From positions 1-37,132 of the forward strand of contig JALEGQ010000073.1 of assembly GCA_022763385.1 (NCBI GenBank): 37,132 bases of DNA. The letters run 5' to 3'. The notes below the pieces were generated by a model that worked only from the letters and a program-made list of their open reading frames with translations, made no database searches and was not told the origin of the DNA. A program made the translations under genes and the position numbers. Positions within the stretch are counted from its first letter, which is position 1. Each line of letters opens with the position of its first letter. This DNA is from a bacterium (lineage in GTDB: Bacteria > Bdellovibrionota_C > UBA2361 > RFPC01). Of this stretch, positions 1 to 37,132 are shown one piece after another.

Positions 1-75
1 CCAATCTGCACTACTCTTGTGGCTCTACGAACAAATTTTTATGCAACGTTAGGGTCGAGAAGTTCGTCGATCTGC

Positions 76-103
76 TTGTTCCCAAATGTACTTTTTGTAT
101 ACA
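76..103 (+). promoter_or_regulatory. Candidate sigma70 promoter of the tRNA cluster
   Basis: A TTGTTC box (76-81) is separated by 16 bases from TATACA (98-103). The -10 box matches the consensus at its first four positions; the -35 box matches only TTG. Transcription would start near 110, just before the first tRNA at 118, which is the short leader expected for a stable-RNA operon. The first 70 bases of the window show no gene I recognise. Confidence 0.4.
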
Positions 104-117
104 GTGCCTGGACCGGT

Positions 118-190
<73 letters not shown>

Positions 191-571
191 GTGTTTTCCC
201 GTTGGGGAACGTTTCGGGCGCTGTGCGCCCTGCACGCAGCGGGGGCGTTGCCGGGGGTTTTCGGTTTTGTCCCTTTGGGGAGCGTTTCAGGCGCTGTGTT
301 TTCCCTTTGGGGAGCGTTTCGGGCCTTTTGGGCCCTGCACGCAGCATCGGCCCTGCACGCAGCGGGGGGTGTTCCGAGGGGTTTTGGTGTTTTCCCTTTG
401 GGGAGCGTTTCGGGCGCTGTGTTTTTCCTTTGGGGAACGTTTCGGGCGCTGTGTTTTCCCTTTGGGGAACGTTTCGGGCCTTTTGGGCCCTGCACGCAGC
501 GGCCCTGCACGCAGCATCGGCCTTGCACGCAGCGGGGGCAGGGTTTTGGGGCAGTTGTTGTTGCTTTTTGT
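191..571 (+). repeat. Palindromic repeat array in the tRNA-Thr/tRNA-Trp spacer
   Basis: This 381-bp spacer is made of imperfect copies of a G+C-rich unit. Each has a core like CCCTTTGGGGAGCGTTTCG (starts near 198, 270, 303, 394, 427 and 457), often followed by a small hairpin and the element CCTGCACGCAGC (near 229, 334, 351, 489, 503, 522). The hairpin exists in two sequence forms that both pair: GGGCGC-TGT-GCGCCC (216-230) and GGGCC-TTTTG-GGCCC (321-335, 476-490). Spacing is irregular, so it is neither a CRISPR nor a simple satellite. The same family reappears after the last tRNA. It opens long frames on both strands, but the reading is proline/arginine-rich repeat sequence that runs across tRNA genes, so I do not call a protein. 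Confidence 0.85.
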
Positions 572-644
572 ACGCCTGTGGCTCAATTGGTAGAGCATCG
601 GATTCCAAATCCGAGGGTTGGGGGTTCAAGTCCCTCCAGGCGTG
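572..644 (+). tRNA. tRNA-Trp (anticodon CCA)
   Basis: ACGCCTG pairs with CAGGCGT to form the acceptor stem. The anticodon stem TCGGA/TCCGA holds loop TTCCAAA, with anticodon CCA at 605-607, and the discriminator is G644, as is usual for tRNA-Trp. A CCA tail is not encoded. In many bacteria tRNA-Trp lies directly before secE; here three other tRNAs come between. Confidence 0.95.
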
Positions 645-733
645 TTTTTCTTCTGTCTCCTCCGTTTTTTTCTTTCGCCGGGTTGATTTTTTCCATTGAT
701 TTCGAGAAGCTCTCGGCTCGCACGAGGGTGTGG

Positions 734-809
734 GCGGGAGTAGCTCAGTTGGTAGAGCATCAGCCTTCCAAGCTGAGGGTCGCGAGTTCGAACCTCGTCT
801 CCCGCTCCA
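734..809 (+). tRNA. tRNA-Gly (anticodon TCC)
   Basis: The acceptor GCGGGAG/CTCCCGC is perfect. The anticodon stem TCAGC/GCTGA encloses CTTCCAA, with anticodon TCC at 767-769. The discriminator is T806, and this is the only tRNA of the five followed by an encoded CCA (807-809). Confidence 0.96.
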
Positions 810-863
810 TTTTTTCCTCGAATCTGTAGATAACTTTTCTGTGGGCTTTTTTTCTTTGGGCCT

Positions 864-893
864 GTGAATCTTGGGTTCGTGAATACTGGGTTC
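864..893 (+). repeat. 15-bp tandem duplication between tRNA-Gly and tRNA-Tyr
   Basis: GTGAATCTTGGGTTC (864-878) is followed directly by GTGAATACTGGGTTC (879-893), 13 of 15 positions identical. It sits in the 104-bp spacer between two tRNAs and is one of several short tandem duplications in the window. Confidence 0.8.
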
Positions 894-913
894 GGGCGAA
901 ATTACAATCATTC

Positions 914-996
914 GGTGGGGTGTCCGAGTGGCTAAAGGAGGCAGACTGTAAATCTGCTCGCGCAAGCGTACGTAGGTTCGAATCCTACTCCCACCA
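914..996 (+). tRNA. tRNA-Tyr (anticodon GTA)
   Basis: A class II tRNA of 83 bases with a long variable arm. GGTGGGG pairs with TCCCACC (one G-T), the anticodon stem GCAGA/TCTGC encloses CTGTAAA with anticodon GTA at 948-950, and the T stem GTAGG/CCTAC holds TTCGAAT. The discriminator is A996. Only seven bases separate it from the next tRNA. Confidence 0.96.
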
Positions 997-1003
997 AATA
1001 TCC

Positions 1004-1076
1004 GCTGGCATAGCTCAATTGGTAGAGCAACTGATTTGTAATCAGTAGGTTGTGGGTTCAAGTCCCTCTGCCAGCT
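1004..1076 (+). tRNA. tRNA-Thr (anticodon TGT)
   Basis: The acceptor GCTGGCA/TGCCAGC is perfect, and the anticodon stem ACTGA/TCAGT holds TTTGTAA with anticodon TGT at 1037-1039. The discriminator is T1076 and no CCA is encoded. The five-gene order Thr(GGT)-Trp-Gly-Tyr-Thr(TGT) mirrors the E. coli thrU-tyrU-glyT-thrT order, with tRNA-Trp added. Confidence 0.96.
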
Positions 1077-1510
1077 GTGTTGTCCCTTTGGGGGGCGTTT
1101 CGGGCGCTTTGCGCCCTGCACGCAGCGGGGTTGTTGCCGAGGGTTTCGGTGTTGTCCCTGTGTTGTCCCTTTGGGGAGCGTTTCGGGCGCTTTGCGCCTT
1201 GCACGCAGCGAGGGGGTGCCGAGGGGTTTTCGGTATTGTCCCTTTGGGGAGCGTTTCGGGCGCTGTGCGCCCTGCACGCAGCGGGGGGTGTTTTGAGGGT
1301 TTTTGGTGTTTTCCCTTTGGGGCCCTGCGCGCAGCTTGGGGCTGGGATTCTTGGGTTTTCTGCTGGGGGGCAGGAGCACTGGGGGTGAAGGGGGCTTGAG
1401 AATGCTTCTTGAAATATCTGGGGTGAGGAAATTGATTCTCTTTTTCAATTTTGTTACCTTTACCAGCTTGAGTTGAGCCGGGGGAGTTGGTTCGGCAGAG
1501 AGGGGGCTCA
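1077..1510 (+). repeat. Second palindromic repeat array and secE leader
   Basis: This is a 434-bp gap without a gene. Its first part (to about 1340) holds four more copies of the tRNA-spacer repeat, with cores near 1083, 1167, 1240 and 1313, the last truncated. The hairpins are GGGCGC-TTT-GCGCCC (1102-1116), a version with one G-T closing pair (1185-1199), and GGGCGC-TGT-GCGCCC (1258-1272). From about 1340 to 1510 the sequence is unique, passing through a T-rich stretch near 1437-1460. TTGATT (1432-1437) with TACCTT (1455-1460) at 17-bp spacing is only a weak promoter candidate for secE. I see no clear intrinsic terminator for the tRNA transcript. Confidence 0.8.
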
Positions 1511-1795
1511 TTGGCGAAATCATCGAAGAAAAAGCACGATCAGCAGGGTGGGGCGAAGAAGGGTAAAGACTCAGTTGGGCCTTCTGCTTCTTCTGGAGCC
1601 GCTTCGGTGAGTGTTGCCGATCTTCCTCAGTTTTTTCGGGAAAGCGTTGGCGAGCTGAAGAAGGTAACCACGCCGACTCGTCAAGAGACGATTCAGGCGA
1701 CTATCGTGACGATTATCATCATGGTGTTCATCGCGTTGTGCCTGTTCTTTCTCGATTTTCTCTTCGGAAACCTCATGGAGAGTGTGCTCGGATAG
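1511..1795 (+). CDS. secE: Preprotein translocase subunit SecE
   Basis: SecE is the small membrane subunit that clamps the SecY channel of the general secretion pathway. The 94-residue product has a lysine/serine-rich hydrophilic N-terminal segment of about 45 residues, then the conserved amphipathic stretch FFRESVGELKKVTTPTRQET, and one membrane helix rich in I, V and F near the C-terminus. This is the single-helix form found in most bacteria. I choose the TTG at 1511 because AGAGGGGG (1499-1506) lies just upstream; an upstream in-frame TTG at 1487 lacks that signal. It ends in TAG and is followed by nusG after 46 bases, the usual partnership. Confidence 0.93.
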   Translation: MAKSSKKKHDQQGGAKKGKDSVGPSASSGAASVSVADLPQFFRESVGELKKVTTPTRQETIQATIVTIIIMVFIALCLFFLDFLFGNLMESVLG

Positions 1796-1841
1796 GGGTT
1801 TTTGACTAGATAGTTTTTGCGTGGGGGCAGAGAGATTTCTC

Positions 1842-2690
1842 ATGGATGCATCTGAAGGAAAAGCGGTTGTTGAAGAAGACGGGGGAGCTCCGACTGATTC
1901 ATCCCAGGTCGTTGGTTCGGCCCAAGAGAGTGTTGCCCCGATCGGTGTTGCCGAAGATGGTGTTGCCGAAGATGGGAACGCCCAAGATGCCGGGGATGCT
2001 CAAAATGTCCAGGATGATGCAGCTGTCCAGAATAATGCAGCGTCTCAGGAGGGTGCAGCGTCTCAGGAGGGTGCAGCGTCTCAGGAGGGTGCAGCGTCTC
2101 AGGAGGGTGCTGGACAAGAGGAAGTAGAGGAGAATGAGCAGCCGCAGAGTAGCTACCGGAGTGATCTCGATTGGTATGTGGTTCAGGCTTATTCAGGGTT
2201 TGAGCAGAAGGTAAAGCGGGCGCTCGAGGAGAGGATTCGAAATGAGCAGATGGAGAGCTCATTCGGAGATATCCGCGTTCCTGAGGAGACGGTTGTCGAG
2301 TTGGTGAAGGGGCAGAAGAAGACCTCTACTCGAAAGTTTTTCCCGGGCTACGTTCTCGTGCAGATGGAGATGAACCAGGACACCTGGCATCTGGTGAAGG
2401 AAACTCCGAAGGTTTCGGGCTTTATCGGTGATGAGACAGACCCCCAGCCGCTCAATCCTGATGAGGTTGAGCGTATCGTTCAACAGGTTGAGGATGGGGT
2501 TGCGGCTCCGAAGGCAAAAATGAGTTTTGCGGATGGCGAGACCGTAAAGGTGGTAGATGGGCCGTTTGCAGAGTTCAGTGGAACGGTAGAAGAGGTGAAG
2601 CCCGAGAAAGGCAAGGTCAAAGTGTTGATTAGCATTTTTGGCCGTGCTACCCCTGTTGAGCTCGATTTTATTCAGGTGGAGAAGGCGTAA
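1842..2690 (+). CDS. nusG: Transcription termination/antitermination factor NusG, N-terminally extended
   Basis: NusG binds RNA polymerase, supports elongation and couples it to Rho or the ribosome. The conserved part starts near residue 107 ([20 protein letters not shown]) and contains the NGN domain with [12 protein letters not shown], then a C-terminal KOW domain ([18 protein letters not shown]). About 105 residues precede it, acidic and rich in A, Q, E, D and G, including four exact GAASQE hexads. E. coli NusG is about 181 residues; this one is 282. ATG at 1842 is preferred over an in-frame GTG at 1821 because a purine-rich GGGGGCAGAGAG lies before it. The extension is predicted to be disordered; its role is unknown. 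Confidence 0.93.
2037..2108 (+). repeat. Four exact 18-bp tandem repeats inside nusG
   Basis: The 18-bp unit GCAGCGTCTCAGGAGGGT occurs four times without a mismatch (2037, 2055, 2073, 2091). It keeps frame and encodes repeated six-residue blocks. A looser 15-bp repeat around 1945-1975 (GTTGCCGAAGATGGT) precedes it. Exact identity at synonymous positions indicates recent expansion, so copy number may differ between strains. Confidence 0.95.
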
Positions 2691-2835
2691 GTAGACCCCA
2701 GAGACACCTTTCCCTCGGCATGTTCGTGTTTTCTCGCTTTGATGCTCGGTAGTGGGTGTTTTGAGGTGATTTTGAGCAGTGTCAGTGACTCTTGAGTGGT
2801 GACTCTGGAGGGAAGGGCCAGGAAGGAAGAAAAAT

Positions 2836-3261
2836 ATGGCGAAGGAAATTCAGACAGTGGTGAAGCTTCAGGTGCCGGCGGGGCAGGCAAACCCAGCGCC
2901 ACCGATTGGCCCGGTGCTTGGGCAGGCCGGTGTGAACATCATGGACTTCTGTAAGCAGTTCAACGCAAAGACCCAAAAGCAGGCGGGAGATATACTTCCG
3001 GTCATTCTTACGGTGTACAAGGACCGTTCCTTTAGCTTTGAGTTGAAGCAACCCCCGATGTCTTTTCTGATCCTGCAGGCGATGAAAAAGAAGAAGGGCT
3101 CCGGTGTTCCTAATTTGGAGAAGATTGGGAAGATTACGATGGCTCAGGTGCGAGAGATCGCCGAGCGCAAGCTTCCTGATCTGAATACGAGTGACATTGA
3201 TCAGGCCTGTAATACCGTGAAGGGAAGTTGCCGTAGTATGGGAGTAGACGTTGTTGGGTGA
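2836..3261 (+). CDS. rplK: 50S ribosomal protein L11
   Basis: L11 binds 23S rRNA at the GTPase-associated centre and helps elongation factors act on the ribosome. The 141-residue product has the expected length. It shows the N-terminal signature PAPPIGPVLGQAGVNIMDFC, the linker PPMSFL, and the C-terminal RNA-binding domain with KIGKITMAQVREIA and the ending CRSMGVDVVG. GGAAGGAAG directly before the ATG serves as ribosome binding site. It is the first gene of the L11-L1-L10-L12 set, 145 bases after nusG. One of only two core genes here that end in TGA. Confidence 0.97.
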   Translation: MAKEIQTVVKLQVPAGQANPAPPIGPVLGQAGVNIMDFCKQFNAKTQKQAGDILPVILTVYKDRSFSFELKQPPMSFLILQAMKKKKGSGVPNLEKIGKITMAQVREIAERKLPDLNTSDIDQACNTVKGSCRSMGVDVVG

Positions 3262-3368
3262 GCCGAGTCGTAAAGAACGGCGCAAAGATATTGGTTGAGA
3301 AAGATTTGCGAGAAGAGTCCCTTCTGTTCGGGGGGTGTTCTTGAGGAAAGGAAAAAGGAACGCGAGAG

Positions 3369-4067
3369 ATGTCGAAGCGTGGAAAGAAATATCGGAAGTC
3401 CGCTGAGCTTATTGAGAACGAGAAGCTGTATCCACTTGCAGAGGCGTGTGAGCTCGCTCTCAAGACCAAGACGGCGAAGTTCGCTGAGGGAGTAGACGTG
3501 GCGTTGAAGCTTGGCGTTGATCCTCGGAAGGCGGACCAGAATGTACGTGGAAGTGTTGAGCTTCCTCACGGGCTTGGAAAGTCTATCCGGGTAGCGGTGT
3601 TCGCGAAGGGAGAGAAGGCTAAGGAGGCAGAAGCTGCCGGAGCTGACTTCGTGGGATCTGATGACCTGCTGGAGAAGGTTCAAGGGGGTTTTCTTGATTT
3701 CGATAGCGTGATCGCAACCCCTGATATGATGGCCGTTGTCGGGAGGCTTGGGAAGGTTTTGGGGCCTCGTGGTCTGATGCCTTCGCCGAAAGTAGGGACC
3801 GTAACACAGGACGTCGCGGGAGCTGTGGCCTCAGTCAAGGCGGGCCGAGCGGAATTTCGGGTTGAGAAGGCTGGCATTGTTCAGTCTTCTATCGGGCGAG
3901 CGAACTTTGATGCGAAGCAGATACAAGAAAATCTTGAAGCGCTGCTGGGTGCGATTAGCCGGATGAAGCCTTCCACGAGTAAGGGGGTTTACATGCAGAC
4001 GGGGTACCTCTCGCTCACGATGGGGCCGAGCATCCCGTTGGACCTCTCTTCCGTTCGGGGAGCGTAG
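3369..4067 (+). CDS. rplA: 50S ribosomal protein L1
   Basis: L1 forms the mobile stalk that guides deacylated tRNA out of the E site; in many bacteria it also represses translation of its own operon. The 232-residue product has the family length and hallmarks: the N-terminal [37 protein letters not shown], the hinge region with [21 protein letters not shown], and [14 protein letters not shown]-like sequence. It follows rplK by 107 bases. AGGAAAAAGGAA lies shortly before the ATG. I could not identify a convincing copy of an L1 operator in the rplK leader. Confidence 0.97.
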
Positions 4068-4118
4068 GAGTTCGTTTGTGAAGGGTGTCGAGGTATAGGG
4101 GGCCGAAGGGGCTGAGAT

Positions 4119-4664
4119 ATGGAAAAAGCGAAAAAAATTCAGGAAGTCGATTCATTAGTAGAGGCTTTTAACTCAAGCATTGTCGCTCTTTGTGCGGATT
4201 ATCGTGGGCTTACCGTTGAGCAAATTACGAATCTCCGTTCGGGGCTTAAGGAGCAGGGGGCCTTCGGGAAGGTCGTGAAGAATACTCTTGCAAAGATCTC
4301 CGTTGATAAGGCTCATGCGGAAGGGGATGCGGATGAGGTTCAGAAGTTTGCAAGCCTCTTCCAGGGGCCAAGTCTCGTTGTTTTTTCGAAGGATGATCCG
4401 GTTGCACCAGCGAAAGTGCTTGCGAAGTTCGCCAAAGAGCACGAGGAGCTTGAGATTAAGGGTGGCTTCTTTGAGGGAAAGTTCCTCGATGTGGATGGGG
4501 TGAAGAATCTTTCGAGTATGCCGAGTCGTGATGAGTTGTACTCAAAGCTTCTCAACGTTATCTCCGCCCCGGCAACAAAGGTGGTGCAGCTTCTTCAGGC
4601 GCCTGGCACGCAGTTCGCGCGATTGCTTGGAGCGTACCAAGCGAAGCTCGAGGACGAAGGATAG
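4119..4664 (+). CDS. rplJ: 50S ribosomal protein L10
   Basis: L10 anchors L7/L12 dimers to the ribosome and forms the base of the stalk. The 181-residue protein has the N-terminal domain features (ADYRGLTVEQITNLR, VVKNTLAKIS, FQGPSLVVF) and a C-terminal helix for L12 binding (LQAPGTQFARLLGAYQAKLEDEG). It is somewhat longer than E. coli L10 (165 residues). Only 51 bases separate it from rplA, leaving little room for the long L10-binding leader known in E. coli. Ends in TAG. Confidence 0.96.
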   Translation: MEKAKKIQEVDSLVEAFNSSIVALCADYRGLTVEQITNLRSGLKEQGAFGKVVKNTLAKISVDKAHAEGDADEVQKFASLFQGPSLVVFSKDDPVAPAKVLAKFAKEHEELEIKGGFFEGKFLDVDGVKNLSSMPSRDELYSKLLNVISAPATKVVQLLQAPGTQFARLLGAYQAKLEDEG

Positions 4665-4750
4665 TGAATTTTGGATTCTCTCGGCGGGTATGCTGAGGGG
4701 ATCGGTTGAAGGAACGTTTTGAACAAACAAGTTTATGTGGAGGAAATGAC

Positions 4751-5134
4751 ATGAGCGTAACATATGAACAGGTAGTTGATTTCATCAAAGAGATGTCTCT
4801 GATGGATGCAGCAAAGATGGTAAAGGAGCTCGAGGATGAGCTTGGCGTTACTGCTGCTGCTCCAGTAGCCATGATGGCTGGTGGTGGAGCTGCTGCTGGT
4901 GGAGCAGAGGCTGCTGAAGAGAAGACTGAGTTTGATCTCTCTCTTGATGATGCCGGTTCTGAGCGAGTAAAGGTCATTAAGGTCGTTCGCGAGATTACCG
5001 GACTGGGACTGAAGGAAGCGAAGGACATCGTGGACTCAGCTCCGAAGGTCATCAAGGAAGGAGCTGCCAAGGAAGAAGCTGAGGGCTTTAAGAAAAAGCT
5101 CGAAGAAGTTGGCGCTAAGGCCTCTCTGAAGTAG
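4751..5134 (+). CDS. rplL: 50S ribosomal protein L7/L12
   Basis: L7/L12 is the multicopy stalk protein that recruits and stimulates translational GTPases. The 127-residue product has an N-terminal dimerisation helix ([25 protein letters not shown]), an Ala/Gly-rich hinge (about residues 35-60), and the conserved C-terminal domain with [23 protein letters not shown] and [19 protein letters not shown] at 4751 is chosen because GTGGAGGAA lies at 4737-4745, and the upstream in-frame codons are not conserved. It is followed by an unusually long leader before rpoB. Confidence 0.97.
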
Positions 5135-5700
5135 TTCTTCAGGGTGAGGAGTGAGGGGCCTTTCGTTGTTTTCCCGAACAGGGGAATGCGGAGGGTCCTT
5201 GCTGCTCGCCGGGGCCTAGTGGGTTCTCTCTGAAAGATACGCCTCTCAGAGAGTCATGGGCGCTGGCAAGCAAGTCTTTTCGCGAACAGATCTTCGCGAG
5301 CAGGCCTTCGGAGAGCTCTCTTTTCATAACACATTGTTTTACAAGTTAAGAATCCCCCCTTGTTTTGCGGGGGGTTGCCTTTGGCACTGATTTGTATAAC
5401 GTGTAGGCGAGAGAGATTTTTTTCTTGACGGCTTTTTCGTTTTGGGTCAGTTCGTGTCGGTGGGAAAGGTGGCGATGAGAATCGTCGCTTCGGTATCGTC
5501 GCCACGGCGGGGTGAGGTCATTAGAGGTCCAACCTTACGTCTGCCTGGTTTTGGGCCAAGAGTACCAAGGGCATAAAAGTAATTGGTGCAGATGTATTGG
5601 TGCAGATGAGTGTTGGTGCAGATTCTTTTGCAGTCATTTTGTTCAGTCCGTTCTTCAAAATTCACGTTCTTCGTAGTGTATTCACAGGATAATAGTAGTT
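5135..5700 (+). promoter_or_regulatory. 566-bp structured rplL-rpoB leader
   Basis: No gene is visible. The region holds several hairpins: an 8-bp stem 5226-5233/5246-5253 (CTCTCTGA with TCAGAGAG), a 6-bp stem 5281-5286/5293-5298 (CGCGAA with TTCGCG), and a C6/G6 stem 5354-5359/5369-5374 without a clear T-run. A switch-like pair shares bases: GCGATGA (5472-5478) can pair with TCGTCGC at 5482-5488 or, extended to 10 bp (5469-5478), with TCGTCGCCAC at 5496-5505, each using one G-T pair. Three TTGGTGCAGAT repeats (5583, 5597, 5613) follow. In E. coli this interval carries an attenuator and an RNase III site; a similar role here is inference. Confidence 0.55.
5583..5623 (+). repeat. Three direct TTGGTGCAGAT repeats before rpoB
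   Basis: The 11-base sequence TTGGTGCAGAT is exact at 5583-5593, 5597-5607 and 5613-5623, with starts 14 and 16 bases apart. It lies about 80 bases before the rpoB start and could be a protein-binding or RNA element, or a slippage product. Confidence 0.85.
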
Positions 5701-8700
5701 ATGGCTTCAAAGCTTAAGACAAATCTTCGACTTCGAAAGGATTATTCTCGGATCGAAGAGATCGCCGAGATTCCGCACCTTCTTGCTATTCAGAAGCAGT
5801 CCTACGAGCGGTTCCTGCAGCTACACGTTCCTCATGAAGAGCGAGCCGACATTGGCTTGCAGAAAGTTTTCCGGTCGGTCTTCCCCGTTTCGGATTACAA
5901 CAATACCGCAACTCTTGAGTTCGTGAAGTACGACCTTGGGCAGCCGAAGTATGACGTTGACGAGTGTCGAGATCGTGGAATGACCTGGGCGGCTCCTCTG
6001 CGGGTCACGATTCAGCTCGTGTTGTGGGATGTTGATGCCGAGACTGGAAACAAAACCCTCAGCGCGTTGAAAGAGGACGTGGTCTATTTTGGAGAGATTC
6101 CGCTCATGACTGAACGGGGAACATTCCTCGTGAATGGGACCGAGCGAGTGATCGTCAGCCAACTTCACCGTTCTCCCGGGGTGTTCTTCGGACACGATGA
6201 TGGGAAGAGTCATATCTCCGGAAAGTTGCTCTATAGTGCCCGGATTATCCCTTACCGTGGGTCTTGGATAGATCTTGAATTTGATATCAAGGACATTCTT
6301 CATGTTCGCATTGACCGGCGACGAAAGTTGAATGTCACCGTTCTTCTTCGAGCACTCGGCTATTCGGCCGATGAGGTGCTCTCTGAGTTCTATCGAACCG
6401 ATAAGATTACCTTCGGAAAACGGGGGGTGGTGACGAAGGACTTCATCCCTGAGCAGTTAGAGGGGCAACGAGCATTCAAGGAAGTAAAGTCTGGTACAAA
6501 GGTGCTCTGCAAGAAGGGTGGCAAGTATAACCGGGCGGTGCTTCGTCGCATGAAAGAAGCCGGAGTGAAGCAGGTTGAGATCGACCCAGATGCAATCACC
6601 GGTATGGTGGTGGCCGATACCGTGATGCAGGCGGAGGATGACATCGTTCATCCGACTTCTGGAGAGATCCTCGTGGATGCCGGTGAACTCCTCATCGGAT
6701 GGGATGTGATCAAGGAGCGGTTTGCAGAGACGATCGATAAGTTGTCGGAGGACAAGGTCCGGGAGCTGCTCGAGGATCTTGATGTCCTCATCTATGCCGG
6801 TGAAGAGCTTACGCCAGACAAGGTGAACGCGAAGGGAGAAGTCGTGGAGCAGGGGACGCTATCGCTGCTTCTGAGCCAAGGAATCGAAACCATTCGAGTT
6901 CTCTATCTTGAGGAGAACGACATCGGAAATGCGCTCCTCAAGACTCTTCTCACCGATAAGATGGATGCGGATCGCGAAGACCTCTACGCAAGGCTTTCTG
7001 GGCAGGCGGTGACGGATAGCCTCGTTGAGATCTATCGGAGACTTCGCCCGGGAGATCCACCTCGACCGGAAACAGCAGCAGCGACTTTTCAGAATCTCTT
7101 CTTTAACGAAGAGCGGTACGACCTCTCTGATATCGGGCGCTACAAGCTGAACCACAAGCTATACGTAGCTCAGGGGAAGGAAGCTCCTGCTCTCGATCTC
7201 GGAACATTAACGAAGAACGATATCCTTGAGTCGGTGCGCTATCTCCTGAACCTTCGAAATGCAACCGATCCTGTTCGGTACACAGTTGATGATATCGATC
7301 ATCTTGGAAACCGAAGGATTCGAGCCGTTGGTGAGCTCATTGAGAATCAGTTTCGGATAGGGCTCGTTCGAATGGAGCGGGCAGTAAAAGAGCGGATGGG
7401 AATGCAAGATATCGATAGTCTTGTTCCCCAAGATCTGATCAATTACAAGCCGGTAGCAGCGGTCGTCAAGGAGTTCTTCGGCTCGTCGCAACTGTCTCAG
7501 TTTATGGATCAAACGAACCCGCTCTCTGAGGTAACTCACAAGCGACGGCTCTCTGCGCTTGGGCCAGGAGGGCTCACCCGTGATCGGGCTGGTTTTGAGG
7601 TCCGTGATGTGAACCCAACTCACTACGGGCGAATCTGTCCGATTGAAACGCCGGAAGGACCAAACATCGGTCTTATCTCTTCCTTGGCTACATATGCTCG
7701 GGTAAATGAGTTCGGATTTTTGGAGACTCCTTACCGTGTTGTGGATAACAGTGGTTCGGTGACCTCAGATATTGTCTATCTTTCGGCTCTTGAGGAAGAG
7801 CGGGAGACGATCGCCCAGGCGTCCGCGGATCTTACGAAGTCTGGAAAGTTTGAGGCACCAGCCGTCCAGGCGCGGGACAGAGGAGAGTTTGTCCTCGCTG
7901 ATCCTGAGAATGTCACCAAGATGGACGTGAGCCCGAAGCAGATCGTTAGTGTCGCGGCCTCGCTTATTCCGTTCCTCGAGAACGATGATGCGAACCGAGC
8001 CTTGATGGGGTCGAACATGCAGCGCCAGGCGGTTCCGTGTCTTCGGACGCAAGCTCCAGTCGTCGGTACGGGGATGGAGCGTGTTGTAGCGAGGGATTCC
8101 GGTGCGACGGTAGTTGCGAAGCGCCCCGGGAAGATCGTGTCTGTTGACTCTGATCGAATTGTGGTGCGAGCAAACAAAACGTCGGACGACCCACTCGATA
8201 CCGGTGTTGATATCTACAACCTCATTAAGTATCGCCGTTCGAACCAGGATACCTGTATCACTCAGCGTCCCATCGTTCGTCCGGGAGAGAAGGTTGATAA
8301 GAATGAGATTCTTGCCGACGGTCCAAGTACCGATATGGGCGAGCTTGCTCTCGGCCAGAACGTGCTGGTCGCTTTCATGCCGTGGAATGGGTACAACTTC
8401 GAAGACTCCATTCTCATCAACGAAAATCTCGTGAAGGATGATGTCTTTACATCGATCCACGTCGAAGAGTTTGAGTGTGTCGCAAGGGATACCAAGCTCG
8501 GGAAGGAAGAGATCACTCGTGATATTCCGAACGTGGGTGAGGAGGCGCTCAAGAATCTCGACGAATCCGGTATTATCCGTATCGGAGCGGAGGTCGCCCC
8601 TGGGGATATCCTCGTCGGAAAGATTACGCCCAAGAGCGAGACTCAGTTGAGTCCAGAAGAGAAGCTCCTGCGGGCAATCTTCGGTGAGAAGGCTGGCGAG

Positions 8701-10197
8701 GTGAGGGATACGAGCCTCAAGCTTCCTCCTGGAGTTGAGGGAACGATTATCTCCACCCAAGTGTTCTCGAGGAAGGGAACCGATAAAGACGAGCGTTCGA
8801 TGCAGATCGAAGCGCGAGAGCAGGAGCGACTGGAAGGAGATTACCGTGACGAAATCAACGTTATTCGTGACGCTGCCCTGAAAGAGATTCAGGAGCTTCT
8901 CGGTGGAAAGACGACCACCGCACGACTCGTTGACGAGAATCGGTCTGAGCTCATTGGGAAGGGAGTAGAGCTGACCTCAGAGGTGCTTGCCGCTATTCCA
9001 TTTGAGTATCAGCGAGATATCCAGATTGGAGACGAAACTCTTCAAGAGAGAATCAACCAGATCGTGGTTCGAACGGGTCAGCTTATGAACAGTAAGCGGG
9101 CCGTGTTGAATGAAAAGATTGCTCGCTTGAAAGAGGGAGATGAGCTGGCGCCTGGTGTTATCAAGATGGTGAAGGTGTTTATCGCCATCAAGCGAAAGAT
9201 TCAGGTTGGTGACAAACTCGCTGGACGGCACGGAAACAAAGGGGTTCTCTCTCGGATCGTTCCGCAAGAGGATATGCCGTATCTCGATGATGGTACCCCG
9301 GTTGACGTGGTTCTCAATCCGCTCGGTGTTCCGTCACGGATGAATATTGGTCAGATCCTCGAAACGCATCTTGGGTGGGCCTCGTGGAATGTTGGCCGAA
9401 CACTTCGCCGTGAACTCGATAAGGTGATTGATCCGATATCGGGGGCAAAGCGTTCGGAAGCGACTGCTGAACTGAAGAAAGAAGTTGCTTCAACAGTTCG
9501 AGAGCTTCTCGGAAAGGTGATGACGAGCGATAAGGATCAGGCGCTCATCTCAAAACTTTCGGATGATGATGCCCTTGAGCTCGGTCGTCGTGAGATGAAG
9601 GGAGTGCATTTTGCCACGCCGGTATTCGATGCTGCGACCGAGGACGATATCGGTGCGATGCTCGAATTGACGGGACAGAATCCGAATGGACAGGTTCAGC
9701 TCTATGACGGCCGCACAGGTGAGGCCTTTAAAGAGCAGGTGACGGTCGGGGTAATGCATGTCTTGAAGCTCGACCACCTTGTGGATGATAAGATTCACGC
9801 ACGCTCAATCGGACCGTACTCGCTCGTTACTCAGCAGCCACTTGGTGGTAAGGCTCAGTTCGGGGGGCAACGCCTCGGAGAGATGGAAGTTTGGGCGCTC
9901 TATGCGTATGGCGCAGCCTATACACTCCAAGAGTTCCTCACGGTCAAGTCTGATGACGTGAGTGGGCGAACGAGGATGTATGAGTCGATCGTAAAGGGAG
10001 AGCACGTCCTCGAGCCGGGACTCCCTGAATCGTTCAACGTCATGATGAAGGAGCTGCAATCTCTTGGTCTCAATATCGAGCTCGTTGAAGAAGATAGCGA
10101 GGAAGACTTTGAGGGAGAGGAGGAGCAAGGCTCTTCCGAGGCAGGGTCTTCTGAGGCGGGACAGGTTGATGCCCAGCCAGAAGTCGCGGCTGGATAG
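5701..10197 (+). CDS. rpoB: DNA-directed RNA polymerase subunit beta
   Basis: RpoB forms one half of the RNA polymerase active cleft. The 1498-residue protein is complete and has the rifampicin-pocket sequence [20 protein letters not shown] (from about residue 594) with the usual sensitive residues, then [17 protein letters not shown], the [10 protein letters not shown] region, [16 protein letters not shown], and the C-terminal [19 protein letters not shown]. It is 156 residues longer than E. coli RpoB. The rifampicin region is shifted by about 87, so much of the excess lies N-terminal to it, apparently in the lineage-specific stretch of residues 240-430. A final acidic Ser/Gly/Glu tail of about 35 residues is also extra. 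The ribosome binding site is weak (AGGAT at 5686-5690). Confidence 0.98.
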
Positions 10198-10223
10198 AAA
10201 AAACGCCACGCAGTCCTGTCCGA

Positions 10224-10249
10224 GCAAGGTGCTTTGAAGGCAAGGTGCT
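10224..10249 (+). repeat. Short direct repeat after rpoB
   Basis: GCAAGGTGCT is found at 10224-10233 and again at 10240-10249, a 16-base period. It lies between the rpoB stop and the strong rpoB-rpoC hairpin. Confidence 0.75.
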
Positions 10250-10265
10250 GTGAGAGAAGCTGGTG

Positions 10266-10305
10266 TCCTCCGGGATACTCCCGACAGTGGGAGTATCCCG
10301 GAGGA
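10266..10305 (+). promoter_or_regulatory. Perfect 17-bp hairpin between rpoB and rpoC
   Basis: TCCTCCGGGATACTCCC (10266-10282) pairs without mismatch with 10289-10305 around the loop GACAGT. No T-run follows, so it does not look like a standard intrinsic terminator. It could be an RNase III processing site, an mRNA-stabilising element or a partial attenuator that tunes rpoC relative to rpoB. A tiny frame ATG-to-TGA of eight codons (10320-10346, MSGRSRTY) lies between it and rpoC, and its stop overlaps the rpoC ribosome binding site. Confidence 0.9.
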
Positions 10306-10358
10306 GAAAGAAGATTTTAATGAGCGGCAGAAGCCGTACTTACTGAGGGAAACAACGC

Positions 10359-13300
10359 ATGGACGATCTCTTTAGTTTATTCGAAAAACCAAAGAATCCC
10401 GTAAAATTTAACGCGCTTAAGATATCTCTTGCGAGCCCAGAGAAGATCCGGAGCTGGTCGTTCGGTGAGGTGACAAAGCCAGAAACGATTAACTACCGCA
10501 CGTTAAAGCCGGAACGTGATGGTCTCTTTTGTGCGAAGATCTTTGGTCCGGTCAAGGACTATGAGTGTATCTGTGGGAAGTACAAGCGGCTCCGTCACCG
10601 TGGTGTCGTGTGCGAGAAGTGCGGTGTTGAGGTCATCCAGTCAAAGGTTCGACGAGAGCGAATTGGTCACATTGAGCTCGCTTGTCCGGTCGCCCATATC
10701 TGGTTTTTGAAGAGTTTGCCGAGTCGCATTGCCACAACGATTGATACTACTCTCCGAGACCTGGAGAAGGTGCTGTATTTCGAGAACTATATCGTTACTG
10801 ACCCCGGAGAGACCGAGTTAGAGTACGGGGAGCTGCTCTCTGAAAAGGATTACCGCTCACTGCGTACCGAGCATGGAAGTTCTTTTGAGGCTGGCATGGG
10901 GGCCGATACGGTTTTCAAAATGCTTCAAAATATTGATGTTGAGCATGAGTGTCAGAAGCTTCGACAGGACCTTCTAGATGTTACGTCTGAGGCGAAACGA
11001 AAAAAGTATACCAAGCGTCTGAAGGTGCTCTCGTCATTTCTTCGGAGTGGAAACAAGCCCGAGTGGATGATTCTTACCGTCATTCCGGTGATTCCGCCGG
11101 ATCTTCGCCCGCTGGTTCCACTTGATGGAGGCCGGTTTGCAACGAGTGATCTCAACGATCTCTATCGACGAGTCATTAACCGAAATAATCGTCTGAAGCG
11201 TCTTATCGAATTAAGCGCTCCTGATATCATCGTTCGCAATGAAAAGCGGATGTTGCAGGAGTCTGTTGATGCTCTCTTTGATAACGGGCGGAGAGGACGG
11301 ACGATTACTGGTCCAAATAAGCGACCACTGAAGTCTTTGAGTGATATGCTCAAGGGGAAGGGAGGGCGTTTTCGCCAGAACCTTCTCGGGAAGCGGGTTG
11401 ATTATTCTGGCCGTTCGGTGATCGTTATTGGCCCCGAGATGCGACTCCACCAGTGTGGTTTGCCGAAGAAGATGGCGCTCGAACTCTTCAAGCCATTTAT
11501 CTACAACAAGCTCGAAGAGCGCGGCTATGTGACGACCATTAAGTCTGCGAAGAAGATGGTTGAGAAGCAGAAGCCAGTGGTATGGGATATTCTTGATGAG
11601 GTGATCAAGGAACACCCCGTGCTATTGAACCGAGCACCAACCCTTCACCGACTTGGAATTCAGGCGTTTGAGCCGCTTCTCATTGAAGGAAAGGCTATTC
11701 GGCTGCACCCGCTCGTGTGTACGGCGTTCAACGCTGACTTTGATGGTGACCAGATGGCGGTGCACGTTCCGCTCTCGATTGAGGCACAGGTTGAGTCGCG
11801 GGTGCTGATGATGTCGACGAATAACATCTTGAGCCCTGCGAGTGGGAAGCCGATCATCGTTCCATCGCAAGATATCGTTCTTGGCCTCTACTACATGACT
11901 CGCGAACGTCCTTTCGCGAAGGGAGAAGGGCGAGTGTTCTCTGGTTTTGAGGAGCTGCACCTCGCTTGGGAGTCTGGGGATATCGACCTCCAGGCGAAAG
12001 TAAAGTGTCGTATTAAGGGCGATATCTTCGATACCACCGTTGGAAGGGTATTGTTGTACGGCCTCTGCCCGGACGTTCTTCCGTTCTCACTCTTTAACAA
12101 GGTGATGAAGAAGAAGGATATTTCAGGACTGATCGATGAGTGCTTTCGGGTCTCCGGAAACAAGGCAACGGTGTTGCTCTGTGACCGGTTGAAGGATGTG
12201 GGATATCGTTTTGCGACGATCGCGGGGATTAGTATCGGCATTAAGGATATGGCGATCCCGCAGTCGAAGTCCGAAACCCTTGAGGCTGCTGATGATAAGG
12301 TGGCAGAGATTGAGGGGCAGTATCAGGAAGGTCTGATAACGGCTGGGGAACGGTATAACAAGGTGATCGATATCTGGTCCGACGTTACTGACCGGATCAC
12401 CGATGACCTGATGCAGAATATCTCGACGGAGAAGTTTGCTGGGGAAGGAGGGGAGCGAGAGGGAGCCTCCTTTAACTCGATTTTTATCATGGCGGATTCC
12501 GGCGCTCGTGGTTCGACGCAGCAGATTCGACAGCTCGGTGGGATGAGAGGACTGATGGCGAAGCCGGATGGTTCTATCATCGAGCAGCCGATTAAGGCGA
12601 ATCTCCGTGAGGGACTCAGCGTTCTCCAGTACTTCGTTTCTACGCACGGTGCCCGAAAAGGTCTCGCCGATACCGCTTTGAAGACGGCAAACTCTGGGTA
12701 TTTGACGAGAAGACTCGTTGACGTTTCCCAGGACTGCATCGTCACCGCTGAAGATTGCGGCACGGCGAATGGGGTAGAGATGACTGCTCTCGTCGAGGGT
12801 GGAGAAGAGATCGAATCGCTGACGAATCGAATTCTTGGAAGAATCGCTGCAGAAGACATCTATGATCCGATTACGAACGAGATTCTTGTTGCTCGATCTC
12901 AAGAGATCGACGAAGAGAAGTGCGCTCAGATAAACGAGGCAGGTATTGATGCGGTAACGATACGTTCACCCCTCACCTGTGAGACCGAGCGCGGAATCTG
13001 TGTGCTCTGCTATGGACGAGATCTCGCGCGAGGGCACGTTGTGAACATCGGGGAAGCCGTGGGTGTCATTGCAGCCCAGTCTATTGGTGAGCCTGGAACG
13101 CAGCTGACGATGAGAACTTTTCACATCGGTGGTACCGCTTCAGGAAAATCCGCCCAGTCGTCGTTGGAGACGAGGTTTCCCGGGGTTGTTCGCCTTGAGG
13201 GTGCTCGCCTCGCCGTTCGGCGTGATGGTTCTCAGGTCGTGATGAGTCGGAAGAGTGAGCTTGTCATCGTCGATGAGGGCGACGGGAGCCGTGAGAAGGA

Positions 13301-14480
13301 GCGTCACCAGCTCGTATACGGTTCGCGACTCCACGTGAAGGAAGGCGAAGAGGTTGCTGCTGGGCAGGTCGTCTCCGAATGGGATCCATTTACCATCCCA
13401 ATTCTCTCTGAGGTCGCTGGCCGAGTTGAGTGGCAGGATGTGAATGAGCAGACCATGGAAGAGCGGACCGATGAGCGGACCGGTTTCGCGGAGCGAGAGA
13501 TCGTTCAGGCGAAGTCGAAGTCTGCGGATCTGAAGCCACGGGTGGTGATCTACGGAGAAGACGGCCAGACCAAGGTCTACAACCTTCCTGTCGGGGTTCG
13601 CCTCGTAGTCGAGCACAATGCTGACATCGATGCTGGTGATGTTATTGCAAAGCGAGAGCGAGCAACTACCAAAACGAAGGATATTACTGGTGGTCTGCCG
13701 AGAGTTGTTGAACTCTTTGAAGCACGGAAGCCGAAAGACCCTGCTGTTATTGCAGATGTGGACGGGACGATTGACTTCGGGGAAGATTCTCGTGGGAAAC
13801 GGCGGATGATCCTTACTCCTGAGTATGGGGATCCGGTTGAGTACCTCGTTCCGAAGACGAAGCATATCGGGGTGCAGAAGGGAGATTCCGTGAAGGCAGG
13901 GGAAGCGCTTACTGATGGTGCTACCAACCCGCACGATATCCTCCGGATTGATGGCGAACATGCGCTGGCCGCATATCTCGTTAACGAGATACAGGAGATC
14001 TATCGACTCCAGGGGGTGCGCATTAACGATAAGCACATCGAGGTGATCGTTCGTCAGATGCTTCGTCGCGTGATGATCGCAGAGATCGGAGACAGTCGAT
14101 TCCTTCCTGGTGTTCACGAAGATCGGTTCGCCGTGATGCGAGAGAATGAGCAGCTTATTGCGGAAGGAAAGCAACCCGCCGTGTACGAGCCGCTCCTCCT
14201 CGGAATTACCAAGGCAGCGCTTGCAACAGACTCTTTTATCTCTGCGGCGAGTTTCCAGGAGACAACCAAGGTGCTTACCGAGGCCTCTATTAACGGTGCC
14301 GTTGATGGCCTCGATGGACTGAAAGAGAACGTTATCATGGGGGGACTCATTCCGGCCGGGTCGGGAATTGACCTCTACACTTCTCGAGATATTAAGGTTG
14401 AGGGCGAAGAGGAAGAGGAGCAGACCGAAGATTTTCGCATCGGTCAGACCTCCCTTGAGTCACTCGCTGGACTCTTGTAG
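10359..14480 (+). CDS. rpoC: DNA-directed RNA polymerase subunit beta-prime
   Basis: RpoC holds the catalytic magnesium. The 1373-residue protein carries the N-terminal zinc site ([20 protein letters not shown]), the catalytic NADFDGDQ at residues 458-464 (aspartates 460, 462, 464, the same numbers as in E. coli), the bridge-helix/trigger-loop area including [20 protein letters not shown], and the second zinc site ending [16 protein letters not shown]. Length is close to E. coli (1407). GAGGGA at 10345-10350 provides a good ribosome binding site before ATG 10359. It ends in TAG and is followed by a strong hairpin that closes the rif operon. Confidence 0.98.
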
Positions 14481-14520
14481 AGCTGGCGTTCCCGACAGGT
14501 TGGGAAGGGGCGCGCCGCTG

Positions 14521-14560
14521 GAACTCTGCCTTGCTCGTTTAGGTGAGCAAGGCAGAGTTC
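14521..14560 (+). terminator. 16-bp hairpin after rpoC
   Basis: GAACTCTGCCTTGCTC (14521-14536) pairs perfectly with 14545-14560 across an 8-base loop. It lies 40 bases after the rpoC stop. No T-run follows, so it may act as a 3'-end processing or stabilising structure rather than a classic terminator. Confidence 0.7.
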
Positions 14561-14577
14561 TCTAAGGACGATTGTGG

Positions 14578-17343
14578 ATGGAGCTTGAGATCTTCTCTGC
14601 ATACCTGGGCCGATTTCATCCAGCCATTGTTCACTTTCCTATTAGCTGTATTGTTTTTGCGTGTCTTGCCGAGCTTCTCTCGTGGTATTACGGGGGTACC
14701 TTTCAACCGATCAAGTGTTCTCGCGCGAGAGAGCGTTCAGAGAAATGGAGGAGTTTTTCTCGACTCCTTCTTGCTACGGGCCTTCTCTCTACGGTTATTG
14801 CCGCTCTTCTCGGGTTCCTGAACGCCTCTGATCAAACTTTTGGAGGTGGAGCCTCCGAGACACTTGCCGCACACCAGTTTTTTGCTCTCATTACCCTCGC
14901 CCTTCTGCTGGTGACCTGTTTTTTTGCGGTACGGGCAGATCGACGGCAAGAACGGTATTCCCTTCTCTTCATGCGGGGAGCTCTCCTGTGTACTGGAGGT
15001 GTTCTCCTCTATGCCTCTCATCAGGGAGGTCTTTTGGTACACGGGAGTGATTACTTCTCTGAGGTGCTCGCCAGAAGTCGTCCTCCTCAACCGCTCGCTC
15101 AACCGAGAGCCGAGTATTCTCGCGCTCAACTTGCTCGACTCCCCCATCCAAACAGCGGCACGGTGCGATTTCGGGAAGATATTGCCCCTATTTTTGAGCA
15201 GCGGTGCGCCCGGTGTCATATGAATGGAAAGCGGAAGGGAGGGTTTCAGATGAACTCTCGGGCCGATCTTCTCCGTGGTGGAAAGGAGGGCCCCGCTGTC
15301 GTTCTTGGGAGGAGTGAAGAGAGTGCTCTTATCCATCTAGTGGCTGGGCTTGAGCCAGATCGTCTTATGCCGGAGAAGGGAGAGCTCCTGACCGATCTTG
15401 AGATCGGCATGCTCCGTCGGTGGATAGATGATGGGATGCCTTGGGATGAAGAGGAGGGGAGTGTTGCTGCGCCGCAGACAGTGAGCAGGCGGAAGGGGGC
15501 GGAGGAGATGCTTTCTCCCGTTCGTCCGCCGAGCTGTGTTCCGTGTCAGGAGAAGTCGAATGCCATTGATCGGTTTTTGGCGTTTTCTGAGACAAAAAAC
15601 AACGTGTCCTCAGAATCTCTTGTCTCTGAATCTCGTTTTGTTCGTCGACTCTATCTCGATATCTTGGGTCGTCTTCCGACCCGTCTTGAACAGCGGGAGG
15701 CAGTGGCACGGGTGTCCCGAGGGGAGGAGCAAGAGCTGGTAGCGCAGCTCTTCAGCCGGCACGAGGAATATGCCATGGCATGGCTGCCTTTTTGGAATGA
15801 CCTTCTTCGAAATGACTATACGGGGCCGGGTTTTAGCCAGAAAAACCCGAAGCGAAGAAGAAAGACGATTACCAATTTTCTGCTTGAGTCACTTCGCGAA
15901 AACATGCCGTACGATCTTCTTGTTCGGAAACTGATTGCCCCGGATCGTCACTCTGTTGGCTTTATTCGGGGGATTCTTTGGCCAGGTGATGTCGGTCCGA
16001 ATGAGCGTCCTGAGATGCAAGCTGCTCAGAATGTTGGTCAGGTATTCCTTGGCATTAATCTCAAGTGTGCCTCGTGTCACGATAGCTTTACGAGTTCGTG
16101 GAAATTGAAAGATTCGTATGCGCTTGCCAGTGTCTTTGCCGAAGAACCCCTTGAGATCTTTGAATGTGGGAAGTCGCACGGTGAGAAGGCAGCACCTCGC
16201 TTTCTCTTTCCGGAGCTGAATACTGTTCGAGATGGTGCTCGACGGAAGCAGCGACTGGTGCAGCTCGGCCGAGATCTCACCGATCCCGAGAATGGCCGTT
16301 TTGCGAAAAACTTTGTGAATCGGATCTGGGCAAAGCTCTTCGGTCGTGGGTTTGTCGAGCCACTTGATGAGATGGTTGGCCTCGGTTGGGATGAGGACCT
16401 TTTTCGATGGTTGGCAACGAGCTTTGTCCAACACGGCTACGATATTCAGTGGCTTCTCACGCAGATCGTGACGAGCGAGGCGTATCGGAGAGAATCGCAG
16501 CCAGCATCGGAGCAGATCTTCGAACCATCACTCTCGTATCGATTTGAGGGGCCGGTCTATCGCCCTCTTCCGGCCGAAGCGGTGTTCGACTCTCTTGCGG
16601 CACTCTTTCGTGTGGGTGGTCCGTATACCGAAGGGGATCTGAAGAGAAACCTTCCGTATGTTACCAGAACAGTACGGGCGAAGCCGGGGGAGGAAGTGCG
16701 CTATCTCCTTGCTCCTCACCGAGATCTGCTCGTCTCTTTCGCCCCCTATTCAAAGCGAGGGCGGAAGAAGGTTCTCAAGAAAGAAAGTTCGGTTGCTTTT
16801 TCGGGAGCAAGACTTCGTTCGGCTCTTCGGGAATACTACTCCTTCTCAGAAGAGGGAGCGCTCCTCCTTTCGTCGGAACAGGAGACGGAGGAGCAGCTTG
16901 TTTTTTTCGGGTTGGGAACGGTGCGCTTCGCACCTCAAGTTGGCGATGATCCACGTGAGGTGACGTTGAGGGTTCAGGGATCCGTGCCACTGGAGATTCT
17001 CTTCTTTGAAAATCTTCCATCGCACGCTGCTCTCCGGGAGCATACTCCGCTCCTCGCTTCCTTCGGCCGCCCACACCGTACTCAGGTTACCTCCAGGAGG
17101 GACACTCGCTTTAGTAGTCCCAAGATCTTGGAGATCGCCACTCATCCTCACTGGGATTCTCTCGTCCGATTTATAGCGGCTGAGCTCGCTAGACGGGAAA
17201 CGCCGCTGGCAGACATTGAGCAACTTCTGGGGCGAAGCATCTCTCCGGAAGAGCGAAAACTTTTTCTCGAGCAGCTTCGAAAGGGAGGAGAGCACCTCAT
17301 CTGGAGTCTCCTTGTCTCGCCAGAATTTCTTCTTATTCAGTGA
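14578..17343 (+). CDS. Membrane-anchored PSD1/DUF1549-DUF1553 di-heme cytochrome protein
   Basis: The product (921 residues) starts with a DUF2231-like four-helix membrane domain: FHPAIVHFPI near residue 12, three more hydrophobic helices, then ASHQGGLLVHGSDYF. A planctomycete-type cytochrome domain (PSCyt1) follows, with heme motif CARCH at residues 210-214 and a late RLMPEKGELLTD...RRWIDDGMPW. Next come a DUF1549-type region (RRLYLDILGRLPT), a second CASCH motif at 497-501, and the C-terminal DUF1553/PSD1 region (FVNRIWAKLFGRGFVEPLDEM). These families are abundant in Planctomycetes and Verrucomicrobia, usually beside DUF1501 genes; their biochemical role is poorly known. Two heme-c sites and the membrane anchor suggest periplasmic electron transfer. 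ATG 14578 has AAGGA at 14564-14568. Ends in TGA, unlike most core neighbours. Confidence 0.85.
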   Translation: MELEIFSAYLGRFHPAIVHFPISCIVFACLAELLSWYYGGTFQPIKCSRARERSEKWRSFSRLLLATGLLSTVIAALLGFLNASDQTFGGGASETLAAHQFFALITLALLLVTCFFAVRADRRQERYSLLFMRGALLCTGGVLLYASHQGGLLVHGSDYFSEVLARSRPPQPLAQPRAEYSRAQLARLPHPNSGTVRFREDIAPIFEQRCARCHMNGKRKGGFQMNSRADLLRGGKEGPAVVLGRSEESALIHLVAGLEPDRLMPEKGELLTDLEIGMLRRWIDDGMPWDEEEGSVAAPQTVSRRKGAEEMLSPVRPPSCVPCQEKSNAIDRFLAFSETKNNVSSESLVSESRFVRRLYLDILGRLPTRLEQREAVARVSRGEEQELVAQLFSRHEEYAMAWLPFWNDLLRNDYTGPGFSQKNPKRRRKTITNFLLESLRENMPYDLLVRKLIAPDRHSVGFIRGILWPGDVGPNERPEMQAAQNVGQVFLGINLKCASCHDSFTSSWKLKDSYALASVFAEEPLEIFECGKSHGEKAAPRFLFPELNTVRDGARRKQRLVQLGRDLTDPENGRFAKNFVNRIWAKLFGRGFVEPLDEMVGLGWDEDLFRWLATSFVQHGYDIQWLLTQIVTSEAYRRESQPASEQIFEPSLSYRFEGPVYRPLPAEAVFDSLAALFRVGGPYTEGDLKRNLPYVTRTVRAKPGEEVRYLLAPHRDLLVSFAPYSKRGRKKVLKKESSVAFSGARLRSALREYYSFSEEGALLLSSEQETEEQLVFFGLGTVRFAPQVGDDPREVTLRVQGSVPLEILFFENLPSHAALREHTPLLASFGRPHRTQVTSRRDTRFSSPKILEIATHPHWDSLVRFIAAELARRETPLADIEQLLGRSISPEERKLFLEQLRKGGEHLIWSLLVSPEFLLIQ

Positions 17344-17448
17344 GGTTTAACATCTTGAATTTACAGCATTTTGTGGGAAATCAGCGGCCGATCTCTGAAT
17401 ATATGTGACTTTTGGCGGAGAGTCCGTCATAACTCAATTATAGTCTGG

Positions 17449-17475
17449 GACCCGAGAGAGCTTGGGTCGGTTTTT
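17449..17475 (+). terminator. Intrinsic terminator after the PSD1-type gene
   Basis: GACCCGAG (17449-17456) pairs with CTTGGGTC (17461-17468), one G-T pair, around loop AGAG, and five T residues follow at 17471-17475. It lies 105 bases after the PSD1-type stop and 35 bases before the next start, so the small pilin-like gene may need its own promoter; TATAGT at 17439-17444 is a -10-like box but lies before the terminator. Confidence 0.6.
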
Positions 17476-17510
17476 ATATACTTACATAAGGTTCACAGAA
17501 GGAATCAGTC

Positions 17511-17906
17511 ATGATGAATTCATTACGAAAAACGTATAGGTCAGCGGGACAGTACCTTGGAGCGCTTGTTGCTGCTCCGAGTAAGGTGCAGGGTCTCTCG
17601 ATGTGTTTTCTCGTGGGTATTGGTATTATCGCGCTTGGTACTGGTGAGATGTCTCTCGCTCAGACGGATCAGCGATATGACGTCCAGTACAACGATGAGC
17701 GGATCGATGAGATCATTAACGCGATATTCACCTACCTCGAGGGAAGCTTCGGGGCGCTTATCATGGTAGCGGCAGGAATTAGCGCTATTGTGAGCTCTGC
17801 TTTCGGGCAGTACAAGGCGGCCCTTGGTCTGCTCGTAGTGGCAGTGGGTGCGTTTGTTCTCCGCTCTCTTGTTGCAACGTTCTTCAACGACGAGAACATC
17901 GCATAA
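17511..17906 (+). CDS. Small VirB2/TrbC-like pilin candidate
   Basis: The 131-residue product has a long basic n-region, a hydrophobic core (LSMCFLVGIGIIALG, residues 29-43) and a likely signal-peptidase site after SLA at residue 50. The mature part of about 81 residues has a short polar segment and two membrane helices (FGALIMVAAGISAIVSSAFG and AALGLLVVAVGAFVLRSLV) split by a short loop containing Q, Y and K. That layout and length match VirB2/TrbC conjugative pilins; the resemblance is architectural and I cannot prove homology by eye. No other type IV secretion gene is present. GAAGGA lies before the ATG, and two hairpins follow the stop, so a separate, possibly abundant mRNA is likely. Confidence 0.6.
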   Translation: MMNSLRKTYRSAGQYLGALVAAPSKVQGLSMCFLVGIGIIALGTGEMSLAQTDQRYDVQYNDERIDEIINAIFTYLEGSFGALIMVAAGISAIVSSAFGQYKAALGLLVVAVGAFVLRSLVATFFNDENIA

Positions 17907-17921
17907 GGAATGGACCCATAT

Positions 17922-17946
17922 CTCTGAAGAGCGATGCTCTTCAGAG
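17922..17946 (+). promoter_or_regulatory. 11-bp hairpin after the pilin-like gene
   Basis: CTCTGAAGAGC (17922-17932) pairs perfectly with GCTCTTCAGAG (17936-17946) around a GAT loop. It starts 15 bases after the stop and precedes a second, true terminator, an arrangement often seen behind stable, abundant mRNAs. Confidence 0.75.
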
Positions 17947-17960
17947 GTGGACGTACCAGA

Positions 17961-17988
17961 AGGGAAGGCGAAAGCCTTCCCTTTTTTT
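17961..17988 (+). terminator. Intrinsic terminator of the pilin-like gene
   Basis: AGGGAAGGC (17961-17969) pairs with GCCTTCCCT (17974-17982) around a GAAA tetraloop, followed by a run of T residues to 17988. This is a textbook intrinsic terminator on the plus strand. Confidence 0.92.
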
Positions 17989-18020
17989 ATGGAGGTTCGC
18001 TATAGGCGATAGTGCAGGGC

Positions 18021-18029
18021 TGATATACT
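18021..18029 (+). promoter_or_regulatory. Extended -10 promoter just before the DUF1501 gene
   Basis: TGA followed by TATACT (18024-18029) forms an extended -10 element; the -35 region is not recognisable. Transcription would start near 18036, only a few bases before the ATG at 18040, so the mRNA may be nearly leaderless. No good ribosome binding site is visible, which agrees. Confidence 0.45.
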
Positions 18030-18039
18030 GTATCGTGAC

Positions 18040-19470
18040 ATGAAGCGTCGTGATTTTCTCTCATCTTTTGGGCGTGCTGCTCTTTCAACTTTTGCGCTTG
18101 CTGGCCCCGGCTTTTTGGCTCCTTCTTCCGTAGGGGCAGCCCATCGATTTCGGCCCATTCCGGGCATGCAGAAGCCGGCTGGGGGAAAAGCGAAATCCGT
18201 CATCCTCCTCTGGTTGGCCGGGGGAATGGCTCATACCGAGACCTTCGATCCGAAGGTGGTGGTGCCGTACGAGAAGGGGCTCGATAGCCGTCGTGTGCTT
18301 TCTACCTTCTCGGCAATTCCCACATCAGTGGATGGTCTGCGGATCTCTGCGGGCTTAGAGCGCATAGCGGAGGTGATGGATCGTGGTGCTCTTATTCGTA
18401 CCGTTCAAGCTCCAGATCTCGGTCCCGTGCTTCACACCCGTCACCAATACCACTGGCATACCGGATACGTCCCGCCATTGACCGTGTTGGCCCCGCATCT
18501 GGGAGCGTGGATCTCTCATATCCTCTCTCCGCGGAACGACTTTGCTCCCCCCTTTGTTGAGATCGGACAGCAGTTTTCATTCTCTGGAGAGGAGGAGGTG
18601 CGTGCTTTTTTTACCGGAGGATTCTTGGGAAGCGCGTTTGGCCCCTTACATATCGCTGATCCTGCGCAAGCGACCGCCAGTCTTGAGCCGCCGGCTCGTC
18701 TGGGTCGTCGTGGTTTACAGCAGCGGCTGGACCTCTATAAGAAGATGGTGGAGATGCGAGGGGGGGAAGGGATCTCTGACTATCACGAAGAGGCGCTTGT
18801 TCGTTCTGTGGAGCGCACCGAACGGCTTCTGTTTTCGCCGGTGCACAATGCTTTTCGACTCGGTGATGAACCTGCTCATTCCTATGAAATCTACAATACG
18901 GGGAAGTTCGGTCTCGGGTGTCTCCTGGCTCGGCGGTTAATTGAGAGTGGAAGTCGTTTTGTCGAAGTCACTTCCGAGTATGTTCCCTTCGGCAATTGGG
19001 ATACTCACAAAAATGGACATCTGAGAACGAAAGAGCTAAAGCAACAGATAGACGCCCCTATAGCGCAGCTCCTCCTTGATCTTGAGAAGCGAGGATTACT
19101 CGATGAGACCCTCGTGGTAGTTGCCTCTGAATTCAGCCGAGTGGCAGGTAAAAACCCTGGGAATACCAATGGGAAAGAGGTGCCGCTTACCCTCTCTGCT
19201 CCCGCCCAATACGGATTGCACCGGCACTTTATCGGCGCAGGGAGCGTGGCCCTCTTTGGAGGAGGGGTAAGGCCTGGGACGGTGTACGGAGAAACCTCGC
19301 CGGAGTTCCCCTGTGAAGCAGTAGTGAATCCGGTCTCAGTGAGTGACGTTCACGCCACTCTCTATCACCTGCTCGGAATAGCGCCAGATTTCGGATACGA
19401 GGTAGAAGATCGGCCCTTCTATGTGACAAAAGATGGAAAAGGAAAGGTGATCTCGGAGGTTGTTGCATGA
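18040..19470 (+). CDS. Tat-exported DUF1501 family protein
   Basis: The 476-residue protein begins with a twin-arginine signal (MKRRDFLSSFGRAALSTFALAG, followed by LAPSSVGAA), so it is likely exported folded. The body belongs to DUF1501, a branch of the alkaline phosphatase/sulfatase fold, shown by KSVILLWLAGGMAHTETFDPK near residues 51-70, HTRHQYHWHTGY, a late FGNWDTHKNGH segment and DVHATLYHLLGIAPDF near the C-terminus. Members commonly neighbour PSD1/DUF1553 genes; here the partner lies about 700 bases upstream, beyond the pilin-like gene. Its substrate is unknown. Its TGA stop overlaps the msrA start as ATGA. Confidence 0.87.
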   Translation: MKRRDFLSSFGRAALSTFALAGPGFLAPSSVGAAHRFRPIPGMQKPAGGKAKSVILLWLAGGMAHTETFDPKVVVPYEKGLDSRRVLSTFSAIPTSVDGLRISAGLERIAEVMDRGALIRTVQAPDLGPVLHTRHQYHWHTGYVPPLTVLAPHLGAWISHILSPRNDFAPPFVEIGQQFSFSGEEEVRAFFTGGFLGSAFGPLHIADPAQATASLEPPARLGRRGLQQRLDLYKKMVEMRGGEGISDYHEEALVRSVERTERLLFSPVHNAFRLGDEPAHSYEIYNTGKFGLGCLLARRLIESGSRFVEVTSEYVPFGNWDTHKNGHLRTKELKQQIDAPIAQLLLDLEKRGLLDETLVVVASEFSRVAGKNPGNTNGKEVPLTLSAPAQYGLHRHFIGAGSVALFGGGVRPGTVYGETSPEFPCEAVVNPVSVSDVHATLYHLLGIAPDFGYEVEDRPFYVTKDGKGKVISEVVA

Positions 19471-20048
19471 AGGATGGGCGAGATCTTCACGAAGCCATGT
19501 TTGCAGGAGGGTGTTTCTGGTGTCTCCAGCCTGCCTTTGAACTTTTAGCGGGAGTCCATGAGACCGCCGTTGGGTTTGCCGGGGGAGATGTTGAGGCTCC
19601 AACGTATGAGCAGGTCTGTGCCGGGGGGACTGGGCACAGAGAGGTACTACATCTTTTCTTTTCCCCGAGTAAGACCACATACGAAGAGCTTCTTCAGGTG
19701 TATTGGATGACGATAGACCCGACGCAAGGGGACGGCCAATTTGCGGACCGAGGCCACCACTACACCACCGCCATTTTCACCTATTCAGAAGAGCAGCGTC
19801 AGTGCGCTGAGCGCTCTCGAGACGAACTGGAAAAGAGCGGTATTTTCCCCAAGCCGATTCAAACAGAGATCCTCCCCGCCGAGCCCTTCTTCCCCGCGGA
19901 GGCCAGCCATCAGCACTACGCAGAAAAGCAACCTCTTCACTATCAGGCCTATGCCGTCGGTTCCGGGAGGAAAGCCTTCCAAGAGCGATTATCCCCGGCA
20001 CTTCGCTCACACTTCTCTCGCCCTCAAGACGATAAGTTCCAAACCTAA
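19467..20048 (+). CDS. msrA: Peptide methionine sulfoxide reductase MsrA
   Basis: MsrA reduces the S-form of methionine sulfoxide in oxidised proteins. The 193-residue product has the catalytic GCFWC motif at residues 15-19 (Cys16 nucleophile), the conserved VGFAGGD, CAGGTGHREVLHL, the WMTIDPTQGDGQFADRGHHYTTAIF substrate-binding stretch, and AEASHQHYAEK. It has no signal peptide, so it is probably cytosolic. The start codon overlaps the DUF1501 stop (ATGA), indicating translational coupling, so its promoter is probably that of DUF1501. No MsrB domain is fused. Confidence 0.95.
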   Translation: MKDGRDLHEAMFAGGCFWCLQPAFELLAGVHETAVGFAGGDVEAPTYEQVCAGGTGHREVLHLFFSPSKTTYEELLQVYWMTIDPTQGDGQFADRGHHYTTAIFTYSEEQRQCAERSRDELEKSGIFPKPIQTEILPAEPFFPAEASHQHYAEKQPLHYQAYAVGSGRKAFQERLSPALRSHFSRPQDDKFQT

Positions 20049-20075
20049 CGGGTGTCAGACACCCATGAGGTTTGG
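20039..20075 (+). terminator. Nested hairpin at the end of msrA
   Basis: CCAAACCT (20039-20046) pairs with AGGTTTGG (20068-20075), and inside it GGGTGT (20050-20055) pairs with ACACCC (20059-20064). The outer stem begins within the last msrA codons. There is no T-run, so it may be a processing or stability element at the end of the accessory block. Confidence 0.55.
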
Positions 20076-20233
20076 TGTAAGTATTTGAATACGCTTCTGT
20101 TTTTTTGTGAAGTTGGCGGATGAGATGCGAGGGTGGGTGCTCTCTCAGAAAACTGGGCCAAAAGGTTGAGTATTCCGGGGGAAAACCGTACCCTCCTCAT
20201 TCGGAGTAGCCCCAAAATTGCAGGGGCGGGTCT

Positions 20234-20265
20234 CCGTTGTACTGTGTAACCGTTGTACTGTGTAA
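20234..20265 (+). repeat. Exact 16-bp tandem duplication in the rpsL upstream region
   Basis: CCGTTGTACTGTGTAA occurs at 20234-20249 and again directly at 20250-20265 with no mismatch. Each copy contains TACTGT, and TTGCAG at 20218-20223 lies 16 bases before the first, so the duplication may copy a weak -10 box of the str operon promoter. That reading is tentative. Confidence 0.85.
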
Positions 20266-20313
20266 AGAGTGTCCCGAATAGAGAGCGCACTCGGTAAAGA
20301 ACTGACGAGCATT

Positions 20314-20685
20314 ATGCCAACCATTAACCAACTCGTAAGAAAGCGTCGAGGGTCAAAGAGCTCTCGAGTGAAGTGTCCAGCACTTCGAAAGTGTCCTCAG
20401 AGAAGAGGGGTGTGTACCCGTGTATATACTCAAACGCCGAAAAAGCCGAACTCAGCCCTGCGAAAGGTGGCGAGGGTTCGATTGACGACTGGGGTGGAGG
20501 TTACGAGTTATATCCCTGGAGTAGGTCATAACCTGCAGGAGCACTCTGTGGTCCTTATCCGAGGGGGGCGGGTGAAGGACCTGCCAGGGGTTCGCTATCA
20601 CATTATCCGTGGAAAGCTTGAGGCGCATGGGGTTCAAGACCGGAAGCAGGGGCGCTCGAAGTACGGTGCGAAGAGGCCCAAGTAG
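20314..20685 (+). CDS. rpsL: 30S ribosomal protein S12
   Basis: S12 sits at the decoding centre and controls fidelity. The 123-residue product has the standard length and signatures: [69 protein letters not shown]. The two lysines typical of streptomycin-sensitive ribosomes are present in PKKPNSA and RVKDLPG. ATG 20314 gives the conserved N-terminus; the ribosome binding site is weak. First gene of the str operon, 265 bases after msrA. Confidence 0.98.
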
Positions 20686-20725
20686 AGCTTTCTGAAGAGA
20701 GAAGAGAAGAGGAAAACGAAAAGAG

Positions 20726-21196
20726 ATGACACGGAAAAAGAAAGATTTTACTCGAGAGATTCTTCCTGATCCAAAGTTCGGAGACCTGATCTTCGCAAAG
20801 GCGGTAAACATTCTCATGAAGCACGGGAAGAAGAGCGTTGCAGAACGCTCTCTTTACGATGCGCTGGAGCTTATCGCGAACAGGTCGAGCAACGACCCGA
20901 TTGAGGTGTTTCATAAAGCGCTCCAGAATATTCAGCCAAATGTTGAGGTGCGTTCTCGGCGGGTTGGGGGAGCAACGTATCAGGTTCCAACAGAGGTAAG
21001 TCCAAAGCGCTCGCAAGCTCTTGCGCTCCGGTGGTTGAAGACTTCGACTGAGGCACGCTCCGAGCGCACGCTCTCTGGTCGTCTTGCTGGAGAAATCCTT
21101 GATGCGTTCGAAAATCGAGGTGGTGCGGTGAAGAAAAGAGAAGATACTCACCGTATGGCTGATGCAAACAAAGCGTTTGCACACTTTCGGTTTTGA
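20726..21196 (+). CDS. rpsG: 30S ribosomal protein S7
   Basis: S7 nucleates assembly of the 30S head and contacts E-site tRNA. The 156-residue product has the family length and shows [46 protein letters not shown], and the C-terminal [24 protein letters not shown]. It follows rpsL by 40 bases. It ends in TGA. The 176-base spacer before fusA holds loose GATC/GTTTTTA repeats (about 21197-21239) of 13-16 base period. Confidence 0.98.
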
Positions 21197-21372
21197 GATC
21201 GGGCGTTTTTAAGATCCGTTTTTAGGATTCTTTTTCGTTTTGTCTTCGACGGGTGCTTTTTCCGACCTTATCGCCGGGATCTGTCCTCTCACGTGAGGAT
21301 GTGTTACTCGTATGAGGGTTGTGGTCTCACTGGCTGGTAGAGGGTGTAGCGATCTCAGGAAAGGAGTTGGGT

Positions 21373-23472
21373 GTGGGGAAGAGTGACCTTATCCATACGA
21401 GAAATATCGGCATCATGGCGCATATTGATGCTGGGAAGACGACGACTACCGAACGTGTCCTCTTCTATACCGGGATTAATTACAAGATCGGAGAAGTGCA
21501 TGAGGGCGCTGCTACCATGGACTACATGGAGCTTGAGCAAGAGCGGGGAATTACGATTACCTCGGCTGCCACGACCTGTACGTGGGCGGGGGCTGATGGG
21601 ACGCTGCCCGAGCATAAGATCAATATTATTGATACTCCCGGACACGTTGATTTTACGATAGAGGTTGAGCGGAGCCTGCGAGTGCTCGATGGGGCGGTCG
21701 CTGTCTTTGATGCGGTGAACGGGGTGGAGCCCCAGTCCGAGACGGTTTGGCGTCAGGCAAATCGATTTAACGTGCCTCGTTTCTGCTTTATCAACAAGAT
21801 GGATAAGACGGGAGCAGATTTCCTTGGGGCCATCGAAACCATTCGGGAGCGCCTTGATGCGAAGGCGGTACCGTTGCAGGTCATGATCGGAAAAGAGGAT
21901 TACCTTGAAGGAGTCGTGGACCTCGTGGCTATGGAGGCCTATTACTATTCGGATGAGACGAAAGGGGCGAGTTACGAGACGCGACCTATCCCCCCCGAAC
22001 TTCAAGACGAGGTAGATCGGCAACGTGAGTTCATGCTTGAGTCGATTGCTGAGTGTGATGACGATTTTCTCAATCGGTATCTTTCCGGGGAGGAGCTCTC
22101 CGTTGACGAGATTCGAAGGTGCATTCGGAAGGGAACACTAGCACGGGAGATCTTCCCAGTGCTCGGTGGGAGTGCCTTTAAGAACAAGGGGGTTCAACCG
22201 CTTCTTGATGCGGTCATTCACTACCTTCCTTCTCCTCTTGAGGTGCCTCCAGTGACGGGGTATGCCCCGAATGATACTGATGAGTCAAAGCCGATTACCC
22301 GTGCCGCAGAGGAGAATGCGCCGTTTAGCGCCCTTGCTTTTAAGATTATTACCGATCCCTTTGTGGGGGTGTTGACCTTTTTTCGGGTGTATTCTGGCAC
22401 CTTCGAGGCGGGAACTACGATTCTTAACTCTACTCGCGACAAGAAGGAGCGAATCGGTCGGATCGTCCGGATGCATGCGGATAATCGGGAAGAGGTGAAA
22501 AAGCTTGGTGTTGGAGATATCGGGGCAGCGGTTGGACTGAAGGAAACCTACACCGGTGATACCTTGTGTGATCCGAAGCATCCGATCTTGCTCGAGAGTA
22601 TTCATGCGCCGGACCCAGTTATCGGAGTCGCTATAGAGCCTCGCTCAAAGGCTGATGAAGAAAAGATGGGGCTCGCCCTCATGAAACTTGGGAAAGAAGA
22701 CCCTTCCCTGCGAGTCGACGTGGATGCCGAGAGTGGCCAGACGATTCTGCACGGGATGGGAGAGTTACACCTTGATGTGATTCAGAGCAGGCTTGAGCGA
22801 GAGTTCGGTGTTCAATCCACCGTCGGGAAGCCGCAGGTGGCCTACCGAGAAACGTTGGTCGCCCCTGTTACCGAGCATGAGCTGAAGTACGTGAAGCAGA
22901 CAGGTGGAAAGGGACAATTTGCCCACGTCCACCTGAGGCTCGAACCGCTTGAGGCGGGAACGGGGTTTGAGTTCGTCGAAGAGATCAAGGGGGGCGTGAT
23001 CCCGAAGGAGTTCATACCGGCGGTGAGAAGTGGGGTGGAGCAGGCCCTCAAAAGTGGGGTGTACGCCGGATATCCGGTTATTGATGTGCGGGTAACTCTC
23101 TTTTACGGGAGTTTTCATGAAGTTGACTCAAGTGAGATGGCTTTTAAAATTGCAGGCTCGATGTGTGTAAAGGAAGGGGCTCAGAAGGCGGGGGTGAAGC
23201 TCCTTGAGCCGGTAATGGCGGTTGAGGTAGTGACTCCGGAGGAGTTTACGAGCAATGTCGTTGGTGACCTCAATCGGCGTCGAGCAAAGATTCAGGGCAT
23301 GGATGCGAGAGCAGGTGCGCAGGTAGTGACCGCTGAGGTGCCGCTCGCGGAGATGTTTGGATATGCCACAGATCTCCGTTCAAACACCCAGGGGAGGGCT
23401 ACATTTGTCATGGAATACGACCATTACGAGGAGGTCCCCTCTCACATTGCGGAGACAATAGCCTCTCGGTAG
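21373..23472 (+). CDS. fusA: Elongation factor G
   Basis: EF-G drives translocation of tRNA and mRNA using GTP. The 699-residue protein has all five G motifs: [15 protein letters not shown], the normal switch I sequence [44 protein letters not shown], and a later [17 protein letters not shown]; domains II-V follow, ending with [21 protein letters not shown]. Start: GTG 21373 follows AGGAAAGGAG (21357-21366) with six bases between; the frame is open further upstream but without that signal. Its RGITI stands in contrast with EF-Tu downstream. Confidence 0.97.
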
Positions 23473-23611
23473 GGCTGGGTGCCCTGGGAGTTGGAGAGAT
23501 TTCAAGTTTTTTCTCTCTCACGGGGTCGATTTTTGTGAGTGGGTAGTGTAATACATCCATTCCGGTTGTATCGGGAGATTCACGTGGTGTGGACTTCGAT
23601 GCGATGAGAAT

Positions 23612-23683
23612 GCTTTTATGCAAAGGCTTTTATGCAGAGGTCGCTGGGTGCTAGAGTCGCTGAGTGAAAAGATCGCCGGGTCG
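23612..23683 (+). repeat. Degenerate tandem repeats in the fusA-tuf spacer
   Basis: GCTTTTATGCA occurs at 23612-23622 and 23626-23636 (period 14). Immediately after, TCGCTGGGTG-like units start at 23641, 23657 and 23673 (period 16, diverged). The repeats lie within the 254-bp spacer before tuf. Confidence 0.7.
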
Positions 23684-23726
23684 TTAAAATGAGTATTTGG
23701 AGATAATTACGTAAGGAAGAGAAACT

Positions 23727-24923
23727 ATGGGAAAGGAGAAGTTTAACCGTACCAAACCACACGTAAACGTGGGAACAATCGGACACGTTGACCACGGGAA
23801 GACAACTCTCACTGCGGCTCTTGTAAACACGCAGGCGAACCGTGGTCTTGCTGAGGGGCTTTCATATAAAGATATCGCGAAGGGCGGAACAGAGCGGGAT
23901 GAGACGAAGACCGTCACGATCGCAAGTGCTCACGTCGAATACGAATCAGAGAACCGTCACTACGCCCACGTTGACTGTCCGGGCCACGCTGACTATGTGA
24001 AAAACATGATCACCGGTGCTGCCCAGATGGATGGGGCTATTCTCGTCGTGAGTGCCTCTGACGGACCGATGCCTCAGACTCGAGAGCACATTCTTCTCGC
24101 ACGCCAGGTTGGTGTTCCGAAGATCGTTGTGTTCCTCAACAAGGTGGATCTGGTCGATGACGAAGAGCTCCTCGAGCTTGTTGAGATGGAAGTACGTGAC
24201 CTCCTCAATGAGTACGGATTCCCAGGAGATGATACTCCAGTGGTGAAAGGAAGTGCTCTTGGGGCTCTGAACGGAGATGAGGGAGACCTCGGTATTGGCG
24301 GTATCGACAAGCTTCTCGCCACGATTGATGAGTACATTCCTGTTCCAGAGCGGGATGTCGATAAAGACTTCCTTATGCCGGTTGAGGACGTATTCTCCAT
24401 CGAAGGACGGGGGACGGTTGCAACTGGGCGTGTCGAGCGAGGGGTTGTGAAGGTAGGTGAAGAGATCGAAATTGTCGGTCTCTCTGACACCCAGAAGACC
24501 ACCGTGACCGGGGTAGAGATGTTCCGGAAGATGCTCGACCAGGGCGAGGCTGGCGATAACGTCGGTATCCTCCTCCGTGGCTTGAAGCGGGATGATATTG
24601 AGCGAGGGCAGGTGATTGCCAAGCCGGGTTCAATTACTCCGCACAAGAAGTTTAAGGCTGAGGCCTATATTCTGAAGAAGGAAGAAGGTGGACGTCATAA
24701 GCCGTTTTTTACCGGCTACCGTCCGCAGTTTTACTTCAGGACAACCGATGTTACCGGTTCTATCGCCCTTCCAGAGGGAGTTGAGATGGCGATGCCGGGG
24801 GATAACATTACTCTTGAGGTTGAACTTCACCAGAATATTGCGATGGAGAAGCAGGTTCGCTTCGCGATTCGTGAAGGTGGACGAACCGTTGGTTCCGGTG
24901 TTGTTACTGAGGTAATTGAGTAG
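23727..24923 (+). CDS. tuf: Elongation factor Tu with non-canonical switch I
   Basis: EF-Tu delivers aminoacyl-tRNA to the ribosome. The 398-residue protein has G1 [11 protein letters not shown]3 [13 protein letters not shown]4 NKVD and the barrel domains ([53 protein letters not shown]). The effector region is unusual: where nearly all EF-Tu proteins have RGITI, this one reads [22 protein letters not shown], so Arg, Gly and Ile of the motif are replaced while the magnesium-binding Thr is kept. From memory, Planctomycetes EF-Tu carries the same form. Both flanks are perfectly conserved, so it is not a frameshift. A good ribosome binding site (AAGGAAGAG) precedes the ATG. Confidence 0.98.
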
Positions 24924-24970
24924 CGGAATCAGATGTTTTCCGTCCGGGGGTTCCGGCCTTCGCCGGAAGA

Positions 24971-25024
24971 AGTGCCACGCTAGTCAAACTGGTAGGGCGT
25001 TCCAAAACTTTGGGGCGTGGCACT
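24971..25024 (+). other. Palindromic, vaguely tRNA-like element after tuf
   Basis: AGTGCCACGC (24971-24980) pairs perfectly with GCGTGGCACT (25015-25024). The interior has TAGTCAAACTGGTAG, reminiscent of a tRNA D arm, and a small stem TCCAA/TTGGG (25001-25014). It is too short and lacks a T arm, so it is not a working tRNA; it could be a decayed tRNA or an unrelated hairpin. Confidence 0.45.
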
Positions 25025-25066
25025 AGCTTGCCTGAGGCGGAGAGAATCGCCTGAGAGCGGGAAAGA

Positions 25067-25101
25067 GGGCTCGCTAGCGGATGCTGGCGAGCCCTTTTTT
25101 T
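25067..25101 (+). terminator. First intrinsic terminator after tuf
   Basis: GGGCTCGCTAGC (25067-25078) pairs with GCTGGCGAGCCC (25083-25094), one G-T pair, around GGAT, followed by seven T residues. A strong intrinsic terminator ending the str operon. Confidence 0.93.
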
Positions 25102-25136
25102 GTCATAAGGGGTCAAAAATTTTGGACCTTGAGGCT

Positions 25137-25172
25137 CCTTCTGCTGGTTGTCGCAGCAGAAGGGATTTTTTT
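25137..25172 (+). terminator. Second intrinsic terminator after tuf
   Basis: CCTTCTGCTG (25137-25146) pairs perfectly with CAGCAGAAGG (25154-25163) around GTTGTCG, followed by GA and seven T residues. It backs up the terminator 40 bases upstream. Confidence 0.93.
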
Positions 25173-25202
25173 CGTGTAGAGCAGATACTACCGGCCGATT
25201 TC

Positions 25203-25231
25203 TTGAAAAGCACGGCAACTTCGTTCATAGT
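25203..25231 (+). promoter_or_regulatory. Sigma70-type promoter of the S10 operon
   Basis: TTGAAA (25203-25208) and CATAGT (25226-25231) are 17 bases apart and match the consensus at 5 and 4 of 6 positions. The site lies just after two terminators and about 75 bases before the presumed rpsJ leader ends, exactly where a new transcript must begin. Confidence 0.6.
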
Positions 25232-25312
25232 GTGGGGTCTTTGAATCAGAGATGCCGCAGGAGAGCGGCGAGAGATTTCAGGTAATGTAGAGCCGGTTTA
25301 CGGAGTGAGTGT

Positions 25313-25627
25313 ATGATTGGTGGGCAGTTAATCAGAATACGGTTGAAGGGATACAACCACAAAATTCTTGATAAGGCAGTTTCAGAGATTGTTTCCACCG
25401 TTCGACGGACTGGAGGAAGGGTTGCGGGCCCCATTCCGCTTCCGACTCGACGTGAAAAGTTTACCGTGAACCGATCTACCTTCGTGGATAAGAAGTCCCG
25501 CGAGCAGTTTGAGATCCGTACCCATAAGCGGCTTCTCGATATTCTTGAACCAACTCAGCAAACCATTGATGAGCTGGGAAAGCTTGAACTGTCAACAGGT
25601 ATTGAGGTCGAGCTGAAGCTTCAGTAG
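25313..25627 (+). CDS. rpsJ: 30S ribosomal protein S10
   Basis: S10 is part of the 30S head; in other bacteria it also works with NusB in antitermination. The 104-residue product shows [50 protein letters not shown] and [13 protein letters not shown] at 25302-25305 precedes the ATG by seven bases. It opens the S10 operon under the promoter just upstream. Ends in TAG. Confidence 0.97.
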
Positions 25628-25681
25628 GCGATTTCTGAGAGCGAATAGCCAAGAGAGTTTTTTATTGACGAGAGCAGGGTG

Positions 25682-26359
25682 ATGTCTACAGCAAAGAATT
25701 ATAAAGAAGGTCTCCTCGGGAGAAAGATAGGGATGACGCAAGTCTTCACTGAGGACGGCAAGTCTGTTCCAGTCTCGGTCATTGAAGCCGGTCCAAATGT
25801 GGTGCTTCAGGTGAAGACCGTTGAGAAGGATGGATACAGTGCCGTTCAGGTTGGATTTGGAGAGAAGAAGGTACAGCGCGCAAATAAGGCGGAAGCCGGC
25901 CACTTCGCTAAGGCTCAAAAAGGTGCCTTTTCACATCAGCGTGAATTTCGGTGTGATGTGGAGTCTTTGGAGTGGAACGAGGTCGGGAAAGAGCTCTCTG
26001 TTGGCGAAGTCTTCGAGAAGGGAGATTTTCTTGATATCTCTGGAACCAGTAAGGGAAAGGGATTTCAGGGAGTTGTGCGGCGATTTGGAACGCGGGGGCA
26101 GCCTGCTACTCGTGGAACGCATGAGATGCGACGTCATATCGGTTCCATCGGGTGTCGGAAATTTCCAGGTCGTGTCTGGAAGAATCAGAAGATGCCTGGG
26201 CAGATGGGGGGACGAACGGTGACGAAGATGAATCTTCGGGTCGTTGATGTTCTTCCGGAGAAGAACGTTATCCTGGTAAAGGGTGCTGTCCCTGGGGCGA
26301 TAAATGGGATTGTCACTTTGCGAAAAGCCCAGAAGAAGGGGGCGAGTAAGGCGGCGTAA
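25682..26359 (+). CDS. rplC: 50S ribosomal protein L3
   Basis: L3 binds near the 3' end of 23S rRNA and reaches the peptidyl transferase centre. The 225-residue product has LLGRKIGMTQVF, the loop region with GTRGQPATRGTHEMRRHIGSIGCRKFPGRVWKNQKMPGQMGG and the C-terminal LVKGAVPGAINGIV. GTG 25679 immediately precedes ATG 25682; I prefer ATG. It follows rpsJ by about 54 bases. It is slightly longer than E. coli L3. Confidence 0.96.
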   Translation: MSTAKNYKEGLLGRKIGMTQVFTEDGKSVPVSVIEAGPNVVLQVKTVEKDGYSAVQVGFGEKKVQRANKAEAGHFAKAQKGAFSHQREFRCDVESLEWNEVGKELSVGEVFEKGDFLDISGTSKGKGFQGVVRRFGTRGQPATRGTHEMRRHIGSIGCRKFPGRVWKNQKMPGQMGGRTVTKMNLRVVDVLPEKNVILVKGAVPGAINGIVTLRKAQKKGASKAA

Positions 26360-26461
26360 AGAGGATTCCGAGAGGGTTCCGTTCCTAGAGTTGCCTAGGG
26401 GCGTTTGTTTGCCTCCTGTTGGTTGAGTATACGGATTGAGTTTGAAGAGAGAAGAGAGATT

Positions 26462-27148
26462 ATGGACCTCCCAGTGAAGAATGCTTCCGGTGATGAAGTA
26501 CGGGCCGTAGAGATGGATGAGGCCGTTTTTGGTGTTCAGGTTGCGCAGAGCGTCGTTCACGATGTTGTGCGGTGGCAGCGAGCTCGTCAACGATCGGGAA
26601 CTCACGCGACGCTAAACCTCGCTCGCATGAGGGGTGGTGGTCGAAAGCCTTTTAAGCAGAAGGGGCTAGGGCGTGCTCGTGCTGGAACAAGAAATTCTCC
26701 GCTCTGGGTAGGAGGTGCTGTTATCTTCGGCCCGCAGCCGCGAGACTATTCATACCGCATGCCATCGAAGATGAAGCGAAAGGCACTTCTCGGTTCACTT
26801 TCTGAGAAGGCTCGTTCCGGAGCGGTTACGGTTCTTGATGGTCTCGGTTTTGAGACACCGAAGACCCGCAAGTTTGTTGAGCTTCTCGGCACCCTGAATC
26901 TCAGAGGCGGAGAGGGGAGAGATGAGAAAATTCTCTTTCTCTTTTCCGAGGGCGAAGAGGCCGCTGCGATTTCAGCTCGAAATATCGCGGGAGTTTCATG
27001 TCTTCAGCAAGAAGGTCTCAACGTGTACGACCTCGTTCATGCAGACCGTTTGCTGATGAGTGAGAAGACGTTGAAGGCGGTTCAGGAGCGGCTCAAAGGT
27101 CAGATAGAGAATTCGAAGGGGTCTCGTAAGGCAGCAGGAGAGCAGTAG
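26462..27148 (+). CDS. rplD: 50S ribosomal protein L4
   Basis: L4 lines the nascent peptide exit tunnel and in E. coli represses the S10 operon. The 228-residue product has HDVVRWQRARQRSGTHATL, RGGGRKPFKQKGLGRARAGTRNSP (the extended tunnel loop) and FGPQPRDYSYRMPSKMKRKAL. ATG 26462 follows purine-rich GAAGAGAGAAGAGAGA; the frame is open upstream but not conserved. The spacer before it (26360-26461) contains small repeats such as CTAGAG/CTAGGG. Confidence 0.95.
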   Translation: MDLPVKNASGDEVRAVEMDEAVFGVQVAQSVVHDVVRWQRARQRSGTHATLNLARMRGGGRKPFKQKGLGRARAGTRNSPLWVGGAVIFGPQPRDYSYRMPSKMKRKALLGSLSEKARSGAVTVLDGLGFETPKTRKFVELLGTLNLRGGEGRDEKILFLFSEGEEAAAISARNIAGVSCLQQEGLNVYDLVHADRLLMSEKTLKAVQERLKGQIENSKGSRKAAGEQ

Positions 27149-27278
27149 TCAGAAGCAGAGAGCCCTCTCGGCGTGATCGGTTTCCGGTATACGGTGGGGG
27201 AGGGACGTTGGAAGAGTGAGTCTCAAGAGTGACCGTAAAGCGCTGCTTGAGTAGAGCGTTGATGAGAGAGTAAGAGAG

Positions 27279-27602
27279 ATGGCAAAAGGAAATCAGAAAG
27301 GAAAACAGAGCACTCCAGCTGATTATGGAGTTTTGCTCAGGCCGATTATCACCGAGAAGACCGCTGGTATGGGTGAAGACGGCTCCATTGTTGCGTTCGA
27401 AGTTGCTCCTCAGGCAACCAAGGCCTCTATCCGCACTGCCGTAGAGAACATCTTTGAGGTGGAGGTTCTTGGCATAAAGACCATGAACTGTCGGGGAAAG
27501 CAAAAGCGTCGTGGCGCTCAGGCTGGGATGACGCGATCGAGGAAGAAGGCCTACATTCATCTTGGGCCTGGTCAAGCTATTGATCTCGTAGAGGGGCTGT
27601 AG
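27279..27602 (+). CDS. rplW: 50S ribosomal protein L23
   Basis: L23 sits at the tunnel exit and docks trigger factor and SRP. The 107-residue product has LLRPIITEKTAGM, VAFEVAPQATKASIRTAVENIFEVEVLGIKTMN and GRKKA-like sequence (RSRKKAYIHLGPG). A 130-base spacer separates it from rplD, wide for this operon. GAGAG precedes the ATG. Confidence 0.96.
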   Translation: MAKGNQKGKQSTPADYGVLLRPIITEKTAGMGEDGSIVAFEVAPQATKASIRTAVENIFEVEVLGIKTMNCRGKQKRRGAQAGMTRSRKKAYIHLGPGQAIDLVEGL

Positions 27603-27691
27603 CGGAGAGTTTGAGAGAGGAGTGAGAGCGAAGACACCAAGTGTAGGTGTTTTCGTTGTGGGACTGTAAATATAATTGGTAGTGAAGAGAA

Positions 27692-28528
27692 ATGGCACTC
27701 AAAAAGTTTAAACCAACAACCCCCAGCCGGCGGTACTATACGGTAGCTGATTTTACCGAGGTTTCTTCTAAAGCCCCAGAAAAGCGTCTTTTGAAGAAGA
27801 TTTCACGGACCGGAGGGAGAAATAACCTTGGTCGCAGCACGAATATCAACCGGGGTGGTGGGCATAAACGACGATATCGCCAGATTGATTTTCGGCGAGA
27901 GAAGGTTGGAGTTCCCGCTACCGTTGCCGCTATAGAGTACGATCCGAATAGAACGGCTCGAATCGCATTGCTTCATTACGCGGATGGTGAGAAGCGCTAT
28001 ATTCTCGCTCCAGCCAAGTTGCGGGTCGGGGCAACGGTGATGAGCGGTGAAGGGGCAGAGATTCAGGTGGGGAACTGCCTCCCTCTCCGAAAGATTCCGA
28101 CGGGACAGTCTGTTCACAATGTTGAAATGAAGATTGGGCACGGAGGGCAGATCGTTCGCTCTGCGGGGGCGGCAGCTCAACTCGTGGCGAAGGAGGGGAA
28201 GTATGCTCTCTTGAAACTTCCGTCGGGTGAGATGCGGAAGATCCTTCTCGCCTGTAGTGCTACGATCGGGCAGGTATCTAACGCGGAGCACCAAAACATT
28301 TCGCTCGGGAAGGCTGGTCGGTCCAGATGGCTTGCTCGGAGGCCTCACACCCGGGGAGTTGCGAAGAACCCGGTTGATCACCCGATGGGTGGAGGTGAAG
28401 GAAAGTCCGCTGGTGGAAGACATCCGTGTACGCCGAGCGGGAAACCAACAAAAGGGTTTAAGACTCGCCACAACAAGCGTACTGATAGGTTTATCGTTCG
28501 TGGGCGTGGGAAGAAGAATAGGCGATAA
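27692..28528 (+). CDS. rplB: 50S ribosomal protein L2
   Basis: L2 joins the subunits and is needed for peptidyl transferase activity. The 278-residue product has the family length and shows [46 protein letters not shown]-like sequence and the C-terminal signature [24 protein letters not shown], including the histidine of the conserved HPMGGGEG loop. It follows rplW by 89 bases. Confidence 0.98.
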
Positions 28529-28562
28529 TAGTACGCCCGAATGAATTTGAGGAGATAGAGTT

Positions 28563-28823
28563 ATGCCAAGATCGTTAAAAAAGGGGCCGTTTGTTGATGA
28601 CCACCTATTGAAATGGGTTGATCGTGCGAAGAGTGGAGCTCACAAGGGGCCGATTAAGACGTGGTCTCGACGGTCGGTTATCATCCCAGACATGATTGGT
28701 CTGACCTTTGCGGTCCACAACGGGAAAAAGTTTATTCCGGTGTTTGTTACCGATAACATGGTGGGGCACAAGCTTGGGGAGTTCTCGCCAACGAGAACGT
28801 ATAACGGCCACTCACGGAAGTAG
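28563..28823 (+). CDS. rpsS: 30S ribosomal protein S19
   Basis: S19 is in the 30S head beside S13 and the A site. The 86-residue product has [46 protein letters not shown] and [17 protein letters not shown]. It is a few residues shorter than usual because the C-terminal tail ends early. It follows rplB by 34 bases. Confidence 0.97.
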
Positions 28824-28916
28824 GCATTTTTGATCAAGGGTGGTGTTTGGTGAGGTGGCAATGCTGTCGCCAAACGCTAGAAGGCTAAAGGTATAAAGAG
28901 CGAAGCTGAGGAAGAG

Positions 28917-29300
28917 ATGGCAAGTTCAGGTAAGGCATCATCGGGAAAAAAGAAGATTAGCGAGACCGTTGCGACGGCAACTCTCCGCCACGTGCGGATT
29001 CCTCCCCGGAAGGCGAGACTCGTTCTCGACATTGTAAAAGGGCAGCAACTTGAGCCTGCTCTTAATGCGATTGAATTTCATCCAACAAAGGGAGCGAAGC
29101 TCATCCACAAACTTTTGAAGTCCGCCATGGCAAACGCCGTTGAGCAGTCAGGGGCGGATGTCGATGAGCTATGGGTCACCGGGGGGCACGTCGATATGGG
29201 TCGGACGCTCCGCAGGTTTATCCCTCGAGCACAGGGAAGAGCCACCCCGATCCGCAAGCGCTCCTCGCACATTACCGTTGAACTGGGACGGTATATTTAG
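28917..29300 (+). CDS. rplV: 50S ribosomal protein L22
   Basis: L22 spans the 50S subunit and lines the exit tunnel. The 127-residue product has a 20-residue Ser/Lys-rich N-terminal extension, then [22 protein letters not shown], the [15 protein letters not shown] helix and the tunnel hairpin ending [33 protein letters not shown] precedes ATG 28917. It is the last gene before an unusual 586-base break. Confidence 0.96.
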
Positions 29301-29552
29301 GCCCGGCTCGACCGCTAATTTTTTGCCGTTATCTCCTTTGTCGCTGTCTCCTATCGTCGACGTGATTGGCCCGTAGACGTGGTTGGTTTTCGACCCGGTG
29401 GGCGCCATTCCGTGAGGCGAGAGCTTCGGATTCTGCTGTGGGACACTGTTGCGACTCGATTGGCTGAACTCGTCGGTGTGTGGCTGGTCTTGGTGCCACC
29501 TTTTTGATTGAGGGTGCTTCCGGAGTAGGGTCAGATCTGTCCTTTTGAGGCT

Positions 29553-29578
29553 ATTCGCAGGTGAAAAAGCGAATTTTT
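29553..29578 (+). terminator. Terminator-like hairpin in the rplV-rpsC break
   Basis: ATTCGC (29553-29558) pairs with GCGAAT (29569-29574) and runs directly into T residues up to 29578. The loop is ten bases and A-rich. Moderate strength. Confidence 0.5.
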
Positions 29579-29647
29579 CCATCCAATTTTGCTTCCGTAG
29601 GTTTGATTTGCCGAGTGCATTTCGCTAGTCTACCAGCTTGCCGTAAT

Positions 29648-29678
29648 TGCACTCTCCTGCGGGGTGCACGGTTTTTTT
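29648..29678 (+). terminator. Intrinsic terminator in the rplV-rpsC break
   Basis: TGCACTCT (29648-29655) pairs with GGGGTGCA (29661-29668), two G-T pairs, around CCTGC, followed by CGG and seven T residues (29672-29678). It would end transcripts from rplV. Confidence 0.7.
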
Positions 29679-29886
29679 GTGTTTGGGGCCTGTTTCCTAA
29701 ATATAAAATCGAAAGGTTTGAGTAGGGGTTTTGAGAAGAGGCACGGTTTTGTAGGTGCTGTTTCTTTTGCAGGTGCGTTTGCTTTGGTGCGGATTGGCGC
29801 TGTTGAATTTACCGTAGGAAAGTTTAAGGAAGAGCGTGCGGGGGTATGTCTCCGCTGAAGAATGTCTCCGTTGAGAAAAGGAATGT

Positions 29887-30552
29887 ATGGGACAGAAAGT
29901 TAACCCCTTTGGACTACGAGTCGGTGTAATCGAGACGTGGAGATCTCGTTGGTTTGGTAATTCAAAGGATACAGCACGCTATCTCGGTGAAGATAGAAAG
30001 ATTCGGGACTACGTGAAGACAAAGCTTCACGCGGCCGGGATCCCTCGTATCGAGATCGAGCGGGCTGCTGCAAAGGTGAAGATCAATATCTACTCCGCAA
30101 AACCTGGGCTCGTTATCGGGAAGAAGGGGAAGGATATTGAAGAGCTTCGTGGCAAGCTTCGAAATCTCGTTCAGCGGGATATCAGTCTCAACATCATCGA
30201 AGCGCGCAAGGCTGACATGGATGCTCAGCTCGTGGCAGAAGGCGCGGCATTTCAGCTTTCGCGACGGGTAAACTTTCGTCGCGCGATGAAGGACGCTGTA
30301 GGGCGTGCGCTGCGGTCGGGGGCAGAAGGGATTAAGATCAGTGTTGGGGGACGACTCAACGGCGCAGATATTGCGAGAACAGAGCAGTACAAGGAGGGGA
30401 GAATTCCACTCCATACCCTTCGAGCCGAGATCGACTATGGGGTAGCTGAGGCGAAGACCACCTACGGCATTCTCGGAATCAAGGTCTGGATCTTTAAGGG
30501 TGAGAAGTTTGAAGAGGGTGAGCAGGTCCCTGTTGAGGCGATGCAGCTCTAA
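29887..30552 (+). CDS. rpsC: 30S ribosomal protein S3
   Basis: S3 forms part of the mRNA entry helicase site. The 221-residue product has MGQKVNPFGLRVGVIETWRS, the KH-domain stretch VIGKKGKDIEELRGKL, and the C-terminal GRLNGADIARTEQYKEGRIPLHTLRAEIDYG. AAAAGGAA precedes ATG 29887; an overlapping ATG at 29883 is out of frame. It begins the second half of the S10 operon after the break. Confidence 0.97.
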   Translation: MGQKVNPFGLRVGVIETWRSRWFGNSKDTARYLGEDRKIRDYVKTKLHAAGIPRIEIERAAAKVKINIYSAKPGLVIGKKGKDIEELRGKLRNLVQRDISLNIIEARKADMDAQLVAEGAAFQLSRRVNFRRAMKDAVGRALRSGAEGIKISVGGRLNGADIARTEQYKEGRIPLHTLRAEIDYGVAEAKTTYGILGIKVWIFKGEKFEEGEQVPVEAMQL

Positions 30553-30620
30553 GGGGAGTTGCTCGTTTCGTTGCGAATGCGGGATGGTCTGGCAGAGTGA
30601 GAGATAAGTAAGGAAGAGAG

Positions 30621-31046
30621 ATGCAACAGCCGAAGAAGCCAAAGTATCGGAAGCAGATGAAGCGAGTTCGTCACCTCCGTGGTGCGGAAACTCGTGGTGT
30701 AGAGCTGAGCTTCGGGGATTACGGGCTCAAAGCGCTGGATTCCGGCTGGATAACGGCGAGACAGATTGAGGCGGGACGGGTCGCGATGACTCGAAGAGCG
30801 AAGAGAGGTGGTAAGGTGTGGATTCGAATCTTTCCTGATAAGCCTCTCACTTCAAAGCCTGCTGAAACCCGAATGGGGAAGGGAAAGGGAGCTCCCGACA
30901 AGTGGGTGGCTTCCGTCCGTGCTGGTCGTATCATGTATGAGATAACGGGGGTGGATCGCGAGTCGGCGCGTCGTGCTCTTGAGCTTGCGGCATCAAAGAT
31001 GCCAGTGCGGTGTGCTATTGTTGAGAGGACTCGCACTTTATTGTAG
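30621..31046 (+). CDS. rplP: 50S ribosomal protein L16
   Basis: L16 helps position tRNAs in the A and P sites. The 141-residue product has [70 protein letters not shown] and [16 protein letters not shown]. After the TAG stop, a TTGTAGACCCTTTTCG block is duplicated 18 bases later, so the end of the gene and its stop have been copied into the spacer. Confidence 0.97.
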
Positions 31047-31076
31047 ACCCTTTTCGTGTTGTAGGCCCTTTTCGAT
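31041..31076 (+). repeat. 18-bp tandem duplication spanning the rplP stop
   Basis: TTGTAGACCCTTTTCGTG (31041-31058) is followed by TTGTAGGCCCTTTTCGAT (31059-31076), 15 of 18 positions identical. The first copy includes the last codon and TAG stop of rplP. Confidence 0.85.
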
Positions 31077-31129
31077 CGGCCACTTTTGCGTGGGCTCTTT
31101 GAGCAAGGGGTGTAGGAAGAGAGGAAGTT

Positions 31130-31345
31130 ATGAAGAAGAAAGAGTATCTGAAGGAGCTTCGAGAGCTCACCGAAGAGGGGCTGAAAGAGCGGCTACTGGG
31201 GCTTTCTGAAGAGCAGATGAAGCTGCGATTCCGAAAGGCTTCCGGGCAGCTAGATCAGTCGCACCGACTGGCGGAGGTAAGAACGCAGATTGCCCGGATT
31301 CAGACGGTGTATGGAGAGAAGTTTCGAAGGGCGGAGGTCGCCTAA
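31130..31345 (+). CDS. rpmC: 50S ribosomal protein L29
   Basis: L29 lies beside L23 at the tunnel exit. The 71-residue product has [19 protein letters not shown] and [32 protein letters not shown], matching the two-helix family. AGGAAG precedes ATG 31130. Slightly longer than E. coli L29 (63 residues). Confidence 0.95.
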
Positions 31346-31394
31346 AGGGTGTGCCCGCTGAGGAGAGCGGGGCCTGATGAGTGAAGGAAGAATT

Positions 31395-31703
31395 ATGGAA
31401 GCAGAAGAGGTAAAGGGGCTTGTTGCTGAGGTAAATGCCGAGAAGCAGCGAAAGCGAGGTCTTCAGAAGACGAGAGAAGGGGTAGTGGTCAGTGATAAGA
31501 TGGACAAGTCGCTGGTCGTCTCGACGGTTCGACTCATGAAGCACCCCTCCTTTAAGAAGTATGTTCGAGTGACGAAGAAGTTTCACGTTCACGACGAGAA
31601 GAACGAAGCAAAGGTTGGTGACCGGGTGCAGATTATTGAAACCCGTCCGCTGAGCAAAACAAAGCGGTGGAGAATGCTTCGAATTGTGGAGAAAGCGGCA
31701 TAG
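31395..31703 (+). CDS. rpsQ: 30S ribosomal protein S17
   Basis: S17 is a primary 16S rRNA binder. The 102-residue product has [67 protein letters not shown]. About 22 N-terminal residues are extra compared with E. coli. ATG 31395 is chosen because GAAGGAAG (31383-31390) lies before it; an in-frame ATG at 31377 would add six residues and is possible. Confidence 0.94.
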
Positions 31704-31742
31704 GAGTTGTGGGGCTTTTTGGCCCGTGAAGGAGGAGTCCCG

Positions 31743-31790
31743 CAGTGGAGTACCACAGTGGAGTACCACAGTGGAGTCCCACAGCGGAGG
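31743..31790 (+). repeat. 13-bp tandem repeat before rplN
   Basis: CAGTGGAGTACCA occurs at 31743-31755 and 31756-31768 exactly, then as CAGTGGAGTCCCA (31769-31781) and a partial copy to 31790; a diverged copy precedes at about 31730. Each unit with the next can form a small GTGG/CCAC hairpin. It fills much of the 130-base rpsQ-rplN spacer. Confidence 0.92.
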
Positions 31791-31833
31791 CTCTTGAGAT
31801 GTCAAAAATCAGGTGTAGAAATTAGGTCTAAAA

Positions 31834-32202
31834 ATGATTCAGCCCAAGTCGTTACTTACTATTGCAGATAACTCAGGTGCGAGGAAGGTCGTTTGCATCA
31901 AGGTGCTCGGCGGTTCGAAAAGGCGATATGCCGGTGTGGGTGATGTGATCGCCGTCGCCGTCCGTGATGCTCTGCCAAATTCCAAGATCTCTAAGGGGTC
32001 TATCCACAAGGCAGTCATTGTGCGGACTTCGAAGGAGATTCGTCGAGATGACGGGTCGTACATTCGTTTTGACGATAACAGTGCTGTGCTTATTAACAAC
32101 CAACGTGAGCCGGTGGGAACTCGTATCTTTGGCCCGGTGGCAAGAGAGCTACGAGGAAAGAGGTTTATGAAAATTGTCTCTCTGGCGCCTGAGGTGTTGT
32201 AA
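31834..32202 (+). CDS. rplN: 50S ribosomal protein L14
   Basis: L14 contacts the small subunit in bridge B8. The 122-residue product has the family length and shows [66 protein letters not shown] and [12 protein letters not shown]. It starts the genes often called the spc operon. The ribosome binding site is weak, and a tandem repeat lies upstream. Confidence 0.98.
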
Positions 32203-32237
32203 TTTCGGTAATGAGGCTGTGAGGAAGTGAGGCTTAG

Positions 32238-32624
32238 ATGAGCAAAAATCAGCGAAAGCAAGCAAAGCGATCAACTGCTCTCCGCAAGGGAGATCAGGTG
32301 ATGGTTATCTCGGGTGGCAATAAAGATAAGCGCCCGAATAAAGGAAAAGTAGGACGCATACTTGAATTTCGTGGCGCCGATCGAGTGGTGGTTGAGGGGG
32401 TGAATCTCGTGACCAAGCACAAGCGAGCAAGCCAGCCAGGAGAGGAAAGTGCGAAGGTGCAGATTCCTTCAGCGATTCATCTCTCGAATGTGATGTACTA
32501 CGCTGAGAAGGTGAAGAGGCCAGTTCGATTAAAGAGTCACCGGCTCGACGATGGTCGGAAGGTGAGGGGGTATGTGAACCCTGAAAGTGGAGAGTTCGAG
32601 CAGATATCGGCGAAATCAGAGTAG
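32238..32624 (+). CDS. rplX: 50S ribosomal protein L24
   Basis: L24 helps start 50S assembly. The 128-residue product has the KOW motif region LRKGDQVMVISGGNKDKRPNKGKVGRILEF and VVEGVNLVTKHKRA...IHLSNVMYY. It carries a basic N-terminal extension of about 14 residues (QRKQAKRSTA) and a longer C-terminus than E. coli L24 (104 residues). It follows rplN by 35 bases. Ends in TAG. Confidence 0.95.
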   Translation: MSKNQRKQAKRSTALRKGDQVMVISGGNKDKRPNKGKVGRILEFRGADRVVVEGVNLVTKHKRASQPGEESAKVQIPSAIHLSNVMYYAEKVKRPVRLKSHRLDDGRKVRGYVNPESGEFEQISAKSE

Positions 32625-32682
32625 CGGTGTTTTTCAGCCGTGTCTCCTTCCCGAAAGGTCATTGAGAAGAGAGTGAAAGCAA

Positions 32683-33249
32683 ATGGATAGAGCAAAAGAG
32701 CGATACGATCAGATAGTGGTGGGAAAGCTCAAGGAGCAGTTTCAGTACAAATCGGTGATGCAGATTCCTCGGTTGGAGAAGATCGTCATCAACTGTGGCG
32801 TTGGTGAAGCGGTTGGAAATAGTAAGGCTATCGAGAACGTGGTTTATGCAGTCACACGGATCTCAGGGCAGAAGCCGGTAGTCACACGGGCAAAGAAGTC
32901 GATCGCCAGTTTTAAACTGCGTGAGGGGATGCCGATCGGAGTGAAGGTCACTCTGCGGGGAGCCCGAATGTATGACTTTGTTGACCGACTTTTTGCGGTA
33001 GCGCTTCCGCGAGTGCGAGACTTCCGCGGGACACCTACCAAGGGGTTTGATGGACGTGGAAACTACACCCTTGGATTGAAGGAGCAGATCGTATTCCCTG
33101 AAGTGGATCTCGATAAGCTCGATAAGGTTCGTGGTCTTGATGTTACCTTTGTGACCACTGCGACAACGAACGAAGAGGGGAGGGCGCTGCTTCAACACCT
33201 TGGCATGCCTTTTCGAAAGCAACAAGAAGCCCAAAAAGAGGCGGCATAA
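32683..33249 (+). CDS. rplE: 50S ribosomal protein L5
   Basis: L5 binds 5S rRNA and contacts the 30S head. The 188-residue product has NPMQIP-like [85 protein letters not shown] and the C-terminal [24 protein letters not shown]. Length is normal. The spacer to rpsN is 24 bases. Confidence 0.97.
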
Positions 33250-33273
33250 GCGAAGTTTTAGAGGAGAGAAAGA

Positions 33274-33459
33274 GTGGCAAAAACAAGTTTGTTAGTGAAG
33301 TGTGAGAGAAAGCCGAAGTTTCAGGTTCGGTCCTATACGCGGTGCCAAGTGTGTGGTCGGCCACGTTCGGTGTACAAGAAATTTAAGTTGTGTCGCATAT
33401 GTCTTCGCGAACATGCACATAAGGGGCTTATTCCCGGAATGACGAAGAGCAGTTGGTAG
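33274..33459 (+). CDS. rpsN: 30S ribosomal protein S14, zinc-binding short form
   Basis: S14 completes the 30S head. The 61-residue product is the short zinc form: two CxxC pairs in [11 protein letters not shown] and [14 protein letters not shown], and ending [10 protein letters not shown]. coli has the longer form without zinc. It starts with GTG after GAGGAGAGAAAGA, a strong purine-rich site. The organism therefore needs zinc for this copy; a zinc-free paralogue may exist elsewhere. Confidence 0.97.
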
Positions 33460-33477
33460 AAGAGAGAGGAGCAAGAG

Positions 33478-33879
33478 ATGTTAACCGATACCCTAGCGGA
33501 CACCCTTACGAGAATACGAAACGGACAGCGGGCTGGTCATCAGTCTGTTCGAGTTCGATCTTCTCGGATGATAAAGGCGTTTCTTCAGGTCCTTCAGGAG
33601 GAGGGATTTATTGCGGGATACCGAACCGAGAAGGATGAGTCGGGAAAGTTCGACGAGGTTGAGGTAGCGCTCCGCTATCTTGCTGATGGGGCACCTGCCA
33701 TTCTTGATATGCAGCGAGCGAGTAAGCCAGGACGACGCTGGTATACGAAGGGAACTGATGTCCCCCAGGTTGAGCATGGCTTGGGGCTAGCGGTGATTTC
33801 GACCTCTCGAGGGGTTATGGCGGACCGCAAAGCTCGCCGGGAGAAGATCGGCGGTGAGATTCTCGCTTTTGTCCGGTAG
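33478..33879 (+). CDS. rpsH: 30S ribosomal protein S8
   Basis: S8 binds the centre of 16S rRNA and in E. coli represses the spc operon by binding rplE mRNA. The 133-residue product has DTLADTLTRIRNGQRAGHQSVRV, YFEGK-region equivalents and the C-terminal GLGLAVISTSRGVMADRKARREKIGGEILAFV. It follows rpsN by only 18 bases. Confidence 0.97.
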   Translation: MLTDTLADTLTRIRNGQRAGHQSVRVRSSRMIKAFLQVLQEEGFIAGYRTEKDESGKFDEVEVALRYLADGAPAILDMQRASKPGRRWYTKGTDVPQVEHGLGLAVISTSRGVMADRKARREKIGGEILAFVR

Positions 33880-33933
33880 GCATTCATTGTCGAGAGAGAA
33901 TTATAATTTGTGGTGTGAACGACAGGAACGAAG

Positions 33934-34470
33934 ATGTCACGAGTAGGAAAGCAGCCAGTACAACTCCCATCGGGGGTGAAGGCCCAGGCAAAGGGGAGTT
34001 CAATCGAGATTGAGGGCCCGAAGGGGAAGGTGAGTGTTCCCCTCCTCCGCAGTGTAACTGCCAGTATTGAGTCGGCTGAGATCACGGTGAAGAACGTTGA
34101 TATATCCCGTCAGGCGAAGGCGAACTGGGGGACTCAGCGAGCCCTTTTATCGAATGCCGTTGTTGGGGTTACTGATGGGTGGTCCAAGAAGCTTGAGCTT
34201 CAGGGAGTTGGGTTTAACGCCGTTTTGAAGGGCAATGTTATCACATTGGCTACGGGGTATTCTCATAAGAATAACGTAGAGCTTCCTGCGGGGGTTACTG
34301 CACAGGTTTCGAAGCAAGAGATCGTGCTTGAATCCTGCGATCGGGAGTTGGTTGGCCAGGTGGCTGCTTCTCTTCGTGCGGCGTGTCCTCCCGAGCCTTA
34401 TCTCGGGAAGGGGATTCGGTATGCTGGAGAGAACGTCAGGAGAAAAGCTGGGAAGACCGGAGCGAAATAA
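33934..34470 (+). CDS. rplF: 50S ribosomal protein L6
   Basis: L6 lies near the sarcin-ricin loop. The 178-residue product has MSRVGKQPVQLPSGV, IEIEGPKGKVSVPL, GVTDGWSKKLELQGVGFNAVLKGN, GYSHKN and the C-terminal signature PEPYLGKGIRYAGENVRRKAGKTGAK. Length is normal. It follows rpsH by 54 bases and ends in TAA. Confidence 0.97.
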   Translation: MSRVGKQPVQLPSGVKAQAKGSSIEIEGPKGKVSVPLLRSVTASIESAEITVKNVDISRQAKANWGTQRALLSNAVVGVTDGWSKKLELQGVGFNAVLKGNVITLATGYSHKNNVELPAGVTAQVSKQEIVLESCDRELVGQVAASLRAACPPEPYLGKGIRYAGENVRRKAGKTGAK

Positions 34471-34560
34471 GGTACTGAGAATTCTAATGCGGACGGAGAT
34501 GGTGCTTGGTCCGGCGTTAGTAAGAGAAAGAAGAGACTGTTTGACGAAGAGAACTGTGTG

Positions 34561-34962
34561 ATGGCGAAGCAAGAAAGAAAATCAAATGCGAGAAATCGAA
34601 GAAAGTTTCGAATTCGTTCTCGGATATCTGGAACTTCCAACCGTCCGAGGGTGAGCATATTTCGAAGTGATAAGTACACCTATGTGCAGGTGATCACCGA
34701 TGAAGGTGGAGAGACCCTGGTAAGTGGTTCGACTCGAGATGAGGACGTGCAAAAGAAGCTATCCTCCCTGGAGAATGAGAACGGTGAGGCCTCCAAAAGT
34801 GCGAAGAGTGTCCACGCCGCACGGGGGCTCGGAATGGTGGTTGCTGAGAAGTGTTCCGCGAAGGGAATCTCTGAGGTGGTGTTTGACCGAAATGGTTTTC
34901 TGTATCACGGCAGAGTAAAGGCTGTTGCTGATGGCTTACGAGAAGGCGGACTGAAGGTATAG
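34561..34962 (+). CDS. rplR: 50S ribosomal protein L18
   Basis: L18 binds 5S rRNA. The 133-residue product has NRRKFRIRSRISGTSNRPRVSIFRSDKYTYVQVI and the conserved end GISEVVFDRNGFLYHGRVKAVADGLREGGLKV. E. coli L18 has 117 residues; the extra lies in an acidic insert around residues 60-80. GTG 34558 directly precedes ATG 34561; I use ATG. The 90-base spacer from rplF has no notable feature. Confidence 0.95.
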   Translation: MAKQERKSNARNRRKFRIRSRISGTSNRPRVSIFRSDKYTYVQVITDEGGETLVSGSTRDEDVQKKLSSLENENGEASKSAKSVHAARGLGMVVAEKCSAKGISEVVFDRNGFLYHGRVKAVADGLREGGLKV

Positions 34963-35027
34963 AGGAGCCATAGGCTTAACGTGCTTCATTGAGGGAAGCG
35001 AGAAGGAAGTTTAGGAAGGAGTGATAC

Positions 35028-35564
35028 ATGCGATTTAAAGAAATGCTTCATATGAGGCGGGTATCAGCAGAGCAGTGCGGGGAGCTCACCGACAAGACCG
35101 TTACCATTAATCGGGTTGCGAAGGTGGTGAAGGGAGGACGTCGTTTTAGCTTTAGCGCCCTCGTTGTTTCCGGTGATGGGCAGGGACATGTGGGCTTTGG
35201 TCTCGGGAAGGCAAACGAAGTTCCAGATGCTATTCGCAAAGCTTCTGAGGCCGCGCGGAAATCACTCGTGCGGATACCGCTTCGTGGTTCCACTATCCCA
35301 CACGATATGATTGGAAAGTTTGGTCCTGCGGTTGTTGTTCTCCGACCAGCGCCTCCAGGGACAGGAGTTATCGCTGGTTCCGTTGCGCGGGCGGTAGTTG
35401 AGGCAGCTGGTATTACCGATGTTCGGACAAAGTGTATCGGTTCGAACAGAGCTCAGAACGTTATTCAAGCAACGCTCGATGGGCTTCTTCGATTGAAGGA
35501 TCCAGAGGCGGTGGCTCGTATGCGAGGGCTCTCCTTGGAAGAGCTTCAATACGCTCCGTACTAG
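35028..35564 (+). CDS. rpsE: 30S ribosomal protein S5
   Basis: S5 controls decoding fidelity and lines the mRNA entry. The 178-residue product has [83 protein letters not shown] and [28 protein letters not shown] precedes the ATG by several bases. Its TAG stop lies in the repeat GTACTAGA, which recurs 10 bases downstream. Confidence 0.97.
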
Positions 35565-35575
35565 ACTGTACTAGA
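35558..35575 (+). repeat. Short duplication spanning the rpsE stop
   Basis: GTACTAGA occurs at 35558-35565 and 35568-35575, period 10. The first copy contains the rpsE stop TAG (35562-35564), so the stop has been duplicated into the spacer, as at rplP. Confidence 0.8.
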
Positions 35576-35613
35576 TAGGCGCAGTAAATTTTAGATGTCG
35601 GTGAGAAAGTATC

Positions 35614-35832
35614 ATGACGAGTGATGAGAAAAATTTGGGAGAGGGCGCTGCGAAGACCATTCGGGTCAAGCAGATTCGGGGAACCTGTGGGCGAACGCAA
35701 CGGGTGAAGCGCACACTTGAGGCGCTCGGTCTTGGCAGAATCGGAAAGGAAAAAGAGCTTCCGCTGAACGGCCCTGTTGCGGGGATGGTTCGGAAGGTTC
35801 GACACCTCGTGTCGGTTGATGAGCTTGGCTAG
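35614..35832 (+). CDS. rpmD: 50S ribosomal protein L30
   Basis: L30 is a small two-strand protein of the 50S subunit. The 72-residue product has an N-terminal extension of about 14 residues, then IRVKQIRGTCGRTQRVKRTLEALGLGRIGKEKELPLNGPVAGMVRKVRHLVSV, the standard family core. E. coli L30 has 59 residues. It lies 49 bases after rpsE and 44 before rplO. Confidence 0.95.
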   Translation: MTSDEKNLGEGAAKTIRVKQIRGTCGRTQRVKRTLEALGLGRIGKEKELPLNGPVAGMVRKVRHLVSVDELG

Positions 35833-35876
35833 AATCTCTTTTGAGGCCGATAACTCAAAATACGAGTGAGTAAAGA

Positions 35877-36404
35877 ATGAAAGATCAAGAAGAAAAAAAC
35901 ACCGAAGAGAATGGAGCGCTGAAGCTCGAGTCTTTGAGCCCAGCCACCGGATCTCGACACCGCCGAAAGCGGGTTGGCCGTGGTGAGTCTTCCGGATGGG
36001 GGAAGACTGCTGGTCGTGGAAACAAGGGACAGCTTTCCCGCTCTGGCGCCACGGTACCAGCATACTTCGAGGGTGGTCAGATGCCGCTCTACCGCCGTGT
36101 TGGAAAAGTGGGTTTTCGTTCTCCGCAGCAATTCATGGGGCGTAATCGGTACGCAGTGGTGCCGGTTTCATTTCTTGAGGCGTTTGAGGACGGTGCGGAG
36201 GTGACTCGGGAGTCGCTCGAGCAGCGAGGTATTTCTATCTCCTCAAAGCAAGGAGCTGGAGTGAAGATTCTCGGAGACGGGGAGCTCACAAAGAAGCTCA
36301 CGGTGAAGGTGGATGCGGTCTCCCGTTCGGCTCGTGAAAAGATCGAGCAAGCTGGCGGGACGGTCATGCTGTCACAAAAAGGCAGCTCAGAGAGCAGCAG
36401 CTAA
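35877..36404 (+). CDS. rplO: 50S ribosomal protein L15
   Basis: L15 is a late-assembly 50S protein. The 175-residue product has a 20-residue acidic N-terminal extension, then LSPATGSRHRRKRVGRGESSGWGKTAGRGNKGQLSRSG, YFEGGQMPLYRRVGKVGF and a C-terminal VKILGDGELTKKLTVKVDAVSRSAREKIEQAGG. E. coli L15 has 144 residues. A 263-base spacer separates it from secY. Confidence 0.96.
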   Translation: MKDQEEKNTEENGALKLESLSPATGSRHRRKRVGRGESSGWGKTAGRGNKGQLSRSGATVPAYFEGGQMPLYRRVGKVGFRSPQQFMGRNRYAVVPVSFLEAFEDGAEVTRESLEQRGISISSKQGAGVKILGDGELTKKLTVKVDAVSRSAREKIEQAGGTVMLSQKGSSESSS

Positions 36405-36601
36405 ACAATTCCCTTTCCAGACGGTGTCATAGCGCGTCTACAGAAAGCGTCGTACCGCGCAGTGTGCGCATTGTTTGGACTTTCGTTGACTTCCCCAGCA
36501 TGTGCATGCTCACCGTTTTGTATCGAGGGAGATTTCCGCTCTTCCTATCTCTTCCAAATTTGGCGGGTTTATGTTGTTGTATGCAGCTATGTCGGAAAGG
36601 G

Positions 36602-36628
36602 TCTCCTCACGGGTGTGAGCTGAGGAGA
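36602..36628 (+). promoter_or_regulatory. Hairpin in the rplO-secY spacer
   Basis: TCTCCTCA (36602-36609) pairs perfectly with TGAGGAGA (36621-36628) around an 11-base loop, 40 bases before secY. A second palindrome AGCATG-TG-CATGCT lies at 36497-36510. No T-run follows either, so neither is a standard terminator. They may shape the secY leader. Confidence 0.55.
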
Positions 36629-36667
36629 GGCCCCTCGTAGGAGCAGTAATCACGAAGAAGGAGCGGT

Positions 36668-37132
36668 ATGGTAGGTGGTTTAAGCGATGTCGGTAAGATC
36701 CCGGAACTCCGGAATCGTATACTCTTTACGCTTCTGATGCTCGCGGTGTATCGCCTCGGGGTCTACGTATCTACTCCCGGGATCGATGTGGAGCAACTTC
36801 GGAGTCTCTTCGATAGCCAGGATGGGACGCTCTTCGGCATGATCAATATGTTTTCCGGTGGGTCCTTCGAGCGGTTTTCGATCTTTACCCTCGGTATCAT
36901 GCCGTACATCAGTGTTTCTATTATTGTTCAGATTCTCACCCCGGCGATTCCGGCATTGGATGCTCTCAAGAAGGAAGGAGAGTCCGGTCGTCGAATCCTT
37001 ACCCGTTATACTCGTCAGGGGACGATCATTCTGGCTCTCGCTCAGTCCCTCTTTATCTCCATGGGCCTTGAGTCGCAGGGCCTTGCGATAACACCAGGGT
37101 GGACCTTTCGAATCTCTACTATGATTACGCTC
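36668..37132 (+). CDS. secY: Preprotein translocase subunit SecY (partial, cut by window end)
   Basis: SecY forms the protein-conducting channel. The 155 codons present read MVGGLSDVGKIPELRNRILFTLLMLAVYRLG, PGID, a plug region (MFSGGSFERFSIFTLGIMPYISVSIIVQILT), PALDALKKEGESGRRILTRYTRQGTI and further membrane segments, matching the first four helices. The start follows AAGGAG. The frame is open to the last base, so the rest lies outside the window. Its partner SecE is encoded at 1511. Confidence 0.97.
   Translation, partial: MVGGLSDVGKIPELRNRILFTLLMLAVYRLGVYVSTPGIDVEQLRSLFDSQDGTLFGMINMFSGGSFERFSIFTLGIMPYISVSIIVQILTPAIPALDALKKEGESGRRILTRYTRQGTIILALAQSLFISMGLESQGLAITPGWTFRISTMITL

Follow-up and report, generated by a model that had tools for sequence, protein, structure and literature searches.

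Several families of small folded repeats offer points of comparison for the repeats reported here. The small dispersed repeats of cyanobacteria are very small folded sequences thought to move, and we liken our family to them by description only. The rtT repeats of the Escherichia coli tyrT operon lie in tandem directly after a tRNA gene and in the same transcript, as do the two arrays of our window, but they contain copies of the tRNA 3' end, which our units lack, and our units are dispersed genome-wide. The original paper on double-hairpin elements reportedly dealt with Allomyces.

The available parts of two published accounts (PMC2817692, PMC3733652) describe REP and REPIN sequences with their RAYT as short GC-rich palindromes, present in many copies, extragenic and often downstream of coding regions, with complementary stem changes and an arrangement in clusters, all of which recalls our family. 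The differences are that our units carry no GTAG or CGTC tag, comprise two hairpins each, keep a single orientation within arrays, lie at tRNA 3' ends and have no linked RAYT. Double-hairpin elements of fungal mitochondria are GC-rich, mostly intergenic and proposed to be mobile (PMC10085805, part of the text); two tandem hairpins with variable stems are also what we find in our unit, a likeness in form only, whereas the fungal elements are mitochondrial and the available part of that text mentions no tie to gene 3' ends. The mobile GC clusters of yeast mitochondria are short GC-rich palindromes that form tandem arrays and have a TAG motif on their upstream side (available part of PMC4464245); they too resemble our units in form, and differ in being mitochondrial and in that the tRNA sites here are without TAG.

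The window analysed here, a stretch of 37,132 nucleotides from a bacterial genome assigned to Bdellovibrionota_C, carries two arrays of double-hairpin units in a tRNA cluster. We consider it moderately probable that these units represent a lineage-specific family of miniature mobile palindromes that targets gene 3' ends and subsequently expands in tandem, with mobility and the role of the hairpin being what we infer.

Two arrays and the structure of their unit

The features of the two arrays and of their tRNA setting are given below by window position.

118-190, + strand: tRNA-Thr(GGT), host gene of array 1
191-540, + strand: array 1, filling the Thr-Trp spacer directly 3' of tRNA-Thr(GGT)
197-240, 302-345 and 457-500, + strand: full units of array 1 (about 44 nt, TCCC...CGCAGC)
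270-292, 393-415 and 425-447, + strand: truncated heads of array 1
about 349-363, 501-515 and 516-533, + strand: extra tails of array 1
571-645, + strand: tRNA-Trp, downstream of array 1
734-809: tRNA-Gly of the same tRNA cluster
914-996: tRNA-Tyr of the same tRNA cluster
1004-1076, + strand: tRNA-Thr(TGT), host gene of array 2
1077-1340, + strand: array 2, between tRNA-Thr(TGT) and the presumed secE
1083-1126, 1166-1209 and 1239-1282, + strand: full units of array 2
1166-1209, + strand: worked unit, with hairpin 1 TCCC-TTT-GGGG, outer stem GCGT/ACGC, internal loop TTC/TGC and hairpin 2 GGGCGC-TTT-GCGCCT
about 1306-1336, + strand: fused partial copy of array 2

The open reading frame after array 2 is presumed to be secE from its position and the gene order, and a further one is presumed to be nusG. 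In each array, the first hairpin begins 6 nt past the tRNA 3' end, and tandem duplication with truncation is evident, with periods of 32 nt and 73 nt. The preliminary description had counted about ten copies in two spacers of the tRNA cluster. About ten head-bearing copies are indeed there, of which six are full units and the remaining four or so truncated heads or partial copies; array 1 lies between tRNA genes as described, but array 2 occupies the spacer between a tRNA gene and secE and not one between two tRNAs. As a separate observation, an 18-nt unit is repeated about four times at 2036-2110, in the 5' part of the presumed nusG, where it falls in a long extra N-terminal region.

The unit consists of a near-constant hairpin 1, TCCC-(3 nt)-GGG(G/A), followed after one base by a hairpin 2 that is made up of a 4-bp outer stem (NCGT/ACGN), a 3x3 internal loop (most often TTC/TGC) and a variable terminal stem, with AGC after the terminal hairpin. 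Terminal stems include GGGCGC/GCGCCC and GGGCC/GGCCC, the two variants previously noticed and found again in the window copies, as well as GGAGC/GCTCC, GGAGTC/GACTCC and GAACC/GGTTC. The copy said to keep its stem through a G-T pair is the one at 1166-1209 (GGGCGC/GCGCCT). In the minimum-energy fold of this copy, the outer stem and hairpin 2 pair as listed above, and hairpin 1 is shifted by one base.

We observe that the changes in the stems are compensatory. Across 20 copies (alignment A2), 96.3% of 240 cells are paired, compared to 84.2% in shuffles, with 6 pairs changed on both sides (3.2 in shuffles) and 25 double-change cells (5.2 in shuffles). Slid registers pair at 19-55%, and the observed pairing values were reached in 0 of 500 shuffles, a count that is not a probability, since the sequences are related. 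When 45 copies are aligned to covariance model R2 (built from 20 copies, 6 of them from relatives), an alignment that leans to structure, 94.4% of cells are paired and 35 are double-change cells. The outermost pair is seen as G-C, C-G, A-U and U-A; because this pair is absent from the structure of model R1 (built from 20 copies), its covariation is not a product of the search by which the relatives were identified. The covariation test is thus positive in the copies of this genome and in relatives from other genera, in line with the earlier claim that the stem letters change while the pairing stays.

Dispersal in the genome and in relatives

When up to 3 mismatches are allowed, the 23-base head TCCCTTTGGGGAGCGTTTCGGGC has 27 occurrences in this genome (3.07 Mb in 228 contigs, 86.5% complete) versus 0 in a reversed control. 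Model R1 matches 48 places at E <= 0.1 and model R2 matches 50 at E <= 0.05; head search and covariance models together give about 31 further sites outside the window, a count from which a match on contig C127 (E 0.014) is left out. Confinement of the unit to this one locus, which the preliminary description had considered as a way for its view to fail, is therefore not what we find.

In a class-wide search with R2, 11 of 45 genomes have a match at E <= 0.05, and strong matches (E < 1e-10) occur only in this genome and in G004, G005 and G006, which belong to three other genera. With R2, for which these three genomes supplied some of the copies, their best matches range from E 7.7e-18 to 4.7e-11; with R1, to which they contributed none, the range is 2.0e-10 to 1.2e-4. 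Their units adjoin tRNA-Gln (G004), tRNA-His (G005) and tRNA-Met (G006), and one lies in the 16S-23S spacer of G004. Weak matches in G013, G019, G026, G011, G032 and G041 (E 0.001-0.05) were judged by eye and stand outside all counts: in G013, a single repeated sequence has a first hairpin resembling that of the unit, and the remaining matches look fortuitous. In named collections, the relatives of the window's NusG belong to uncultured Deltaproteobacteria- or Bdellovibrionales-like metagenome genomes; at 15 of 80 such loci (L097-L111), sense-strand tRNA spacers were readable in only 5 and look ordinary. A plasmid or phage origin was rejected after blastn searches in which array 1 had no match among plasmids and array 2 none among phages. 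A pattern search with the exact letters of one version returned 0 matches in a collection of genome contigs. The lone exact match in viral contigs has unrelated-looking surroundings that lack the first hairpin, and we attribute it to chance. A literature search with most subscription journals outside its coverage found no description of this repeat family.

The nearest genome compared, G001 of the same genus (NusG 87%), has the same Thr-Trp-Gly-Tyr-Thr-secE order; its spacers, which measure 125, 209, 195 and 148 nt, are free of units, and a genome-wide search of it with the covariance model gave 0 matches. Its spacer after tRNA-Gly (L252), a different spacer of the same tRNA operon, has short tandem repeats of its own around TTTTTTGGCTTTGCCATA. 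In this genome and in G004, units directly adjoin the discriminator base of tRNA-Gln, and at the same place G001, G002 and G003 have an encoded CCA, ordinary sequence and no unit. Most simply, the two tRNA-Gln units represent separate gains at the same base. Simple insertion does not account for the fact that, at tRNA-Gln with a unit, the CCA is missing and not displaced. G006 has one unit after a 24-nt 5' fragment of tRNA-Met and one unit-like head after a 5' fragment of tRNA-Ala, each with an intact copy of the tRNA gene alongside.

Placement after gene 3' ends and class B copies

With respect to placement, we call plain sites those places in this genome where the units have no additional hairpin on their left and the upstream gene can be read. 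At all 13 plain sites, the first base of hairpin 1 lies 4-9 nt past the tRNA 3' end or the stop codon, and at all 13 the orientation is sense, a regularity that the preliminary description had missed. The orientation counts exclude C44, C101:59601, C24, C212 and C73, where the upstream gene is not resolved; the left flank is missing at C108, C138, C144 and C207. The hosts are five tRNAs (Thr(GGT), Thr(TGT), Gln, Cys and Met) and eight protein genes (L20, L34, RRM-S18, LexA, ATP synthase a, ATP synthase epsilon, ribonucleotide reductase and nitroreductase), with the weaker or more degenerate copies being those after the last three. The preliminary description had suggested that the copies could guide tRNA processing; as a general role this is weakened, since protein genes precede 8 of the 13 plain sites. 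In the RRM-S18 host, an RNA-recognition motif (RRM) is joined to ribosomal protein S18 in one reading frame (L047:2536-3138, - strand, contig C150).

Units in other genera start 4 nt past tRNA-Gln (G004) and 3 nt past the CCA of tRNA-His (G005), and in G002 an element whose first hairpin is similar begins 12 nt beyond purH. The copy in the 16S-23S spacer of G004 is an exception to the position rule, lying about 150 nt from the 16S end. By eye, TAG is the stop codon immediately preceding an element in 12 of 14 cases (C86 is not among the 14), versus 42 of 114 stops in a rough ORF count of this genome; because TAG is common here, we do not build on this figure.

A second type of copy, class B, is about 175 bp long; it is bounded by the inverted ends CTAGTG...CACTAG, has a hairpin on its left and encloses a variant unit. 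Like MITEs, class B copies are short and dispersed, have terminal inverted repeats with related arms and contain no evident gene; unlike MITEs, the plain units of the window are without terminal inverted repeats, and no parent transposon was found among the genome's 7 right-terminal-repeat matches, which are all class B, though a parent could be elsewhere or unassembled. The CTAG of the ends is palindromic, and one copy on C101 has TTAG/CTAA, which fits an inverted end rather than a target-site duplication; for plain units, no clean target-site duplication was demonstrable. At seven places (C216 twice, C162, C5, C101, C47 and C86), the left-end TAG is the stop codon of the upstream sense frame, the C47 copy having a different left hairpin, and at C145, C177, C169, C59 and C66 the sense frame ends some 7-45 nt upstream. 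Several of the frames upstream of class B had no match in Pfam. On C101, three plain-type units lie between class B-like ends. Eight contigs (C44, C86, C108, C138, C144, C145, C162 and C207) end within class B copies, indicating that class B limits or breaks the assembly. In G002, the MITE-like elements L221 and L225 have CTAGTG-type ends and CTGTATTNTCCC as first hairpin, are different inside, and probably form a sister family.

Readings of the family and what they mean

As a miniature mobile family, the elements would be non-autonomous and moved by an enzyme, with new copies inserted directly at the 3' ends of tRNA and protein genes in sense orientation. Local tandem duplication and truncation would then build arrays like the two of the window, and some copies may ride inside, or may have given rise to, the MITE-like class B element. 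The hairpin would persist as the substrate on which the mobilising enzyme acts, probably in the form of single-stranded DNA. Neither the three Y1 loci of this genome, which are without units, nor its right-terminal-repeat matches tie an enzyme to the family. For a REP or a MITE, so strictly uniform an orientation is unusual, and it could also reflect selection on RNA.

Such selection leads to the main rival reading, which we hold as tentative, namely a functional RNA element: the double hairpin would be selected just 3' of tRNAs and of highly expressed genes and would there set the RNA 3' end, protect the upstream RNA or bind a protein. The sense orientation and fixed distance at all plain sites, the hosts (mostly tRNAs and genes of a usually highly expressed kind), the conserved internal loop and the covarying stems all agree with this, as do 34 G-U pairs versus 11 A-C mismatches on the sense strand; however, 28 of these 34 G-U pairs represent one position. 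Folding of the sense strand is not unusually stable (mean z -0.54, compared to -1.60 for the antisense strand; 39 copies, dinucleotide shuffles), and folding energy thus does not favour the sense strand, which counts against the RNA reading. Further points against it are that G001 has no unit at the orthologous sites or anywhere in its genome, that many copies are truncated and that only some tRNAs have units. Rfam 15 (8 loci at E <= 1, 11 loci at the gathering score) gave only sub-threshold matches beyond tRNA and rRNA genes, none of which covers the window units. Terminator-like sites are not in excess either: a search for intrinsic terminators, which need a T run, found 4 sites in 1-1520, compared to 5.4 expected from shuffles, and the sequence after full units is mostly G-rich. 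The RNA-element and mobile-palindrome readings are not mutually exclusive.

It is also conceivable, if rather improbable, that the spread or fixation of the element depends on recognition of RNA 3' ends, for instance through an RNA intermediate or an RNA-guided enzyme, with copies being joined in sense directly to mature tRNA ends (in tRNA-Gln ahead of the CCA, with loss of the latter) and to the ends of abundant messages. If true, this would be a prokaryotic mobile element with gene-3'-end targeting that is independent of target sequence.

We doubt strongly that the units are a canonical REP/REPIN family mobilised by a RAYT. They are indeed short, GC-rich, multi-copy palindromes in extragenic positions near gene 3' ends, and a Y1-transposase gene is present on contig C111. 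Despite this, no GT(A/G)G or CGTC tag stands by the stem, the aligned copies showing (C)TGTRTTNTCCC before hairpin 1, and the three Y1_Tnp matches in this genome, at its 86.5% completeness, have no unit within about 1.5 kb on each side. The number of matches, about 50, is also low against the more than 100 per genome that are usual for REPs in the available part of the source. We conclude that the family is not a canonical REP, because the tag is absent and the best transposase candidate, on C111, is flanked on both sides by a different palindrome. The preliminary description had proposed a small mobile palindrome such as a REP-like element: the mobile palindrome is what the data support best, whereas REP identity fails on the tag and on the transposase, the search for a REP-associated transposase having come out negative. 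The C111 gene, which is RAYT-like (L059:1198-1872, - strand), has its own inverted palindrome, TTCGTCCCCGGGATGACTATCCC, on both sides, and this represents a second palindromic family, unrelated to the window unit.

Local slippage, that is, a simple tandem repeat of one spacer with no wider meaning, would fit the duplicated and truncated arrays with their two periods and is a likely mode of array growth, but it is highly implausible, and rejected, as the whole explanation because of the sites elsewhere in the genome and the relatives in three other genera.

Bacterial small palindromic repeats are mostly described as loosely extragenic. The copies of the miniature palindrome family described here obey a rule, lying 4-9 nt past a 3' end, in sense orientation only, with tRNAs and other core genes favoured, and the tRNA-Gln end has apparently been hit twice, in two genera. 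The position rule and the repeated hit at tRNA-Gln make the target choice of a miniature element testable, and the paired stem changes provide a natural series for finding the enzyme. For this lineage, the results mean that some tRNA operon and rRNA spacers are derived from such elements.
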